64,000 bases of DNA from contig JAJRXC010000058.1 of the NCBI GenBank assembly GCA_024276495.1, forward strand, positions 1 to 64,000. The letters run 5' to 3'. Under the pieces are notes generated by a model. That model was not told where the DNA came from. It did no database searches and worked only from the letters and a program-made list of their open reading frames with translations. The stretch is from Actinomycetes bacterium (GTDB lineage Bacteria; Actinomycetota; Acidimicrobiia; Acidimicrobiales; Aldehydirespiratoraceae). Below, piece by piece: positions 1 through 64,000 of this stretch (positions are counted from its first letter, which is position 1; every line of letters begins with the position of its first letter). The position numbers and the translations under genes are program-made.

Positions 1-410
1 CCGCCGTGGAGCGGGGCACCCAGGGCGAGCCCGACGAGCAGCACCGCCACCGCCGGGGGAATGGTGCGGATCGCGTCGAAGAGCGCAGACCCCGCCAGCA
101 CGGCAGCAGGCGACACCGGCATGAGTCGCAGCCGGTCGAGATAGCCGGAGTGGTGGTCACCGATCAGGCGCACGGCGCTCACGCCTGCGCCGAACATGCC
201 CGTCATGACGACCATCCCCGGCAGCATCCAGTCGACGAAGTCGTCGGCGGGGAAGCCGGGCAGGTCGGAGGTCGCGCCGAAGACCTGGCTGATGATGCCG
301 ATCAGGGCCAGCGGAAGGATCGTGGGCGTGATGTAGGCCGTTCCGGGGTCGCGGCGAGCGGCTCGCAGGTGGCGGCCGGTGATGAGCCGCGTGTCACGGA
401 TGAACGACAT
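1..410 (-). CDS. ABC-2 type exporter permease (3' part outside window)
   Basis: Membrane subunit of an ABC exporter; only the first ~136 residues are visible because the gene runs off the left edge. It starts at ATG 410 (MSFIRDTRLITGRHLRAARR), one base after the stop of the upstream permease, so the two are translationally linked. A basic N-terminal stretch is followed by a first membrane segment (about residues 28-45), a second around 65-85, and a third beginning near 110. The text LRLMPVSPAAVLAG matches the cytoplasmic loop that precedes the third helix of ABC-2 permeases. The two permeases resemble each other (both have LPGFPA...VDWM and a GYL-RLRL-PV-P motif), so the exporter is probably a heterodimeric membrane pair. 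Substrate unknown; drug or lipid export is typical for the family. Confidence 0.85.
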   Translation of the reverse strand, partial: MSFIRDTRLITGRHLRAARRDPGTAYITPTILPLALIGIISQVFGATSDLPGFPADDFVDWMLPGMVVMTGMFGAGVSAVRLIGDHHSGYLDRLRLMPVSPAAVLAGSALFDAIRTIPPAVAVLLVGLALGAPLHG

Positions 411-411
411 C

Positions 412-1188
412 TCAGGTTCCTCTCAGCGCGCGTAGGAGCGAGCGGGCGGTGATGGCCTGCAGGACCGCGGCAACGCCGACGCTGACGACGACCGTGGTCA
501 GCACGGGTTGCCACGCGATGCCGTCGGCGAGGACGTCGCGGATGGGGGTGGCGACCGCGGTGACCGGGTTGACGTCGGCGATGCGTTCGGTCCACCCCGG
601 CATCAGCCGCCGGGGAAACCACACCGGCGAGAGAAATGTCAGCGGGGCGAAGATCGGGAACGCGGCCTGTACGGCCTCCGGCGACCTCGTCTTCACCGCG
701 ATGAGCAGGAACAGCGCGTTGTAGGCGATGGTCCACAGCGAGATCATCGCCGCCACCGCGAGGAACCCGGGAAGACCGGCGCCGTAGTCGGCGCCGAGCG
801 CCGCGGCCACCACCAGGACCGCGGCGACGGCGGGAAGCATCCGAACCGCGTCGGCCAGCACCCGGCCGGTGAGAAAGGCGAGCGGGTCGACCGGGAGCAG
901 ACGGATGCGCTCGAGATAGCCGCCCCGGATGTCGGCGGCCAGGGCCATCCCGCTGAACGCGGCGCCGGTCATCGGGACGACGGTGACGGCACCGGCCGCC
1001 ATCCAATCGACATAGCTCGGCGCGGGGAAGCCGGGCAGGTCGCCGAGGCTGGTGAGCAGCTCGGCGTAGATGCCGACCATGGCGAGCGCCGGGATGACCG
1101 GGAAGACGAGGGCGAGCGCGGGGGTCCGCCGCGCCTGTCGAAGACTGCGGCCGAAGCTCAGCTGGGCGGTTCGAGTCCAGGCGCTCAT
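412..1188 (-). CDS. ABC-2 type exporter permease
   Basis: A 258-residue membrane subunit of an ABC exporter with about six hydrophobic segments. The start ATG 1188 overlaps the stop of the ATPase gene by four bases (ATGA), and the stop is one base from the start of the next permease, giving the operon order ATPase-permease-permease. Residues near 75-95 (IRGGYLERIRLLPVDPLAFL) form the intracellular coupling loop characteristic of ABC-2 membrane proteins, and the C-terminal part shows the V-NPVTAVATPIRDVLADG pattern seen in daunorubicin-type permeases just before the last helix. The substrate cannot be inferred. Probably controlled by the divergent HxlR regulator through the inverted repeats upstream of the operon. 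Confidence 0.9.
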   Translation of the reverse strand: MSAWTRTAQLSFGRSLRQARRTPALALVFPVIPALAMVGIYAELLTSLGDLPGFPAPSYVDWMAAGAVTVVPMTGAAFSGMALAADIRGGYLERIRLLPVDPLAFLTGRVLADAVRMLPAVAAVLVVAAALGADYGAGLPGFLAVAAMISLWTIAYNALFLLIAVKTRSPEAVQAAFPIFAPLTFLSPVWFPRRLMPGWTERIADVNPVTAVATPIRDVLADGIAWQPVLTTVVVSVGVAAVLQAITARSLLRALRGT

Positions 1189-2162
1189 GCCGCGGCCACT
1201 TCGGTGGGGGACTCGACTCCGGCGGTCTGCCCGGCGTGGCCGTTGATGCCGGTGCCGGTCAGGTCCAAGAAGACGTCCTCGAGGCTCGACGTGTGCACGG
1301 TGAGCTCGTCGGCTTCCAGCCCCAGACCACCGAGGCGGCCGAGGAGTCGGGCCGCCTCGGCCGCGTCGGCCATCTCGGTGCGTACCCACTCGCCGCGGAT
1401 CTCGGCGCGGTCATCGAGCTCGCGTCGTGTCCGCTCCCGCCGGGCCGGGTCGGTGATCCTCATCTCGATGCGGGTGGTGCCGTAGGTCGTGCGAAGCCGG
1501 TCGGGAGAGCCGCAGGCCAGGATCGTGCCGCCGTCGATGATGGCGATCTCGTCGGCTTCCTCGAGGTACTGGGTGGTCAAGTAGACGGTTGTTCCGGCGG
1601 ACTGGAGCTGTCGGATTCGACCCCACAGGGATCGTCGGCTCTGCGGGTCGAGCCCGGTCGTTGGTTCGTCGAGGAACAACACCCGGGGTTCGTTCAACAG
1701 CGAGGTGGCGAGGTCGAGTCGGCGTCGCATTCCCCCCGAGTAGCCCCGGATCAGCCGGGAGGCGGCGTCGGTCAGACCGAACTCCTCGAGCAGCTCGTCG
1801 GCGCGGCGGGTGGCCTCCGACCCCGATCGGCCCCAGAGCGATCCGATCAACACGAGGTGCTCGCGGCCCGTCTGGAGGTCGTCGAGGGCGACCTCCTGGA
1901 GGGTGGCGCCGATGTGTCGTTGGACCTGGCGACGCTGGGTGATCACGTCGAGGCCGGCAACCCGGGCCGTGCCGGTGGTGGGCAGGGTGAGGCCGGTGAG
2001 GATCCTCATCGTCGTCGACTTCCCCTGACCGTTGCGACCGAGGAATCCGAAGATCTGCCCTTCGGGAACCTCCACGTCGATGCCGCGTAGGGCGTGGACG
2101 TCGTCGCCCGTCGCGGTCGGGAAGGTCTTGGTGAGTGCGTGGGCTTCGATGGCGAGCGTCAT
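1185..2162 (-). CDS. ABC exporter ATP-binding protein (DrrA type)
   Basis: A 325-residue ATPase that powers the two permeases downstream. Walker A is GRNGQGKST (about residues 42-50), the signature is SGGMRRRL (142-149) and Walker B is VLFLDEPTTGLD (161-172); the extra C-terminal ~90 residues (FLDLTGTGINGH region) are the tail typical of daunorubicin-resistance-type ATPases. ATG 2162 was chosen because it opens directly onto the conserved LAIEAHALTKTF start; upstream codons in frame read into the regulator promoter. First gene of the exporter operon and divergent from the HxlR-type regulator gene at 2270, with two operator-like inverted repeats between them. Likely a drug or small-lipid exporter; specificity is not visible. 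Confidence 0.93.
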   Translation of the reverse strand: MTLAIEAHALTKTFPTATGDDVHALRGIDVEVPEGQIFGFLGRNGQGKSTTMRILTGLTLPTTGTARVAGLDVITQRRQVQRHIGATLQEVALDDLQTGREHLVLIGSLWGRSGSEATRRADELLEEFGLTDAASRLIRGYSGGMRRRLDLATSLLNEPRVLFLDEPTTGLDPQSRRSLWGRIRQLQSAGTTVYLTTQYLEEADEIAIIDGGTILACGSPDRLRTTYGTTRIEMRITDPARRERTRRELDDRAEIRGEWVRTEMADAAEAARLLGRLGGLGLEADELTVHTSSLEDVFLDLTGTGINGHAGQTAGVESPTEVAAA

Positions 2163-2208
2163 GGCGGGTCCCCTGTGGTGGCCGGTGTGGCGGTGCTTCG
2201 CGGTGATG

Positions 2209-2257
2209 CTTGGTTTAACGAAGTAATCGCACCATCGCATACTTGGCTTAACCAAGT
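2209..2257. promoter_or_regulatory. paired inverted repeats in exporter/HxlR divergent promoter
   Basis: Two related dyads lie between the divergent genes: CTTGG-TTTAA-CGAAG at 2209-2223 (one mismatch) and ACTTGG-CTTAA-CCAAGT at 2241-2257 (perfect six-base arms). Their centres are 33 bases apart, about three helical turns, so two regulator dimers could sit on the same face. Shared core CTTGG-YTTAA suggests one protein binds both, most simply the HxlR regulator encoded alongside. Confidence 0.6.
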
Positions 2258-2269
2258 CAAGGGGGTAGG

Positions 2270-2941
2270 GTGCGATTCGTGCCGAAGAAGCAGCCCTACG
2301 ACCAGTTCTGCCCGATCGCTCGTGCCCTCGACCTCGTCGGAGATCGCTGGACGCTGCTGATCGTGCGGGACCTCCTGTTGGGCTCGGCCCGCTACGGCGC
2401 GCTGCTCGCGGCCCTCGCCCCGATCTCCACCGACGTGCTCGCCCGCCGACTCCGAGAGCTCGAGGCATCCGGGATCATCGACCACCACGACGACGGCCTC
2501 TACGGCCTCACCGCCGACGGGCGGCGGCTCGTGCCGGTGCTCCGGGAGCTCGGCCGCTGGGGGGCGACGCACCTCGGCGCGCCCCTCGACACGGATCTCT
2601 CCGCGTCGCGGGCACTGCAGATTCTCGCCGTCACCGGTGCCGGACGAACCGACGCGGCCCCCGTCGCCGTCGAGGTTTGGGCCGGCGACCTGGTGTGGGC
2701 CCTCACCGACGGTCCCGACGGGCTCACGATCCAGCGGGGTCCGGGCACCGACGTCGACGCCTCGATCTCGATCGACGGGCCCACGCTGTGGGCGGTCGGC
2801 CGCGGTCAGCTCGACTGGCCCGATGCGCTCGCCTCGGGTGTGGTGCAGGTCGACGGCGATGCCGAGATCGCCCGCCGCTTCCTCGCCGGTCGACTCCCCG
2901 TGATCTTCGACGACCAACCGGCCGAACCGAGCCGCCGATAG
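2270..2941 (+). CDS. HxlR-family transcriptional regulator with SCP2-like C-terminal domain
   Basis: A 223-residue regulator. Residues 8-105 are a winged helix of the HxlR type: the conserved CPIARALDLVGDRWTLLIVRDL segment, then LARRLRELEASGIIDH for the recognition helix and wing. Residues ~115-215 (WAGDLVWALTDG ... DGDAEIARRFLAGR) resemble the sterol-carrier SCP2-like fold that is fused to HxlR domains in many actinobacteria and may bind a hydrophobic ligand. GTG 2270 follows an AAGGGGGT purine stretch; GTG 2279 is an alternative start. Divergent from an ABC exporter, so the obvious hypothesis is ligand-dependent repression of that exporter via the two inverted repeats. HxlR proteins often carry a conserved redox cysteine; here one Cys lies in the CPIA motif. 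Confidence 0.88.
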   Translation: MRFVPKKQPYDQFCPIARALDLVGDRWTLLIVRDLLLGSARYGALLAALAPISTDVLARRLRELEASGIIDHHDDGLYGLTADGRRLVPVLRELGRWGATHLGAPLDTDLSASRALQILAVTGAGRTDAAPVAVEVWAGDLVWALTDGPDGLTIQRGPGTDVDASISIDGPTLWAVGRGQLDWPDALASGVVQVDGDAEIARRFLAGRLPVIFDDQPAEPSRR

Positions 2942-3037
2942 GTCGACCGTCGCCCATCGGTGCGGGCCTCGAAGTGGCCACGATGTACGTTGTCGGGTGA
3001 CGTCGACGGACTGGCGTCCCGACCGGGGCGAGGCGAG

Positions 3038-4354
3038 ATGAGGACACAAACCTACGCAGCGCGCGTCGTGCAGCAGCGCGACGACATCCCCGGGATCTAC
3101 GGAGACGTCGACTTCTCGGTCGAGCCCGAACGCTTCGACCGCGACGCCGCCCCCGACGATGAGCGGTTCGCGAAGCACCGCGACGCCGTGGCCCGCGTCT
3201 TCGACAACCCCGCGCTGATCGAGACCATTCGTGACTACACGATGACCGGCGACCCGGTGGCCGACGCCTACGCCGCCCTCATCCCCGAGCACGGCTTTCG
3301 CACGCTGGTCGACATGCTCGACGAAGCTTGTGAGCGGGGGGTGGAACACGTCGACAACGCCCCGCCGGAGCTCGTCGAGCTCATCCGGGCCATGGAGCAC
3401 ACCCCGGACTGGGTCGACATGGCCCTGGTCGAAGAGGGGGCGAGGGCGGAGCGGATCCCGATGGCCACGGCCACACCGTTCGCTATCCGAGGCGCCTTCC
3501 TCGCGACGTTCCTCAACAAGTACGCGGCGATGCCCATGACCATGACCGGCACGTTGTCCGACGAGGCCGCGGCCAAGCGGGTGTTCGAGACGGCGAGCTT
3601 CTTCACCGCGACGACGCTGCCCGGGGCGCTGGCCCGTCACGGAAAGGGCTTCCAGGCCGCCGCGAAGGTTCGTCTCATGCACTCCATGGTGCGGTTTCAT
3701 CTGATGAGCTCGGGACGGTGGGACGTCGCTACCTACGGCATTCCGATCCCGCAGGTCGATCAGATGCCGGCCGGCACGATCGGGACGTTCATGTTGTCGG
3801 CCCGACTGCTCCGGAAAGGACACACGGAGTTCACCCGGGCCCAAAAGGCGACCGTGGAGCTCGCCCGCTATCGCTGCTTCCTGCTCGGACTCCCGCAGGA
3901 CCTGCTCGGCGACACGCCACAGGAGATCGTCGACCTTCTCACCGCGCGCCACATCACGCTGCGGGAGGCGTACGACGACGAGACCTGTGGTGCGCTGGTG
4001 CGGGGCACACTCGACGCCGACCTGTTCGACCGCTCGTCGATCAGGGGGCGGGTGCACAGCCGGCTGGAGAACGGCTTCTCCCGGTTCGTGCTGATCAACA
4101 GCTTCCTCGGCGGCGATGCCGAACGAGCCGAATCGATCGGCATCGACTTCGGTGCCGCCGACAAGGCCGCGGCCGGCGTCGCGGGTGGGGTCGTGTTCGC
4201 GAGAACGGCGTTCTACAACCTCGGGCTGCGCGTGCCCGTCGTGTCCGGGTGGATCGACCGGCGGCTCAACGCCCGGCTGGCGCACCTTCTCGACATGTAC
4301 GGCCACGCCGACTTCGTCACCGACGCCGACAGATACAAGCTCGCCGCGGCATAG
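3038..4354 (+). CDS. DUF2236 / MpaB-like oxygenase-family protein
   Basis: A 438-residue protein of the family that includes fungal MpaB and bacterial rubber oxygenase Lcp (DUF2236). Family hallmarks include the FLNKYAAMP segment, the KVRLMHSMVRFHLMSSGRWD helix and the IPIPQVDQMPAGTIGTFMLS region, in which the histidine and arginine of KVRLMHS.VR are the probable haem-pocket residues. ATG 3038 is preceded by a GGGGCGAGGCGAG purine stretch and is preferred to an upstream in-frame GTG. Members are often annotated as hypothetical; the substrate here is unknown. It stands alone between the regulator gene and a small Cys-rich gene, all on the plus strand with gaps of about 75-100 bases. Confidence 0.8.
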   Translation: MRTQTYAARVVQQRDDIPGIYGDVDFSVEPERFDRDAAPDDERFAKHRDAVARVFDNPALIETIRDYTMTGDPVADAYAALIPEHGFRTLVDMLDEACERGVEHVDNAPPELVELIRAMEHTPDWVDMALVEEGARAERIPMATATPFAIRGAFLATFLNKYAAMPMTMTGTLSDEAAAKRVFETASFFTATTLPGALARHGKGFQAAAKVRLMHSMVRFHLMSSGRWDVATYGIPIPQVDQMPAGTIGTFMLSARLLRKGHTEFTRAQKATVELARYRCFLLGLPQDLLGDTPQEIVDLLTARHITLREAYDDETCGALVRGTLDADLFDRSSIRGRVHSRLENGFSRFVLINSFLGGDAERAESIGIDFGAADKAAAGVAGGVVFARTAFYNLGLRVPVVSGWIDRRLNARLAHLLDMYGHADFVTDADRYKLAAA

Positions 4355-4416
4355 CGGCAAAGGGCCGGGGGCGTCGCGGCCCGTGTTCTTCCGCCGGGCT
4401 TCTCCGAGACCCCTAT

Positions 4417-4422
4417 TAGGCT
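4417..4422 (+). promoter_or_regulatory. -10-like TAGGCT of a leaderless promoter
   Basis: TAGGCT (overlapping TATTAG 4414-4419) ends six bases before the ATG at 4429, so transcription would begin at or next to the start codon. No clear -35 element. The same arrangement recurs before the genes at 9536 and 45630. Confidence 0.45.
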
Positions 4423-4428
4423 GCGTAC

Positions 4429-4590
4429 ATGTGCCGTCGAACGACCTGCAAGCGCTGCGGCAAGCCGTCATGGGCCGGTTGTGGCGCCCATGTCGAGCAG
4501 GTCCTGGCCGACGTGCCCGACGACCAGCGCTGCGACTGCGAACCCGAACGGTCGGGGCTGCGGGCGAAACTACGCGCCGTCTTCGGTTGA
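4429..4590 (+). CDS. small conserved Cys-rich protein
   Basis: A 53-residue protein beginning MCRRTTCKRCGKPSWAGCGA and continuing HVEQVLADVPDDQRCDCEPE. Six cysteines arranged C-x4-C-x2-C-x7-C and a later C-x-C, plus a histidine, suggest a small zinc-binding fold. Near-identical short proteins are widespread in actinobacteria and are annotated only as hypothetical. The start is set by the TAGGCT box six bases upstream, consistent with a leaderless transcript. The following GH15 gene begins six bases after its stop, so the two are probably co-transcribed. Function unknown. Confidence 0.75.
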   Translation: MCRRTTCKRCGKPSWAGCGAHVEQVLADVPDDQRCDCEPERSGLRAKLRAVFG

Positions 4591-4596
4591 TCGCCG

Positions 4597-6384
4597 GTGA
4601 GCCCGCGGATCGAGGACTACGCCCTTCTCGGTGACTGCCGTTCGGCCGCGTTGGTCTCGCGGGCCGGATCGGTCGACTGGCTCTGCTTCCCCCGGTTCGA
4701 TTCCGGCGCGTGCTTCGCGGCGCTGCTCGGGTCGAGCGACAACGGTTCCTGGTCGCTCGCCCCGGCGGACCCGTTCCGGTCGGAACGGGCCTATCGCCCC
4801 GACTCCACCGTCCTCGAGACCACCCATCACACGGCGGACGGCACCGTCACCGTCACTGATGCGCTCGTTCCGGTCGGCGTCACCCACCGGCTCGTCCGCT
4901 CGGTCGAGGGCCGCCGCGGCACCGTGGAGATGCGCATGGAGCTCCGGGTCCGATTCGACTACGGATCGGTCGTCCCGTGGGTGCAGAAGATCCCCGGCGG
5001 GATCCATGCCATCGGCGGTCCCGACGCGCTCGCACTGCGAACCTCCGTCGAGCTGCGGGGCGAAGGTTTCGCCACCGTCGCCGACTTCGTCGTGTCCGAG
5101 GGGGAGGAGGTCTCGTTCGACCTGGCCTGGCACGAATCGCACCTCCCGGTGCCGGAGGCCGTCGATGTCGCCGCGACGCTGGACGAGACGATCGACTGGT
5201 GGCGGAAGTGGGCCGCGTCGCTCGCGTACCAGGGGGCATACCGAGACGATGTGCGGTCGTCGCTCGTGGTGCTCAAGGCCCTCAGCTACGCGCCGACCGG
5301 TGCGATCGTCGCGGCGCCCACCACCTCGCTGCCAGAATGGATCGGCGGCCCCCGCAACTGGGACTACCGGTACTGCTGGCTGCGCGACGCCACCTTCACC
5401 CTGCTCGCCCTGCTCCAGGCGGGATGCACGGCCGAGGCGGCCGCCTGGCGGGACTGGCTCATCCGGGCGGTGGCCGGCGACCCGGCCAAGCTCCAGATCA
5501 TGTACGGCATCGGAGGAGAGCGGCGGTTGGCCGAGTCGGAGCTCGACTGGCTCGACGGATTCGCCGGATCATCACCGGTGAGGATCGGAAACGGGGCGGC
5601 CGATCAGCTCCAGATCGACGTCTACGGCGAAGTCATCGACGCGTTGCATCAGGCCCGCCTCCAGGGCCTCGATCCGGATCCGGTGGCGTGGGACATCCAA
5701 CGGGCCATGCTCGATTGGCTCGAACACCGCTGGCAGCAACCCGACGAGGGAATCTGGGAGGTGCGGGGCGGCCGCGCCCATTTCACCTACTCGAAGGTGA
5801 TGGCGTGGGTCGCGTTCGATCGGGGGATTCGGGCCACCGAGGAGTTCGGGCTCCCCGGCGACGCGGCCGGTTGGCGCGTGGTTCGCGACCGGATCCACCG
5901 GGAGGTGTGTGCCAACGCCATCGACGAGAGGGGAGTGTTCACCCAGTCGTACGGAAGCGACGCCCTCGACGCCTCGACCCTCATGATCCCGATCGTCGGG
6001 TTCCTTCCGGCCACCGACCCGCGGGTCATCGCCACCGTGGAGGCGGTGGAGCGGGAGCTGACCGTGGACGGTCTCGTGCAACGGTACGACCCCGGTGAGT
6101 CGAGCGACGGCGTCGGCGGCGAGGAGGGCGCGTTCTTGTTGTGTTCATTCTGGCTCGTCGACTGTCTCGCCCTCATCGGGCGCCACGCCGACGCGGTAGT
6201 GCTCTACGAGCGGCTCCTCGGTCTGCGCAACGACCTCGGGCTGCTGGCCGAGGAGTTCGATCCGGGCGCCGCTCGCCAGCTCGGCAACTATCCCCAGGCG
6301 TTCTCCCATGTCGCCCTCGTGAGCTCGGCCATCACGTTGTGCCCGGCCCACACCGGCCCGAGCGAACACCGCTGCGCCTGCTGA
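4597..6384 (+). CDS. glycoside hydrolase family 15 protein (glucoamylase/trehalase type)
   Basis: A 595-residue cytoplasmic enzyme (no signal peptide). The N-terminal domain starts with IEDYALLGDCRSAALVSRAGSVDWLC, the usual opening of bacterial GH15 proteins, followed by a beta-rich region to about residue 210. The catalytic (alpha/alpha)6 barrel includes EWIGGPRNWDYRYCWLRD (about 248-265), the substrate-binding signature, and later EGIWEVRGGRAHFTYSKVMAW, which supplies the general acid glutamate. Close relatives hydrolyse trehalose or alpha-1,4-glucans; the substrate here cannot be told apart. GTG 4597 is supported by the immediate match to the family N terminus and by proximity to the previous stop. 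Confidence 0.9.
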   Translation: MSPRIEDYALLGDCRSAALVSRAGSVDWLCFPRFDSGACFAALLGSSDNGSWSLAPADPFRSERAYRPDSTVLETTHHTADGTVTVTDALVPVGVTHRLVRSVEGRRGTVEMRMELRVRFDYGSVVPWVQKIPGGIHAIGGPDALALRTSVELRGEGFATVADFVVSEGEEVSFDLAWHESHLPVPEAVDVAATLDETIDWWRKWAASLAYQGAYRDDVRSSLVVLKALSYAPTGAIVAAPTTSLPEWIGGPRNWDYRYCWLRDATFTLLALLQAGCTAEAAAWRDWLIRAVAGDPAKLQIMYGIGGERRLAESELDWLDGFAGSSPVRIGNGAADQLQIDVYGEVIDALHQARLQGLDPDPVAWDIQRAMLDWLEHRWQQPDEGIWEVRGGRAHFTYSKVMAWVAFDRGIRATEEFGLPGDAAGWRVVRDRIHREVCANAIDERGVFTQSYGSDALDASTLMIPIVGFLPATDPRVIATVEAVERELTVDGLVQRYDPGESSDGVGGEEGAFLLCSFWLVDCLALIGRHADAVVLYERLLGLRNDLGLLAEEFDPGAARQLGNYPQAFSHVALVSSAITLCPAHTGPSEHRCAC

Positions 6385-6470
6385 TCCGCGGCGCCTCGCC
6401 CACCTTCTCGTTCGGCGCGCCCCGGCGGTCTTTCAGCAACCTCCAAGGTTCGAACGACCAGACTGGCGCG

Positions 6471-7154
6471 ATGAGAGTTCTGCTGGTCGAGGACGAGGAG
6501 CCGCTCGCCGCGCTCGTCCGGCGAGGACTGGGCGAACACGGGATCGATGTCGACATCGCGCACGACGGGACGACAGGGCTGTGGCGGGGCCGGGAAGGGA
6601 GCTACGACGCGATCGTTCTCGACATCATGTTGGCGGGCATGAACGGGTACGATGTCTGCCGCGAGCTGCGCCGGTCCGGAGTCTGGACCCCGGTGTTGAT
6701 GCTCACCGCCAAGGACGGGGACCACGACGAGGCGGAGGCTCTCGATCTCGGTGCCGACGACTTCTTGCGAAAGCCCTTCTCGTTCGTCGTCCTGGTTGCC
6801 CGGCTTCGGGCCATCGTTCGCCGCGGTGCGTCCGAACGGCCGACCGTGTTGACGTGTGGCCCGTTGACGTTGGACCCGGCTCGTGGTGAGGTCACCCGTG
6901 ACGGCGACCGGATCGCCTTGACCCGTCGGGAGTACGCGATCCTGGAGCTCCTTTTCCGGGCCGACGGGGATCCGGTGCCGGCCGGTCGGATCCTCGACCA
7001 CGTCTGGGGTTTCGATGCCGAGCTCTCGTCGAACGTGGTGCAGGTCAACATCCGGTACCTCAGACGCAAGCTCGACGACCCGTACGACTCGCCGGTGATC
7101 GCGACGGTGCGCGGGGTCGGCTACCACCTCGTGTGCGGGCCGGATCCGCAGTGA
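6471..7154 (+). CDS. OmpR/PhoB-type response regulator
   Basis: A 227-residue DNA-binding response regulator. The receiver domain (1-120) has the acidic pair E7-D8, phosphoacceptor D51 in VLDIMLAGMNG, and K102-like lysine in the DDFLRKPFSF switch. The C-terminal winged helix (about 130-225) has RREYAILELLFRADG and VVQVNIRYLRRKLDD. The gene overlaps the start of the following histidine kinase by four bases (GTGA), so the two form one two-component system. Target genes are not evident; the nearest downstream gene is convergent. Confidence 0.93.
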   Translation: MRVLLVEDEEPLAALVRRGLGEHGIDVDIAHDGTTGLWRGREGSYDAIVLDIMLAGMNGYDVCRELRRSGVWTPVLMLTAKDGDHDEAEALDLGADDFLRKPFSFVVLVARLRAIVRRGASERPTVLTCGPLTLDPARGEVTRDGDRIALTRREYAILELLFRADGDPVPAGRILDHVWGFDAELSSNVVQVNIRYLRRKLDDPYDSPVIATVRGVGYHLVCGPDPQ

Positions 7155-8494
7155 GGGCGATTGGTTCGCTTCGCGGTCGCATCACGGTGGTTGCCACGGT
7201 CCTCGTCGCGGTCACGTTGTCCGGCGCGTCGGCCTGGATTCTGCGGTCCGTCGAGCGCGATGTCCGAGCTGCGGCGGAGGACGTCGTCGAGCAGGTCCTC
7301 GTCGAGCAGGCCGCCCGGATCAGGGACGTGGCGGGACTCGACATCGTCATCGGTGCGAACACCTTCGAGCTCGGGGTGTTCGAGGAGTCCGAGGGCCTGG
7401 CGTTCGGCGAGCTGTTCGTCGGGGACACGCCGGTGGCCGAGGTCGAGGTGAACCTGACGACCGGACGAGTGAACGAACTGCTCGACCCGCAGACCGGCGA
7501 AACTCTCGACGATCCCGATCTACGGGCCGAGCTCGAGACCCTGACCTTCGTCTTTCTCGAGGTGGACGGCGAAGATGGGCCTGCGTTGTTGGCCGGCGCG
7601 ATCCCCCAGGCTGAGCTCGAACTCTCATCGACGGCGCTTCGCCGTGCCCTGCTCACGGTGATCCCCGTCGTCGTCGTAGTGTTCGCCGTGCTCGCCTGGT
7701 GGCTCGTGGGTCGAGCCCTCCGACCGGTCGACAGGCTCACCGAGCGGGTCGACCGGATCTCCTCGGCCAACCTCGACGAGCGGCTTCCCGTGCCCGCGGG
7801 CGGCGACGAGGTCGCCCGGCTGGCGATCGTCATGAACGAGATGCTCGACCGGCTCGAGCGCAGCGACGAACGGCAGCGTCGATTCGCGGCCGACGCCTCA
7901 CACGAACTGCGTTCTCCGCTGACGACGATTCGGGCCGCCGCGGAGTTGATCGCCGACCATGACCGTCCCGGTCCCGCCGACGACATCGTGGCCGAGGTCG
8001 AGCGCATGGACAGCCTCATCGGTGACCTGTTGGCCCTGGCGCGGTCGGACGCGGGGGTGGTGGGGACTCGGACCGTCCTCGATCTCGGGGACCTCGCTCG
8101 TGAGGTCGTCGCGGGATCGACCGTCGAGCTCCGGTGCGCGGCCGCGGCGACCGTCACCGGCGAACCTGGGCCACTGGGTGCCGTGATCCGAAACCTCGTC
8201 GACAACGCTCGCCGCCATGCCCGCTCCCGGGTCCGCGTCACGATCGAACGGACCGATGGGATCGTCCGGTTGACGGTGGAGGACGACGGACCCGGGGTGG
8301 CCGCCGTCGATCGGAACATCGTGTTCGAACGTTTCGCCCGGCTCGACGAAGCACGGGCTCGCGACGCCGGTGGCGCCGGTCTCGGACTGGCGATGGTCAA
8401 GTCGATCGTCGAGCGCAACGGTGGAACCGTCCGTGTCGCCCGATCGGCTCGGCTGGGAGGGGCCGTGTTCGTCGTCGAACTGCCCGGTTCGTGA
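7151..8494 (+). CDS. sensor histidine kinase (HAMP, HisKA, HATPase)
   Basis: A 447-residue membrane sensor. A first membrane helix lies at about residues 10-30, an extracytoplasmic sensor region of about 130 residues follows, and the second helix is around 168-188 (VIPVVVVVFAVLAWWLVG). HAMP (RALRPVDRLTERVDRIS) leads into the H-box ADASHELRSPLTT with phosphorylated His251, then N-box VIRNLVDNARRHA, G1 VEDDGPGV and G2 GAGLGLAMVKSIVERNGG. GTG 7151 overlaps the response regulator stop and is preferred to the in-frame GTG 18 bases upstream. Signal unknown; the sensor domain is rich in acidic residues and could detect cations. Confidence 0.92.
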   Translation: MRAIGSLRGRITVVATVLVAVTLSGASAWILRSVERDVRAAAEDVVEQVLVEQAARIRDVAGLDIVIGANTFELGVFEESEGLAFGELFVGDTPVAEVEVNLTTGRVNELLDPQTGETLDDPDLRAELETLTFVFLEVDGEDGPALLAGAIPQAELELSSTALRRALLTVIPVVVVVFAVLAWWLVGRALRPVDRLTERVDRISSANLDERLPVPAGGDEVARLAIVMNEMLDRLERSDERQRRFAADASHELRSPLTTIRAAAELIADHDRPGPADDIVAEVERMDSLIGDLLALARSDAGVVGTRTVLDLGDLAREVVAGSTVELRCAAAATVTGEPGPLGAVIRNLVDNARRHARSRVRVTIERTDGIVRLTVEDDGPGVAAVDRNIVFERFARLDEARARDAGGAGLGLAMVKSIVERNGGTVRVARSARLGGAVFVVELPGS

Positions 8495-8504
8495 GCGCCG
8501 CAGA

Positions 8505-9431
8505 TCACCCGCAGGTCGGTGTGGCGTCGGTGATGTCGAGGACTGGCCGGTCCGGCGGGATGATCGTCTCGATGAAGTCGATCCGGTTCGGGATTCGCTC
8601 CCGGATGGTCGCCGCGACCCCGGCGGGGAACCGTTCGGGATTGCGGACGAGCCCATAGGCGAAAAGCGCGGTCTCCGCGAGATCCTCGCTGTCGGGGTTG
8701 TTGCGCCCGTACTCGGTCAACCAACGCCCGTCCGCCTCCTGCGCGGCCATCCACCGAGGTGAGCGCATGTACGCAAAGGTCGCGTCGAGCGTCGTGTGCA
8801 CCGCTTCATGGAAGAGCGTCTCCTCGAGACGGTCGGCATCGAGTCGAACCCGCGTGTTGCCTGTCTGCATCGAGATCCCCTCAGCCGGGCTCGCCGTCGC
8901 CGTCTCATCACCGAGCCGGATCGCGAGCCGTTCTATTCCGCGCCGAAGCACCGTCGGGAGACGGCCGAGTGGCACGGTGTAGCGGTCGACCTCGGCCCGG
9001 GCGGCGTCGAGGCCGCCGATCTCGGGATGGACCCGGATCTCGATCTCCGTCGTGTCACTGAAGCGGGCAGTGAACAAAAACGTGTTCGGGACGATCTCGT
9101 ATTCGCTCTTGTCGGGGGTGAGGATCTCCTCTCGACCCTGTCCGAGGTACTCGACGCAGACGAACGCACTCGGGTCGCGTGTCGTGATGATGTCCCACTG
9201 ATTGGCCCCGGTCGAGATGATTGGCTCGGGGTCGGCCGGGTCGGCCGGGAACCCGCCCCGGGTGGTCCACACGTCATCTCCGAGATCCGTCATCGGGATC
9301 GAGGCGCCGGCGGCGGGCACGGACGAGCCGGGAGGGTCGGCTTGCTGCGACGACGAAGCGGTTGAGCCCGGCGCGCAGCTGCTCGCCGCGATGACGAGGG
9401 CAACGAGTCGAAAAAAAGATGAGTGTCGCAT
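8505..9431 (-). CDS. secreted lipoprotein with HExxH zinc-protease-like motif
   Basis: A 308-residue predicted lipoprotein: MRHSSFFRLVALVIAASSCAPG has a short basic start, a hydrophobic core and a lipobox-like cysteine, followed by a Ser/Pro-rich linker. The mature part contains LFHEAVHTT (H208-E209-x2-H212), the zinc-binding motif of gluzincin-like metallopeptidases, and a downstream DSEDLAETALFAYG segment that could provide a third ligand; this pattern resembles the peptidase-like proteins that guard extracellular structures. I recognise no named family. The ATG at 9431 was chosen because upstream in-frame codons give no signal sequence. Convergent with the histidine kinase, only ten bases between stops. 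Confidence 0.7.
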   Translation of the reverse strand: MRHSSFFRLVALVIAASSCAPGSTASSSQQADPPGSSVPAAGASIPMTDLGDDVWTTRGGFPADPADPEPIISTGANQWDIITTRDPSAFVCVEYLGQGREEILTPDKSEYEIVPNTFLFTARFSDTTEIEIRVHPEIGGLDAARAEVDRYTVPLGRLPTVLRRGIERLAIRLGDETATASPAEGISMQTGNTRVRLDADRLEETLFHEAVHTTLDATFAYMRSPRWMAAQEADGRWLTEYGRNNPDSEDLAETALFAYGLVRNPERFPAGVAATIRERIPNRIDFIETIIPPDRPVLDITDATPTCG

Positions 9432-9485
9432 GGGTTTCCTTGTCCTGAACGGCGGGGATGGGCCGTCACCGTGACAGGTCGCTGC

Positions 9486-9528
9486 TTGGAAACCGGTTGG
9501 AACCCGGATCGGCCCATCGCAGTAGGGT
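9486..9528 (+). promoter_or_regulatory. direct repeat and -10-like box upstream of LLM gene
   Basis: Two 11-base direct repeats, TTGGAAACCGG (9486-9496) and TTGGAACCCGG (9497-9507), lie immediately next to each other and are followed by TAGGGT (9523-9528), which ends seven bases before ATG 9536. The TAGGGT fits a -10 of a leaderless transcript; the repeats could be a -35 region or a regulator site. Confidence 0.4.
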
Positions 9529-9535
9529 CGACGCC

Positions 9536-10462
9536 ATGCGTTTCTCCTCATGGATCGCGGGTCGGAGCTGGCCGAGCGTGCTCGACGGGTGCCGCCACGC
9601 GGAGAAGACCGGTTGGGACGGGGTGTGGGTTCCCGACCACTTCATGGCGCCCCCCGACGGCTACGGCGACGAGGACGACCTCGGCACCGACCCGGAGCTC
9701 GCCCCCATCCTGGAGGCGTGGACCATGCTCGCCGCGCTCGCGGCGAGCGTTCCGCGGGTTCGTCTCGGGGCGATGGTCACCGGCAACACCTATCGTCACC
9801 CGGCGGTGCTCGCGAACATGGCCGTCACCGTCGACCACATCTCGGGGGGCCGTCTCGTGGTGGGTGTCGGTGCCGGGTGGCAGGAGAACGAGCACGACCG
9901 CTACGGCATCGAGCTCGGCACGCCGGCCGAACGATCCGTCCGCTTCGAGGAGGCCTGCGAGATCCTCACGCGACTGTTCTCTCAGGAGCGGACCACGTTC
10001 GAGGGCACCTACTACCGGCTCGACGGGGCCCCGTGCGAGCCCAAGCCGGTCCAGCGACCGTTGCCGTTGATGATCGGCGGTGGCGGCGAGAGACGGACGC
10101 TGCGAACCGTGGCGAGGTTCGCCGACGAGTGGAACGTCTGGGGCGCGCCCGACGACCTTCGCCACAAGATCGCCGTGCTCGAGCAGCACTGCTCGGCGAT
10201 CGGCCGCGACCCGGGCGAGATCCGGAAGTCGGCGGCGGCGCTGCTGATCATGACCGACACGCCGGAGCAGGCCGAGAAGCTCCGGGCCGGGATGGCCCAC
10301 CGAGGGGGTCTGGTCGGCACGGTCGAGCAGCTGCGCGAGATCATCGCCGACTACGCCGCCGCCGGGGTCGACGAGTTGGTGATCCCCGACTTCACCATGA
10401 CGCCCGACGACCGGGCCGACACGCTCGACCGCTTTCGGGCCGAAGTGATCGACGCGGCCTGA
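9536..10462 (+). CDS. LLM-class F420-dependent oxidoreductase
   Basis: A 308-residue bacterial-luciferase-like (TIM barrel) oxidoreductase. MRFSSWIAGRSWPSVLDGCRHAE, GWDGVWVPDHFMAP, RVRLGAMVTGNTYRHPAVLA, SGGRLVVGVGAGWQENEH and PLMIGGGGERRTLRTVARFADEWN are the successive strand-loop motifs that build the cofactor pocket in the actinobacterial F420 branch of the family. Cofactor assignment (F420 rather than FMN) is by family resemblance. The substrate is unknown. ATG 9536 is preceded by a TAGGGT box at seven bases and lacks a Shine-Dalgarno, as expected for a leaderless gene. Its stop is fused to a palindrome shared with the convergent oxidase gene. Confidence 0.9.
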   Translation: MRFSSWIAGRSWPSVLDGCRHAEKTGWDGVWVPDHFMAPPDGYGDEDDLGTDPELAPILEAWTMLAALAASVPRVRLGAMVTGNTYRHPAVLANMAVTVDHISGGRLVVGVGAGWQENEHDRYGIELGTPAERSVRFEEACEILTRLFSQERTTFEGTYYRLDGAPCEPKPVQRPLPLMIGGGGERRTLRTVARFADEWNVWGAPDDLRHKIAVLEQHCSAIGRDPGEIRKSAAALLIMTDTPEQAEKLRAGMAHRGGLVGTVEQLREIIADYAAAGVDELVIPDFTMTPDDRADTLDRFRAEVIDAA

Positions 10463-10469
10463 TCAGGCC
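10456..10469. terminator. 14-base perfect palindrome spanning two convergent stops
   Basis: GGCCTGATCAGGCC contains the TGA of the plus-strand LLM gene and the TGA of the minus-strand oxidase in one perfect dyad. It is too short and lacks a T-run to be a strong intrinsic terminator, but may act as a weak bidirectional one. Confidence 0.3.
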
Positions 10470-11710
10470 AGCACGCCCTTCTCCCTGACCTCCAACGGCG
10501 CCCGATCGATCGAGAGAAACTCGGGCGCGACGGTGACGTCGCCGTCCTCGACCCCGCCGGTGATGACCTGGGCGAGCAGGTTCCCCACCGCGGGCGCGAG
10601 CTTGAATCCGTGTCCGCTGTAGCCGTTGGCCACATGGAAGCCGTCGATGTGGGTGCGACCGAGCACGGGATGAACGTCGTCGCGGTTGATCGTGTACATG
10701 CCGGCGAGGCCGGTGATCCGGCCGCGGTGAACGAGCCCCGGGAGTCGATGGTGAAGCCCATGGAGCAGGGCGGCCCGGCGGTCCTCGTCGAGCCCGGTGT
10801 CGTAGGAGTCGGGGTCGACGACCGGCTCGGTCTCGTCCTCGGTCCGGATCGAACCGACGAGGAGTTGCCGACCCCCGCTCTCGGGTCGGAGATAGATGCC
10901 ACCGGCGGCGTCGGCGATCATCGGGACCCCTCCGGGAAGGACTTCGATCGTGGCCCGGAGCATCAACTGGATCCGGGTCGGCACCAGGGCCCATTGGTGA
11001 TCGAGCCCGACCATCTCGTTCACCCGGTTGCACCACGGACCGGCCGCGTTGACCACGACCGGCGTGTCGATCGTCGTTCCGTCGGCCAGCGTCACCCCGC
11101 GCACTCGACCGGCTGCGGTGCGCACGGCGGCGACCGGTGCGCGAAAGCGAACCTCGACGCCGTCTCGGCGACACGCCTCGACCAGATCCTGGGTGGCCCC
11201 CACCGGATCGGTGCAGTAGCCACCGTCGTCCTCGAACAAGAACGCGTCGGTGTCGCCACAGACGTGGTCGTTCCCGTCGACGAGATCGATCGGGGTCGCG
11301 CAGGTCGAGATGGCCGGGAACCGCTCGGCGAGGTCGGCACCGGAGAGCACCCGGGCCCGGCCGCCGACCCCGCGGATGCGGTCCCGTTCGTGCTCGATCG
11401 TCGAGATCGGCTCGCCGAGCATCCACAACACCCCGGTTTGGCGCATCGACGCCCGCGGCCGGGCGAGGCCCGTGTAGGCGGCCCAGTCGCGGTACACCTC
11501 CTGGCCGTGCCGCGCCATGCGCATCGTGTCGGTGTGGGTGTAGCGAAGCCGAACGATGGCGGAGGACGCGCCGGTCGAACCGCTCGCGACGCCGGTGGCC
11601 TTCTCGACCACGACGATCCGTCCCGCGTCACGCCGGGCCAACTCGTAGGCGGTCGACATGCCGATGATGCCGCCGCCGATGATGACGATGTCCGCGGTGT
11701 CGCCGGCCAT
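10463..11710 (-). CDS. FAD-dependent amino-acid/sarcosine oxidase family protein (DadA-like)
   Basis: A 415-residue flavoprotein of the glycine/D-amino-acid oxidase (DAO) superfamily. The Rossmann FAD motif is VIIGGGIIGMSTAYELA (about 8-24), followed by EKATGVASGSTGASSAIVR, the usual second dinucleotide loop with Ser/Thr. VNAAGPWCNRV (about 230) and the C-terminal HPVLGRTHIDGFHVANGYSGHGFKLAP motif are diagnostic of sarcosine oxidase beta/dimethylglycine dehydrogenase-type enzymes. It probably oxidises a secondary or tertiary amine. It is monocistronic and convergent with the LLM gene. A related but GcvT-fused enzyme occurs at 51266-53713. Confidence 0.9.
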   Translation of the reverse strand: MAGDTADIVIIGGGIIGMSTAYELARRDAGRIVVVEKATGVASGSTGASSAIVRLRYTHTDTMRMARHGQEVYRDWAAYTGLARPRASMRQTGVLWMLGEPISTIEHERDRIRGVGGRARVLSGADLAERFPAISTCATPIDLVDGNDHVCGDTDAFLFEDDGGYCTDPVGATQDLVEACRRDGVEVRFRAPVAAVRTAAGRVRGVTLADGTTIDTPVVVNAAGPWCNRVNEMVGLDHQWALVPTRIQLMLRATIEVLPGGVPMIADAAGGIYLRPESGGRQLLVGSIRTEDETEPVVDPDSYDTGLDEDRRAALLHGLHHRLPGLVHRGRITGLAGMYTINRDDVHPVLGRTHIDGFHVANGYSGHGFKLAPAVGNLLAQVITGGVEDGDVTVAPEFLSIDRAPLEVREKGVLA

Positions 11711-11838
11711 TCGTCCCAGTCTCGCGCGGCGGCCGCGGCCCGGCCCGGCTCGACCAGGTCGAGACCGTCAGCGCCCGCCGACGCGCCCCGGGACCGCTGC
11801 CGGCCCGACGGGCGATGAGCTCCACGACCGAGGATGCC

Positions 11839-12645
11839 TCATCCGGGCCGCTCGCGCCGCACGGTCAGCGCCTCGAACCCGCTCGACCAGCACGTCCGGT
11901 GATCGAAGGTGATGAGGAACGCCTCGTACCCCTCCTGGTCCTCGATCCAGTCGAGGCCGTCGACGCCCATGACGAACATGGCGGTCGCGAACGCATCGGC
12001 CTCGCCGAGGTCCGGCCCGATGACCGTCGCGCCGGCGAGCTCCATCGGCCCCATCGGGGTCCGGGGGTCGATGATGTGCACCCCCCGCTCGTACTGCCCC
12101 GAGGTGGCCAGACCGACCGGGCCGCGGATCTCGAGGACCCGGGCCTGGAGCTCCGGATCGTCCGGGTGCCGGATCCCGGCCCGCCAGGCGCGGCCGGGCG
12201 CGCGTTCGCCCCGAAAGACGATGTCGCCACCGGCGTTCACCGTGAAGTTCGTGGCCCCTCCCGCTTCGAGGATCCCGGCCGCGACCTCGATCGACCAGCC
12301 TTTGACGAGCCCCGACGGGTCGAGCCGGGTCCCGTTCGGCGCCGGCACCGAGAACGCATCGAACGCCCCGTTCGTGCGTGCCGCGAGGCGCACACAACGG
12401 TCGAGGATCTCCCGTGTCTGCTCACCGAGATCGTCGACTCGGACCTCTCCGAGCGCGAGCCGGCTGATCTCACTGTCGATCCGGTGCGTGCTGAACGTGG
12501 CGTCCACATGGTGCAGCCAGTCGATGGCGCGGCCGAGGGTTCCGGGCACCGGAAGCGGAGCCCGCAGCTCGAAGCTCACCGCGGTCCCCATGACCGGCTC
12601 GACATGACGAACGAACGCCGAGCGGTCGTCGCGGACCGCGGTCAC
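11839..12645 (-). CDS. apbE: FAD:protein FMN transferase
   Basis: A 268-residue ApbE-family enzyme that attaches FMN covalently to a threonine of its target. VEPVMGTAVSFELRA opens the fold, LDPSGLVKGWSIEVAAGIL and TNFTVNAGGDIVFRGE carry the flavin-binding core, and EADAFATAMFVMG is the conserved metal-binding motif. No signal peptide is evident, so it probably acts in the cytoplasm or is exported by an unusual route. Its start overlaps the stop of the FMN-binding protein gene by four bases, and that protein contains an ideal flavinylation motif, so the enzyme-target pair is encoded side by side. Last gene of the operon starting at 16048. Confidence 0.93.
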   Translation of the reverse strand: MTAVRDDRSAFVRHVEPVMGTAVSFELRAPLPVPGTLGRAIDWLHHVDATFSTHRIDSEISRLALGEVRVDDLGEQTREILDRCVRLAARTNGAFDAFSVPAPNGTRLDPSGLVKGWSIEVAAGILEAGGATNFTVNAGGDIVFRGERAPGRAWRAGIRHPDDPELQARVLEIRGPVGLATSGQYERGVHIIDPRTPMGPMELAGATVIGPDLGEADAFATAMFVMGVDGLDWIEDQEGYEAFLITFDHRTCWSSGFEALTVRRERPG

Positions 12646-13292
12646 AAGGCGACACCTCCCTGGCGACCGGCGGCCCGCACGGCGTCGATCGCCGACTGCA
12701 ACGACGCCTCGTAGCCCCGTGACGTGTAGGTCGCCCCCGAGATCGTGTCGATCCGGGAACTCTGCGCCGCGAGCGCCTCCGACCGCAGCCGGGGCAGGGA
12801 CCGGGCGTTGATGCGGCGACTCGTCGGGTCGCCGTCGGGGAACGCCACGACGGCAACGTCGACGAGCTCGCCGGTGCCCGCCCTGACCTGGACCTGGACC
12901 TGGAGGGGACCGAACCGGGTGTCGACCCGTCGGCCGTTGAACGCCTCGACGCGCACCGGCGTCGCCGTGAGCGACTCTCCGCGGCCCGGACCCGCCCCCC
13001 GGCTCGATCGCGCCGCGTCGACCGGTGGGACGACGACGCTCGTCGCCCGGCCGGGGGTGATCGGTTCGGGAAGGGCGGCGAACGCGGCCTGGCTCTGGGC
13101 GCCGGCCTCCATGAAGAAGAAGGCGACGCTGAGGCTGCCGGTCGTCACGATGCTCAAGAACAGGGCGGCGATCCGTGACTTGCGGGCCGCGTGCCGTCGG
13201 CGACGGCCGGTGCTCGGGCCCGGGGCGGGCCGCGACGAACGGCTTCGCTCGAGCGCTTCGATCCGGGCGGCCAGCTGGGGGTCGGGGGTCAT
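12642..13292 (-). CDS. FMN-binding domain protein, predicted ApbE target
   Basis: A 216-residue protein: an N-terminal cytoplasmic basic region (RRRRHAARKSR), one membrane helix at about residues 42-64, an extracytoplasmic linker, then an FMN-bind domain (about 110-210). The motif D-T-I-S-G-A-T-Y-T-S (near residue 185) fits the ApbE consensus Dxx(S/T)GAT, so the threonine should carry a phosphoester-linked FMN. The start ATG 13292 follows a GAGG Shine-Dalgarno and a potential stem-loop. With the membrane b-type cytochrome-like protein upstream and ApbE downstream, it should pass electrons across the membrane to a flavin on the outside. Confidence 0.9.
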   Translation of the reverse strand: MTPDPQLAARIEALERSRSSRPAPGPSTGRRRRHAARKSRIAALFLSIVTTGSLSVAFFFMEAGAQSQAAFAALPEPITPGRATSVVVPPVDAARSSRGAGPGRGESLTATPVRVEAFNGRRVDTRFGPLQVQVQVRAGTGELVDVAVVAFPDGDPTSRRINARSLPRLRSEALAAQSSRIDTISGATYTSRGYEASLQSAIDAVRAAGRQGGVAL

Positions 13293-13301
13293 GGCCTCAT
13301 G

Positions 13302-13329
13302 CAAGCGAGTCGGGTTCAAGCCTCGCTTG
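13302..13329 (-). repeat. intercistronic stem-loop before FMN-binding gene
   Basis: Arms CAAGCGAG (13302-13309) and CTCGCTTG (13322-13329) are perfectly complementary across a 12-base loop. On the minus-strand transcript the hairpin ends a few bases before the GAGG ribosome site of the FMN-binding protein gene, so it could modulate its translation or protect a processed mRNA end. Confidence 0.4.
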
Positions 13330-13354
13330 GACACACCTTGGAGCGGGCTGTGAA

Positions 13355-13894
13355 TCAGCGGGAGGCGGCCCTTCGTCGGGAGCCGAACAGGCGCAGGCCC
13401 AGCGCATAGGTTCCGACGGCGGTCGCGACGAGCAGACCGATCCGGGTCGCGAGCAGGCGGGCATCGGACCCGGCCTGGTAGGCGTGGAGACCCGCGAGGA
13501 CGACACCGACGACCGATGTGAGGTGCAGCACACGCCACACCGGCTTGGTGAACCTCCGTCGCGGCCAACTCGTGAACACGACGACGGCGAAGAGGTATGT
13601 GGCGATGACCCCCCAGGTCATCGGCCACGTTCGGGCCGGCGCGGTGTTGGGAACGAGAATCTGGATCACCCCGATTCCCGACCCGCGATCGACGAGCACG
13701 GTCAGCAAGTGGGCCGCCGTGAACACCAGGGCCAGCCCGCCGAGCCAGTTGTGGAGGTCCAACCACCAGGCCGGTCGCAGCCGGGTCCCCGTGTTGCGCG
13801 ACGAGAAGAAGAACCCCCAGGCGAGGGCGGCGACCGCGAGGATCGTCGCCACGATTCCCGTCGCCCGACTCAAGAACCACCACAGGTCGGTCAC
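13355..13894 (-). CDS. ferric-reductase-like transmembrane protein
   Basis: A 179-residue protein with five predicted membrane helices (about 5-25, 45-67, 88-108, 120-140, 148-168). Paired histidines in LHNWLGGLALVFTAAHLL and in VLHLTSVVGVVLAGLHAY match the bis-His haem b ligands of the ferric-reductase-like (FRD) domain. Such proteins move electrons across the membrane to flavinylated partner domains. The gene overlaps the kinase gene by four bases on one side and is followed after 62 bases by the FMN-binding protein, placing it in a two-component-controlled flavin-based electron-transfer operon. Confidence 0.88.
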   Translation of the reverse strand: MTDLWWFLSRATGIVATILAVAALAWGFFFSSRNTGTRLRPAWWLDLHNWLGGLALVFTAAHLLTVLVDRGSGIGVIQILVPNTAPARTWPMTWGVIATYLFAVVVFTSWPRRRFTKPVWRVLHLTSVVGVVLAGLHAYQAGSDARLLATRIGLLVATAVGTYALGLRLFGSRRRAASR

Positions 13895-15351
13895 GACGCT
13901 CCTCCCGCCGGCTCGACGGGAAGCCGGATCTCGATCGACACCCCGTGCCCAGGAGCGGCATCGAGTGTCACCACGCCGCCGTGCGCCTCGACGAGGGCGG
14001 CCACGATCGACAGTCCGAGCCCGGAACCGGCCGGCGTTCCCTCGGCCCGACTCCGGGAGCTGTCGGCGCGGTGGAATCGCTCGAAGGCCCGAGCGGCGTC
14101 GTCGCGGTCCATCCCCGGCCCGTTGTCGCTCACCGTGAGGACCGATGCCGTGGGATCGGTCCGGAGCCGGACGGTCGTGGCGGTGCCCGCCGGCGTGTGG
14201 GCCGAGACGTTGGCGAGCAGGTTGTCGATCACCTGACGGAGCCGAACCGCGTCGCCGGTCATCGGCGCGGAATCGGGAAGCTCAGCAGAGATCGGCCAGT
14301 CGGGGGCGACGGTGATCGCGGCGTCGACGGCGTCGGCGACGATCATCGAGAGATCGACATGCTCCGCGACGAGCGGCCGGTCCTCGTCGAGGCGGGCCAG
14401 CAACAACAGATCCTCGATGAGCGCCCGCATTCGCGCCGTCTCGGCCGAGATGCCGTGCATGGCCCGGTCGAGATCCTCGGGCCGGTCACGGGCCCCCCGA
14501 TCGAACAGCTCCGCGTAGGCGCTGATCGCCGCCAACGGCGTGCGAAGCTCGTGTGACGCGTCCGCGACGAGCCGCCGCATCCGCTCCTCGGATCGCCGCA
14601 GGTCCGACTCGGTCTCGTCGCGGGTCGCGAAGGCATCCCGGATCCGACCGAGCATCACATCGAGCGCATGGGCCAGTCGACCGATCTCGGTGGAGGTCGA
14701 GACACCGGGAACCTCGCGGTCGAGATCGCCACCCTCGGCGATGTCGAGCGCCGCCCGCTCGATCCGCCGCAGGGGCCGCAGACCGACCGAGACGAGGACG
14801 ACACCTGCCAGCGTCGCGAACGCCAGTCCGGCGAGCGCGACCCCGAACTCGATCCCGATCAGGTTCCGTCGGGCTTCGTCGATCTCGTGCAGCGGCGCGC
14901 CGATCGCGAGGACGCCGCCGTCGTCCAGGGCGGAGACCCGCACCCGCAGCCGCCCCTGGCCGTCATCGCGATCACGGTCGTTCTCGACCGTGGCCGACAC
15001 GGTCAGATGCCGGATCTCGTCGGCCGGTTGCCCGTCGGCCCACAACTCGCCGGCGTCGAACGAGACCGGGTCGTCTCCCGCGGCCCGGGCACTGATCGCG
15101 AAGACGACCTGTCCGTCGGCCCCGAGGCGGGTGACGAAGAGCCCGGGCGCGATCTGCTCGATCTCGCGTCGCGCAGCAGGCGATCCATCGAGCGCGAGCG
15201 CCTCGACGGAGCCCGCCACCCGGTCGAGGTTGTCGTCGACCTGGCGGAGTTGCGAGCGGGAGAAGACCACCGATGTCGCGACCCCGGCCCCCGCGAGGGA
15301 GACGGCGGCCACCGCGACGAGGGCGGCCACGAGGCGGGTGCGCAGCGACAT
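13891..15351 (-). CDS. sensor histidine kinase (MprB/TcrY type)
   Basis: A 486-residue membrane kinase. Membrane helices lie at about 8-30 and 163-185, with a ~130-residue external sensor between. HAMP is followed by the H-box ADASHELRTPLAAISA with His267, N-box VIDNLLANVSAH, G1 VSDNGPGMD and G2 GSGLGLSIVAALVEAHGG. It is followed by the ferric-reductase-like gene with a four-base overlap and preceded by its response regulator with a one-base gap, so the sensor probably monitors redox or metal state at the cell surface and controls the electron-transfer genes in the same operon. Confidence 0.93.
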   Translation of the reverse strand: MSLRTRLVAALVAVAAVSLAGAGVATSVVFSRSQLRQVDDNLDRVAGSVEALALDGSPAARREIEQIAPGLFVTRLGADGQVVFAISARAAGDDPVSFDAGELWADGQPADEIRHLTVSATVENDRDRDDGQGRLRVRVSALDDGGVLAIGAPLHEIDEARRNLIGIEFGVALAGLAFATLAGVVLVSVGLRPLRRIERAALDIAEGGDLDREVPGVSTSTEIGRLAHALDVMLGRIRDAFATRDETESDLRRSEERMRRLVADASHELRTPLAAISAYAELFDRGARDRPEDLDRAMHGISAETARMRALIEDLLLLARLDEDRPLVAEHVDLSMIVADAVDAAITVAPDWPISAELPDSAPMTGDAVRLRQVIDNLLANVSAHTPAGTATTVRLRTDPTASVLTVSDNGPGMDRDDAARAFERFHRADSSRSRAEGTPAGSGLGLSIVAALVEAHGGVVTLDAAPGHGVSIEIRLPVEPAGGAS

Positions 15352-15352
15352 C

Positions 15353-16048
15353 TCACTTCTCCGGATCGGCCGACCGCAGCGTGTACCCCACGAGACGGAT
15401 CGTGTGGATCAGCGGAGGGCCGAGGGCGTGCAGCTTCTTGCGGAGATAGCTGACGTAGGTCTCGACGACGTTGGAATCGCCGTCGAAGTCGTACTCCCAG
15501 ACGTGCTCGAGGATCTGTGTCTTCGACAGCACGACACGGGGGTTCGCCAGGAAGTACCGCAGCAGCTTGAACTCGGTGGCCGTCAACGTGATCGGCGTGT
15601 CACCCCGCCGCACCTCGTGGGTTCGCGTGTTCATCTCCAGGTCGTCGAACCGGAGGGTCTCGGTGTCGGCGGCGGCCGCGGTCCGTCCGATGATCGCGTG
15701 GGTTCGGAGAATGAGCTCGGCCAGCGAGAAGGGCTTCGTCACGTAGTCGTCGGCCCCCGCGGTGAAGCCCTCCACCTTGTCGTCGAGCTCATCCTTCGCG
15801 GTGAGGAACAGGATCGGGGTGTTCTGTCCCTCGCGCCGGAGAGTCCGGGCGACCTCGAATCCGTCGAGGTCGGGGAGCATGACATCCAAGACGACGAGCG
15901 CCGGGTCGCCGGTGCGGGCGAGATGCAGCGCCTCGTGACCGGTGGTCGCCTCGAGCACCTCGAACCCCTCGTACCGCAGGGAGGTGGCGACCGCGTCCAC
16001 GATCGACGGTTCGTCGTCGACGACCAGCACCCGGTGCGGGGCAGCCAT
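15353..16048 (-). CDS. OmpR/PhoB-type response regulator
   Basis: A 231-residue regulator: receiver domain with D11, D12 and phosphoacceptor D55 (VVLDVMLPDLDGFE), switch lysine in DDYVTKPFSLAEL, and a C-terminal winged helix with TATEFKLLRYFLANPRVVLSK and VVETYVSYLRKKL. First gene of a five-gene minus-strand operon continuing with its kinase, a ferric-reductase-like protein, an FMN-binding protein and ApbE. The region upstream (16049-16302) is shared with the divergent kup gene; I see no clear operator in it. Confidence 0.93.
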   Translation of the reverse strand: MAAPHRVLVVDDEPSIVDAVATSLRYEGFEVLEATTGHEALHLARTGDPALVVLDVMLPDLDGFEVARTLRREGQNTPILFLTAKDELDDKVEGFTAGADDYVTKPFSLAELILRTHAIIGRTAAAADTETLRFDDLEMNTRTHEVRRGDTPITLTATEFKLLRYFLANPRVVLSKTQILEHVWEYDFDGDSNVVETYVSYLRKKLHALGPPLIHTIRLVGYTLRSADPEK

Positions 16049-16302
16049 CAGTGTCGGTCACAGACGCACAGGTCGGTCATGGGCCCAGTGAAGCGCACCG
16101 CCCGCGACCCGACAACGCGTCGGCGGCTTCCTACGCCGGCGCACAGGTTGCGCTCAGCTGACGTACAGACCAGCGCCCGCCCGACCGTCGCCGCGACGAC
16201 GGGCTGCGCGTCCCGGCCGATGGCGGGGTGTACGTTGACGCCGGTCACGTTTCCGACGAAGCGAAGGGCTCAGATGGGAAAGACGATGTCCGGCGCCGCC
16301 GC

Positions 16303-18180
16303 GTGAGCGACGAGACCCACACGGCCCCCGCGGTCACCATCGTCACTCTGATCAGCGCCCTCGGTGTCGTCTACGGCGACATCGGCACGAGTCCGCTGTA
16401 CGCGTTCCGGGAGTCGTTCGCGGTGGCCGACCTGGCGGTCACCGAGGCGTCGGTCATCGGCGTGTTGTCCCTCATCTTCTGGGCGCTGGTCCTTGTCGTC
16501 TCGATCAAGTACCTGAGTTTCGTGTTGCGGGCCGACAACGGCGGCGAGGGCGGCATCCTCGCCCTGACCTCGTTGATCATGGAGAAGGCGCTGGCTTCGC
16601 GGGGCCGCCTACTGCTCATCGCGATCGGTTTGTTCGGCACCGCGCTCCTCTACGGCGACGGGATGATCACCCCGGCCATCTCGGTGCTGTCGGCGGTGGA
16701 GGGCCTCGAGGTCTCGGTGCCGTCGTTGGAACCCTGGGTTCTCGTGATCGCCTGCGTCATCCTCGCGGTGCTGTTCATGAACCAGCACCGCGGCACGGCC
16801 GTGCTCGGTTCGCTCTTCGGGCCGATCATGTTGCTCTGGTTCAGCGTGCTGGCCTTCCTCGGCGTCAACCAGATCCTCAGGGAGCCGCTCGTCCTCAAGG
16901 CGATCAACCCCTACGAGTTCATCGGCTTCGTGGCGAGGGAACCGACGTTCGCGTTCTTGGCGCTCGGCGGAGTCTTCCTCGTCGTCACCGGCAGCGAGGC
17001 GCTCTACGCCGACATGGGACACTTCGGCAAACGGCCCATCCAGCTCGGCTGGTTCGGGCTCGTCTTCCCCGCTCTGGTCCTCAACTACTTCGGTCAGGGC
17101 GCGTTGCTGATCCGGGACCCCTCGGCGATCGAGAATCCCTTCTACGAGCTGTCCCCGGGGTGGGGAGTGCTCCCGCTGGTGGCCCTCGCCACGATGGCGA
17201 CGGTCATCGCGTCGCAGGCCCTGATCTCGGGGGCCTATTCGCTGACCTCACAGGCGATCAAGCTCGGCTATCTGCCCCGGTTGCGGATCCGGCACACGTC
17301 GCACGACCACGTCGGCCAGATCTACGTTCCCGCGGTCAACTGGCTGCTGATGGTCGCGTCGATCGGGTTGGTCATCGGTTTTCGAACGTCCGGAAACCTC
17401 GCCGCGGCCTATGGCGTCGGTGTCGCCACCGACATGGTGATCACGACGCTGCTCCTCTCGCTCGTCATGCGCGACCGCTGGAAGTGGAACCGCTGGACGG
17501 TCGCCACGATCACCGCATCGTTCCTCGTCGTCGACCTGATCTTCTTCGGCGCGAACATCACCAAGGTCCCCGCCGGCGGCTGGTTCCCGCTCGCCATCGG
17601 CCTGATCGGATTCACCCTGATGGTGACGTGGAACACGGGTCGACGGCTGACCGCCGAAGCGATCCAGCAACGCCAGCTTCCGATCGAGAAGTTCATCGAC
17701 TCCGTCAGCGCCAAGCCACCGCCCCGGGTACCGGGCACCGGCATCTACATGTTCCGCGAAGCCGGGGTCACCCCGCCGACGCTGCTCATCAACCTCCGCC
17801 ACCACGAAGTGCTCCACGAGGTCGTCGTCGTCGTGAACGTCGAGTTCGTCGGCCGGCCCCGGGTGGCGCCGGCCCGTCGGGCGAAGGTACGGGCCCACGC
17901 CCAGAACTTCTTCCAGATCAGCCTCACCTACGGCTTCATGGACCAACCCGACGTGCCGAAGGATCTCCAGAACATCGTGTCGGCCGAGTTCGGCTTCGAA
18001 CCACGTCACGCCACCTACTTCCTCGGCAAGGAGACGGTGCTCGCCACCGACGTCCCGGGCATGAAGATCTGGCGGGAGAAGATGTTCGCGTTCATGCATC
18101 GCAACGCCACGAGCGCGGCGGAGTCGTTCATGCTCCCCCACGATGCCGTCGTCGAAGTCGGGGTTCAGGTGCCGATCTGA
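16303..18180 (+). CDS. kup: low-affinity potassium transporter Kup
   Basis: A 625-residue K+/H+ symporter of the KUP/HAK/KT family. The family signature GVVYGDIGTSPLYAFRESF sits at residues 21-39, twelve membrane helices extend to about residue 450, and the remaining ~170 residues form the cytoplasmic C-terminal domain (VTPPTLLINLRHHEVLHE, YGFMDQPDVP, FFLGKET-like YFLGKETVLA). GTG 16303 gives the usual family length; an in-frame GTG at 16228 would add 25 residues with no similarity. No Shine-Dalgarno is obvious. Monocistronic, convergent with the esterase gene. I looked for a c-di-AMP riboswitch in the 254-base leader and did not find one. Confidence 0.92.
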   Translation: MSDETHTAPAVTIVTLISALGVVYGDIGTSPLYAFRESFAVADLAVTEASVIGVLSLIFWALVLVVSIKYLSFVLRADNGGEGGILALTSLIMEKALASRGRLLLIAIGLFGTALLYGDGMITPAISVLSAVEGLEVSVPSLEPWVLVIACVILAVLFMNQHRGTAVLGSLFGPIMLLWFSVLAFLGVNQILREPLVLKAINPYEFIGFVAREPTFAFLALGGVFLVVTGSEALYADMGHFGKRPIQLGWFGLVFPALVLNYFGQGALLIRDPSAIENPFYELSPGWGVLPLVALATMATVIASQALISGAYSLTSQAIKLGYLPRLRIRHTSHDHVGQIYVPAVNWLLMVASIGLVIGFRTSGNLAAAYGVGVATDMVITTLLLSLVMRDRWKWNRWTVATITASFLVVDLIFFGANITKVPAGGWFPLAIGLIGFTLMVTWNTGRRLTAEAIQQRQLPIEKFIDSVSAKPPPRVPGTGIYMFREAGVTPPTLLINLRHHEVLHEVVVVVNVEFVGRPRVAPARRAKVRAHAQNFFQISLTYGFMDQPDVPKDLQNIVSAEFGFEPRHATYFLGKETVLATDVPGMKIWREKMFAFMHRNATSAAESFMLPHDAVVEVGVQVPI

Positions 18181-18187
18181 GGGGCGC

Positions 18188-19279
18188 TCATCCCCGGCCG
18201 ACGGCGCGATCGACGAAGTCCTCGATGGCGCGCTGGTTGAGCACCGTGTGGTCGAGATTGTGGCCGGCGCCGTCGACGACATCGAGCCACGAGTTGTCGG
18301 CCCCCGCCACCTCTGCCCAGGCCTCGGCCATGGTGGCTCCCTGCGTCGCCGCCGGCACCACCGCGTCGAGCCCGCCGAACGCCCAGTAGGCCGGTGGCAG
18401 GCCGGGCTGGAGAAGATCGATCGGGCTGGCCGCGCCGAGCTGCGTGTCGGTGCAGGGCCCGCATCCCAGCCAGATGCCGATGGCGCCTTCGGCCCACGGA
18501 TTGGGCTCGTCGAACAAGGACACGAGATCGGTGGGTCCGACGACGGAGACGACGCCGGCCACAGTCGAGTCGACGCCCGGTTGCGGCACCGGATCGTCGA
18601 CGGGTTCGAACCGTCCCGGCGTCGCTGCGACGAGCGACGCGAGGATGCCGCCCGACGATGCCCCGTAGACGACGATCCGGTCGGCGGCGACCGATCCGGT
18701 GTCGGCCCCGTACTCCTTGAGTCGACGGATCGCCCGTTTCACGTCCTCGACCTGGGCCGGGAAGATCGCGTCCGGAGCGCCGCGATAGTCGACCGACGCG
18801 ACGGCGTAGCCCCGTTCGACGAATCGGAGCACCATCGCGGGCACGAGGTCGCGGCCGCCCGACCCCCACCCCCCGGGGTGGATGAACAACACGACCGGGG
18901 CGTCGGGTTCACCCGGGAGCCACAAGTCGAGTCGCTGTTCGGGATCGGGGCCGTAGGCGAAGCCGACGATGGGAGGATTCGGCAACGTCGGCTGATAGCT
19001 CGCGGGGAGAAGGTCGGCGTCGGCGGCGCTCCGGAGATCGCCGGGCCGGGGATCGGGCACGGTGACGAACGCCGGTGCCGGTTCGCCGGCGTCGTTCGGT
19101 GGTGCCGTGGTCGTCGTCGCGTTGTCGACCACCGACGGGTCGACGACAGCGGGCCGCGTGTCGATCGATGGGCTCGCGGCCGCGCCGGCCGATGTCGGTC
19201 CGGGCCCGGGATCGGGGCTGCAGGCGGCCGCGACGGCGACCATCACGGCTCCCATGACCATCGCCCGATGTCGTCGCAT
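18188..19279 (-). CDS. alpha/beta hydrolase lipoprotein (esterase/acetylhydrolase type)
   Basis: A 363-residue predicted lipoprotein: MRRHRAMVMGAVMVAVAAAC carries the signal and lipid-accepting Cys20, then a low-complexity Ala/Thr/Pro linker. The catalytic domain has the oxyanion motif HPGGWGSGG, the nucleophile elbow VVYGASSGGILA, an aspartate in FGGLDAVVPA and a histidine in DGAGHNLD, all in the order expected of the BD-FAE/hormone-sensitive-lipase branch. Substrate unknown; a surface-anchored esterase is likely. The gene converges on kup with eight bases between. Confidence 0.87.
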   Translation of the reverse strand: MRRHRAMVMGAVMVAVAAACSPDPGPGPTSAGAAASPSIDTRPAVVDPSVVDNATTTTAPPNDAGEPAPAFVTVPDPRPGDLRSAADADLLPASYQPTLPNPPIVGFAYGPDPEQRLDLWLPGEPDAPVVLFIHPGGWGSGGRDLVPAMVLRFVERGYAVASVDYRGAPDAIFPAQVEDVKRAIRRLKEYGADTGSVAADRIVVYGASSGGILASLVAATPGRFEPVDDPVPQPGVDSTVAGVVSVVGPTDLVSLFDEPNPWAEGAIGIWLGCGPCTDTQLGAASPIDLLQPGLPPAYWAFGGLDAVVPAATQGATMAEAWAEVAGADNSWLDVVDGAGHNLDHTVLNQRAIEDFVDRAVGRG

Positions 19280-19400
19280 CCGAATCGATCCCTCCGCCGT
19301 GGAGGCTATGGGCGGGGCCGGTCTCCGTCGCGAACAGGCCCTCGGCCGGGTGAGCGGACCATATGATCGGCGGAGTGCCCGACCGTGCGGTTGCTCTGTG

Positions 19401-20714
19401 ATGATCGACGCTTCTCACGAGGCCGACGAGCCGGACGACGACACCTCCATCGGCTATCTCGAAGCGGTGTCGATCGGCGTCGGTGGCATGGTCGGCGGCG
19501 GGATCTTCGCCGTTCTCGGACTGGCCGTCGGCGTGGGTCGGGGCGGAACGTTCATCGCGTTTCTCGTCGCCGGGTGCGTGGCCCTGTTGACGACCTACTC
19601 CTACGCGAGGTTGGCGGTGGCGTTGCCCTCCCCGGGCGGCACCGTCGAGTTCCTCAACCATGCGTTCGGAACCGGCCGTCTGGCCGGGTCGCTGAACGTG
19701 CTGTTGTGGCTCTCCTACATCGTCACCACCTCGTTGTACGCGTTCGCGTTCGGCTCCTACGGGTCGACCTTCCTGCCCGACTCGGTCCGGTCGGTCGGCG
19801 TCAACGTGCTGATCACCGGTGTCGTCGTGGTCGTCGCGTTGCTCAACGTCGCCAGCGCGCGGCTCATCGGCGAGGCCGAGGACTACATCGTCGCCGCCAA
19901 GGTCGCGATCCTGGTCGCTTTCGTGATCGTCGCGTTGTTCGACGCCGATTTGGGCGCCGCCGCTCCCTCCCGCTGGGCGGGTCCCGGCTCGTTGATCGCG
20001 GGCGGCATGTTGATCTTCGTCGCCTACGAGGGATTCGAGCTGATCGCGAACGCGGCGACGGATGTGCGCGACCCGGCGCGGGCGATTCCCCGTGCCCTGT
20101 ACACGTCGGTGGTGTTCACCATCGTGTTGTACATGCTGGTCGCGGTCGTGACCGTGGGGCTGATGTCGCTGACCGACATCCAGGCCTCGGCCGACTTCGC
20201 CCTCGCCGAAGCGGCCAGGGTCGTGTGGGGAGGTCTCGGGTTCGACCTGATCGTGGTCGCCGCCCTGCTGTCCACCGCCTCCGCGATCAACGCGACCCTC
20301 TACGGCACGGCCCGGCTGAGCGTCGTGATCGCCGTCGATGGAGAGCTTCCGACCGCCCTCGAACACAAGATCGCGGGGAAGCCGCTGGTCGGGCTCCTCC
20401 TCACGGCCGGCACAGCCCTCGCGGTCGCGAACTTCGTACCGCTCGCCGCGATCTCCTCGATGGCCAGCGCCGGGTTCTTGATCATCTTCGCCGCGGTGAA
20501 CGCCGCGAACGTCCGTCTCGCCGAGCAGACGGCCAGCCGGCGGTGGCTCTCGATGGCCGGCGCCGTCGCCTGTGTCGGGGCGCTCGCCGCGCTGATCGGC
20601 CGGATCGCGACGACGCGTCCCGTCGACCTCGTCCTTCTCTCCGTACTTCTGATGCTGACGTATCTCGGTGAGGCCACCTATCAGCACCGGCGCCGGCTGC
20701 GCCCTCTCGCGTGA
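19401..20714 (+). CDS. APC-family amino acid permease
   Basis: A 437-residue transporter with about twelve helices. The unwound first helix motif VSIGVGGMVGGGIFAVLG (near 24-41) is typical of APC substrate binding, and FVAYEGFELIANAATDVRDPARAIPRAL in helix 6 and the following loop is diagnostic of the family. Substrate not assignable. ATG 19401 or the adjacent GTG 19398 can start it. Its stop overlaps the start of the MtfA-like gene, so the two are co-transcribed. A second APC permease is encoded at 29329-30711. Confidence 0.9.
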   Translation: MIDASHEADEPDDDTSIGYLEAVSIGVGGMVGGGIFAVLGLAVGVGRGGTFIAFLVAGCVALLTTYSYARLAVALPSPGGTVEFLNHAFGTGRLAGSLNVLLWLSYIVTTSLYAFAFGSYGSTFLPDSVRSVGVNVLITGVVVVVALLNVASARLIGEAEDYIVAAKVAILVAFVIVALFDADLGAAAPSRWAGPGSLIAGGMLIFVAYEGFELIANAATDVRDPARAIPRALYTSVVFTIVLYMLVAVVTVGLMSLTDIQASADFALAEAARVVWGGLGFDLIVVAALLSTASAINATLYGTARLSVVIAVDGELPTALEHKIAGKPLVGLLLTAGTALAVANFVPLAAISSMASAGFLIIFAAVNAANVRLAEQTASRRWLSMAGAVACVGALAALIGRIATTRPVDLVLLSVLLMLTYLGEATYQHRRRLRPLA

Positions 20715-21490
20715 GGTTCCGTCGACCGAGCGCGGGGTTGGAGGAGGGCGATCTCGCCCTGGTGGCCCGGGTCGTCCCCGGCTGGGCCGACCTCGACGAT
20801 GCCGAGCGGGAACGACTGACCGACGACAGCGACCGTCTGCTCCGGCGGAAGCGCTGGGAGGCGGCGCGGGGGTTCTCGTTGTCCCAGCCGATCAGGGTGC
20901 ACATCGCCGCCCAGGCTGCGCTGCTCGTTCTCGGCCTCGACTACGGCTACTACGACCGGGTGCGTTCGATCGTCGTTCATCCGACTCGCATGACGCGTTC
21001 GCGGGTTCGGCCGGGGCCGGCGCAGGGCGTCGTGTCGTCTGGTCCGGTCACGATCCTCGGTGAGGCGGCGGGCGGTCGGGGCCCGGTCGTGATTGCCTGG
21101 GACCGCGTCCGCGAGGACACCCGGCACCACGAGCGCGGGCACAACGTCGTCTTCCACGAGTTCGCCCACAAGATCGACATGCTCGACGACGTCGTCGACG
21201 GCACACCGCCGCTCGCATCTGCCCAGTACGAACGCTGGGTCCGGGTCTGCACCGAGGCGTTGGAGCGGCTCCGGGCCGGCGACGGCCCCCGGACGTTGCG
21301 CGACTACGCGGCGGTCGGCCCCGGAGAGTTCTTCGCGGTGGCGACCGAGGTGTTCTTCGGCGCACCGAGAACGCTCAGGGACGGCGAACCCGATCTCTAC
21401 GACGTCCTGTGCGCCTTCTACCGACAGGATCCGGCGTCGCGGGGCACGCACGATGCCCCGCCCGGGAGGTCGGGCGGGGCATCGGCTTGA
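20711..21490 (+). CDS. mtfA: MtfA-like zinc peptidase (M90)
   Basis: A 259-residue cytoplasmic protein of the M90/MtfA family. The active site is VVFHEFAHKIDMLD with H149-E150-x2-H153; downstream GPGEFFAVATEVFFGAP provides the third zinc ligand, and PTRMTRSRVR and ILGEAAGGRGPVVIAWD match conserved family positions. In enterobacteria MtfA sequesters Mlc to relieve glucose repression and is an aminopeptidase; the actinobacterial role is unknown. GTG 20711 overlaps the permease stop. The C-terminal ~13 codons are overlaid by a 13-bp hairpin, so coding and termination are merged. Confidence 0.9.
   Translation: MRFRRPSAGLEEGDLALVARVVPGWADLDDAERERLTDDSDRLLRRKRWEAARGFSLSQPIRVHIAAQAALLVLGLDYGYYDRVRSIVVHPTRMTRSRVRPGPAQGVVSSGPVTILGEAAGGRGPVVIAWDRVREDTRHHERGHNVVFHEFAHKIDMLDDVVDGTPPLASAQYERWVRVCTEALERLRAGDGPRTLRDYAAVGPGEFFAVATEVFFGAPRTLRDGEPDLYDVLCAFYRQDPASRGTHDAPPGRSGGASA
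21451..21484. terminator. 13-bp GC-rich hairpin, probable bidirectional terminator
   Basis: Arms CGATGCCCCGCCC (21451-21463) and GGGCGGGGCATCG (21472-21484) pair perfectly round an eight-base loop. It lies within the last codons of the MtfA-like gene and about 50 bases beyond the end of the convergent copper ATPase, so it could stop transcription from both sides. There is no T-run. Confidence 0.6.
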
Positions 21491-21531
21491 GCGGTTCGGT
21501 TGTCGGCCCACCCGGTGGGTGGCGCCCGGGC

Positions 21532-24471
21532 TCAGTGCCGGGCGGCACCGGCCATGGTCGGGACGTACTCGGAAGGGTCGGCGGTGAATGTGTCGTGGCA
21601 TCCCGTCGAGCAGAAGTGGTAGGTGGTTCCCTCGTGGTCGGCATGGGCGGCCGCGGTTTGCGGGTCGACACTCATCTTGCAGACCGGGTCGATCGCGGCG
21701 GCCGATGCCGGGGAGGCACCCGCGACGGCGGGTTCGTCGGCGCCGACCTCGACGGTCGGTTCGGCGACGGGGGAGAGCTTCGACGTGTTGATCGAACGCG
21801 GGTGCCACTTCCGCAACCGGCTCGCGTTGGACACGACCGAGAGGCTCGAAAGGGCCATCGCCGCCGCCGCGATCATCGGACTCAGCTGCACCCCGATGAA
21901 GGGGTAGAGCACCCCGGCCGCGATCGGGATGCCGATGCCGTTGTAGATGAACGCCAGGAAGAGGTTCTGGCGGATGTTGCCCATCGTCGATCGACTGAGG
22001 GTGATGGCGGTCACGACGCCGTCGAGCGCGCCCGAGATCAAGGTGATGTCGGACGATTCGATCGCCACGTCGGTGCCGGTTCCGATCGCGAAGCCGACGT
22101 CGGCCTGGGCCAGGGCGGGGGCGTCGTTGATGCCGTCGCCGACCATGGCGACCACACCGCCCTCGGCCTGGAGGCGCTTGACCTCGATCGCCTTGTGCTC
22201 GGGGAGCACCTCGGCCAGCACCCGTTCGACGCCGACCTGGCGGGCGATCGCGGCCGCGGTCCGGGCGTTGTCGCCGGTGATCATGGCGACGTGGATGCCG
22301 AGGGCCCGCAGCGCGGCGATGGCCTCGGCCGAGTCCTCCTTGACGGTGTCGGCCACGGCGATGACGCCACCGGGTCGGCCGTCGAGGGCAACGAGCATGG
22401 GGGTGCGGCCGGCTTCGGCCAACCGGTCCATCTCGGCGCTGAGCTCCGTGGTGTCGATGTCGGCGTCGTCGAGGAGGCGACGGTTGCCGATGAGGATCTC
22501 GCGACCCTCGACCACGGCCCGGATCCCCTTGCCGGTGATCGAGTCGAACTCGGTCGGGTCGACCAGCTCCAGGTCGCGGTCGCGCGCCCCCGTGACGATC
22601 GCTTCGGCCAGCGGATGCTCGGAGGACTTCTCCGCCGATGCGACGAGGCGGAGAAGTTCGTCTTCTTCGACATCTCCGGCGACGAGGACATCGGTGAGGG
22701 CCGGTTCGCCCCGGGTGATGGTGCCGGTCTTGTCCAAGACGATGGTGTCGATCTTGTGCGCGGTCTCCAGCGCCTCCGCTGAGCGAATCAGGATGCCGTG
22801 TTCGGCGCCCTTGCCGGTGGACACCATGATCGACAGCGGGGTCGCCAGGCCGAGGGCACAGGGACAGGCGATGATCAGAACCGCGACGGCGGCGACCAGA
22901 GCGAGGGTGAACGCCGGGTCGGGTCCCACCAGGAACCAGGTGGTGAACGCCGCGGTCGCGATGAACATCACGGCCGGTACGAAGTAGGACGACACGAGGT
23001 CGGCCAGTCGCTGGATCGGGGCTTTCGATCCCTGGGCCTGTTCGACGAGCTTGATGATCTGCGCCAGCATCGTGTCGGCGCCGACCCGGGTGGCTTCGAG
23101 GCGGAAGGCGCCGGTCTGGTTGATCGTGGCGCCGATGACGGTGTCGCCGACCTCCTTGGAGACGGGGATCGACTCGCCGGTGACCATCGCCTCGTCGAGT
23201 GTGGATCGACCGTCGACGATGACGCCGTCGACCGGGACCTTCTCTCCGGGACGGACGAGCACGACATCGCCGGGCATGACGTCTTCGATCGGAACCTCGA
23301 CCTCTTCGTCGTCGCGGATGACCGTCGCGGTGCGGGCCTGGAGGCCGATGAGCTTGCGGATCGCTTCGCCGGTGCCGGCCTTGGCCCGAACCTCGAGCAG
23401 TCGACCGACCAGGATCAAGGTGATGATGACGCCGACTGCTTCGAAGTAGACCTCACGGACGTTCTCGGGAACCAACGACGGGGCGATGGTGACGAGGAGG
23501 CTGTAGCCGAACGCGGCGATCGTGCCGATGGTGATGAGGCTGTTCATGTCGGCGGCCCGGTGGCGCAGGGTCAGCCATCCGGTGCGATGGATCGGCCAGC
23601 CGGTGTAGAACATCACCGGTGTGATCAGCACGAGCTGGAACCAACGGTTCAACATGAGCTCGGGGATCCAGCCGGCGCTGAAGATGTCGACTGCCATCAC
23701 CGCGAACACGACCGGTGAGGAGAGAACGGCGCCCATGAGGACCCGGCGGGACAGGTCGTCGATCTCGGCCTGCCGTTCGGCCGCCGCCTCGTCTTCGTTC
23801 GCCCTCGAGCCGCCGGCTTGGCGGGGGGCGAGGCCGTATCCGGCATCGGCGACCGCCTTTTGCAGATCGGTGGACGTGACGAGCGCCGGGTTGAAATCGA
23901 CCGTGGCGCGTTCGGTGCCGAAGCTCACGACCGCGTTCTCGACGCCGGGCATCTCGTTGAGGACCTTGTCGATCCGGGCGACGCAGGAGGCACACGACAT
24001 GCCGCTGACGCGGAAGTCCATCTGGTCGATGGTGCATTCCCCGGCGTCGGCCGACGAGCCGTTCGACGCTGCGGTGCCGTTGCCGGAGCTCGCGTCGGCG
24101 GGCTCGACGACCAGCTTCCCGTGGATCATGTTCATTCCGCAGGCGAAGTCGAACTCGCCGGCCTTGTCCGGCGTGAACTCGAGGGTTGCGGTTCCGTGGG
24201 CGGGCAGTGTCGCGGAGGTGCCGAAATCGGCGAAGACGACCCGTGAGGTGCAGTCTCCCGATTCCTGTCGATCGAAGGTCAGTTTCAGTGGGACACCCTG
24301 CTGGACCGTGATGACGTCGGGCGAGTATCCTCCCTTCACGGTGATGGTGATCTCTTGGACGCCGCTGTGGACTTCTGCCTTCTTCGCCTTCTTGGGACCG
24401 AAGAAGAACCACCACAGGAACACCGTCAGCGTTATGGCGGAAACGATGACGATCAGCTCGGCAACACCCAT
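21532..24471 (-). CDS. copA: copper-translocating P-type ATPase with fused cupredoxin-like and YHS domains
   Basis: A 979-residue P1B ATPase that exports Cu+. Residue order: an N-terminal membrane helix (1-22); a cupredoxin-like domain (about 38-122) ending in [14 protein letters not shown] with Cys/Met/His ligands; an HMA domain with GMSCASC (Cys160, Cys163); the ATPase core with TGES, CPC (536-538), phosphorylated D580 in [13 protein letters not shown] and GDGINDAPA; and a C-terminal YHS domain (about 930-975) with DPVCKMSVD and YHFCSTGC. Canonical CopA is 700-830 residues, so the extra modules are unusual. ATG 24471 follows GGAGG. Controlled by a consensus promoter carrying a CsoR-like operator. 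Single gene, convergent with the permease-MtfA pair. Confidence 0.95.
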
Positions 24472-24500
24472 GACAAACCTCCATCAGGCAGCGTGGCGCA

Positions 24501-24530
24501 TACCCTATGGGGGTAGGAGGTAGATGTCAA
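24501..24530 (-). promoter_or_regulatory. copA promoter with CsoR-like operator
   Basis: On the minus strand TTGACA (24530-24525), a 17-base spacer and TAGGGT (24507-24502) form a near-consensus promoter for the copper ATPase. The dyad TACCC-TATGG-GGGTA (24501-24515) covers the -10 element and matches the TACCC...GGGTA form of copper-sensing CsoR operators, so copper should derepress the gene. Confidence 0.75.
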
Positions 24531-24672
24531 CCTGGGGGTAGCCGGTGGATTCCCTTCCCCCCATCCCCACCGCCTCGCACCGTGTTGTCGCTGGCGCCAC
24601 CCGATCGAGAGGAGTACGGTCCGCTCCAGCCCGCCCGATCGTCGGCGGATGGGGAAACGAGAGAGGTCGAGT

Positions 24673-24963
24673 GTGACGGACAACGCCTCAGGAGAAGAAG
24701 CCGCCACCGGTCCTCCGCCCGGTGAGCCCATCTCCGAACCCGAGGCGTCGATGTCGTGGCCGAGAGCGATCCTCATCGGCTTGGCGATCGTCGTGTACTT
24801 CTCGGTCGCCACGATGTGGCTTCCGTCGAAGCTCATCCAGCTCGATTCGGTCGCGTCGGCCGGCGAATCGGTTCAGAACATCACCGTGACCGGGTCGTGG
24901 TTCATCGCCCTCGCGGCCGGCATCGTCGGGCTTCGGCGAGCCCAACGCCGTGGCTGGATCTGA
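24673..24963 (+). CDS. small two-helix membrane protein, first gene of the cytochrome b6 operon
   Basis: A 96-residue protein with an acidic, Pro-rich N-terminal tail (residues 1-33) and two predicted membrane helices (about 38-58 and 73-90). GTG 24673 is preceded by GAGAGG at six bases, preferred over the in-frame ATG 24649. The C-terminus RRAQRRGWI is basic. Its stop overlaps the start of the FeS-flavoprotein gene (TGATG), so it is probably its membrane anchor or a small subunit of the following complex. I recognise no family. Confidence 0.7.
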   Translation: MTDNASGEEAATGPPPGEPISEPEASMSWPRAILIGLAIVVYFSVATMWLPSKLIQLDSVASAGESVQNITVTGSWFIALAAGIVGLRRAQRRGWI

Positions 24964-26747
24964 TGGCCGGACTCGAGTTCTTCGACGCGAACATCCCCTG
25001 CCTGGCCGCCTGTCCCGTCCACACCAACGCCGGCTTGTACGTGGCCGCGATCGCCGACGGCGACGACGAGCTCGCGTACCTCACCGCCCGGCTCCCCAAC
25101 CCGTTCGCATCCGTGTGCGGCCGAGTGTGCGCGGCACCCTGCGAAGACGCCTGTCGCCGCGGCAAGATCGACGAACCGATCGCCATTCGTGCGCTCAAGC
25201 GATTCGTCACCGAACGGCACGGGGTCGAGGCCGGCCCCGGATCGCTCACGGCCGACATCGCGGCCGCCCCCGCGGTCTACCGGCCGCAATCGGTCGGCAT
25301 CGTCGGTGGCGGGCCCGCCGGGTTGTCCGCCGCGCACGACCTGCGTCGCCACGGCTACCGGGTCTCGATCTACGAGGCCACCGATCGTCTCGGCGGGATG
25401 ATGCTGCTCGGAATCCCCGAGTATCGCCTCGACCGTGAGCTCGTCCTTCGCGAGATCGAGGCGATCCTCGACATGGGAGTCGAGGTCCATCTCAACTCCC
25501 AACTCGGTCGCGACATCACGGTCGCCGGGCTCCGCGCCGAGCACGATGCCGTCTTCTTGGCGTTCGGGGCCACCCTCGGACGGGGCCTCGACATCGAAGG
25601 GCACGAAGCCGACGGCGTCCTGAAAGCCATCGAGTTCCTCATCAACGTGAATCGCGGGTTCGAGGTCGAGGTCGGCGACCATGTCCTCGTCGTCGGCGGC
25701 GGCGATGTCGCGATGGACGTGGCTCGCACCGCCGTCCGCGCCGACGCCTACCGAGTCGGTGCCGAGCCGGCCACATCGGCGAGAGGAGCGATGGGCGACG
25801 CGCTCGATGCCGCCCGCACCGCCATGCGATCCGGGGCCCGCGAGGTCACATTGATGTCGCTCGAGGCCCGCGACGAGATGCCGGCGTCGCCATTCGAGGT
25901 CGAAGAGGCGGCGAAGGAGAACATCATGTTCGTCAATGGCCGGGGCCCGAAACGGATCATCGCCGAGGACGGGCGCGTCACCGGCGTCGAGACGATCGGT
26001 GTGGTCTCGCTGCGCGACGAGCAGGGCCGCTTCTCCCCGGTGTTCGACGAATCCGACCAACGGGTCATCGAAGCCGACACGGTCATCTTGGCCGTCGGCC
26101 AGGCCGTCGACACCGCGGCGCTCGGCGACGACGGACCCGAGCTGAGCGGCCGCGGCACGATCGAGGTCGCCGACTCCCTCGAGACATCCGTTCCGATGGT
26201 GTGGGCCGGCGGCGATGCCGCCCACGGCCCCCGCACCCTGATCGAGGCGATCGCCGATGGTCGTCGTGTCGCCCAGAGCATCCACGAGGCGTTCGGTGGC
26301 GACCCCGAACACGAGCAGAAGGGGGCGATGGTCCAGCTACGGCAGTTCCATCGACTCGACGACATCTACGACCGGGTCCCCCGAAACGACGTCCCGACCA
26401 TCTCGACCGATCGCCGGATCGGCCTCGCCGAGGTCGAGACCGGCTTCACCGAGGAACAAGCTCGCTGTGAAGCCCAGCGCTGCCTGCGCTGCTTCGCGAA
26501 CATCACGTTGGACACGTCGCGCTGTGTGTTGTGCGCCCTGTGCTCCGACGTCTGTCCGATCGATCTGATCGCCCTGGTGCCCTCGGAGGAGATCGATCCG
26601 GACTTCGTCGGTGGAACCGCGCTCACGCTCGATGAGACGGCGTGCATCCGCTGTGGTCTGTGTGTCGAACGCTGCCCGACCGACGCCCTCTCGATGGGCG
26701 TCTGGTCGGGCGTGGGCGTTCCCGTCGAGCTCGGAGCAAAGGTATGA
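24963..26747 (+). CDS. FeS-flavoprotein: GltD-like oxidoreductase with 2x[4Fe-4S] ferredoxin domain
   Basis: A 594-residue soluble protein. The N-terminal ~95 residues carry the cysteine-rich GltD/NfnB-type cluster segment (IPCLAACPVHTNAG, VCGRVCAAPCEDACRR). FAD motif IVGGGPAGLSAAHDLRRHGY (about 113-132) and NAD(P)H motif VLVVGGGDVAMDVARTAVR (about 241-259) frame the reductase core. The C-terminus holds two 4Fe-4S motifs, CVLCALCSDVCPID and CIRCGLCVERCPTD. Such proteins move electrons between NAD(P)H, flavin and ferredoxin-type clusters. Its stop overlaps the start of the cytochrome b6 gene by four bases, so it is likely the electron-input module of the adjacent b6/Rieske complex, an unusual combination. 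Confidence 0.9.
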   Translation: MAGLEFFDANIPCLAACPVHTNAGLYVAAIADGDDELAYLTARLPNPFASVCGRVCAAPCEDACRRGKIDEPIAIRALKRFVTERHGVEAGPGSLTADIAAAPAVYRPQSVGIVGGGPAGLSAAHDLRRHGYRVSIYEATDRLGGMMLLGIPEYRLDRELVLREIEAILDMGVEVHLNSQLGRDITVAGLRAEHDAVFLAFGATLGRGLDIEGHEADGVLKAIEFLINVNRGFEVEVGDHVLVVGGGDVAMDVARTAVRADAYRVGAEPATSARGAMGDALDAARTAMRSGAREVTLMSLEARDEMPASPFEVEEAAKENIMFVNGRGPKRIIAEDGRVTGVETIGVVSLRDEQGRFSPVFDESDQRVIEADTVILAVGQAVDTAALGDDGPELSGRGTIEVADSLETSVPMVWAGGDAAHGPRTLIEAIADGRRVAQSIHEAFGGDPEHEQKGAMVQLRQFHRLDDIYDRVPRNDVPTISTDRRIGLAEVETGFTEEQARCEAQRCLRCFANITLDTSRCVLCALCSDVCPIDLIALVPSEEIDPDFVGGTALTLDETACIRCGLCVERCPTDALSMGVWSGVGVPVELGAKV

Positions 26748-27475
26748 GTATGAGTTCGAAGTTGCGCCAGACGACGATCGGCCGGTCGATCTGGCGAACC
26801 CCCGATGCGGTCACCGAACGTGACCGGGCGGCCAAACACTGGGCGAGCTTCCTGCTCCACATCTATCCGGTGAAGGTCCGGCGCGACGAGCTGAGCTTTC
26901 GGTACTCGTGGTTCCTCGGCGTGATCTCCCTGGTCCTGTTCGCGTCGCTGTTCGTCTCGGGCGTGTACCTCATGTTCTTCTACGTCCCGTCGCCCGCGAC
27001 CGCCTACGGCGACATCGAGAACCTCCAGACCGAGGTGGCGTTCGGCCAGTTCATCCGCAACGTGCACCGCTGGTCGGCCCACCTGATGGTGCTCGCCGTC
27101 GCCGCCCACATGAGCAGGGTCTTCTATCGCGGCGCCTACAAGCCCCCGCGGGAGTTCAACTGGGTGATCGGTGTGATCCTGCTCGTGATGACCCTGTTGA
27201 TGTCGTTCACCGGCTATCTCCTCCCCTGGGATCAGCTCGCCTACTGGGCGATCACCGTCGGGTCGTCGATGGCGGCGTTCGTTCCCTGGGCGGGCGACCA
27301 AGCCCAGCAGACCCTGCTCGCCGGCGACTCGGTCGGCTCGGCCACCCTGGTCCGTTTCTACGTGCTCCACGTCTTCGTCCTGCCCGGCACGATGGTCATG
27401 CTGGTCATGTTCCATCTCTGGCGTTGGAGGAAGGACTCGATGCTCAGCCATCCAGAGGGAGGCGACCATGAGTGA
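26744..27475 (+). CDS. petB: cytochrome b6-like subunit of a quinol oxidoreductase
   Basis: A 243-residue integral membrane protein with four helices corresponding to the N-terminal half of cytochrome b. Haem ligands are H108 and H122 in VHRWSAHLMVLAVAAHMSRVF (14 apart) and H209 and H224 in LHVFVLPGTMVMLVMFH (15 apart), the b6 spacing. PPREFNWVIGVILLVMTLLMSFTGYLLPWDQLAYWA is the conserved helix C/cd region. ATG 26744 overlaps the flavoprotein stop; the gene overlaps the next by eight bases. Because the C-terminal half is encoded separately, the complex is b6f-type rather than bc1-type. Confidence 0.93.
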   Translation: MSMSSKLRQTTIGRSIWRTPDAVTERDRAAKHWASFLLHIYPVKVRRDELSFRYSWFLGVISLVLFASLFVSGVYLMFFYVPSPATAYGDIENLQTEVAFGQFIRNVHRWSAHLMVLAVAAHMSRVFYRGAYKPPREFNWVIGVILLVMTLLMSFTGYLLPWDQLAYWAITVGSSMAAFVPWAGDQAQQTLLAGDSVGSATLVRFYVLHVFVLPGTMVMLVMFHLWRWRKDSMLSHPEGGDHE

Positions 27476-27989
27476 CGACGAGCCGACGATCATCGGGAAC
27501 AAGAGGGTGCTCGGGATCGTGCCCAGCCGCCCGCCGGTGGGAGAACGCAAGGACCCCCGCGCCGACGACCAGGTGATGGTGTGGCCGCATCTGCTCGTTC
27601 GCCACGCCGTCGTCGCCGTCGCCGTCCTCTTGGTCGTGCTGGTCCTGGCGGTCCTCTTCGATGCGCCGCTGCGTGAGATCGCCAACCCGACGGTGACCCC
27701 CAATCCCGAGAAGGCGCCCTGGTACTTCGCGGCCCTTCAGGAGCTCCTGGCCAACTTCCATCCGGTGGTCGCCGGGGTGCTCGTGCCCGGCGGCATCGTG
27801 TTGGGCTTGTTGGCGCTTCCCTACATCGATCGAAACCCGGCGACGGCGCCGAGTCGACGCAAGGTGGCGGTCGCCACCTTCACCTTCTTCCTCGTCGCCT
27901 GGATCGCGCTCACCATCGTGGGGTTCGCGTTCCGGGGACCGAGCTGGTCGTGGGTCTGGCCGTGGCAAGAGTGGTACGGGGAGCTGTGA
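27468..27989 (+). CDS. petD: cytochrome b C-terminal half / subunit IV-like
   Basis: A 173-residue membrane protein with three helices (about 45-65, 95-118, 132-152) and the quinol-site region NPTVTPNPEKAPWYFAALQELL, the bacterial counterpart of the subunit IV PEWY segment. It completes the split cytochrome b with the preceding gene. The N-terminal 40 residues are polar and acidic. The stop overlaps the ATG of the Rieske gene (TGATG). Confidence 0.9.
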   Translation: MSDDEPTIIGNKRVLGIVPSRPPVGERKDPRADDQVMVWPHLLVRHAVVAVAVLLVVLVLAVLFDAPLREIANPTVTPNPEKAPWYFAALQELLANFHPVVAGVLVPGGIVLGLLALPYIDRNPATAPSRRKVAVATFTFFLVAWIALTIVGFAFRGPSWSWVWPWQEWYGEL

Positions 27990-28489
27990 TGGAAAGCTAC
28001 GATCGTCGAGGATTCCTGATCCGGATCTGGCGTTGGGCCGGGGGACTGGTGGCGGCAGCCGGCGCCTGGACCACCTGGGACGTGCTGCGGGCCAATGGCG
28101 CGGGAGCCGGGGCCCGGGTGCGCACGGTCGCCCCCGACGAGGTCCCGTCGGTCGGCGTCCTCGAGGTGCGCGAGATGAAGGGATACCTGACTCGCCAGGA
28201 CGGTGAGGTCGTCGCGCTCTGGTGGAAGTGCCCCCACCTCGGCTGCAAGGTGCCATGGTGCGACAGCTCCGGTCAGTTCGAGTGCCCGTGTCACGGCTCC
28301 GTCTTCAATCGCATCGGTGAGTACCGTCGGGGCCCGGCCCCGCGGGGCATGGACAGCTACGCCGTGGCGGTCGAGAACGGTGAGCTCGTCGTCGACACCG
28401 GTGAGGTGACGTTGGGAGATCCTCCCGGCAACGAGACGCTCGACGAGCCGACCACCGGCCCGGAGTGCCTCGGTTCGGAGGGCGGGTGA
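27989..28489 (+). CDS. Rieske [2Fe-2S] protein
   Basis: A 166-residue protein with a basic N-terminus (ESYDRRGFLIRIWRW) that resembles a twin-arginine-like signal-anchor, a membrane helix at about 14-34, then the Rieske domain. Cluster ligands are C81/H83 in CPHLGC and C99/H102 in CPCHGS, with the disulphide pair C86-C101. It receives electrons from quinol at cytochrome b and passes them to the diheme cytochrome c encoded next. ATG 28489 of that gene overlaps its stop. Confidence 0.93.
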   Translation: MESYDRRGFLIRIWRWAGGLVAAAGAWTTWDVLRANGAGAGARVRTVAPDEVPSVGVLEVREMKGYLTRQDGEVVALWWKCPHLGCKVPWCDSSGQFECPCHGSVFNRIGEYRRGPAPRGMDSYAVAVENGELVVDTGEVTLGDPPGNETLDEPTTGPECLGSEGG

Positions 28490-29298
28490 TGAGCGAGCGG
28501 CCCCGTGACGACGAGCTCGAGCGCTCGACGAACCGTTGGATCGTCGCGGGCATCGCGTTGACCAGCCTGTTCGTCTTGATGTTCCCGGCCTACCGGCTCT
28601 ACGAACCGAGCGGCCGCGAGGCGGCCCGCAACGACCTCGCGGCCTCGCTCGTCGCCCAGGGTGGCGACATCTTCCAGGCCAACTGCGCGTCGTGCCACGG
28701 CGTCAGCGGGCAGGGGGTCGACGCGCCGGCCCTCAACTCCCAGCAGTTCCTCAAGTCGGCCGACGACGAGCAGATCGTCTCGTTGATCTCACATGGCATT
28801 CCGGGTACCGAGATGTCGCCCTACTCGCTCGACTTCGGTGGTTTCCTGACATCGCAACAGATCAAGGCGGTCGGCAGCTTCATCCGGTCATGGGAGGCCG
28901 ACGCCCCCGATCGTCCCGATTGGCGATCCCCGACCGGCGACGGCGGGCACGACGAGGGCGGCGCGGCCGACGGCGGGCACGATGAGGGTGGTGCGGCCGA
29001 CGACGGGCACGACGAGGGCGGCGCGGCCGACGGTGGGCACGACGAGGGTGCCGCCGGTGTCTTCGATGCGGCGGAGGTCTTCGCGGCCTCCTGCGCCCGC
29101 TGCCACGGTGCCGACCTGAGCGGTGGCACGGGGCCCGCTCTCGGCCCCGGTTCCCACGCCGTGTCCGACGAGGACGAAGAGCTCATCCGGGCCATCCGCA
29201 CCGGCCCCGACGAGATGCCGAGGTTCGACGACGAGTTCACCCCGGAACAGATCGACGAGCTGCTCGCCTACATCCGTGAGGTCCAGTCGTCGGGCTGA
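28489..29298 (+). CDS. membrane-anchored diheme cytochrome c with repetitive His/Asp linker
   Basis: A 269-residue protein: N-terminal membrane anchor (about 17-37), first cytochrome c domain with CASCH (C66-C69-H70), a linker of four near-identical 10-residue units (GGHDEGGAAD and variants, about residues 152-191), and a second cytochrome c domain with CARCH (C202-C205-H206). Sixth-ligand methionines may be those of GTEMSPYS and DEMPRFDDE. The His/Asp-rich repeat could bind metals or simply act as a flexible spacer. Last gene of the six-gene operon starting at 24673; convergent with the permease at 29329. Confidence 0.9.
   Translation: MSERPRDDELERSTNRWIVAGIALTSLFVLMFPAYRLYEPSGREAARNDLAASLVAQGGDIFQANCASCHGVSGQGVDAPALNSQQFLKSADDEQIVSLISHGIPGTEMSPYSLDFGGFLTSQQIKAVGSFIRSWEADAPDRPDWRSPTGDGGHDEGGAADGGHDEGGAADDGHDEGGAADGGHDEGAAGVFDAAEVFAASCARCHGADLSGGTGPALGPGSHAVSDEDEELIRAIRTGPDEMPRFDDEFTPEQIDELLAYIREVQSSG
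28942..29061 (+). repeat. 30-base tandem repeat (4 units) inside cytochrome c gene
   Basis: Four consecutive 30-base units encode GGHDEGGAAD, GGHDEGGAAD, DGHDEGGAAD and the diverged GGHDEGAAGV. The unit preserves the frame, so copy number can vary without breaking the protein. Confidence 0.85.
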
Positions 29299-29328
29299 CC
29301 GGGGTTTTGGCGTGGCGATCGACGACGC

Positions 29329-30711
29329 TCACATCTCCATCAGCCCATCGGGCCCCGTGTGGGCGCGCATGAAGAGGCGTTCGGCGGCCACGATCACGGC
29401 GATCGAGCCTGCGGTCACGTAGAGGATGAGGGCATCGGCGGACGCCTTCACCCAGACGAACGCGACCAGCACGATGACGTCGAGCACGATCGCCGTCGCG
29501 ACGATCGGAGCCTTCACGTCGATGCGGGATCGCATGTGGCGGAGGATCCCCCAATGGATCGCGATGTCCATCACCAGATAGAAGATCGCGCCGAGGGCCG
29601 CGATGCGGCGAAGATCGAACAGAACCGTCAAGGCGATGGCGAACGCGATCGTGTAGATCATGGTGTGGATCCGGACGGTGCCGGGGAGGCCGAGGTGGCG
29701 GTGGGGGACCTCCTTCATCCGGGTGAGCATCGCCAGCATGCGCGAGGCCGCGAACACGCTGGCGATGACGCCGGACGCGGTGGCGACGACGGCGATCGCG
29801 ACCGTGAACCAGAGGCCGGCCGTGCCGAACGCCGGTTCGGCGGCGCGGGCCAGCGCGAAGTTCTCGGCGTCGATGATCTCGGTGAGGGTGAGATTGCCGG
29901 CCACGGCGACCGCGAGCACCAGATAGATGACCGAGCAGATGGCGATGGAGATCACGATCGCCCGACCGGTGTTCCGGTGCGGGTCGACGATCTCACCGCC
30001 GCTGTTGGTGATGGTCGTGAACCCCTTGTAGGCGAGAATCGACAGGGCGACCGCGGCGAGGAAACCGTCGATCGACGGGGCACTGCCACCGGTCGTGGAG
30101 CCGTTGGAGAAGTTCGCCGACGTGGCGTACGCGAGTCCGACGATGGCGAAGACGGCCAGGCCACCGACCTTCAACACCGCCATCACCCCTTCGGCGGTCT
30201 GGACGAGCCGGTTGCCCGCGAGGTTGATGGCGAACGCCACGACGAGGAGGGCGACACCGAGGGTGGGGATCCAAAACGACGGCGTCCCGAGATCCACGAT
30301 CTGGAGGAGGTACGCACCGAACGTGCGGGCGACCAGGCTCTCGTTGATGACCATCGACACGTACATGAACAGGGCGAACACACCCGTGGCGGTGCCGAGC
30401 CCGTACTCCGCCTTCAAGAACATGGCCACGCCACCCGACGACGGAAAGAATCCGGCGAGCTTCACGTAGGAGTACGAGCTGAACGCGGCGACGACCGCGG
30501 CCACGAAGAACGCGATCGGGAAGAGGTCGCCGGCGAGCCCCGCGGCCTGGCCGGTGAGCGCGAAGATGCCCGCGCCGATCATCACCCCGGTTCCGAGGGA
30601 GACCGCGCCGGGGAGGCTGAGACTTCCGGCCACCTCGTCGGGGGCGAGATGGCCGGTTCCGGCATGGTCGGATGCGGCGGTGTCGTGGCCGGCGGTCGGG
30701 TCGTGGTCCAT
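29329..30711 (-). CDS. APC-family permease with His-rich N-terminus
   Basis: A 460-residue transporter with twelve helices. SLSLPGAVSLGTGVMIGAGIFALTG is the APC first-helix motif and SILAYKGFTTITNSGGEIVDPHRNTGRAI is the helix 6-7 signature. The start is uncertain: ATG 30711 has no Shine-Dalgarno, and an in-frame GTG at 30762 would add DHCIGHHD upstream. Either way the N-terminus is strikingly His/Asp-rich (DHDPTAGHDTAASDHAGTGH), suggesting metal binding in the cytoplasm. Transport of a metal-binding amino acid (histidine, cysteine) is only a guess. Convergent with the cytochrome c gene. Confidence 0.85.
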   Translation of the reverse strand: MDHDPTAGHDTAASDHAGTGHLAPDEVAGSLSLPGAVSLGTGVMIGAGIFALTGQAAGLAGDLFPIAFFVAAVVAAFSSYSYVKLAGFFPSSGGVAMFLKAEYGLGTATGVFALFMYVSMVINESLVARTFGAYLLQIVDLGTPSFWIPTLGVALLVVAFAINLAGNRLVQTAEGVMAVLKVGGLAVFAIVGLAYATSANFSNGSTTGGSAPSIDGFLAAVALSILAYKGFTTITNSGGEIVDPHRNTGRAIVISIAICSVIYLVLAVAVAGNLTLTEIIDAENFALARAAEPAFGTAGLWFTVAIAVVATASGVIASVFAASRMLAMLTRMKEVPHRHLGLPGTVRIHTMIYTIAFAIALTVLFDLRRIAALGAIFYLVMDIAIHWGILRHMRSRIDVKAPIVATAIVLDVIVLVAFVWVKASADALILYVTAGSIAVIVAAERLFMRAHTGPDGLMEM

Positions 30712-30791
30712 GTCGTGGTGTCCGATGCAGTGGTCAGGCGCCCCGAGGACGACTCGCGGCACCCGACCATAGCCATGGATGTCAAGTGGGA

Positions 30792-30810
30792 GTAGGGGGA
30801 GGGGGTAAGG
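30792..30810. promoter_or_regulatory. G-rich motif between permease and methyltransferase genes
   Basis: GTAGGGGGAGGGGGTAAGG lies between the divergent permease and methyltransferase genes. It shares TAGGGGG-(n)-GGTAAGG with the element at 34163-34180 before the cyclopropane synthase gene and loosely resembles CsoR-type GGGGGTA half-sites. Regulator unknown. Confidence 0.35.
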
Positions 30811-30909
30811 ACCTTGGGCCCTGCCGGTCGGTCGGGTGACGTCTGACGATGATCGAGGATCCCGAGACGCCGGATCCACCGTCACCGAGTTCGCTGCGAG
30901 GGGCCTTCC

Positions 30910-31563
30910 ATGTCCACGACCGATGCCACCGTCTCGAAGCAGGACGTGATCACCGCGAGGTACGACCGGATCGCCCGCTTCTACGACCTGATGGACAAGC
31001 CGATGGAGGTCTTCGGCGTGCGACGGCGGCGGGTTCGCCTCCTCGGTCGGGCCCGTGGAAAAACGATCGAGGTCGGCGTCGGCACCGGCCGCAATCTCGG
31101 CCTGTACCCCGACGACGTCGCCCTCACCGGCATCGACGTGTCGGCCAACATGCTGGCCCGGGCCCGAGGGGTGGCCGCGCGCCAGGGGATCGAGGCGACA
31201 CTCGATCTCGCCGACGTCCAGGATCTCCCGTTCGAGGACGACTCGTTCGACACGGCGACCGCGACCTGTGTGTTCTGCTCCGTCGCCGACCCGGTCGCCG
31301 GACTGCGCGAGGTGGCCCGGGTCGTCCGCCCCGACGGTCAGGTCCTGCTGCTCGAACACGTCCGGCCCCGCAACCGGTTCCTCGGCTGGCTGGCCGATCG
31401 AATCGCGCCGCTGACGAGTCGGCTCATCGGGCCGGAGATCAACCGGCGCACCGAGGACAATGTCGCCGCGGCCGGACTCGAGGTGATCGAGGTTCGCCGC
31501 TGGGGCGTGTGGCGCGAGATCGTCGCCCGGCCGAAGGGCGAGACGCCGACGGAGGAGCGATGA
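30910..31563 (+). CDS. class I SAM-dependent methyltransferase (UbiE-like)
   Basis: A 217-residue methyltransferase. Motif I is IEVGVGTGRNLGLYP (about 53-67), motif II is LTGIDVSANMLARARGVA, motif IV is DDSFDTATATCVFCSVADP, and RVVRPDGQVLLLEHVRPRN is the post-motif region typical of the Methyltransf_11 group around UbiE/MenG. Substrate unresolved; lipids or quinones are common. Its stop overlaps the dehydrogenase start by four bases, so the two are co-expressed, although no metabolic link is obvious. Confidence 0.88.
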   Translation: MSTTDATVSKQDVITARYDRIARFYDLMDKPMEVFGVRRRRVRLLGRARGKTIEVGVGTGRNLGLYPDDVALTGIDVSANMLARARGVAARQGIEATLDLADVQDLPFEDDSFDTATATCVFCSVADPVAGLREVARVVRPDGQVLLLEHVRPRNRFLGWLADRIAPLTSRLIGPEINRRTEDNVAAAGLEVIEVRRWGVWREIVARPKGETPTEER

Positions 31564-32864
31564 CCGAAGCCGCGGAGTGCCCGGCCCAGCCGATCGTCGA
31601 TCGCGCCGTCGCGCCCGAAGGGCTCCTCGCGTGGGAGCACCAACGGTTCGGTCGGGTCACGAACGAGCTCGGCCTGGATCCGGCGACGGTTTGTGCGCTC
31701 CACTGCGCGGCGCGATCGCTGATCGTGGAGCTCCCGCTGATTCGCGACGACGGTTCGATGGCCGTCTTCACCGGTTACCGGGTGCAGCACTCCACCGCCC
31801 TGGGGCCGGCCAAGGGTGGCACCCGTTTCCGGCCCGGCGTCGCGCTCGACGACGTCACCGCGCTGGCCCGCCTGATGACATGGAAGACCGCGCTGCACGG
31901 GCTCCCGTTCGGCGGCGCGAAGGGCGGGGTCGATTGTGACCCCCGAGACCTCAGCCCCCGCGAGCGCCATGAGGTCACCCGGCTCTACACCCTGGCGATC
32001 CTGCCGACGATCGGACCCGACGTCGACGTCCCCGCCCCCGACATCGGCACCGACGAGCAAACGATGGCCTGGATGCTCCACGCGGCCGCCGAGGCCGGTC
32101 ATCGGGACCCGGCCATCGTGACGGGAAAGCCGGTGCTGTTGGGCGGAAGCCTGTTTCGGGCCGCGTCGACCGGGGTCGGCGTCGCCCACGTGGCCCAGCG
32201 GGCTTGGGAGCACCTCGGGGGAACGATCGCCGGTGCCCGGGTCGCCATCGAGGGATTCGGTTCCGTCGGCTACTGGGCGGCGGCCGAGCTGCACGACCGC
32301 GGGGCGCGCATCGTCGGCGTCGGCGACATCACGGGAGCCATCGTCGATCCCGCGGGGATCGAACCCGCCGAGGTGCGCGCGTGGATCACCGCCGGCAACG
32401 ACCTCGTCGACTTCCCGCGCGCCGATGTCGTTGATGGGCCGGTCCTCGGGGTCGATTGCGACATCGTGATCCCGGCCGCGCTGGAGGGCACGTTGACCGA
32501 CGAGGTCGCGGCGAGGCTCTGTGCCCGTCTGGTCGTCGAGGGCGCGAACGGTCCGACCACCCCGGCGGCCGAGCGGGTTCTCCGGGAGCGGGGAATCCCG
32601 ATCGTGCCGGACCTCATGGCCAACGGCGGCGGCGTCATCTCGTCGTACTTCGAGTGGGCCCAGAATCACCAGCGCATGGTGTGGACCGAAACCGACGAGC
32701 GCCGGCGAGTGCTCGCACGGCTGGATCGAACCTGGGAGTCACTGGCCGCGGAGGCGCCGGTGCGGTGGCGAGATCACGCCCTCGGTCTCGCGATCACGCG
32801 GATCACCGACGCGATGGCGCTCGCCGGCAGCGTCGTGTCGAACCACAGCGGAATCGGTACTTGA
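31560..32864 (+). CDS. Glu/Leu/Phe/Val dehydrogenase family protein
   Basis: A 434-residue NAD(P)-dependent amino-acid dehydrogenase. GYRVQHSTALGPAKGGTRFRP and LPFGGAKGGVDCDPRDLS carry the substrate-binding and catalytic lysines of the family; the Rossmann motif is VAIEGFGSVGYWAAAELHDRGA (about 223-244), and VEGANGPTTPAAERVLRERG is the conserved C-terminal nucleotide segment. Glutamate dehydrogenase is the closest family label; specificity is not certain. ATG 31560 overlaps the methyltransferase stop. Confidence 0.92.
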   Translation: MTEAAECPAQPIVDRAVAPEGLLAWEHQRFGRVTNELGLDPATVCALHCAARSLIVELPLIRDDGSMAVFTGYRVQHSTALGPAKGGTRFRPGVALDDVTALARLMTWKTALHGLPFGGAKGGVDCDPRDLSPRERHEVTRLYTLAILPTIGPDVDVPAPDIGTDEQTMAWMLHAAAEAGHRDPAIVTGKPVLLGGSLFRAASTGVGVAHVAQRAWEHLGGTIAGARVAIEGFGSVGYWAAAELHDRGARIVGVGDITGAIVDPAGIEPAEVRAWITAGNDLVDFPRADVVDGPVLGVDCDIVIPAALEGTLTDEVAARLCARLVVEGANGPTTPAAERVLRERGIPIVPDLMANGGGVISSYFEWAQNHQRMVWTETDERRRVLARLDRTWESLAAEAPVRWRDHALGLAITRITDAMALAGSVVSNHSGIGT

Positions 32865-32936
32865 CCCTGCACCGTGGAACAAGGCATATCGTGCGCAGGT
32901 GATCGACGGACCCCGACCGTGGAGAGGCCACCAGAG

Positions 32937-33821
32937 GTGAACGAGACCGACCCGGCGACGCCGTCCTTCGTGCCCTACGGCGCATTGGCGCTGGGCGTCG
33001 CGCTCCTCGGTCTCGTCGGCTACCTCGGTTTCGTCGTCTACCCGAGCCTGGATCTCTCCGCCGGCGTCGGCGTCGGGCTGATCGCCCTCGCGACGGCCGC
33101 CGGGATCGCGTCGTTCTTCTCACCGTGCTCGTTCCCGCTGCTCGTCGGCATGCTCGGTCGACCGGTCGCCGAGCGAGCCGGGACCGACGGGGCGCGCCGG
33201 TCGACGCGTCGCTCCCTCGCGTTCGCGGCGGCGCTCTCGTTCGGCGTCGTCGTCTTTCTCGGCCTGCTCGGCGCGGTGATCGCCCTGGGTGGCGATGCGG
33301 TGGTCGAAGGCGTCGACTTCACCAGCACGGCCGGCCGGGTGCTGCGGGTCTCGGTGGGAACCTTCCTGATCCTCGTCGGCCTGATCCAGATCGGTCATCT
33401 CCGGGTTCCGCTCCGGCGTTTCCAACCCTCGCTCGAACGGTTCCTCCGGCGTCAACGCCGTGAGAGCAGGGGGCAGGGCCCACCGCGTCTGGGCCGGTTC
33501 GCGCTCTTCGGGTTCGGCTACCTGGCCGCCGGATTCGGTTGAACGGGTCCGATCCTGGCCGGTCTGGTCGGACAATCCCTCGTCGCCGGCGGCGCGACCG
33601 CCGCGCTCGTGGCGTTCGGCATCGCGGCGCTGATGATCGTGATCCTCATGTTCGTCCTCGCCCTGGTCGTCGGCGCCGCGCAGCAACGAACCGTCGATGC
33701 TCTCAAAGCCGGCGCCCCGACGGTGAAGCGGTGGGGCGGGCGGGTCCTGGTGATCGTCGGCGTGTGGTTCATCACCCTGGGCGTCTTCTCCGACTTCTTC
33801 GCCGACGTGTTCCCGGTCTGA
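32937..33821 (+). CDS. ccdA: CcdA/DsbD-type thiol-disulphide transporter with in-frame UGA (candidate selenoprotein)
   Basis: A six- to seven-helix membrane protein that would move reducing equivalents across the membrane. GTG 32937 follows GGAGAGG nine bases upstream. First redox motif: FFSPCSFPLLVGMLG (about residue 61). The codon of residue 202 is TGA (33540-33542) and the same frame continues without a stop to 33821. The residues round it, GYLAAGFG-*-TGPILAGL, align with the family motif ending C-x-GPILA, so UGA replaces exactly the second catalytic cysteine. A hairpin with GGUCU at +19 to +23 after UGA follows. If read as selenocysteine the protein has 294 residues; if not, it is truncated at 201 or a pseudogene. 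Downstream residues retain three hydrophobic helices. Confidence 0.75.
33540..33573 (+). promoter_or_regulatory. UGA codon with candidate bacterial SECIS hairpin
   Basis: Starting four bases after UGA, GUCCGAUC (33547-33554) pairs with GGUCGGAC (33566-33573), eight contiguous pairs with one wobble, enclosing an 11-base loop that ends in GGUCU. A second fold pairs CUGGCC (33555-33560) with GGUCGG (33566-33571) and exposes GGUCU alone. GGUCU occupies +19 to +23 after UGA, the position and sequence I recall for the E. coli fdhF SECIS loop. Confidence 0.6.
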
Positions 33822-33835
33822 GTGCGACCGGTGCG

Positions 33836-34114
33836 TCAGTCGGCGGGGTCGCGTCCGCTCGCTCGGGTCAGGGCCACCTTGTCGACCTTGCCGATGGGGA
33901 GCATCGGGAGCTCGTCGAGCACCACGATCTCCTTCGGGACCTCGTAGTTGGCGACGAGGGCGGGTGTGTCGCCACCCTCGATCTCGATGACGGCCTCGAA
34001 GGTCGCCGGCGCCGCCCCGTCGCCCCGGACGACGAGGTCTCGAAGCGTGACGCGACCCCGGACCCGGTTGTCGGCGAGCACGGGCGCGATGATCCGGACC
34101 CGGTCGAGGCCGTG
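33836..34114 (-). pseudogene. chimeric gene remnant: MaoC dehydratase tail joined to acyl-CoA ligase tail
   Basis: An open minus-strand stretch of 92 codons without a plausible start. Residues 1-55 (HGLDRVRIIAPVLADNRVRG ... EIEGGDTPALVA) resemble the C-terminal half of NodN/MaoC-type dehydratases, and residues 56-92 (NYEVPKEIVVLDELPMLPIG then KVDKVALTR) are the C-terminal end of an AMP-forming acyl-CoA ligase, including the conserved GKVDK lysine. The join at ALVA-NYEVP looks like a deletion that fused two genes at a short shared sequence. With no N-terminus for either enzyme it cannot be functional. The rest of 33822-34232 holds only the G-rich element and the ribosome site of the next gene. 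Confidence 0.65.
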
Positions 34115-34161
34115 GGGCGGCGAGTCTCGGAAAGTTCTCCTTGCCTTCCCCGGGCGGCTTG

Positions 34162-34183
34162 ATAGGGTAGGGGGGTAAGGGTA
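34162..34183. promoter_or_regulatory. GGGTA-repeat element upstream of cyclopropane synthase gene
   Basis: Three GGGTA units occur within 22 bases (AGGGTAG, GGGGGTAAGG, GGTAC). The central part is shared with the element at 30792-30810. It sits about 50 bases before the start of the cyclopropane synthase gene; TAGGGT at 34163-34168 could be a -10 element. Confidence 0.35.
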
Positions 34184-34232
34184 CGGCAGGGTGAACTTGC
34201 AACCCAGACCCGAACGTGCGAAGGAGGCGATC

Positions 34233-35612
34233 ATGGCCGTTGCGAACGAGATCTCGCAAGATCGACAGGCCCTCGAAGCCGAAGACCGGAGTCCCCGACC
34301 CCTCGACTGCTCCCGGCGCCGACGCCCGAGAACGAAACCCCGACGGGCGCAGGACGTGACGACGGAGCATCTGCTCCGCTCCCTGCTCGGCGACGACTTC
34401 GGCGGGCTTCGGATCGAGGTGTACGACGGAACCGACCTCGGATCGCCCGATGCGGCCACCACGGTCCGGATCATGTCCCCCGACTTCTTCCACCGGGTCG
34501 TCGTCGGCGGTGGCCGAGAGCTCGCGTTGGCCCGCGCCTACGTCGCCGGCGACATCGAGATCCACGGCGACATCTACGGCCTGTTCGACATCCGGGACCG
34601 CATCGGGAAGATCGACCTCGATCTGTCCCTGCTCCGCGACATCGGCCAACAGCTCGGAATCCGGAGAATCACAGACGTCGCCAAACTCCGACCGCTTCCC
34701 CCGCCACCCGAAGAAGCCAGGATCAAAGGGATACGGCACACCCGCGACCGCGACGCCCAGGCGATCTCGTCGCACTACGACGTCTCCAACGACTTCTACC
34801 GTCTCTTTCTCGGCCCCACGATGACCTACTCCTGCGCCGTCTTCGAAGACGAGTCCGACGATCTCGACACCGCCCAGACCAACAAGTACGACCTCATCTG
34901 TCGCAAGCTCGGGCTCGAACCCGGGATGCGACTCCTCGACATCGGCTGCGGTTGGGGCGGGATGGCGATCCACGCCGGCTCCCACTACGGCGTGCACGTC
35001 GTGGGGATCACGATCTCCCGGCGCCAGCACGAACTGGCCGAGAAACGAGTTGCCGAGGCCGGGCTCGCCGACCGCGTGGAGATCCGGCTCCAGGACTACC
35101 GGGACGTCGCCGATGGTCCGTTCGACGCGATCTCGTCGATCGGGATGTTCGAACACGTCGGCCAGAAGCGACTCGACGCCTACCTCGGCCAGGTGGCCCG
35201 CCTCCTCGGCCCCCAAGGGCGCCTGCTCAACCACGCGATCAACCGGTCGGTCGCGGCGCGGCGGGCCCGGATCGACCCGAACGGATTCATGGGTCGGTAC
35301 GTGTTCCCCGACGGCGAGCTCCTCGAAGCGGGGCAGGTGGTGTCGGCCGTCAACCGCAACGGACTCGAGGTCCGACATCTCGAGTCGCTGCGCGAGCACT
35401 ACGCCCGGACCCTTCGTCTCTGGGTTCGCCGGCTCGAGGAGAACTGGGACGAAGCGGTGGCGCTGACCTCGATCGGTCGAGCTCGCGTGTGGCGCCTCTA
35501 CATGGCCGCCTCGGCGATCGGCTTTGAGTCCAACGAGCTCAACATCACCCAGATCCTGGCGACGAAGACGACCGACGGCACGTCGGGCGTCGGGCTTCGG
35601 CCTGACTGGTGA
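34233..35612 (+). CDS. cfa: cyclopropane-fatty-acyl-phospholipid synthase family methyltransferase
   Basis: A 459-residue enzyme that methylates or cyclopropanates unsaturated acyl chains of phospholipids using SAM. The N-terminal ~150 residues include SPDFFHRVVVGGGRELALARAYVAGDIE, typical of Cfa enzymes; SSHYDVSNDFYRLFLGPTMTYSCAVFE leads into SAM motif I LLDIGCGWGGMAIHAGSHYG. ISSIGMFEHVGQKRLDAY and HAINRSVA are further family motifs. ATG 34233 has a strong GAAGGAGG site at six bases, preferred over GTG 34191. Probably regulated through the G-rich element upstream; the locus lies next to lipid-gene debris. Confidence 0.92.
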   Translation: MAVANEISQDRQALEAEDRSPRPLDCSRRRRPRTKPRRAQDVTTEHLLRSLLGDDFGGLRIEVYDGTDLGSPDAATTVRIMSPDFFHRVVVGGGRELALARAYVAGDIEIHGDIYGLFDIRDRIGKIDLDLSLLRDIGQQLGIRRITDVAKLRPLPPPPEEARIKGIRHTRDRDAQAISSHYDVSNDFYRLFLGPTMTYSCAVFEDESDDLDTAQTNKYDLICRKLGLEPGMRLLDIGCGWGGMAIHAGSHYGVHVVGITISRRQHELAEKRVAEAGLADRVEIRLQDYRDVADGPFDAISSIGMFEHVGQKRLDAYLGQVARLLGPQGRLLNHAINRSVAARRARIDPNGFMGRYVFPDGELLEAGQVVSAVNRNGLEVRHLESLREHYARTLRLWVRRLEENWDEAVALTSIGRARVWRLYMAASAIGFESNELNITQILATKTTDGTSGVGLRPDW

Positions 35613-35632
35613 AGCGAGATCGGCCCTCCCAC

Positions 35633-35638
35633 TAGGCT
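35633..35638 (+). promoter_or_regulatory. -10-like TAGGCT upstream of YHS-nuo operon
   Basis: TAGGCT 89 bases before the YHS gene is the best promoter candidate for the YHS-nuo operon. The -35 position (about 35610) shows only a weak TGAAGC. Confidence 0.35.
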
Positions 35639-35721
35639 GCCGCAGGCGACGTGCGCAGCGTCGACGAGTGGTGGGTCAACGAACAACGAAGAAGGAACGA
35701 ACAACTACCAAGGAGAGAGTC

Positions 35722-35868
35722 ATGTCGGCAAAAGATCCCGTGTGCGGAATGGTCATCGAGGAAAAGGACGCAGTCGGCACGAGCGTGCACAACGGCACCA
35801 CCTACCACTTCTGTTCGATGGACTGCAAAGAGGAGTTCGACGAGAACCCCGAGGACTACGCGGACTGA
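35722..35868 (+). CDS. stand-alone YHS-domain protein
   Basis: A 48-residue protein, MSAKDPVCGMVIEEKDAVGT followed by YHFCSMDCKEEFDENPEDYAD. DPVCGM and YHFCS..C are the complete YHS motif, a treble-clef-like metal-binding module often tied to copper or iron handling; the fused C-terminal YHS domain of the copper ATPase at 21532 is a close match. ATG 35722 follows AGGAGAGAG. It precedes nuoA by 38 bases on the same strand and may be the first gene of the complex I-like operon, possibly as a metal donor. Confidence 0.85.
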   Translation: MSAKDPVCGMVIEEKDAVGTSVHNGTTYHFCSMDCKEEFDENPEDYAD

Positions 35869-35906
35869 CCCGGGGCGGACACGTTTCGACAAGGGAGGGA
35901 CCGCAC

Positions 35907-36260
35907 ATGGTCGGAATCGGTGCCGCGCTGGTCGTCTTCGTCGCGACCCTGATCGCGGTCGGTGTGCTGCAATGGGTCTGGGCCGCGGCCGGCGAGCACG
36001 ACTTCGCCGTTCCGGAACGGGTGCCCTTCGCCGGTGGCGCCGAGCCGGAGTTCCATGCGTGGAACCGGTTCCACATCCGCTACTACGCGATGGCGCTCCT
36101 TTTCCTCGCGTTCGACATGGAGATGGTGTTCATGTACCCGTGGGCGGTCGTCTTCGTCCGCGAGGGTGCGCTGGCCCTCATCGAGATGCTGATGTTCATC
36201 CTGATCCTGGTGGTGGGCATGGTCTACGCCTGGCGTGAGAAGAGCTTCGAGTGGGCCTGA
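35907..36260 (+). CDS. nuoA: NADH-quinone oxidoreductase subunit A-like
   Basis: A 117-residue subunit with three helices. The conserved segment WNRFHIRYYAMALLFLAFDMEMVFMYPWAVVF contains the FDMEMVFMYPWA signature of NuoA, whose acidic residues shape the quinone-coupled E-channel. ATG 35907 follows GGGAGGG. Overlaps the start of the NuoB/D-like gene by ten bases. Opens an eight-subunit set (A, B/D-like, H, J, K, L, M, N). Confidence 0.92.
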   Translation: MVGIGAALVVFVATLIAVGVLQWVWAAAGEHDFAVPERVPFAGGAEPEFHAWNRFHIRYYAMALLFLAFDMEMVFMYPWAVVFVREGALALIEMLMFILILVVGMVYAWREKSFEWA

Positions 36261-37531
36261 GATCCCGGTTGGCGAGAATGGCCGGTGCCGGCGAGGCACC
36301 CGTTTTCGTCGTCGCCGGTGGGGGCGCCCGTTCGGCGCTCCACCAGCTCCGACTGGCCGAGGGGATCCGAATCGTGGCGACCCCACGCCACGCAGCCGTG
36401 TTGTTGATCGTCGGTCGGGTCACCGAGGCCGCGACGGAATCGATCCGACACGTGCACGACCAGATGGCCGGACCCCGGGTGACCGTCGCGTGGGGCCATC
36501 CCGAGCCGACGGCAGTCCCGGTGCGGGCCGCGACCGATGGCGGCGTCGCCGAAGCGACCGAGCTGATCCGGCGACAGTTCCACAACGTGGTGAACGGCGT
36601 GATCGCCCCGGAGCCGGTATGGCTCCCCGACATCGACCCGGTCGAATGGCGAGGCGTCGGGCCCTACGGCCACGGCGGCGCAGGCATGACCGGTGGCACT
36701 CCCTACGGTCGCCCCCTGGCCCTTCGGGCCCCGGCCCGCGACGGCCTCGAGCTCGATGTCCTGCCCCTCACGGTCGGGCCGTGGTTCCCCGCCCTCCCGG
36801 CCGGATTGGCGCTGCGGGTCTCCTTCCAGGGTGACATCGCCCAAGTGGTGGAGGTGGTCTCCGCCGATCTCGTGGGGTTCGAGTCGCCCGGTGGCGTGGT
36901 CGCCCGCACCGGCGAGCCACTGCTCATTCGTGATCTCGAGCTGGCTCGGGCCCGCCACCATCTCGAGTGGATGGCCGACACGTTCCGGCTGGCCGGAATC
37001 GACCGACTGGCCCTCGCGGCCGGTCGCCTCGCCGCGTCGATCGACCCCGGCGACTCGGCCCTCGTCGATCGGCTCGCGACCGGCGCCCGCAGGTCGCTGC
37101 TGGGTCCGATGAGCCTCCGTGGGGTGGGAGTGCTGCCGTCGGACATCGACCTGTCCGGCCTCGGGCCCATCGCCCGGGCCGCGGGGCGAGACGACGACCT
37201 CCGCGCCACCGAACCGGCCTATCGAGAGATCGGCTTCGAGCCCGTGACCCACCACGGTGGCGATGCCTGGGCCCGGTTCGAGCAACGGGCCGCAGAGGCC
37301 GTCCAGGCGATCGAGCTGGCCGGGCGCGCCGGCGATCGTCGGGCCTTCGGCGCCGGCGAGATCGAGGGGCCCGATGGCCGGCACCGGGTGGGCGAGCCGA
37401 CCCCCGCGACGCGCCTCGTGACCCACCTGGAACAGATGCTCACCGGTCTGGAATGGGGCGATCTCGTCACCACCGTGCAATCTCTCGACATCGACATGGA
37501 GTCGGTCACCGTCGGGAGGGCCGCCGCATGA
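36251..37531 (+). CDS. degenerate NuoB/NuoD-like fusion protein lacking cysteines
   Basis: A 426-residue protein without a single cysteine, placed where nuoB, nuoC and nuoD normally stand. Residues ~15-95 (VFVVAGGGARSALHQLRLAE ... HAAVLLIVGRVTEAATESIR ... HDQMAGPRVTVAWGHPEP) follow the NuoB fold pattern, but the loops that should hold the N2-cluster cysteines read GRVTE and AWGHPEP. Residues ~130-426 (YGHGGAGMTGGTPYGRPLAL, LPAGLALRVSFQGDIAQVVE, HHLEWMADTFRLAG) weakly resemble NuoD/hydrogenase large subunit. It cannot carry N2. GTG 36251 is used; ATG 36278 is an alternative. Overlaps nuoH by four bases. Its role may be structural coupling of the membrane arm. Confidence 0.7.
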   Translation: MGLRSRLARMAGAGEAPVFVVAGGGARSALHQLRLAEGIRIVATPRHAAVLLIVGRVTEAATESIRHVHDQMAGPRVTVAWGHPEPTAVPVRAATDGGVAEATELIRRQFHNVVNGVIAPEPVWLPDIDPVEWRGVGPYGHGGAGMTGGTPYGRPLALRAPARDGLELDVLPLTVGPWFPALPAGLALRVSFQGDIAQVVEVVSADLVGFESPGGVVARTGEPLLIRDLELARARHHLEWMADTFRLAGIDRLALAAGRLAASIDPGDSALVDRLATGARRSLLGPMSLRGVGVLPSDIDLSGLGPIARAAGRDDDLRATEPAYREIGFEPVTHHGGDAWARFEQRAAEAVQAIELAGRAGDRRAFGAGEIEGPDGRHRVGEPTPATRLVTHLEQMLTGLEWGDLVTTVQSLDIDMESVTVGRAAA

Positions 37532-38436
37532 CCGTCCTCGGTGTCGTTGTCCAAGTGGCCGCGGTCCTCATCGGGGGCGCCTACCTGTTGGCGGTGGCCG
37601 ACCGGCTCGCCGGTGGCGGCTCCGCGAACGTCCTCGCCGCGCTGGCCCACCCGATAGAGCGTGCGTCCTTCCTGCTGCTCCAGCCGGTGACGACCACCGA
37701 GCGACCGGATCTTCCGGCGTGGATTCTCGCCCCTTCGCTGCTGGCCGGGCTGGCGGCCGTCGGCGCGGTGCCGGTCCCCATCGGCGGACCTTCGGCGGCC
37801 GGTGACATCTCCGCCGGCCTCGTGTTGTTCGGCGCGGCGATGCTCATCGTGCTCGTCGCCGTGTTCATCTTCGGGTGGGCGCCGAACTCGGCGATGCCGA
37901 TGATCGGCGGGTACCGGTTCGCGGCGATGGTCCTGTCGATCGGCATCCCGTTCTCCCTGGTCGTCCTCACCACCGCGATCCCGGCCGAGTCGTTGTCGGT
38001 CGGTGTCATCGTCGAGTCCCAGTCGAATCTCTGGTACATCGTGGTCCAGCCACTGGGCTTCGTGATCTATCTCGTCACCGCCGCGGCGATCGCGTTCTGG
38101 GGCCCCTTCGACCTGCCCGAGGGAGCCGACCTCGCCGGTGGGATCGCCGCCGAGGCCGCGGGGCCCCGGCTGGCCATGTGGCGGCTCGCCCAGGCCGCGT
38201 TGATGGTGACGTTGTCGTTGATGGGCGCCGCCGTTTTCCTGGGCGGCTACCACGGGCCGGTGTTGCCCGGCTGGGGGTGGACCCTCCTCAAGACGGCGTT
38301 GGTGCTGCTCGTGTTGGCATCGACGGGGCGGACCATCGCCCGGATGCGGGTTCAGCGGCTCGTGTGGTTCGGGTGGGTCGTGCTGCTCCCTCTGGCGCTG
38401 GTCGACGTGTTCGTCTCCGGCTGGATCGCACTGTGA
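37528..38436 (+). CDS. nuoH: NADH-quinone oxidoreductase subunit H-like
   Basis: A 302-residue membrane protein with eight helices. VESQSNLWYIVVQPLGFVIYLVTAAAIAFWGPFDLPEGADL matches the NuoH quinone-chamber region (canonical ERPFDLPEAE), with some substitutions in the acidic cluster. The N-terminal QPIAD-like loop is not clearly conserved. Overlaps both neighbours by four bases. It forms the junction between the membrane arm and the missing or replaced Q-module. Confidence 0.87.
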   Translation: MTVLGVVVQVAAVLIGGAYLLAVADRLAGGGSANVLAALAHPIERASFLLLQPVTTTERPDLPAWILAPSLLAGLAAVGAVPVPIGGPSAAGDISAGLVLFGAAMLIVLVAVFIFGWAPNSAMPMIGGYRFAAMVLSIGIPFSLVVLTTAIPAESLSVGVIVESQSNLWYIVVQPLGFVIYLVTAAAIAFWGPFDLPEGADLAGGIAAEAAGPRLAMWRLAQAALMVTLSLMGAAVFLGGYHGPVLPGWGWTLLKTALVLLVLASTGRTIARMRVQRLVWFGWVVLLPLALVDVFVSGWIAL

Positions 38437-39080
38437 ACCCCGGCGCCCTGAGCTACGTGCTCGTCTCGGTGTTCGGCGTCGGCGCGGTGGTGTCGGGCTG
38501 GCTGGTGTTTCGCACCGACTCGATGCTGCGGGCCGCCTACTGGCTCATGGTCTCGTTCGTGGCGGTCGGGGCCATGCTCGTCGTGCTCGATGCCCAGTTC
38601 CTCGGCCTGATCCTCATCCTGATGATGTCCGGCGAGATGACGATCATGGCGATCTTCATGATCATGTTCATGATGAACCCCGCGGGGCTGAACCCGATGG
38701 TGATGGTGCATCAGAACCGTACGGCCATCGCGGCCGGCGTCGGATCCTTCCTCGTGCTCGCGTGGGTCGGCTTGGTCGCCGAGTTCCCCGACCGCCCGGC
38801 GCCCATCGACGATCCGACGGCCGAGCTCGGCGAAGAGCTGCTGGGCCGCTCCATGCTTGTCTTCGAATCGGCCGGTGTCGCCCTCCTCGCGGTCATGATC
38901 GGGGCCATCGCCCTGGCTGCCAAGCGGGGTCGGTTCGGCGACGCCGACGCAGGATCGGTGGAACCCGCCATCGACATCGAGTCGAGCGTCGACCCGGCTG
39001 TCGAGGCGGTCGCCGATGCCGACCACGCCGACGACGCCGACGACCATGGCGCCGGCCACGGGATGGGACACGGCACATGA
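38433..39080 (+). CDS. nuoJ: NADH-quinone oxidoreductase subunit J-like with acidic His-rich tail
   Basis: A 215-residue subunit with five helices; SMLRAAYWLMVSFVAVGAMLVVLDAQFLGLILILMMSGEMTIMAIFMIMFM is the conserved core, including helix 3 of NuoJ with its pi-bulge region. The ~45-residue C-terminal tail ends DADHADDADDHGAGHGMGHG, a His/Asp-rich stretch absent from ordinary NuoJ. GTG 38433 overlaps the nuoH stop; the gene overlaps nuoK by four bases. Confidence 0.87.
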   Translation: MNPGALSYVLVSVFGVGAVVSGWLVFRTDSMLRAAYWLMVSFVAVGAMLVVLDAQFLGLILILMMSGEMTIMAIFMIMFMMNPAGLNPMVMVHQNRTAIAAGVGSFLVLAWVGLVAEFPDRPAPIDDPTAELGEELLGRSMLVFESAGVALLAVMIGAIALAAKRGRFGDADAGSVEPAIDIESSVDPAVEAVADADHADDADDHGAGHGMGHGT

Positions 39081-39379
39081 TCCAGCTTCTTCTCGTCTTC
39101 GCCGCCGCGATCTTCGGCATCGGGGTCTACGGCGCCCTCAGCCAGCAGTCGTTCGTCATGATCATGATGGGCCTCGAGCTGATGTTGAACAGCGCGGTGC
39201 TCGTCGTCATCACATTCTGGTGGGGGACAACAGGCGGAAACCCGGCCGGCCAACTCCTGGTGATCGTGGTGCTGGCGGTGATGGCCATCGAGGCGGCCAT
39301 GGGGTTCGCCCTCGTCACCGCGGTGTACCGATCCCGCAAGGCCGACATCACCGAGAAGCTCAAGAAGTTGCGTTCCTGA
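39077..39379 (+). CDS. nuoK: NADH-quinone oxidoreductase subunit K
   Basis: A 100-residue subunit with three helices. GVYGALSQQSFVMIMMGLELMLNSAVLVVITF contains the membrane-embedded glutamate of the MMGLELMLN motif, and VLAVMAIEAAMGFALVTAVYR the second one. These glutamates are needed for proton translocation and are intact. Overlaps nuoJ by four bases and nuoL by one. Confidence 0.93.
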   Translation: MIQLLLVFAAAIFGIGVYGALSQQSFVMIMMGLELMLNSAVLVVITFWWGTTGGNPAGQLLVIVVLAVMAIEAAMGFALVTAVYRSRKADITEKLKKLRS

Positions 39380-41292
39380 TGGTCTGGCTCCCCGTTCTCG
39401 TCCCCTTCATCGGCGGCGCCGCCGTGCTCGGCCTCCACCGCCGGCCGATCATGGCGAGGACCGCGGCCGTGGTCGCCATGGTCGCGACGGTGATCGCGGC
39501 GGCGGTCGTCTCCGGATCGGAGGCGACCGGCACGTGGACGTGGGGCGGCGATCTCGACCTGGCGGTCTCGGTCACCGGCTTCGCCCGGGTGATGGTGATC
39601 CTCGTCCCGGTCATCGCCACGATGGTGCTGGGATTCGCGGCGACGAACTCCGAGGGGGACGAGGCGATCGTCAAGCTCCTCGTGATCCTCACCTGGTTCG
39701 TCGCGGCGATGGAACTGCTCGTGATCGCCGCCGATTTCCTCACCCTGCTCATCGGCTGGGAGCTGGTCGGTGCCGCGTCCTGGGGCCTGATCGGACACCA
39801 GTGGCGTGATCCGGCTCGACCCAAATCGGCCCGCGAGGCCTTCGTCACCACCCGATTCGGTGACCTCGGGCTCTATGTCGCGGCCGGCGCGGTCTTCGCG
39901 TCCGCCGGTGGGGTCCGGTACGCAGACCTCGAATCGGTGTCGTCCGGATGGCTCTCGCTCGTCGCCGGCGGGCTGGTGTTGGCGGCCGCCGCCAAGTCCG
40001 CTCAGGTGCCGTTCTCCCCCTGGTTGTTCTCGGCCATGGCCGGCCCCACCCCGGTTTCGGCCCTCCTGCACTCGGCGACGATGGTCGCAGCCGGCGCCTA
40101 CATCCTGATCAGGCTCGAACCGGTGTTGTCCACCGTCGCGTGGTTCGCCCCGGTCGTCGTCGGCATCGGGCTGGTCACGGCGCTCGCCGGGGGGATGGTC
40201 GCGCTGGCCCAACAGGACCTCAAGAAGGCCCTTGCCGGGTCCACCTCGGCCCAATACGGACTGATGCTGGTGGCCGTGGGCGCCGGCTTCACCGCCGCGG
40301 CCGCCGGACACCTCACGGCCCACGCGTTGTTCAAGTCGTTGCTCTTCCTGGCGGCCGGGGTCGCCCTCCACGCCGGAGGAACGCTCGATCTCGGCAAGCT
40401 CCGACTCGGCACCGCCCTCCCGCGGATCGCGGTCCTCTTCGGTGTCGGCGCGTTGGCCCTCGGGGCAGTGCCGCCGCTCGGTGCCGCGTTCACGAAGGAG
40501 GCCGTGTTGGCCGGGGCCTTCGACTCCGGCCTGTGGGTCGGTCTCGGCGCCGCCGCAGCCGGCCTTCTCAGCACGCTCTACGCGGCGAGACTCCACCTGT
40601 TGGCCTACGGACCCGGCGACGACGTCGAGGTGCACGCCCCGCCGCGTCGTGGCGAGATCGTCGCCCTCGGCGCGCTGGCCGCGATGACGGTGCTGCTTGG
40701 GTTGTTGTGGCTGCCCGGCGGTGACGGCCTCATCGAACGGGCCGCCGACGGCGCGATCCTCGCGCCCACCGCGGCCGAGACGGTGCTGTCGTGGGCCCTC
40801 GTCGCTCTCGGCGTCATCGTCGTCGCGGTCGCGTGGCGCCGACGCCGCCTGGTCTCCATGGGTGTGCCACCACGGCTTCGGGCGTTCATCGCCGGATGGT
40901 GGGGCATCCCGACCGCGGCCCGGGTGCTGGTCGTCGAGCCCGTGTCGCGGCTCGCGACATGGCTCTTCGCGGCCGATCGCACGATTCTGGCCCGACTGGC
41001 GGATTCGGTCGCCGGCCTCGGTGCGCTCGTGTCGCGGCTGCTCAAACAGTGGGTGGACCGCCTGATCGATGCCGTCGTGTGGGGCGTCGGAACCGGGACC
41101 ATCCGTGGTGCGGAGATCTCGCGGCAGGTGGCCGATCGCGGCGTGGACGCAGGCGTGGAGGGTGTGGCGACGGGGATCGGGGTGGCCGGCACACAGAGTC
41201 GGCGGACTCAATCCGGGATGTCGTACCACTACTACACGGTGATGATGATCGGGGTCGTGGTGGCCATCGCCGTCGCGGCGGTCTGGAGGTAG
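39379..41292 (+). CDS. nuoL: NADH-quinone oxidoreductase subunit L
   Basis: A 637-residue antiporter-like subunit with about fourteen core helices plus a long amphipathic C-terminal segment and final helix. The channel residues are intact: Glu in LLIGWELVGAASWGLIGHQW and Lys in AAAAKSAQVPFSPWLFSAMAGPTPVSALLHSATMVAAGAYIL; HALFKSLLFLAAG holds the next conserved Lys. The lateral-arm region (about 560-610) is rich in Gly and Val. So proton pumping by this subunit looks possible. ATG 39379 overlaps the nuoK stop by one base. Confidence 0.92.
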   Translation: MVWLPVLVPFIGGAAVLGLHRRPIMARTAAVVAMVATVIAAAVVSGSEATGTWTWGGDLDLAVSVTGFARVMVILVPVIATMVLGFAATNSEGDEAIVKLLVILTWFVAAMELLVIAADFLTLLIGWELVGAASWGLIGHQWRDPARPKSAREAFVTTRFGDLGLYVAAGAVFASAGGVRYADLESVSSGWLSLVAGGLVLAAAAKSAQVPFSPWLFSAMAGPTPVSALLHSATMVAAGAYILIRLEPVLSTVAWFAPVVVGIGLVTALAGGMVALAQQDLKKALAGSTSAQYGLMLVAVGAGFTAAAAGHLTAHALFKSLLFLAAGVALHAGGTLDLGKLRLGTALPRIAVLFGVGALALGAVPPLGAAFTKEAVLAGAFDSGLWVGLGAAAAGLLSTLYAARLHLLAYGPGDDVEVHAPPRRGEIVALGALAAMTVLLGLLWLPGGDGLIERAADGAILAPTAAETVLSWALVALGVIVVAVAWRRRRLVSMGVPPRLRAFIAGWWGIPTAARVLVVEPVSRLATWLFAADRTILARLADSVAGLGALVSRLLKQWVDRLIDAVVWGVGTGTIRGAEISRQVADRGVDAGVEGVATGIGVAGTQSRRTQSGMSYHYYTVMMIGVVVAIAVAAVWR

Positions 41293-41297
41293 GACTG

Positions 41298-42776
41298 ATG
41301 TTGACAACTGCCATATTCGTGCCGCTGATCGTGGCGGCGGTGACGCTGGCGATCCCCGCGAAGCACGCCCACCTGGCTCGGCCGTTGGCCATCGTGACCA
41401 GCTTCGTTCCGCTCGTGGTGGTGGGGATCACGTGGGCGCGCTTCGAGATCGGGGACGGGCTCCAACTCGTGGAGTCGGCGAAGTGGATTCCGTCTCTGGG
41501 GATCTCCTACTCGGTCGGGGTCGACGGATTGTCGCTTCCGCTGGTCGGTCTCACCGCCCTGCTCTTCACGGTGTCGATGGTGTTCCCGTTCGACGACCTC
41601 GGAAAGTCCCGTCCCTACTACGCCACGTTCCTGTTCCTCGAAGCCATCTCACTCGGGGTCTTCCTGGCGCTCGATCTCATCTTGTTCTTCGTGTTCTGGG
41701 ACCTCAGCCTGGTCGGCATGTACTTCCTGATCGGCGTGTGGGGTCACGGCGACTCGCAGCGTTCGGCGCTGAAGTTCTTTCTCTACACGCTGCTCGGTTC
41801 GCTGGCGCTGCTCCTCGGGATCCTCGGGATCTACCTCTACACCGAGCCCCGCACCTTCGACATGGTCGAGATCATCCGGACGACGCCCGTGCCGGCCGGG
41901 GGTGTCGCGGCGACGCTCATCTTCCTCGCGCTCGGCATCGGGTTCGCGGTCAAGACACCACTGGTGCCGTTCCACACCTGGTTGCCGCCGGCACACGTCG
42001 ACGCGCCGGCTCCGGCGTCCACGATCCTCGCCGGGGTGCTGTTGAAGATGGGCACCTACGGCTTCATCCGGATCTCGCTGCAGATGCTCCCCGAGACGTT
42101 CCAGCGGTTCGCGCTGCCGCTCGGCATCGTCGCGGTCGTCTCCATCCTCTATGGCGCCCTCGTGGCGATGGCGCAAACCAACCTCAAACGGGTCATCGCG
42201 TACACCAGCGTCAACCACATGGGATACGTGATCCTCGGCATCGCCGCGGCCGGCGCGATCGGCTCGGGAAGCGACGCGTCCCGCTCGATCGCGATGACCG
42301 GCGCCGTTGTCGAGATGGTCGCCCACGGGTTGATCACCGGCGCCCTGTTCCTCGTCTCCGGTTCGATCCTGGCCCGGGGCGGCACCTACGAGTTGGATCA
42401 GTACGGCGGTCTCGCCGGGCGGGCCCCGCGCCTGGCCGGCATCACGATGCTCGCCGCCTTCGCCAGCCTCGGGTTGCCCGGCCTCGCCGGCTTCGTGGCC
42501 GAGTTCCAGATCTTCGCGGGGACGCTCGGCGTCTACCCGTGGCTCGCCGGAATCGGCCTGCTCGGCATCGTCATCACCGCCGCGCTGTTCCTGCGGATGA
42601 TCCAACAGGTGTTCCTCGGCGACCTTCCGGTCCGTTGGGACGATTGGCGGGACCTGGGGAGAGCCGAGCTGTTCGCGCTGGTTCCGCTGGCCGTGCTCGT
42701 GATCGTGATCGGTGTCGTCCCGTCCTGGCTGATCCGGGTCATCGACTCGTTCTCCCAGGTCGTGGCGCGGGGCTGA
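41298..42776 (+). CDS. nuoM: NADH-quinone oxidoreductase subunit M
   Basis: A 492-residue antiporter-like subunit with fourteen helices. The usual FFVFFE glutamate of helix 5 reads FFVFWDLSLVGMYFLIGVWG, that is Glu to Asp, a conservative change. The helix 7 lysine is present in GFAVKTPLVPFHTWLPPAHVDAPAPAS, as are KRVIAYTSVNHMGYVILG and HGLITGALFLVSGSIL. Start ATG 41298 five bases after the nuoL stop. Confidence 0.93.
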   Translation: MLTTAIFVPLIVAAVTLAIPAKHAHLARPLAIVTSFVPLVVVGITWARFEIGDGLQLVESAKWIPSLGISYSVGVDGLSLPLVGLTALLFTVSMVFPFDDLGKSRPYYATFLFLEAISLGVFLALDLILFFVFWDLSLVGMYFLIGVWGHGDSQRSALKFFLYTLLGSLALLLGILGIYLYTEPRTFDMVEIIRTTPVPAGGVAATLIFLALGIGFAVKTPLVPFHTWLPPAHVDAPAPASTILAGVLLKMGTYGFIRISLQMLPETFQRFALPLGIVAVVSILYGALVAMAQTNLKRVIAYTSVNHMGYVILGIAAAGAIGSGSDASRSIAMTGAVVEMVAHGLITGALFLVSGSILARGGTYELDQYGGLAGRAPRLAGITMLAAFASLGLPGLAGFVAEFQIFAGTLGVYPWLAGIGLLGIVITAALFLRMIQQVFLGDLPVRWDDWRDLGRAELFALVPLAVLVIVIGVVPSWLIRVIDSFSQVVARG

Positions 42777-42812
42777 TGACATGGCGCCGTTCCTGATCCG
42801 GGGGTCGCGACC

Positions 42813-44240
42813 GTGACCAGCGAGATGGGCCGGGCCGCGGTCGACGTTCTCCCCGTGCTGATCCTCGCGGGCGGGGCGATCCTGTTGATCTTCTACGTCA
42901 TGTTCGTGCCCCGGGCGCTTCAGCCGTGGTCGGCGCTCGGCGCCACTCTCGTGCTGGCCGCGGCCGGATTCGCGAGCGGCTGGTATCTCGGTCGGGTCCC
43001 GGGGATCACGTTCTTCGGCACGTTCGCCGCGGACCGGACCTGGCTGTGGGGGACGCTCATCATCATCGTGGTGACCGCGCTCGCGGCGGCGCTGTCGGTA
43101 GAGTGGTTCCGGACCGACGCGCGTCAAGGCGAGTACTACGTGTTGTTGCTGTTGTCGGCGCTCGGCGCCGTCTTGCTCGCCGGTGCCGTGGATCTCATGG
43201 AGCTCGTCGTCGCCATGTTGTTGTCGTCGGTGACCGGCTACACGTTGACGGCGTACCACCGGAAGTCGCGGGCGGCGACGGAGGCCGGGATCAAGTACTA
43301 CCTGATCGGCGCCTTGGCCAACGGCGCGATGGTCTATGGAATCGCCTTGTTGTTCGGACTCTCCGGCGGCACGTCGTTCGCGGACCTCGAAATCGGGTTG
43401 GTCGACGCCGACTCGACGGCACTGATCGTCGGGTTCGGCCTCGTGACCATCGGGATCGCGTTCAAGCTGGGGGCGGTCCCGGCCCATCAGTGGATGCCCG
43501 ATGTCGCCCAGGGAGCCCCCGCGCCGGCGGCCGCGTTCGTGCTGGTCGCGGGGAAGGTGGGGGCGCTCATCGTTTTGATGCGGCTCGCGATCGTGCTCCC
43601 CGAGTCGGCCGTCGGGTGGCGACCCCTGGTCGCGGTGATCGCGGCGGCGACGATGACGCTCGGCAACCTGGCCGCGCTCTGGCAGAACGACGTGCGCCGC
43701 ATGCTCGGATGGTCGTCGGTGTCGCAGACCGGCTATGGACTGCTCGCCGTCGTTGCCGTCGGCCGGAGTGATCTCGCCGTGTCGTCGATGCTGTTCTTCC
43801 TCGCCGCGTACGCGATGGGGAACATGGCCGCGTTCGGTGTCGTCGTCAAGCTGCGCGGTCTCACCGATCGGGAGTCGTTTCGTGGGCTCGGCTCGACCCA
43901 CCCCTGGCTGATGGGCGCCCTGGTGGTCTCCTTCTTGTCGTTCATCGGGATCCCGCCGCTCGGCGGGTTCGCCGCGAAGCTGCTCCTGATGGGGGCGGTC
44001 ATCGACGCGGGCTACACCTGGCTGGCCGTGTTGACCGTCGTCAACTCGGCGATCTCGCTCTTCTACTACGCGCGGGTGATGGGACCGGCCTACTTCGACT
44101 CGGCGGCCGAGCCCCGACCGGTCATGGGGAGCTTGGCGTCGTGGGCCGTCGGCATCGCGGTCGTCGCCGTCGTCGCGATCGGGGTCGTGGCCCAACCACT
44201 GGCCTCGGCCTGGGAAGGCGTGACGCTTCTCACCGGTTGA
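42813..44240 (+). CDS. nuoN: NADH-quinone oxidoreductase subunit N
   Basis: A 475-residue antiporter-like subunit. Channel glutamate is in VDLMELVVAMLLSSVTGYTL and lysine in GIAFKLGAVPAHQWMPDVAQGAPAPAAAFVLVAGKVGAL; RRMLGWSSVSQTGYGLLAV and FIGIPPLGGFAAKLLLM are further family motifs. GTG 42813 is 36 bases after nuoM; ATG 42825 is an alternative. Last gene of the operon. Its 3' end is overlapped on the other strand by about 150 bases of the broken EamA gene. Confidence 0.92.
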   Translation: MTSEMGRAAVDVLPVLILAGGAILLIFYVMFVPRALQPWSALGATLVLAAAGFASGWYLGRVPGITFFGTFAADRTWLWGTLIIIVVTALAAALSVEWFRTDARQGEYYVLLLLSALGAVLLAGAVDLMELVVAMLLSSVTGYTLTAYHRKSRAATEAGIKYYLIGALANGAMVYGIALLFGLSGGTSFADLEIGLVDADSTALIVGFGLVTIGIAFKLGAVPAHQWMPDVAQGAPAPAAAFVLVAGKVGALIVLMRLAIVLPESAVGWRPLVAVIAAATMTLGNLAALWQNDVRRMLGWSSVSQTGYGLLAVVAVGRSDLAVSSMLFFLAAYAMGNMAAFGVVVKLRGLTDRESFRGLGSTHPWLMGALVVSFLSFIGIPPLGGFAAKLLLMGAVIDAGYTWLAVLTVVNSAISLFYYARVMGPAYFDSAAEPRPVMGSLASWAVGIAVVAVVAIGVVAQPLASAWEGVTLLTG

Positions 44241-45138
44241 GCGGCGACCCGGCTGTCACGGTTCACGAGGAAGATGCCGAGAAACGCGAGGGAGGCCCCG
44301 GCCACCATCGAGACGGTGAGGGCCTCACCGTAGAGGGCCACACCCATGGTCAGACCGAAGATCGGGATGAGGAAGCTGAACGCGTTGGCCCTGTTCAGCG
44401 GCACCGTCTCGAGAACCGAGAGCCAGAGCCAGTACACCAGCGCCGTCCCGGGAAGGGCGAGACCGAAGAGGCTCGCCAGAAACGTCGCCGACCACTCGAC
44501 GTCGGCGGGGGTCTCGGACAGCAGGGCGATCCCGGCGAGAGGGACCGTGCCGATGAGGAGCTGCGTTCCCGCGGCCATGAGCGCGTCGACCGTGCCCGCG
44601 AGCCGGGCGAAGGCGACATTGCTCGCGGTGATTCCCCCGGCGGCGAGAAGGACGTAGGCGACACCGAGGACGTAGTCGTCGCGTCCCTGCTGGGCCCCGA
44701 ACGCCGGTCCGGCGATGACGAGGATCCCGAGCAGACCGATGGCCAGGCCGCCGGCGCCGATGATGCCGAGCCGCTCGTCGAGGACGACATAGGCGAGCCC
44801 GGCGGCGAGCAACGGCTGGGTGTCGCCATGCCGGGAGCGATGAACTCCGCGGCGTGGAACATTCCCAGGAACCCGAGAGTGGTGGCGCCCAGACCGGCGA
44901 TGACCAACGACATCCAGGTGTGGCGGCCGGTGGGAAACGGCCGCCGGAGCACGAGGGCGGTGCCGAGGAGCGCGCTGCTCGCGATGAACGCCCGCAGCGC
45001 GGCGAACGTCAGATGTGGCGCCAGCTTCAGACCGGTCGTGATGAGTGGGAAGCACGCCGCCCACAGGAGCATCACGAGGATGATCTTCACGCTCGGTCGG
45101 CGAGCGAGGACGAACGGCGTCGCGCCGCGACGCCTCAC
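44090..45138 (-). pseudogene. frameshifted EamA-family (DMT) transporter
   Basis: The N-terminal half (SVKIILVMLLWAACFPLITT to AAEFIAPGMA, 45138-44824) and the C-terminal half (TQPLLAAGLAYVVLDERLG onward, from about 44824) lie in different frames. At the junction the family pattern PGxAxxxxNTQP lacks about four residues, so a deletion of roughly 13 bases fits better than a simple sequencing slip. The C-terminal frame runs past the expected end (GIFLVNRD) for ~45 codons into the opposite strand of nuoN. Ten-helix drug/metabolite transporters export amino acids or metabolites; this one should be non-functional. A GTG at 45090 is an alternative start. Confidence 0.75.
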
Positions 45139-45276
45139 TCCGGCCGGCGTTCGCCGACGGACCCGGATGCGGGGCCGTCGGGCTCGAGGGGTGCTGCCCG
45201 GGTGATGGGCCGCGGTGGTCGGGTCGAGAAGATGGTTCCGACTCTACGGACCGGTGGCCGTGGTGGTCCGGATGCG

Positions 45277-45576
45277 TCAGTGTGCGGCGAGCGCGGCGCG
45301 GAGCTGCGCCAGGGTCGGGGAACCGGCCATTCCCTCGGGGGTCTGGTACACCCGGCACGACAGCCCGACCGGGTCGTCGGTGTCGGCGAAGAGGTCGACT
45401 CCGTCGACGATGATGCTCGGAGAGCCCCGGAACCGGACCCGCTCGGCTTCCTCGGGGGTGTCGACCAGGTGGCGGGTGATGGTCATGTCCGGAATCTCGC
45501 TCGCGAGGGCCACCAGGTGGGCATCGGCGACCTTCCAGTTGGGGCAGTCGTCGAAATAGAGCAGCGCCACGTCCAT
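45277..45576 (-). CDS. thioredoxin-fold protein with CPNW motif
   Basis: A 99-residue protein starting MDVALLYFDDCPNWKVADAH. The beta-alpha-beta start with C11-P-N-W and the SPSIIVDGVDLF cis-Pro region fit a thioredoxin-like fold, but the second active-site Cys is Trp, so it is probably a single-Cys protein, perhaps a metal carrier or detoxification factor. It is divergent from a MerR-family regulator with a near-perfect palindrome between them; TATGCT (45588-45583 on the minus strand) ends six bases before its ATG. Confidence 0.78.
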   Translation of the reverse strand: MDVALLYFDDCPNWKVADAHLVALASEIPDMTITRHLVDTPEEAERVRFRGSPSIIVDGVDLFADTDDPVGLSCRVYQTPEGMAGSPTLAQLRAALAAH

Positions 45577-45588
45577 GGCGCGAGCATA

Positions 45589-45612
45589 GACCTTGAACCT
45601 CGGTTCAAGGTC
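45589..45612. promoter_or_regulatory. 24-base palindromic operator between MerR and thioredoxin-like genes
   Basis: GACCTTGAACC and GGTTCAAGGTC are perfect 11-base arms with a two-base centre. For the merR gene TTGAAC (45593-45598) and TAGGCT (45618-45623) are separated by 19 bases, the long spacer typical of MerR-controlled promoters. TAGGCT ends six bases before ATG 45630, suggesting a leaderless transcript. Confidence 0.75.
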
Positions 45613-45629
45613 ACGGCTAGGCTGGGCCG

Positions 45630-46064
45630 ATGTTGATCGGAGCGCTCGCCGATGCCCTCGGTGTCCCCACCCAGACGGTTCGCTTCTACGAGCGGCGGGG
45701 GCTGTTGCCTCGACCGACGCGGGCCCCCAACGGCTATCGCGTCTACGACGACACCGCGGTCACGAGATTGGCCTTCATCCGCTCCGCCCAGGCGGCCGGT
45801 CTCACCCTGGCCGAGATCGGCCGCATCCTGGCCCTTCGCGACGACGGAACCGCTCCGTGCACCCATGTGGGGGAGCTGCTCGAATCGAAGCTCGACGAGG
45901 TCCGCGCGCGACAGCGGCAACTCGCCGAGCTGGAGGCGGAGCTGGAACGACTCGTCGAGCGGGGCCACCGACTCGACCCGGCCGATTGCGGTGACACCGA
46001 GATCTGCCACATCCTGGCGCCGGTGGGATCGGCCGAGGCGGCATCCGGTGCGGGGGAGCGATGA
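45630..46064 (+). CDS. MerR-family metal-responsive regulator
   Basis: A 144-residue regulator. The winged helix (LADALGVPTQTVRFYERRGLLP, about 6-27, then RVYDDTAVTRLAFIRSAQAAG) is followed by a dimerisation coiled coil (about 84-112). Three cysteines, C77 in APCTHV, C120 and C126 in CGDTEICHIL, match the ligand pattern of the mercury/heavy-metal MerR group. The operator and 19-base promoter spacer lie just upstream. It overlaps the zinc alcohol dehydrogenase gene by four bases. Confidence 0.9.
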   Translation: MLIGALADALGVPTQTVRFYERRGLLPRPTRAPNGYRVYDDTAVTRLAFIRSAQAAGLTLAEIGRILALRDDGTAPCTHVGELLESKLDEVRARQRQLAELEAELERLVERGHRLDPADCGDTEICHILAPVGSAEAASGAGER

Positions 46065-47299
46065 AGGCCCTCGTCTACGGGGTCGCCCCCGAACCGCCCG
46101 GCGACGGCGACGGCGCCGACCCGAACCCGCTTCGGGCCGGACTCGCATCGACGCCGATGCGGCTGATGGAGGTGGACGATCCGGGGTTCCTGCGGCCCGA
46201 CTGGGTGCTGACCCGGCCGCGGCTCACGGGGATCTGTGGCTCCGACGCCAAACAGGTCTTCATGGATTTCGGGGAGGTGGGGGCCGCCAACCCGATGATC
46301 CACTTCACGACGTTTCCCCAGGTCCTCGGCCATGAGGTGGTGGCCGATGTGGTCGCGCTCGGCCCGGAAGCCGAGGGTGTCGAAGTCGGCGACCGGGTCG
46401 TGCTCGACCCGTGGCTCTCCTGCGTCCCGCGCGGGGTGAGCCCGCTCTGTGCCGCCTGCGCGGCCGGCGACCTCAGCTTGTGCGAGAGCTTTCTCGTACC
46501 GCCGATCTCGCCCGGCATCCACATCGGGACCTCGAGGGACGCCTCCGGCGGCTACGCCGAGCTGATGCCGGCCCATCCCGCCATGTTGTTCCCCGTCCCG
46601 CCGTCGATCCCCGACGAGGTCGCGGTCTTCGCCGACCCGTTCTCCGTCTCGCTCCATGCCGTCACCCGCCACCCCCCGCCGAGCGGCGGGCGGGTCCTCG
46701 TCTACGGCGCCGGTTCGCTGGGGAGCGCAGCGGTGCTGATCCTGCGCGAGTTGTACCCGGAGGTCGAGGTCGGCGTCGTCGCCCGCTTCGGCCGGCAAGC
46801 CGATTTCGCGGCGGCGCTCGGCGCGACCGTTTTCGCCCACGAACCGGTCGGTGCGCTCGTCGAGGAGGCGGCGGCGTGGTCGGGAGGTGTGCTCCGCGGG
46901 GTCGGCGGCGATGGCCTGCCGATGGCCTACCCGGGTGGCATCGACGTCGTGTACGACACCGTGTCGAAGAAGGACTCCCTCGAAGTGTCGGTTCGGTTGC
47001 TGCGGGCCCGCGGGACGCTGGTCAAGGCGGGCGTGCACGGTGCGACGAGTTGGGAGTGGACACCCCTCTACTTCAAGGAGATCTCCTGGGTCGGCTCCAA
47101 CGCGTTCGGGTTCGAGGAGGTCGGCGGGGTCCGCCGACACGCGATCGAGCACTTCTTGGACCTGGCCGCGGCGGGCCGAGCCGATCTCCGCGCGACCCTC
47201 ACCCACCGGTTCCCGCTCGACCAGTGGCGCGCCGCGTTCGGTGCGCTGGCCGACCAGGAGCACAGTGGCGCGATGAAGGTGGCGATCGATCAGCGCTGA
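46061..47299 (+). CDS. zinc-dependent alcohol dehydrogenase family protein
   Basis: A 412-residue medium-chain dehydrogenase/reductase. TGICGSDAKQV and FPQVLGHEVVADVV contain the catalytic zinc ligands; the structural zinc loop is CVPRGVSPLCAACAAGDLSLC, longer than usual. The Rossmann motif VLVYGAGSLGSAAVLIL (about 224-240) binds NAD(P). It is co-transcribed with the MerR gene, so it may be induced by the same metal or electrophile. Substrate unknown. Confidence 0.87.
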   Translation: MKALVYGVAPEPPGDGDGADPNPLRAGLASTPMRLMEVDDPGFLRPDWVLTRPRLTGICGSDAKQVFMDFGEVGAANPMIHFTTFPQVLGHEVVADVVALGPEAEGVEVGDRVVLDPWLSCVPRGVSPLCAACAAGDLSLCESFLVPPISPGIHIGTSRDASGGYAELMPAHPAMLFPVPPSIPDEVAVFADPFSVSLHAVTRHPPPSGGRVLVYGAGSLGSAAVLILRELYPEVEVGVVARFGRQADFAAALGATVFAHEPVGALVEEAAAWSGGVLRGVGGDGLPMAYPGGIDVVYDTVSKKDSLEVSVRLLRARGTLVKAGVHGATSWEWTPLYFKEISWVGSNAFGFEEVGGVRRHAIEHFLDLAAAGRADLRATLTHRFPLDQWRAAFGALADQEHSGAMKVAIDQR

Positions 47300-47312
47300 C
47301 GTCCGACCCCGG

Positions 47313-48485
47313 TCATCGTGATGGGCCGGCCGGGCCGTCGGCGAGCACGTGGACCCGGTTGTGCGTGCACCAGACACAGTCGCACGTGGTGTTGTGGCAG
47401 GCCTGGTCCCGGTGGTGGAGGCGGGTCGCGACGAACCTCCGCCGGGCGGTCCGGGCGAACGCCGACTTCGGAACCGTCGGGCGCCAGTGGCGGTACAGCC
47501 GGTCGCGCAGATCGGTCGAGGCCGCGCCGCGGCGCAACAACGCGGGGATCACGGCCTCCGGAAGCGCTTCGAACATCAGTCGGTTGGCGAGCTCGGTCTC
47601 GATCCGGTGATCGAACGTCGCGGCGGCGAGGGTCCCGTAGTCGGTGCCGTCGACGAGTGACCGGGCCGCGAGGTGGCCGGACTCCATCGCGAAGCGCAGA
47701 CCGAACCCCCATTCCGGATCCTGCAACCCGGCGGCCTCCCCGACGAAGAGCCGCCCGGCCTCGTCGGTGTAGCGGGCCGCCGGGAAGACCGAGCCGTATC
47801 GGGAGAACGTCCGCGCCCCGTCGATCTCCGACGCGAGACCGGGCACGAGACGTTCGAACGCGGCCACGGCGTCGCGGCGGACCCGTTTCCAGTCCGCTTG
47901 GCGTCGGAACAGGCAGGTCGCGAGCGTTGCCCGTCCGTTCCAGGTCAGCAGGTAGGCGTAGCCGGCGGGCGCGAGCCGATCGGAGATGATGCAGCGGGCC
48001 TGGTTCTCCAAGGCGGTGTCGAAGACGAGACCGGTCACCAAGCCGTCGGCGTATCGGGGCCCGGTGGCGATGATGTCGCCCCGCTCGGCGGTCTGCGCCG
48101 GCTGACCGAAGTCGATGCGGGCGCCGGCGGCCCGGGCCTGTTCGAGAAGCGCCCGGTCCAGAGAACCGTCCATGGGGCCCCGTCGGATCAGGTGGAACAG
48201 CGGGCCGCTTCCTCCCTTCGAGACGGTCGGGTCGAGATGGTGGTCGTAGAAGGTGACCTCGTCGAACGCCTCGTGTTCGAACGTCGGCTCCACGCCGAGC
48301 CCGGTCAGCCAGTCGAGGACGTCCTCGGGCGTGGACCAGTTCTCCAGTCCCTGGAAGTCGCCGGCGAAGCGGTGGCCCACCTCCGTGGCCTGGTCGAGCA
48401 CGCGGACCGGGTGTCCGGCCCGGGCCAGGGTCGCGGCGGCCACCAGTCCGGCCGGTCCGGCGCCGATCACGGTGTGTTGCTCCAT
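47313..48485 (-). CDS. FAD-dependent oxidoreductase (geranylgeranyl-reductase-like) with Cys-rich tail
   Basis: A 390-residue flavoprotein. The FAD motif is TVIGAGPAGLVAAATLARAGH (about 5-25), RLFVGEAAGLQDPEWGFGLRFAMESG is the second FAD motif of the geranylgeranyl reductase/squalene-epoxidase-like group. The C-terminus has a tight cysteine cluster, CHNTTCDCVWCTHNR (C-x4-C-x-C-x2-C plus two His), which could bind copper or zinc and is not part of the enzyme fold. ATG 48485 has a GGGGAGG ribosome site at seven bases. A CsoR-like operator covers its TATATT -10 box, implying copper control. Convergent with the dehydrogenase gene. Confidence 0.83.
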   Translation of the reverse strand: MEQHTVIGAGPAGLVAAATLARAGHPVRVLDQATEVGHRFAGDFQGLENWSTPEDVLDWLTGLGVEPTFEHEAFDEVTFYDHHLDPTVSKGGSGPLFHLIRRGPMDGSLDRALLEQARAAGARIDFGQPAQTAERGDIIATGPRYADGLVTGLVFDTALENQARCIISDRLAPAGYAYLLTWNGRATLATCLFRRQADWKRVRRDAVAAFERLVPGLASEIDGARTFSRYGSVFPAARYTDEAGRLFVGEAAGLQDPEWGFGLRFAMESGHLAARSLVDGTDYGTLAAATFDHRIETELANRLMFEALPEAVIPALLRRGAASTDLRDRLYRHWRPTVPKSAFARTARRRFVATRLHHRDQACHNTTCDCVWCTHNRVHVLADGPAGPSR

Positions 48486-48548
48486 GGTGTTGCCTCCCCA
48501 TGGTGAGAGACCGGATCCGGATTCCTCCGGCCGGTGCGACACGTCCAG

Positions 48549-48568
48549 AATATACCGGCGGGGGGTAT
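48549..48568 (-). promoter_or_regulatory. CsoR-like operator and -10 box of FAD oxidoreductase gene
   Basis: ATACC-GGCGGGG-GGTAT (48552-48568) is a perfect five-base dyad of the same form as the copper-ATPase operator at 24501. The minus-strand -10 candidate TATATT (48554-48549) overlaps it. The two sites suggest one copper-sensing repressor controls both genes. Confidence 0.6.
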
Positions 48569-48596
48569 CTGGCAGGGTCCAAGGTCCTGCGTCGCG

Positions 48597-49691
48597 TCAC
48601 CGACCCTGCAACGCGGCCGCGATGTCGGGGCGGTCCGTGATGAGCCCGTCGGCGCCCCGTTCCAACACATCGGTCATGTCCCGGGCGCGGTTGACCGTCC
48701 ACGGAATGACCCGGAGCCCGAGCGCGTGGGCCTCGGCGACCAGCTCGGCCGACATGACGTTGAAGTTCGGCGACCAGATGTCGGCGCCGCGGGCCGCGTA
48801 CTCGGCCAGATCGGGCGGCTCCCGCGACGTCAGCGCCGCCAACCGAATGTCGGGGTCGACCGAACGAATCGCCCACAACGAACGATGGTCGAAGCTCTGG
48901 ATGACCACCCGATCGGCGACGCCGGCGGCGTCGACGACCGCGAGCACCTCGAGCTCGAACCTCCCGGGTGTGACGCCGTCGAAGCCGTCGCCGATCCCGC
49001 CCGGGTCATCGACATCGCGCTTGGTCTCGATGTTGAACTCCACCGACGCGGCCCGGGCCCGTTGCTCATCGGTCTTGTCGGGTGACGTCGCGTAGTCGTC
49101 CACGAACGCGAACACTTCGGCGAGGGTCAACAGCTCGTAGCGGTCCCCGGCGAGCGCGGTCGGCGAGCGCTCCTGGTCGGGGAACCGTTGAGGGTCGGGA
49201 TTCAGATCGCACCGGTAGCCGCGGAGCCGGGCAAGCGTCGAATCGGCGATCGCCACCCCTCCGGCCGGGAGCTCGGCGCCGGAATCACCGTCGGCGACCC
49301 GACACTTGTCGGCCCTGAGCGCCGGGTCGTGCCACACCACCACCTCATCGTCGGCGGACAGGTGCAGATCGAGCTCGAGCGTGGTGACGCCGATGTCGAG
49401 CGCGGTCTCGAATGCCGGCAACGTGTTCTCGGGTTTGAGGCCACGGGCCCCGCGATGGCCCTCGACATGGAACGGCAAGGGTGCGAGCTCCGGTGCGGCC
49501 GGGGTCGTGGCGCCGGCGGGGTCGACGGCCGGGGCCTCGTCCCCGCGGTCGTCGACCGCCTCGGCCGGCGCGGTCTCCTCCCGGTCGGCGACGTCCTCCG
49601 GTGTCGTCTCTCCGGCGGAACATCCGGCGGCGACGACGACGAACACGACCCCCACGATCGGGAGGTGGGACGATCGCAGGAGTTTCGGCAC
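48597..49691 (-). CDS. glycerophosphodiester phosphodiesterase lipoprotein
   Basis: A 364-residue predicted lipoprotein. LPIVGVVFVVVAAGC is a clear lipobox (V-A-A-G-C); an acidic, Ala/Pro-rich linker precedes the GDPD TIM barrel. VEGHRGARGLKPENTLPAFETALDIGV carries the HRGA and ENT catalytic signature, LELDLHLSADDEVVVWHDP the metal ligands, and TVNRARDMTDVLERGADGLITDRP the C-terminal end. It releases glycerol-3-phosphate from glycerophosphodiesters outside the membrane, which fits the nearby Ugp-type transporter. GTG 49691 was chosen as start because it opens onto the signal peptide. Confidence 0.9.
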   Translation of the reverse strand: MPKLLRSSHLPIVGVVFVVVAAGCSAGETTPEDVADREETAPAEAVDDRGDEAPAVDPAGATTPAAPELAPLPFHVEGHRGARGLKPENTLPAFETALDIGVTTLELDLHLSADDEVVVWHDPALRADKCRVADGDSGAELPAGGVAIADSTLARLRGYRCDLNPDPQRFPDQERSPTALAGDRYELLTLAEVFAFVDDYATSPDKTDEQRARAASVEFNIETKRDVDDPGGIGDGFDGVTPGRFELEVLAVVDAAGVADRVVIQSFDHRSLWAIRSVDPDIRLAALTSREPPDLAEYAARGADIWSPNFNVMSAELVAEAHALGLRVIPWTVNRARDMTDVLERGADGLITDRPDIAAALQGR

Positions 49692-49800
49692 GCCCAAGTC
49701 ATAGTCGGTCGGCGACCGCCCGCTGGCCCGAGAACGGGACCTCAGACCCTGTTCGACCGACCGACACCTTCTCACCATGTGCCGCGAGGAGGTGCTGCTC

Positions 49801-51276
49801 ATGTCCCTCATCCCCCGTACGCTCGCGCCGACCCCGGTCGCGAGTCTGCAGGAACATCTCGACCTCGGTGGCGGGCGAGGCCTCGAGGTCGCGCGCCGAT
49901 CGGACCCGGCGCGCGTGATCGCGATGATCGAGGAATCCGGGCTTCGGGCCCGGGGCGGCGCCGGTGCACTGTGCGGCGAGAAGTGGCGCCGGGTCCGCGC
50001 CTACGGGCGGGGGGCTGTCGTGAGGTCGTCGGTGATCGTCAACGCGGCGGAGGGCGAGCCCGGCTCGTTCAAGGATCGGGCGATCCTCTGGCGCAACCCC
50101 TACCGGGTCCTCGAAGGTGCGCTCATCGCCGCTACCGTCGTCGGTGCCGAGGACGTCGTCGTCGCCACGAAACGCATGCACACGGTCGTGAACCGCCGAA
50201 CGAACACGGCGATCGAGGAGCTGCGCGCCGCGGGGTGGCTCGAGGGCATCGACGTCGAGATCTTCGAAGGGCCCAACGAGTACCTCTACGGAGAAGAGAC
50301 CGCGATGCTCGAGGCGATCGACGGTCGGCCTCCCTTTCCGCGGATCGTGCCGCCACATCGCCACGGAATCCACGAGGTGGCCAGCCGATCGTGCGCGGTC
50401 GACGAGGTGGACGACGTCGGCGCCTCCACCGTGTACGTCGAGCTCGCCGGTCCGGGTTCGGGAAGCATCGGCGCACCGACCCTCGTCAACAATGTCGAGA
50501 CCCTCGCCAACGTTCCCGCGATCGTGGTCGAGGGTCCGCAATGGTTCCGTTCCGTCGGCACCGATGAATCCCCGGGTTCACTCGTCTGCACGGTCACCGG
50601 CGCGACCCGCCACCACGGCGTCGGCGAGGTGCCCATGGGGACACCGCTGTCGCACGTGATCGAGTCGATCGGCGGCGGACCGGCCGAGGGTCGTTCCATC
50701 AAGGCGGTGATGGGTGGCGCGGCCACGCCGCTTCTCACCGCCGATCAACTCGACACGCCGGTCAGCAACGAAGGGATGGCGCGCGTCGGGGCGCGCTTGG
50801 GCTGTGGCGGGTTCATCGTCTTCGACGACCACGACGACATGGCCGCCGTCGCCGAAGGGGTCGCCCGGTTCTTGTCGGTCGAGTCGTGTGGGCTGTGCGT
50901 TCCCTGCAAGGAGGACGGGCTGGCCCTGACCGAGCTGTTCGGCCGGATCCGGCGTTCTCAGGCCGACGACCGCGACCTGGCGGCGATCCGCGATCACCTG
51001 CGGACCATCGACGACGGGGCCCGGTGCGGTCTCGCCGCCCAGTACCGGCTGGTGCTCCAGAGCATTCTCGACAAGTTCGGCGCCGAGCTCGCCGCCCACG
51101 TCGACGGCACGGTCCCGGCGGCCTCCCCCGTTCTCGTCGCGACGATCGTCGACATCAACGGATCGCGAGCGACCCTCGACGAGTCCCACCGGCAGAAACA
51201 GCCGGACTGGACGTTCGAGGCCCGATGGTCGGGCAAGTTTCCCCCCGAGCGTCAACCCGCGGCGGTCAGCTCCTGA
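49801..51276 (+). CDS. NuoF-like FMN/4Fe-4S subunit, stand-alone
   Basis: A 491-residue protein of the 51-kDa subunit family. GLRARGGAGALCGEKW, NAAEGEPGSFKDRA and NEYLYGEETAMLEAIDG are the FMN/NADH-binding motifs; GAPTLVNNVETLANVP is the usual linker to the SLBB-like domain. The N3 cluster ligands are C363-x2-C366-x2-C369 and C409. No nuoE, nuoG or other partner gene is adjacent, but the complex I-like cluster ends 5.6 kb upstream, making this a candidate electron-entry protein. ATG 49801 follows GAGGAGGTG. Convergent with the dehydrogenase gene, overlapping its end by 11 bases. Confidence 0.85.
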   Translation: MSLIPRTLAPTPVASLQEHLDLGGGRGLEVARRSDPARVIAMIEESGLRARGGAGALCGEKWRRVRAYGRGAVVRSSVIVNAAEGEPGSFKDRAILWRNPYRVLEGALIAATVVGAEDVVVATKRMHTVVNRRTNTAIEELRAAGWLEGIDVEIFEGPNEYLYGEETAMLEAIDGRPPFPRIVPPHRHGIHEVASRSCAVDEVDDVGASTVYVELAGPGSGSIGAPTLVNNVETLANVPAIVVEGPQWFRSVGTDESPGSLVCTVTGATRHHGVGEVPMGTPLSHVIESIGGGPAEGRSIKAVMGGAATPLLTADQLDTPVSNEGMARVGARLGCGGFIVFDDHDDMAAVAEGVARFLSVESCGLCVPCKEDGLALTELFGRIRRSQADDRDLAAIRDHLRTIDDGARCGLAAQYRLVLQSILDKFGAELAAHVDGTVPAASPVLVATIVDINGSRATLDESHRQKQPDWTFEARWSGKFPPERQPAAVSS

Positions 51277-53713
51277 CCCGGGTCATCGCCGGGTCGTGGA
51301 GGGGCGCGAGGTGCAGCGTCGCGGCGACGCGGCGCGACGCCACCTCGAGCTCGTAGGAGCCGTCCGACAAGAAGGCGGCGTCGACACCGTCGTCATGGTG
51401 CACATAGCCGTAGCCGATGTTGCGGCCCACCGTGTATCCCCAGCCACCGCTCGTCAACCAGCCGACCCGTTCGCCATCGCGGTAGATGGTCTCGCGTCCG
51501 AGCAGCACGACATCGGGATCGTCGACCGTGAATCCGGCCAGCTTCGCCGCGACACCGTCGACCGTTTGCGCCGCCACCGCGGCCCGCCCCAGGAACGGGA
51601 TCTCCGAGCGGAGCTTCATCGCCCAGGCCAACCCGGCCTCGACGGGGGTGCGGTCCGGGCCGATGTCGGACCCCCACGCCCGATAGCCCTTCTCCAACCG
51701 CAACGACTCGATGGCCCGGTAGCCGGCGTTGGCGATGCCGTGGTCTCGTCCGGCGGCCATCAGCGCGTCGTAGACGGCGACGGCGTCGTCGACGGCGAGG
51801 TGGAGCTCCCAGCCGAGCTCGCCGACATATGTCAGCCGCAGGGCCCGCACCGTCGCCCCGGCAACGGTGAGCGTGCCGACGCTCCCGAACGGCAACGCCT
51901 CGTCGGAGACATCGTGGTCGGTCAGCTTCTGCAGAACCCGCCGCGACTCGGGCCCCATGAGCGCGAGCACCGCCCACTCGGGGGTGACGTCGCGAAGCTC
52001 GACCTCGGCCCCGGCGGGAAGGTGACGCGACATCCAGTGGAGGTCTCGCGTTCGCTGTCCGGTCCCGGTGACGATGTAGAAGTGGTCGTCGCCGATCCGG
52101 GAGACGGTGAGATCACACTCGATCCCCCCGCGCTCGTTCAGCAGCTGGGTGTAGGTGAGCCGGCCGGGGGGACCGCCGATGTCGTTCGCGCACAACCATT
52201 GGAGGGCCGACTCCGCGTCCGGCCCGATCAGGGTGAACTTCGCGAACGAGCTCTGGTCGAACAGCGCGACGCGGTCGCGGCACGCCGCGTGCTCCTCACC
52301 GACCGCCTCGAACCAGTTCGGACGCCCGAACGAGTACTCGTCGCTCGGCGACTCCCCCTCTCGGGCGAACCAGTTGGGCCGCTCCCAGCCGAGTTTGGAC
52401 CCGAAGCACGCCCCCGCGTCGGCGAGTCGTCCGTAGAGCGGTGATGTCAGCCGCGGCCGTCCGCTGGTGTGCTCCTCGTGGGGCCAGCTCATCGCGTAGT
52501 GCTTCCCGTACATCTCGAGGGTGCGGGATCGCACCCAGTCGATGTCGCGGTGCACGGTCCCGAACCGGCGGATGTCGACCGGCCAGAGATCACTCGTCGG
52601 CTCCCCGGCGAGGATCCACTCGGCGAGCGCTCGCCCCGCGCCTCCCGCGGCGGCGATGCCGAACGCGTTGAATCCGGCACCGACGAAGAACGACGCGACC
52701 TCCGGTGCCTCACCGAGGATGAAGTTGCCGTCGGGAGTGAAGCTCTCGGGCCCGTTGATCAGCTTGCGGATGCCGACGGTCTCCATCGCGGGAACCCGCC
52801 GCACCGCGTGCTCGAGCAGTGGCTCGAACCGGGGCCAGTCGGCGGCGAGCAGGCGACCGTTGAAGTCGTCGGGGATCCCGGCTTCGGCCCACGGCGCCGG
52901 ATTCGGTTCGTAGCCACCCATCACCATCCCGCCCACCTCTTCTTTGAAGTAGACGAGGCGGTCCGGGTCGCGCAGGGTCGGGAGGTCCGGCGTCACGCCG
53001 GCGAACGGCTCGGTGATGACGTACTGGTGCTGCACCGACACGAGCGGCACCGCCACTCCGGCCATGTCCCCGATCGAGCGAGCCCACTGCCCCGCACAGT
53101 TCACGACCGTCTCGCAGACGATGTCGCCATCGGTTGTGCGGACCCGACGCACCCGAGCGTCCTCGACGTCGATGCCGGTGACGCGGCAGCCCTCGATGAT
53201 GCGAACGCCGAGTTGGCGGGCGCCGCGGGCCAACGCCTGGGTGATGTCACTCGGTCCGGCCTGTCCGTCGTCGGCGAGAAAGGCGGCTCCGACCACGTCG
53301 GACACGTCCATGAGCGGCCACAGCTCCCGGGCTTCGGAGGGCGTGAGGATCTCGATGTCGAGGCCGAACGACCGTCCGGTCGTGGCCGCCCGCCGGAGCT
53401 CGACGAGACGGTCCGCGGTGCACGCCAGGCGGAGTCCACCGTTGCGCTTCCACCCGGTCGGGTGTCCGGTGTCGGCTTCCAGTGAGTCATAGAGCTCGAC
53501 CGAGTACTTCAGGAGTTGGGTGACGCTGCGCGAGGACCGAAGCTGTCCGACGAGACCGGCGGCGTGAAACGTCGATCCGGTCGTCAGCTGGGCCCGCTCG
53601 AGGAGCACGACATCCGCCGCGCCGGCCCGCGCCAGGTGGTAGGCGGTGGAACATCCGATGATGCCGCCGCCGATGACGACGATCTCGGCCCGGTCCGGAA
53701 CGGTGGCCGTCAC
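51266..53713 (-). CDS. dimethylglycine/sarcosine dehydrogenase-like FAD-GcvT fusion
   Basis: An 815-residue flavoprotein. Residues 1-380 form a DAO-type FAD domain (VVIGGGIIGCSTAYHLARAG; TTGSTFHAAGLVGQLRSS with the likely covalent-flavin histidine); 380-430 is the FAO_M linker; 430-815 is a GcvT-like folate domain (RVALFDQSSFAKFTLIGPDA, LRLEKGYRAWGSDIGPDRTP). The fusion demethylates dimethylglycine or sarcosine and passes the methyl group to tetrahydrofolate. GTG 53713 overlaps the stop of the choline-kinase-like gene, so both act in the same pathway, probably choline/betaine use. Confidence 0.9.
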   Translation of the reverse strand: MTATVPDRAEIVVIGGGIIGCSTAYHLARAGAADVVLLERAQLTTGSTFHAAGLVGQLRSSRSVTQLLKYSVELYDSLEADTGHPTGWKRNGGLRLACTADRLVELRRAATTGRSFGLDIEILTPSEARELWPLMDVSDVVGAAFLADDGQAGPSDITQALARGARQLGVRIIEGCRVTGIDVEDARVRRVRTTDGDIVCETVVNCAGQWARSIGDMAGVAVPLVSVQHQYVITEPFAGVTPDLPTLRDPDRLVYFKEEVGGMVMGGYEPNPAPWAEAGIPDDFNGRLLAADWPRFEPLLEHAVRRVPAMETVGIRKLINGPESFTPDGNFILGEAPEVASFFVGAGFNAFGIAAAGGAGRALAEWILAGEPTSDLWPVDIRRFGTVHRDIDWVRSRTLEMYGKHYAMSWPHEEHTSGRPRLTSPLYGRLADAGACFGSKLGWERPNWFAREGESPSDEYSFGRPNWFEAVGEEHAACRDRVALFDQSSFAKFTLIGPDAESALQWLCANDIGGPPGRLTYTQLLNERGGIECDLTVSRIGDDHFYIVTGTGQRTRDLHWMSRHLPAGAEVELRDVTPEWAVLALMGPESRRVLQKLTDHDVSDEALPFGSVGTLTVAGATVRALRLTYVGELGWELHLAVDDAVAVYDALMAAGRDHGIANAGYRAIESLRLEKGYRAWGSDIGPDRTPVEAGLAWAMKLRSEIPFLGRAAVAAQTVDGVAAKLAGFTVDDPDVVLLGRETIYRDGERVGWLTSGGWGYTVGRNIGYGYVHHDDGVDAAFLSDGSYELEVASRRVAATLHLAPLHDPAMTRVRS

Positions 53714-54609
53714 CGGGGAAGCCCCAGTTCGGCGTAGGCGCGCCGGAACCGGTCCAGCTGGTCGTCGGTGTAGGAGCCGTAGTCGAAGTCGAGGGTCGAG
53801 TGGCGTTCCTGCACGAGGCTCCACAGGGTTTCGCGCAGCAGCGACGCACACTTCATCGTGCGGAAGCTCGTGAGGTCCTGCGGCCGGGCGGGACGATCGA
53901 AATAGTCCTCGAGCAGGGATATCTCGGCCTGCGGGGTCAGCTCGTTGTTGCTCGCCAGGTTGGCCAGGTCGAAGAAGGCCGAGTTCCAACCGGCGTACTC
54001 CCAGTCGAGAAGCCAAAGGTTCGTGCCGTCGTCCAAGATGTTCGCGGCCAGCAGGTCGTTGTGACAAAACACCGGATGGATGGGGCCCGCCGCGTGTTCG
54101 AGCGCCGCGTTCCGGCGCGACAGCTCGGCCAGGACGTCCTGGTGGCGACCGTGACCGTCGTGGACGGTGGCGAGATAGTCGCGACAGACCTGGAACACCC
54201 AGAACATCACCGTCGCCCCGCGAAGGTGGCGGGGCATCTCGGTGTGGCACCGCCGGATCAGCGCGCTGACCCGGCGGCGGGTCTCGGGCCGGCGGATGTC
54301 CTCGGCGGTCAAGGTGGCGGCGTCGACGTACCTCATCACCAGGGCACCCGGCTCGTGGTGGACGATCTCCGGCGAGAGTCCGCAGGCATGGGCGGCGACA
54401 CACGTCGCGAGCTCGTGGCGACGAACCACGCCGTGGAGTGGGAGGTCGTCACCGATGCGGACCACGAATCGCTCGGCGCCGTCGCGAACGACCAGATTGG
54501 TGTTGGTGATGCCACCGGGGAGGGGTTCGGGATCAACCGGGCCCGACCAGCAGGACAAGGCCGCGGCGCGGGCTTCCGGGGTCCTCGGCGAGGCGGATCG
54601 ATCGGCCAT
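53710..54609 (-). CDS. choline/ethanolamine kinase-like phosphotransferase
   Basis: A 299-residue protein of the choline kinase/APH fold. LPGGITNTNLVVRD is the nucleotide loop, PVFCHNDLLAANILDDG the catalytic loop with the HND motif, and LWLLDWEYAGWNSAFFDLANLA the metal-binding motif, both in the choline-kinase form. ATG 54609 starts MADRSASPRTPEAR. It precedes the dimethylglycine dehydrogenase-like gene (four-base overlap) and is divergent from the Ugp-type binding protein gene, supporting a role in handling choline or a related amino alcohol. Confidence 0.87.
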   Translation of the reverse strand: MADRSASPRTPEARAAALSCWSGPVDPEPLPGGITNTNLVVRDGAERFVVRIGDDLPLHGVVRRHELATCVAAHACGLSPEIVHHEPGALVMRYVDAATLTAEDIRRPETRRRVSALIRRCHTEMPRHLRGATVMFWVFQVCRDYLATVHDGHGRHQDVLAELSRRNAALEHAAGPIHPVFCHNDLLAANILDDGTNLWLLDWEYAGWNSAFFDLANLASNNELTPQAEISLLEDYFDRPARPQDLTSFRTMKCASLLRETLWSLVQERHSTLDFDYGSYTDDQLDRFRRAYAELGLPR

Positions 54610-54645
54610 CGCCGCATTGTCGCATGTCCGATCCGGTGGTTCGTC

Positions 54646-54659
54646 CCGACGACCGTCGG
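54646..54659. promoter_or_regulatory. small inverted repeat in kinase/ugpB divergent region
   Basis: CCGAC-GACC-GTCGG lies in the 154-base gap between the divergent kinase and binding-protein genes and could be a regulator site. Further on, TAGCGT (54719-54724) is a -10 candidate and GGAGGAG (54750-54756) the ribosome site of the binding protein. Confidence 0.3.
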
Positions 54660-54763
54660 ATGGGCGACGTTTCGGTGGGGACGGCCCGCGTTCGCGCCAC
54701 CGGGCCCCGCGGAGGCTGCTAGCGTCTGCGCCCACGCAATATCCATCCTGGAGGAGACCTGAA

Positions 54764-56233
54764 GTGAAGAAGTTACTCGCGCTATTCGTAGCGCTGACGC
54801 TCATCGCCGCGGCCTGCGGCAATGACGACAGCGACAGCAGTAGTGAGCCCGAAGGCGGCGATGCCGCCGACGCCGGAGACGCCGGAGACGGTGGAGACGG
54901 CGGCGATGGAGGAGACGCCGGCGACGGCGGCGAAGCGGCCGGCGACGAACCCATCCAGATCGAGATGTGGATCGCGTTCAACGACGATGCCCGCCTCAAC
55001 TTCACCCTGGATCGGGCGGCCGAGTTCAACGCCGCGCACCCTGAGTACGAGGTCGTCGTGACCCCGTTCGACTCCTACAACACGGTGTTCGAGCAGACGG
55101 CGTTGGCCATGGATGCCGGGAACCCACCCGAGATCATCCACTTCTTCGAAGCGGCCACGCAGGACGCGCTTGATGCGATCGACGCCAACGGCGACCCGAT
55201 CTTCAAGTCGGTCACCGAGGCGATCGCCGGTCGGACGGAGATCCTCGGCGAGCCGGTCGTGCTCGACGATGTCGCCTCCGCGGCCGCGAAGTACTACACG
55301 ATCGACGGCCAGCTCTACTCGATGCCCTGGAACACGTCGTCCACGACGATGTTCTCCAACATGGACATCCTGAACGAGGCCGGAATCACGACGCCCCCGG
55401 CGACGTGGGCCGAAGTCGAGGCCGCCTGTGAGGCCATCGCCGGACTCCCGAACCCGCCGTCGGAAGGCTGCATCACCTGGCCGAACCACGGCTGGTTCTT
55501 CGAGCAGTCGCTCGGTCAGGCCGGCGTCGACCTCGCCAACAACGGCAACGGTCGCGACGCCCGAGCCACGGAGATCTCCCTGAACTCCGACGCCGCCCTC
55601 GAGTACGTCCAGTGGTGGTCGGACCTCGAAGACGCCGGTTCCTACGTCTACACCGGCACCCAGCGCGACTGGGGTGGCACCGCGGCCGCGTTCAACTCCC
55701 AGAACGTCGCGATGCTCGTCTACTCCTCGTCTGACACCACCGTGTTGACCGAGGCCGGCACCGAGAACGGCTTCGAGGTCGTCAGCTCGTTCATGCCCTA
55801 CAACCAGGACCGCGAATATGTCGGCAACCTGATCGGTGGCGCGACGCTGTGGATGACCAACGGGCTCAGCACCGCCGAAGAAGACGGCGCGCTGGCGTTC
55901 ATGAACTTCTTCTCCAACCCGGAGAACGCGGCGCTGTGGCATCAGGTCACCGGCTACATCCCGATCACCAACTCGGCCCGCGCCGTGCTCGAAGCCGAGG
56001 GCTGGTACGACGAGAACCCGAACTCCGCGGTTGCGTCCGATCAGCTCGATGCGGCGGCCGACACCCCGGCGTCCACCGGTGCGCTGATCGGCAACTTCGT
56101 CGCCATTCGCGACGTGGTGACCGCCGCGATCGAGGACATCCTCGTCAACGACGCGGACGTCACCGAACGGATGGCCTCGGCGCAAGACGAAGCCCAGCAG
56201 CTGCTCGACGACTACAACGAGCTGTTCGGCTGA
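54764..56233 (+). CDS. ugpB: extracellular substrate-binding lipoprotein, UgpB type
   Basis: A 489-residue binding protein of a carbohydrate/glycerol-3-phosphate ABC importer. MKKLLALFVALTLIAAAC is the lipoprotein signal, followed by a ~35-residue Gly/Asp linker (many GD and GGD units). The bilobal SBP domain includes PPEIIHFFEAATQDALDAID, YSMPWNTSSTTMFSNMDIL, VAMLVYSSSDT and IGGATLWMTNGLSTAEEDGALAFMNFF, all typical of UgpB-like proteins. GTG 54764 has GGAGGAG at seven bases. First of three plus-strand importer genes; the ATPase is on the other strand. Confidence 0.88.
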   Translation: MKKLLALFVALTLIAAACGNDDSDSSSEPEGGDAADAGDAGDGGDGGDGGDAGDGGEAAGDEPIQIEMWIAFNDDARLNFTLDRAAEFNAAHPEYEVVVTPFDSYNTVFEQTALAMDAGNPPEIIHFFEAATQDALDAIDANGDPIFKSVTEAIAGRTEILGEPVVLDDVASAAAKYYTIDGQLYSMPWNTSSTTMFSNMDILNEAGITTPPATWAEVEAACEAIAGLPNPPSEGCITWPNHGWFFEQSLGQAGVDLANNGNGRDARATEISLNSDAALEYVQWWSDLEDAGSYVYTGTQRDWGGTAAAFNSQNVAMLVYSSSDTTVLTEAGTENGFEVVSSFMPYNQDREYVGNLIGGATLWMTNGLSTAEEDGALAFMNFFSNPENAALWHQVTGYIPITNSARAVLEAEGWYDENPNSAVASDQLDAAADTPASTGALIGNFVAIRDVVTAAIEDILVNDADVTERMASAQDEAQQLLDDYNELFG

Positions 56234-56246
56234 TCCGCTGACGTAA

Positions 56247-57590
56247 GTGCTTGTTGCCGCCAGTTTCCTGATCGCTGCGGCGGTCGGCGTCCTCTCGTTT
56301 GGTCATTCGACCAAACGGGAGGTCGCGTCCGGGGTCGTCCTGGGAGCTCTCGGGGCGGCCACGATCCTGGCAGCATTGGGCTTTTGCCCGTTCGTGAGCG
56401 ACGCCGAGTCCACCGAAGGTGTGCTCGGCGTCGCTCTCGCGGCGACGTTCGCGTGGATGTTCGGGGCCGGAACCAAGGCCGTCTTCTCCCAGAAGGCGGC
56501 CGATCTCGGAAGCGGCGACATCCGAACCGGTGCGTTCAAGCTCGGCTGGTGGTGGCCGTGGCTGCTGCTGTCGCCGACACTCGTGATCCTCGTCTTCTTC
56601 CTCTACCTCCCCGCCTACCGGACCTTCACGCTCTCGACGAAGCTGACCCGTCTCGGTACGCCTCGGGTCGGCGAACGCTGCCTCAGCAACTTCTCGGAGT
56701 TGCTCGTGACCAATCCCGCGGTGGTCATCATGCTCCCCCTCACCGCGGTGGCGTTCATCTGGGGGGTCGGCATGTGGCACCGTCGCTCCGAGCCCGGCTC
56801 GTGGGGCCACAACCTCACCCGAACCATCCGCCCGTTCGGAATCCTCATCTTCTTGTACTCGCTGTACTTCATCTTCGAGAACGAGAACGGCGGGTACCGA
56901 CTGATCTATCTCAACACGGTCGTGATCTCGAGCAGCATCGTCATCGTCAGCATGGTGGCGGGGCTGGCCCTGGCGTATCTGACGTTCCAGAACGTGCGCG
57001 GCATCACGGTCTACCGGACCCTGCTGATCTGGCCCTACGCCATCTCTCCGCCGGTGGCCGGAATCCTGTTCTTCATGATGTTCAACGCGACCGGAGGGAT
57101 CTTCGCGGCGCTGGCGAACGACTTCGGCTTCGACTTCCCGAACTACGCGACCAACTCGACGCTGGCCCGGCTCACCATCATCTTGGCGTCGGTGTGGAAG
57201 CTGCTCGGTTACAACCTGCTCTTCTTCCTCGCCGGTTTGCAGACGGTGCCCCGCGACCAGATCGAGGCCGCGGCCCTCGACGGCGCGAACGCGATCCAGC
57301 GGTTCCGCTCGATCGTGATGCCGGCGTTGGGCCCGATCGCCTTCTTCTTGTTGATCACCAACCTCACGTTCTCGTTCTTCGACGTCTACGGCACCATCGA
57401 TTTCCTCACCAAGGGCGCGCCGGCGGGCGCGACCTCGGTCGCTATCTACGAGCTGATCCGGGTCGGTGTCGACAACGGCGATCTCGGGCGCGGCGCGGCC
57501 CAATCGGTCGTGTTGTTCCTCGCGGTGATCGGTCTCACGGCCTGGCAGTTCAAGCAGTCGGAAGGGAGGATCAGCTATGGCAGCGCGTGA
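56247..57590 (+). CDS. ugpA: ABC importer permease, UgpA type, with extra N-terminal helices
   Basis: A 447-residue membrane protein. The MalF/UgpA-type permease starts at about residue 98 (WWWPWLLLSPTLVILVFFLYLPAYRTF); the preceding ~95 residues add two or three helices (VAASFLIAAAVGVLSF, VVLGALGAATILAAL, VLGVALAATFAWMF) not present in classical UgpA (about 295 residues). The EAA loop is EAAALDGANAIQRFRSIVMPAL (about 345). GTG 56247 is 13 bases after the binding protein stop. Overlaps the next permease by 14 bases. Confidence 0.88.
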   Translation: MLVAASFLIAAAVGVLSFGHSTKREVASGVVLGALGAATILAALGFCPFVSDAESTEGVLGVALAATFAWMFGAGTKAVFSQKAADLGSGDIRTGAFKLGWWWPWLLLSPTLVILVFFLYLPAYRTFTLSTKLTRLGTPRVGERCLSNFSELLVTNPAVVIMLPLTAVAFIWGVGMWHRRSEPGSWGHNLTRTIRPFGILIFLYSLYFIFENENGGYRLIYLNTVVISSSIVIVSMVAGLALAYLTFQNVRGITVYRTLLIWPYAISPPVAGILFFMMFNATGGIFAALANDFGFDFPNYATNSTLARLTIILASVWKLLGYNLLFFLAGLQTVPRDQIEAAALDGANAIQRFRSIVMPALGPIAFFLLITNLTFSFFDVYGTIDFLTKGAPAGATSVAIYELIRVGVDNGDLGRGAAQSVVLFLAVIGLTAWQFKQSEGRISYGSA

Positions 57591-58440
57591 CGGCGGTGGT
57601 CTGTCGCTCAACGTCGGCAAACCCGGTCTGCTGAGAGGTCGCCGCTGGCCGACCCACGTCTTGATCTGGGGCTCGATGCTGATCATCTTGTTCCCCCTGG
57701 CCTACGCGGCGCTCGTCTCGACGCAGACCAATGCGGAGGTGTTCCGCTTCCAGTTGACCCCCGGATCCGGGCTCGGCAAGCACTTCGACCAGGTCTGGAA
57801 CGATCGCAACCTCGGCCGGCTCATGTGGAACTCCTTCGTCCAGGCGTTCTTGATCACCGGGGCCAAGACGGTCCTGTCGCTCCTCGCCGGGCTGGCGTTC
57901 GTCTACTTCAGCTTCCGGGGCAAGTGGCTGGTGTTCTTCTTCGTGCTGATCACGCTGATGATGCCGACCGAGGTGATGATCCTCGCCTTGTTCCGGATCG
58001 TCGCCGATCTCGGGTGGCGCAACTCGATGGCCGGGCTGGTCGTGCCCTTCGCGGCGTCGGCCACCGGCGCGTTCTTGTTCCGCCAACACTTCGCGAACCT
58101 GCCGCGGGATCTGTCCGAGGCCTCGCAGATCGACGGCGCCACGCCCCTGCAGTTCCTGTTCAAGATCCTGATCCCGTTGTCGTGGAACGTCATCGGGGCG
58201 CTCGCGGTGATCCAGTTCGTGTTCGTCTGGAACATGTACCTGTGGCCGGTGTTGATCATCTCCGATCGTGACCAACAAGTCGTGCAGGTCGGTCTCCAGG
58301 GTCTGGCCACCCTCGACACCGGATTGACCTTCGGCCCCTTGATGCTCGCCGCGCTGCTGGTTTCGATTCCGCCCGCGATCGTCTTCATCGCGCTCCAAAA
58401 GCCCTTCATGTCGGGCTTCGCGCTCACCGCCGACAAGTAG
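57577..58440 (+). CDS. ugpE: ABC importer permease, UgpE type
   Basis: A 287-residue inner-membrane permease with six helices. The EAA loop is SEASQIDGATPLQFLFKILIPL, and LIILFPLAYAALVSTQTNAEVF is the first helix plus external loop of UgpE/MalG. It pairs with the preceding permease; the ATPase gene for the transporter is encoded convergently 24 bases downstream. Confidence 0.92.
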   Translation: MAARDGGGLSLNVGKPGLLRGRRWPTHVLIWGSMLIILFPLAYAALVSTQTNAEVFRFQLTPGSGLGKHFDQVWNDRNLGRLMWNSFVQAFLITGAKTVLSLLAGLAFVYFSFRGKWLVFFFVLITLMMPTEVMILALFRIVADLGWRNSMAGLVVPFAASATGAFLFRQHFANLPRDLSEASQIDGATPLQFLFKILIPLSWNVIGALAVIQFVFVWNMYLWPVLIISDRDQQVVQVGLQGLATLDTGLTFGPLMLAALLVSIPPAIVFIALQKPFMSGFALTADK

Positions 58441-58464
58441 GCGGTTCGGCGTTCGGCGTCGGAG

Positions 58465-59640
58465 TCAGTCGATGACGGCCAGGCCGGTGGCCGGGTCGAA
58501 ATAGTGGAAACGTTCGGTGTCGACGGCGGCGTGCACGGTCTGGCCGAGGGCCACGGTCGAGCGGGGGTTGAACCGGGCCACGCAACGAGATGCACCCTCG
58601 CTGGTCTTGACCTCCTCGACGGCGTCGGGGTCGCCGGCATCGGCGGCGGGCGCGTCGATGCCGAAGTGCACCATGATCTCGGCGCCGAGCGACTCGACGA
58701 GGGCAACCGTCGACTGCAACGTCTGATCTGCCGGGTGGTCGGGGCTGAGCGCCGCGTCGTCGATGTCCTCGGGCCGCAGACCCACGGTGATCGACCGGCC
58801 GTCGTAGCCCCGCAGGCCGGGACGAACATCGAGGATCGACGCCGGGACCCGCAGGGTCTGTGAGCCGAGATGGATGGCGATCCCGTCGTCGTCGACGGCG
58901 AGTCTGGCGTCGTAGAGGTTCATCGACGGCGAACCGATGAACGCGGCGACGAAGATGTTCGTGGGGTTGTCGTAGAGGTTCTGGGGCGTGTCGACCTGTT
59001 GCAGGACGCCGTCTTTGATGACGGCGACGCGGTCGCCCATCGTCATCGCCTCGACCTGGTCGTGGGTCACGTAGAAGGTCGTGACGCCCATGTCGCGTTG
59101 CAGGCCGGCGATCTCGGCCCGCATCTGCACCCGGAGCTTGGCGTCGAGGTTGGACAGCGGCTCGTCCATCAAGAAGACGGCGGGGCGGCGCACGATGGCG
59201 CGGCCCATCGCCACCCGCTGACGTTGACCACCCGACAACTGCCCGGGCTTTTTCTCGAGTTGCTCCTCGAGCTCGAGCGTTCTCGCGGCGCTGAGCACCC
59301 GCTCTTTGATCTCGTCCTTCGGAACCTTGGCCAACTTCAGCGCGAAGCCGATGTTCTCGGCGACGGTCATGTGGGGGTACAGGGCGTAGTTCTGGAACAC
59401 CATGGCGATGTCGCGGTCCTTGGGGTGCACGTCGTTCACCACCCGCTCACCGATCCTGAGCGTGCCGCCGGAGATCTCCTCGAGCCCGGCGATCATCCGC
59501 AGCGCCGTCGACTTTCCGCACCCGGACGGGCCGACCAACACCAAGAACTCGCCGTCCTCCAGGGTCAGCGACAGGTCGGTGACCGCCTGAAAGCCGTTCG
59601 GATACACCTTGTTGATGCCATCCAGCATGATCTGAGCCAT
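58465..59640 (-). CDS. ugpC: ABC importer ATPase, UgpC/MalK type
   Basis: A 391-residue ATPase. Walker [11 protein letters not shown] (36-45), signature [15 protein letters not shown], Walker [14 protein letters not shown], and a C-terminal TOBE/OB-fold region (about 240-391) with [10 protein letters not shown], as in MalK/UgpC, which can respond to regulatory proteins. It is transcribed opposite to the other three importer genes, so expression must be coordinated from separate promoters. An insert around residues 310-345 ([20 protein letters not shown]) lengthens the TOBE domain. Confidence 0.93.
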
Positions 59641-59759
59641 TCGGGTCCCCCTGGGAAACGTCGAGAGCAGAACTTACTGCGTCTCGGCCGCTTCGTCAGC
59701 GTCGTGTCGGCGGCGACGATCCTGCCACCGGCGGAATGTGAATTAGTCCTCAGGTTAGC

Positions 59760-59788
59760 TTGAACCGATATTCAGGTGGAGGTAGGGT
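59760..59788 (+). promoter_or_regulatory. promoter of VOC-TetR operon
   Basis: TTGAAC (59760-59765), 17-base spacer, TAGGGT (59783-59788). The dyad TGAA-CCGATA-TTCA (59761-59774) overlaps the -35 region and is a candidate site for the TetR regulator in the same operon. Confidence 0.5.
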
Positions 59789-59821
59789 CGACGACCCGAC
59801 CACACCCAACAGGAGACCAGG

Positions 59822-60370
59822 ATGGCCGAGAGCGATTCGCCCCAGTCCAAGAGCCTTCACCATGTCGCGTACACGACCCGCGACCCCGAGGCGACCTACG
59901 ACTTCTATTCGACGAAGCTCGGCATGCCGCTGCTGCGAACCGAGAACCATGTCAACGGCGACGGCTGGATGCGGCACTTCTTCTTCGACATCGGTGGTGG
60001 CGAGGCGATCGCGTTCTTCGCCCTCGGCGACGTGGGTGAGGATGCCGACTTCAAGACCGAGATATCGACCGGGCTCGGGCTGCCGACGTGGGCCAACCAT
60101 GTCGCCTTCCGCCTCGACACGATCGAGGAGCTCGACGCGATGACGGCTCGGATGCACGAGCACGGCATCGAACACGTGATGCGGATCGATCACGGCTGGT
60201 GCACGTCCATCTACACCCTCGACCCCAACGGCATCATGGTCGAGTTCTGTGTCACCACCGACTCCGCCGAGTTCGACTCGCAGACCCCCGAAGAGGCGCT
60301 GCGGCTGCTGCGCCAACCGGTCGAGGAGTTCGTCGACGTCGTCGACGAATCGGCCGCCGAGCTCGTGTGA
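59822..60370 (+). CDS. VOC-family (glyoxalase/dioxygenase fold) protein
   Basis: A 182-residue protein with two VOC modules: KSLHHVAYTTRDPEATYDFYSTKLG at the start, NHVAFRLDTIEELDAMTARMHEHG in the middle and LDPNGIMVEFCV near the end, with His and Glu as likely metal ligands. Members include glyoxalases, extradiol dioxygenases and epimerases; reaction unknown. First gene of an operon with TetR, hydrolase, kinase and enolase-like genes, overlapping the TetR gene by four bases. Confidence 0.88.
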   Translation: MAESDSPQSKSLHHVAYTTRDPEATYDFYSTKLGMPLLRTENHVNGDGWMRHFFFDIGGGEAIAFFALGDVGEDADFKTEISTGLGLPTWANHVAFRLDTIEELDAMTARMHEHGIEHVMRIDHGWCTSIYTLDPNGIMVEFCVTTDSAEFDSQTPEEALRLLRQPVEEFVDVVDESAAELV

Positions 60371-61023
60371 GTCCCGCGCCGGCCTCCGAGATGCAACCGG
60401 CCGACGGCACGCTGCTGACCGCCCGGGGCTTCCGCAGCCGAGAAGCGCTCCTCGCCGCCGCCCGCCACCTGTTTCGCACGAAGGGCTACGCCAACACCAA
60501 GATCGCCGACATCACCGAGGAGGCCGGACGGGCGCTGGGGTCCTTCTACACCTACTTCGACAACAAGGAAGCGGTGCTCGAGCAGTTGGCGGAGGACTTC
60601 AAGGCCGAGGTCGAGGACCGATTCGCCGAGACCGACCTGAACGCGGGCGAACCCCACGAGGTGGTGCGGGAGTTGTGCGCCATCTACTGGTCCAGCTGCC
60701 GCGACCACTCGGCGGAGCTGGCCGCGATCTTCCAGGCCTCGATGCTCGACGACCACTTTGCCCGGCGCTGGCGAGAGATCCGAGCCGACGCCCGGAACCG
60801 CATCGCCGACGGCATACGGGCCGTCGCCGCCGCCGGACTCGCGACCGATCCCGACCCCGACGTCACCGCGTCGGCGCTCGGCTCGATGCTCGACTACTTC
60901 TGCTACGTGTGGCTGATCGAGGGCGGCGAGGCCGATCGATCGTCGATCTCCGATGACGTCGCCGTCTCGACCATGACCCGGGTGCTGTACCGCACGGTGT
61001 TCGCCGCCCCCGAGCCGAACTGA
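60367..61023 (+). CDS. TetR-family transcriptional regulator
   Basis: A 218-residue regulator. The helix-turn-helix is REALLAAARHLFRTKGYANTK then IADITEEAGRALGSFYTYFDNKEAVL (about 24-70); the remainder is an all-helical ligand/dimerisation domain with a TetR_C-like stretch. GTG 60367 overlaps the VOC stop; ATG 60391 is not in frame. Likely autoregulates the operon via the dyad at 59761-59774. Confidence 0.9.
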   Translation: MSPAPASEMQPADGTLLTARGFRSREALLAAARHLFRTKGYANTKIADITEEAGRALGSFYTYFDNKEAVLEQLAEDFKAEVEDRFAETDLNAGEPHEVVRELCAIYWSSCRDHSAELAAIFQASMLDDHFARRWREIRADARNRIADGIRAVAAAGLATDPDPDVTASALGSMLDYFCYVWLIEGGEADRSSISDDVAVSTMTRVLYRTVFAAPEPN

Positions 61024-61048
61024 GGGACCCGCCGATGAAAGACCGACC

Positions 61049-62167
61049 ATGAACCCCATCGAACGACGCTTCGTGTCGCTCCCCTCGCCCACAGCGGGCC
61101 GCAACGGTGCCGGCTACCTGCCGACGCAGGGCCTCTACCACCACCCGGCCGGACAACAGCCCCGAACCGCGCTGATCGCGACGCACTACAACGTCGATTT
61201 CTCCGAGCACTACATGGCCGACCTCATGGCCGCCCGTGGCTACGGCTTCCTCGGTTGGAACACCCGGTTCCGCGGGGTGGAGCACCACTTCACCCTCGAC
61301 GCCGCCCTGATCGACATCGGTGTCGGCGTGCGTTGGCTGCGCGAAGAGGCCGGGGTCGACAACGTCGTCATCCTCGGGAACTCCGGCGGCGGCTCACTCA
61401 TGGCCGCCTATCAATCGCAGGCCACCGATCCCAACCTGCGGCCCCTGCTCGGCACGCCGGTTGCCGAGGCGGCCGAGCAGCTCCCGGCCTGCGACTTCTA
61501 CGTGTCGACGAACGCCCATCCGGGTCGCCCCGAGGTGCTCACCGACTGGTTCGACCCGTCGGTCACCGACGAGTTCGATCCCGTGTCGGTCGATCCGGCG
61601 CTCGACATGTACAACCCAGAGAACGGCCCGCCCTACTCGGCGGAGTTCATGACCCGGTACCGGGCCGCCCAGGTCGCCCGGAACAACCGCATCACCGACT
61701 GGGCGCTAGAGGAGCTCGAACGGGTCCGGGCGGCCGGGGCGATCGACCGGATGTTCAACCTGCCGCGGGTCTGGGCCGATCCCCGCTATCTCGACGCGGC
61801 GCTCGACCCGAACGACCGTGAGATCGGGGTCTGTTATCTCGGTCCGCCGAAGTTCTTCAACTACAGCCCCTACGGCATCGGTTCGTCGAACACGATCCGC
61901 ACGTGGTTGTCGATGTGGAGCCTCGAGTACTCGCAGTGCCGGGCCGTCCCCCATCTCGAACGGATCACCGTGCCGTCGTTGGTCGTCCAGAGCATGGCCG
62001 ACGCCGGCGTCTTTCCGGTCGACGCCCACACCATCCACGACAACCTCGCCGCCGACGACACGACCCTCGAGTTCGTCGACGGCGACCACTATCTCGAGAC
62101 ACCCGACGACGCCCGGGACGTGGTCGCCGACCTCGTCGCCCGCTGGTTGGCGGCCCGTGGCGTCTGA
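61049..62167 (+). CDS. alpha/beta hydrolase
   Basis: A 372-residue cytoplasmic hydrolase. The nucleophile elbow is VVILGNSGGGSLMAAY (Ser about 112), a later aspartate lies in SMADAGVFPVDAHTIHDNL and the histidine in VDGDHYLETPDDARD, giving the complete triad. Residues 135-300 form a large helical cap. Starts ATG 61049. Substrate unknown; it sits between the TetR and kinase genes of a five-gene operon, suggesting a degradation pathway. Confidence 0.85.
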   Translation: MNPIERRFVSLPSPTAGRNGAGYLPTQGLYHHPAGQQPRTALIATHYNVDFSEHYMADLMAARGYGFLGWNTRFRGVEHHFTLDAALIDIGVGVRWLREEAGVDNVVILGNSGGGSLMAAYQSQATDPNLRPLLGTPVAEAAEQLPACDFYVSTNAHPGRPEVLTDWFDPSVTDEFDPVSVDPALDMYNPENGPPYSAEFMTRYRAAQVARNNRITDWALEELERVRAAGAIDRMFNLPRVWADPRYLDAALDPNDREIGVCYLGPPKFFNYSPYGIGSSNTIRTWLSMWSLEYSQCRAVPHLERITVPSLVVQSMADAGVFPVDAHTIHDNLAADDTTLEFVDGDHYLETPDDARDVVADLVARWLAARGV

Positions 62168-63155
62168 TCCGCCCGTCGATGCCCTGGTGCGGTCGGGACT
62201 GCTCGATGCCGCCGGGTCGGCAGACTGGACGCCACTCCCCGGCGGCGTCTCGTCCGACATCTGGCGGGTGGACCTGCCCGATCGGGCCGTGTGTGTGAAA
62301 CGGGCGCGGCCGCGGCTCGACGTCGCGGGCGAGTGGCACGCGCCGGTCGAGCGCAACGACACCGAGGTCGCGTGGCTCGACGTCGTCGCCGTGATCGATC
62401 CGGGATTCGTTCCGCGGGTGATCGGTCATGTCCCCGAGCTCCACCTCTTCGTCATGGAGCATCTCGAACCCGCCCGATACCCGGTCTGGAAGGATCAACT
62501 GGCGGCCGGGAACGTCGACCTCTCCTTCGCCGGCGCGGTGGGCGCCCGGCTCGGCGCCGTCCACGCGGCGACCGCCGGTCGGGCCGACGTGGCGACTCGT
62601 TTCGCGACCGACGACCTGTTCGACGCGCTGCGGCTCGATCCCTACTTCGACGCGACGGCACTCGCCCACCCCGACCGGGCCGACCGACTCGCCGCGCTGC
62701 GGACGCGTACGGCCGACACCCATCTCGCTCTGGTCCACGGCGACGTCAGCCCCAAGAACCTGCTGGCCGGACCCGACGGTCCGGTGCTGCTCGACGCCGA
62801 GTGCGCGTGGTTCGGCGATCCCGCCTTCGACGTCGCGTTCTGTCTGACCCACCTGCTGCTCAAGTGCCGCTGGGTTCCGGCCGCCCGCCGGGCGTTGAGG
62901 GACAGCTTCGACACGTTCTGCGCCGCCCACTTCGGTCGGGTCGACTGGGAGCCTGTCGCCGCGTTCGAAGCCCGGGTCGCGACCCTGATCCCGGCGCTGC
63001 TCCTCGCTCGGGTCGACGGGTTGTCGCCGGTGGAATACCTGACCGCGGGGTCCGACCGAGACGCCGGGCGGCGCGTGAGCCGCGAGCTGCTGGCCCATCC
63101 GAGCGACTCCGTGACCGCGGTTCGCGACGCCTGGCACACGAGCCTCGTCCCATGA
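62157..63155 (+). CDS. APH-fold phosphotransferase (sugar/amino-alcohol kinase-like)
   Basis: A 332-residue kinase. LPGGVSSDIWRVDLPDRAVCVKRA is the nucleotide loop and beta3 lysine, LALVHGDVSPKNLLAGPDGPVLLDAECAWFGDPAFDVAF contains the catalytic HGD and the DxE metal motif. Related to aminoglycoside/methylthioribose kinases. GTG 62157 overlaps the hydrolase by 11 bases and the gene overlaps the enolase-like one by four, so a phosphorylated intermediate may be passed to that enzyme. Confidence 0.85.
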   Translation: MASDPPVDALVRSGLLDAAGSADWTPLPGGVSSDIWRVDLPDRAVCVKRARPRLDVAGEWHAPVERNDTEVAWLDVVAVIDPGFVPRVIGHVPELHLFVMEHLEPARYPVWKDQLAAGNVDLSFAGAVGARLGAVHAATAGRADVATRFATDDLFDALRLDPYFDATALAHPDRADRLAALRTRTADTHLALVHGDVSPKNLLAGPDGPVLLDAECAWFGDPAFDVAFCLTHLLLKCRWVPAARRALRDSFDTFCAAHFGRVDWEPVAAFEARVATLIPALLLARVDGLSPVEYLTAGSDRDAGRRVSRELLAHPSDSVTAVRDAWHTSLVP

Positions 63156-64000
63156 GAGACGCCCGCGTCGTCTCGGTCCACGGACGTCGTGTGTGGGACT
63201 CCCGTGGCCGGCCGACCGTCGAGGTCGAAGTGACCCTCGCCGACGGTCGTGCCGGTCGTGCCATCGCGCCGGCGGGCGCATCGACCGGCCGCGGCGAGGC
63301 CGTGGACCGACGGGACGGAGGGCCGACGCTCGGTGGCCGGGACGTGCAGGGCGCGGTTGCGTCGGTCGACGCGGAGATCGGTCCGTGCCTCGTCGGCCGC
63401 GAGGCCGCGGACCAGGCCGGGATCGACGCCGCGTTGATCGAGCTCGACGGGCGACCCGACAAGAGCCGCCTCGGTGGCAACGCGATCGTCGCGACATCGA
63501 TGGCGGTGGCCCACGCCGCGGCCGGACCAGGACCGCTGTGGCAACACCTGCGCGACGACGACGGACCCGTTCGCCTGCCCCTGCCCGAGATCCAGATCTT
63601 CGGCGGCGGTGCGCACGCCGGTCGCCGCGTCGATTTCCAGGACTTCATGGTCGTCCCCATCGGCGCCCCGGACTACACGACCGCGCTGGTTTGGGTTGCG
63701 GAGGTGCATCTCGCGGCCGGTCGCCTCCTCGCCGATCAGGGCCTCCTCCAGGGGTTCGCCGACGAGGGCGGCTATTGGCCGGCGTTCACCGACAACGAGC
63801 AGGCCGTGGAGATGGTCGTGCGATCCATCGACGCCGCCGGCTTCACCGCCGGGGTCGAGGTGGCGGTCTCGCTCGACATCGCCGCCAGCCAGTTCCACGC
63901 GGATGGCCGCTACCACCTGGCCAGCGAAGGGCGTGCGCTCGACCCGGACGGGTTCAGCGCGCTCCTGCTCGGCCTGCTCGAACGGTATCCGATCGTCATG
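63152..64000 (+). CDS. enolase-superfamily paralogue (3' end outside window)
   Basis: The first 283 residues of an enolase-like protein. VHGRRVWDSRGRPTVEVEVTL and APAGASTGRGEAV are the N-terminal domain with the mobile catalytic loop; GGNAIVATSMAVAHAAA, QIFGGGAHAGRRVDFQDFMVVPIGAP, GFADEGGYWPAFTDNEQAVE (catalytic Glu) and VSLDIAASQFH (metal Asp) follow in enolase order. Several positions differ from housekeeping enolase (NIINGGAHA is QIFGGGAHA, DEGGFAP is DEGGYWP), so substrate specificity may be changed. Located in an operon with a kinase and hydrolase. Confidence 0.88.
   Translation, partial: MRDARVVSVHGRRVWDSRGRPTVEVEVTLADGRAGRAIAPAGASTGRGEAVDRRDGGPTLGGRDVQGAVASVDAEIGPCLVGREAADQAGIDAALIELDGRPDKSRLGGNAIVATSMAVAHAAAGPGPLWQHLRDDDGPVRLPLPEIQIFGGGAHAGRRVDFQDFMVVPIGAPDYTTALVWVAEVHLAAGRLLADQGLLQGFADEGGYWPAFTDNEQAVEMVVRSIDAAGFTAGVEVAVSLDIAASQFHADGRYHLASEGRALDPDGFSALLLGLLERYPIVM

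Follow-up and report, generated by a model that had tools for sequence, protein, structure and literature searches.

Positions 32937-33821 of the window, the 64,000-nucleotide stretch of DNA analyzed here (contig C47 of a host assembly of 4.3 Mb), very probably hold a selenoprotein gene, encoding a divergent CcdA-like membrane protein (hereafter Sec-CcdA-like) whose in-frame UGA at 33540-33542 would be read as selenocysteine (Sec) through the SelA, SelB, SelC and SelD of the host and a hairpin similar to that of fdhF. The frame starts with GTG at 32937, meets the UGA in the context GFG-U-TGPILAGL and, as the initial annotation had described, stays open for 279 bases past it. The same annotation reported that the first redox motif (SPCSFP) is intact, and Cys64 is indeed present within it; its further proposal that the TGA occupies the place of the second redox cysteine agrees with the profile of a 50-row alignment of relatives (A2), in which column 202 falls on the second Cys of the CcdA structure 5vkv. 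The features referred to below are:

32937..33821, + strand: Sec-CcdA-like gene, 294 residues with the UGA as putative Sec202, an open frame when TGA is translated as U
33126..33128, + strand: TGC codon of Cys64 in the SPCSFP motif, the first redox residue, invariant in the 50 rows of A2
33540..33542, + strand: in-frame UGA, putatively read as Sec202 and aligned with the second CcdA Cys
33553..33572, + strand: bSECIS-like hairpin of 7 pairs, nt 14-33 counted from the U of the UGA, with a bulged U at nt 17
33561..33565, + strand: apical loop GGUCU (codon GGU in 30/31 and CUG in 31/31 Sec genes), at the same place as in E. coli fdhF and host fdhA
33819-33821, + strand: terminal stop TGA of the Sec-CcdA-like gene, at the end of the frame after the 279 further bases

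Searches for relatives were used to establish how widely the UGA is shared. Close relatives were present in 3 of 51 genomes of the same family (host included), all three with the UGA, and the other same-family genomes with matches held stop-free matches only, at E 1.0e-8 or weaker. Across the phylum, 10 of 396 genomes matched at 1e-20 or better and nine of these, again counting the host, carried a UGA copy, the one matching genome with a Cys copy being G095. Contigs of GTDB species yielded at least 74 matching loci; U stands at the aligned column 202 in at least 36 loci, at least 31 of them distinct after removal of identical copies (window gene included), and Cys in at least 67 other distinct homologues or paralogues. 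The UGA genes come from at least 30 genomes, one of which (G313) has two. Nine loci with identical 75-base stretches (five UGA-bearing, four not), loci with an alignment score below 150 or no residue aligned at column 202, and a frameshifted copy (L057/L058 in G308) had been left out before these counts; L075, whose best segment is short, was kept among the 31 and is absent from both A2 (30 Sec rows and 20 of the 67 Cys rows) and the Sec-only alignment A3 (30 rows). Among the matches listed, 98 of the 99 distinct rows carry either U or Cys at column 202 (31 U, 67 Cys), the exception being the frameshifted copy, and relatives thus show the Cys-or-U column that the initial annotation had proposed to look for. 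By record titles and tree labels the UGA genes belong to Actinomycetota, Chloroflexota, Thermomicrobiota, Acidobacteriota and, in one case, Armatimonadota, where single phylum labels may be wrong because many of the records are metagenome bins. No match to the window protein was found on plasmids at 1e-5, and PADLOC gave no match.

A maximum-likelihood tree was built from 50 rows (30 Sec, 20 Cys). It united the Sec rows in one set with 100/100 support that also took in a single Cys row, L055, placed within a group of eight rows that was itself supported at 100/100. After its TGC the DNA of L055 still has GCCGGTCTGGCC, which fits a Sec-to-Cys reversion that left a hairpin remnant; this hairpin misses the bSECIS energy test (given below). 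A second Sec-CcdA-like copy on G308:C27 (L057/L058) has a frameshift near the UGA site, due to either decay or an assembly error, and an HMA-domain ORF directly upstream. Comparison of the window gene with L010 gave a dN of 0.21 and a dS of 1.05 before the UGA, and a dN of 0.10 and a dS of 0.67 after it; dN was likewise below dS after the UGA when compared with L011, L060 and L047, so the C-terminal part is maintained as protein under purifying selection.

The AlphaFold2 model of the window protein is a helical bundle (pLDDT 82.9), for which the best Foldseek match in the PDB was the NMR structure of CcdA, 5vkv (prob 1.00, E 6.5e-3), with the other 49 rows shown at a prob of 0.15 or less. Among the families compared, VIA-align gave 5vkv a middling Z of 7.6, tied with an integrative YcsG model (7.9) and 6f2w (7.5). 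The A2 profile matched 5vkv alone in the PDB at 0.001 (E 1.6e-8), placing C64 on the Cys of SPC and column 202 on the Cys of PCIGP, and F60, F61, P63, C64, S65, F66, P67, G148, Y195 and C/U202 are invariant in its 50 rows. At both the fold and the residue level, the two redox residues are thereby predicted to lie on different membrane helices within a CcdA-like bundle. The Sec-only profile A3 found nothing in the PDB at 0.001, so the link to CcdA comes from A2, with its Cys rows, and from the fold. Pfam DsbD_TM (PF02683) matched 13 of the 50 A2 rows and did not match the window protein at 0.001; because of this, and of the empty A3 search, the protein is named CcdA-like and not CcdA. What holds of the CcdA-type protein initially annotated is therefore the CcdA-like fold with its redox positions, in a protein divergent enough to be missed by the Pfam model. 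A weak match of the window protein to Pfam 7tm_7, below cut-off, was taken as compositional. In NCBIfam (June 2026) the window protein reached the cut-off of no model, scoring 24.3 bits against ArsG permease (NF040495, cut-off 200 bits).

The GGUCU that had been noted at +19 to +23 after the UGA was borne out, and it lies in strongly conserved codons. Among the matches listed, nt 19-27 after the UGA read GCC in 31/31, GGU in 30/31 and CUG in 31/31 Sec genes, compared with a background in the same genes of 43% GCC among Ala codons, 16% GGU among Gly codons and 43% CUG among Leu codons; the third base of the first three codons past the UGA varies across the 31 genes, and nt 17 is a U in 30 of them. 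In the comparative structure, nt 14-16 pair with nt 31-33 and nt 18-21 with nt 27-30, leaving nt 17 bulged. Paired cells made up 87.6% in the Sec genes and 79.5% in shuffles, and the covariation score was 0.245 compared with 0.120, with none of 500 shuffles as high for either measure. Two pairs changed on both sides, a count that was unremarkable (427/500 shuffles as high), as was the number of pair types (91/500). A single-sequence fold of 46 bases around the UGA was not exceptional (z +0.61, 149/200 shuffles fold as well), so support for the hairpin comes from comparison rather than from one sequence. The eight pairs originally assigned to it have to be corrected to six (-8.1 kcal/mol) in a fixed 24-base stretch and seven in the comparative structure.

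Published constraints on bSECIS elements ask for a stem of at least 4 pairs at -7.5 kcal/mol or lower, a loop of 3-9 nt with a G in its first two positions, and a spacing of 16-37 (PMC13188914, Fig. 2 legend). With its -8.1 kcal/mol, loop GGUCU and spacing of 18 the window gene passes them, and the bSECIS prediction suggested in the initial annotation thus returns a conserved bSECIS-like hairpin. The constraints are likewise satisfied by 24 of the 31 Sec genes, the remaining seven missing the energy or geometry test, compared with 1 of 67 Cys rows, a set that differs in organism and base composition. Rfam reported no SECIS, its sole match at E up to 10 being a snoRNA-type family (E 2.9). A 41-base stretch of E. 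coli fdhF matched 5368 of 5426 E. coli genomes, with all three rows listed annotated as fdhF; it has GGUCU at an equal distance from the UGA, in agreement with the loop and spacing that the initial annotation had likened to the fdhF SECIS.

All four genes of the Sec machinery, named in that annotation as a check, are in the host genome over curated cut-offs: selC (tRNA-Sec; Rfam 64.6 bits, ARAGORN anticodon tca), selB (275.3 bits), selA, which adjoins selB on one contig, and selD. When 11 UGA-bearing genomes (host included) were searched, selA and selB were over cut-off in 10 and selD in all 11; selA and selB were not found in G228, whose assembly is 83% complete. At 1e-60, selA was present in 229 of 396 phylum genomes, including 8 of the 9 UGA-bearing ones, and its co-occurrence would by itself argue only weakly for Sec reading. 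The pattern TGA-N13-T-N4-GGTCTG had three matches in the host genome compared with one in a reversed control, namely the window gene, the formate dehydrogenase gene fdhA and a third site without a plausible gene by eye. The UGA region of fdhA has the GGUCUG signature and the spacing in common with the Sec-CcdA-like gene.

Two further UGA codons were seen in the host. Its SelD (L146, G000:C48:14587-15504) is itself UGA-bearing (HGAG-U-GCKLAP, the only frame retained, with other six-frame readings around selD dismissed), and fdhA (L154, G000:C3:5664-5690) carries its in-frame UGA in NRT-U-HAPSVVGL.

In the reading that we prefer, SelA, SelB, SelC and SelD of the host would decode the UGA at 33540-33542 as Sec, directed by the fdhF-like hairpin just downstream; more than one line of comparison, each independent of the others, backs this selenoprotein reading. 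Programmed truncation, or decoding of the UGA as a different amino acid through a near-cognate or suppressor tRNA, could appeal to the use of UGA as the terminal stop of the same gene. Both are very improbable, since coding selection persists past the internal UGA, the aligned column is confined to U or Cys outside the frameshifted copy, the GGU-CUG element is retained, and the genome has the Sec machinery. A nonsense mutation, a sequencing error or a decaying gene, for which the frameshifted copy in G308 might be cited, is more improbable still and is refuted by the presence of the UGA in at least 31 distinct genes from at least 30 genomes. Retention of the codon in these 31 genes, together with dN below dS downstream of it in all four comparisons, indicates that the gene is not decaying.

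The genes surrounding the relatives point to heavy-metal response. A profile search of flanks placed a MerR-family regulator within 1.5 kb of 17 of the 31 Sec genes and within 5 kb of 19, compared with 0/27 stop-free same-family matches (L012-L038) and 0/27 Cys homologues taken from the GTDB species contigs (mostly archaeal); the profile was built from neighbours of Sec genes and of a Cys locus, which favours finding them, and the controls were searched with the same profile. Flanks obtained for the Sec set averaged 2671 of 3000 and 7133 of 10000 bases, and for 12 of the 31 genes no MerR was found within 5 kb of available flank. Nine regulators that were scanned matched MerR, ZntR, CadR/PbrR and CueR models, all below every metal-specific cut-off. 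In L086, a mercuric reductase (MerA) lies 58 nt downstream on the same strand (TIGR02053, 562.6 bits, cut-off 454.45; HMA-type CxxC and C-terminal Cys pair visible), followed by a MerR-type regulator, and a C-terminal MerA fragment adjoins the Cys locus L055. MerA was over cut-off in 2 of 12 genomes searched: in G108, the sole MerA-bearing genome among the 11 with UGA, where it is on another contig than the Sec gene, and in G095, where the CcdA-like copy has Cys. In each of L048/L140, L075, L052/L067 and the frameshifted L057/L139, an HMA-domain ORF (PF00403, over cut-off) precedes the gene on the same strand at a distance of 0 to 56 nt, and a P-type ATPase is found downstream of L052/L067. 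Among other neighbours, a DF (seleno)protein-type ORF immediately precedes the gene in L143 and further ORFs of this type are near L137, L076 and L084 (62.6 to 72 bits, cut-off 70, one over), ORFs related to one of AhpC-TSA/Redoxin type in L141 occur within 8 kb in L067, L081 and the Cys locus L145, and GR-like flavoproteins are found near L059, L060, L137 and L138.

Scanned neighbours of the window gene itself include genes for a methyltransferase, a Glu/Leu/Phe/Val dehydrogenase and a cyclopropane synthase, and 1.9 kb downstream (35722-35865) there is an ORF with a YHS domain (PF04945, 52.5 bits, cut-off 30.3), a domain type that is often metal-linked. There is no MerR within 5 kb of the window gene and no MerA over cut-off in the host genome. 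The metal link is thus a clade-level feature, with the YHS-domain ORF as its one possible sign at the window locus.

Other observations were made in these neighbourhoods. A recurring neighbour cluster is present in L062, L065, L069, L138 and L144, with one member in L062 matching DUF7482. Small membrane-like ORFs with an LCCG/ICCG/VCCG motif in L059, L060 and L137 look by eye like small mercury transporters, and those of L060 and L059 had no Pfam or NCBIfam match. Directly downstream of MerA in G095, L151:2906-4321 (G095:C16) encodes a second disulfide-reductase-like flavoprotein in which a UGA (L151:3029-3031) replaces the first active-site Cys (VGGT-U-INVGCIPTK), making it a candidate Sec-containing MerA/GR-like reductase; no second case was found at 1e-110 in 392 phylum genomes. 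A TGA in a MerA-like gene of G022:C21 lies at the C-terminal end and is likely its stop.

Cys64 and Sec202 correspond in position to the two redox cysteines of CcdA and would form a Cys-Sec pair in the membrane core. Such a pair may bind or pass a thiophilic metal such as Hg(II), or protect against one, a role whose chances we judge to be about even. Selenolates have a very high affinity for Hg(II) and metals like it, and this would account for the use of Sec in metal loci; the pair could equally serve as a faster electron relay. The corresponding rival reading, to which we give a little under an even chance, is a CcdA-type shuttle in which Cys64-Sec202 would carry electrons from cytoplasmic thioredoxin to a thioredoxin-like protein outside the cytoplasm, possibly when metals or oxidants cause stress, with no metal moved. 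Alignment of both residues with the redox cysteines of CcdA, the only solved relative by profile, speaks for this shuttle, as do the DF (seleno)protein-type ORFs, the redoxin-type ORF of L141 with its relatives and the GR-like flavoproteins. The rarity of MerA in the UGA-bearing genomes counts for the shuttle and against metal handling. Against the shuttle stands the position of MerR beside 17/31 Sec genes and none of the 27 stop-free paralogues or 27 Cys homologues; a pure shuttle would also not need the HMA ORFs that immediately precede three genes and one broken copy, nor the MerA directly downstream of another.

Between thiophilic-metal handling and a thiol/selenol electron shuttle, metal handling is slightly favoured. 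The transmembrane thiol shuttle proposed in the initial annotation thus persists as only one of two live mechanisms, because the neighbours of the relatives suggest heavy-metal response. A more specific form of metal handling is tentative and leans towards the doubtful side: here, the protein would be a CcdA-like, Sec-dependent thiophilic-metal transporter under MerR-type control, the pair accepting Hg(II) or a metal like it from an HMA protein and releasing it across the membrane, where in some genomes a cytoplasmic reductase, for example MerA, would receive it.

Overall, the proximity of many Sec-CcdA-like genes to heavy-metal-response genes suggests undescribed Se-dependent electron or metal handling in the membrane. 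The family adds selenoproteins that would carry selenium within the core of a bundle of membrane helices and ties selenocysteine to metal-response loci, and annotation that takes UGA only as a stop would truncate such genes. The one Cys member nested in the Sec clade provides a natural Sec/Cys contrast, and the family is testable in a laboratory strain because its hairpin resembles that of E. coli fdhF.

The initial annotation knew of no described Sec-containing CcdA. A 2026 review covers 119 prokaryotic selenoprotein families, none of which is named CcdA in its table (PMC13188914), and a term search of the main text of the deep-Sep paper (PMC12013277) returned neither "CcdA" nor "membrane". 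No prior description of a Sec-containing CcdA was found in openly searchable literature. The Sec-CcdA-like family, with high confidence a selenoprotein family, is thus new to the sources searched; its general kind is known, its putative intramembrane Sec is unusual, and its role is possibly metal-related. The nearest entry in the review is TsoB (NF045694), predicted as a rhodanese/DsbD fusion-like selenoprotein with a DsbD-like part. It shows weak similarity to 4 of the 50 A2 rows, and when ten rows were scanned one by one, the Cys row L077 was the only one to align (E 0.0046, profile 190-350 of 572). Unlike the window protein, TsoB is a fusion of 572 positions with two Sec (UxxxxU; PMC13188914, Table 1); the window protein had no match to its model (cut-off 805 bits) at E 1, and no TsoB was found in 392 phylum genomes at 1e-40.

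Among metal transporters, Table 1 of the review (PMC13188914) includes a putative mercuric transport protein that contains Sec (PF02411), and for most of the Sec transporters named in it the review draws a link to resistance against heavy metals or metalloids. The Sec-CcdA-like family differs from such MerT-type transporters in that the 50 A2 rows gave no match to PF02411. Proteins with a CcdA region from Gordonia and Mycobacterium stephanolepidis have been called mercury transporters (PMC12195606, Table 4); selenium goes unmentioned in the passages on them.

The hairpin agrees with the E. coli fdhF SECIS in the spacing from UGA to loop, in the GGUCU loop and in the U at nt 17 (30/31 Sec genes), and differs from it in stem sequence and in that its codons also encode a membrane helix. 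In the fdhF hairpin, the bulged U and the loop have a role in SelB binding. With the CcdA/DsbD transmembrane electron transporters (PF02683; 5vkv), the Sec-CcdA-like protein shares two invariant redox residues at matching places, whereas Sec would replace the second Cys, the model has an extra N-terminal helix, and the clade has metal genes as its neighbours.
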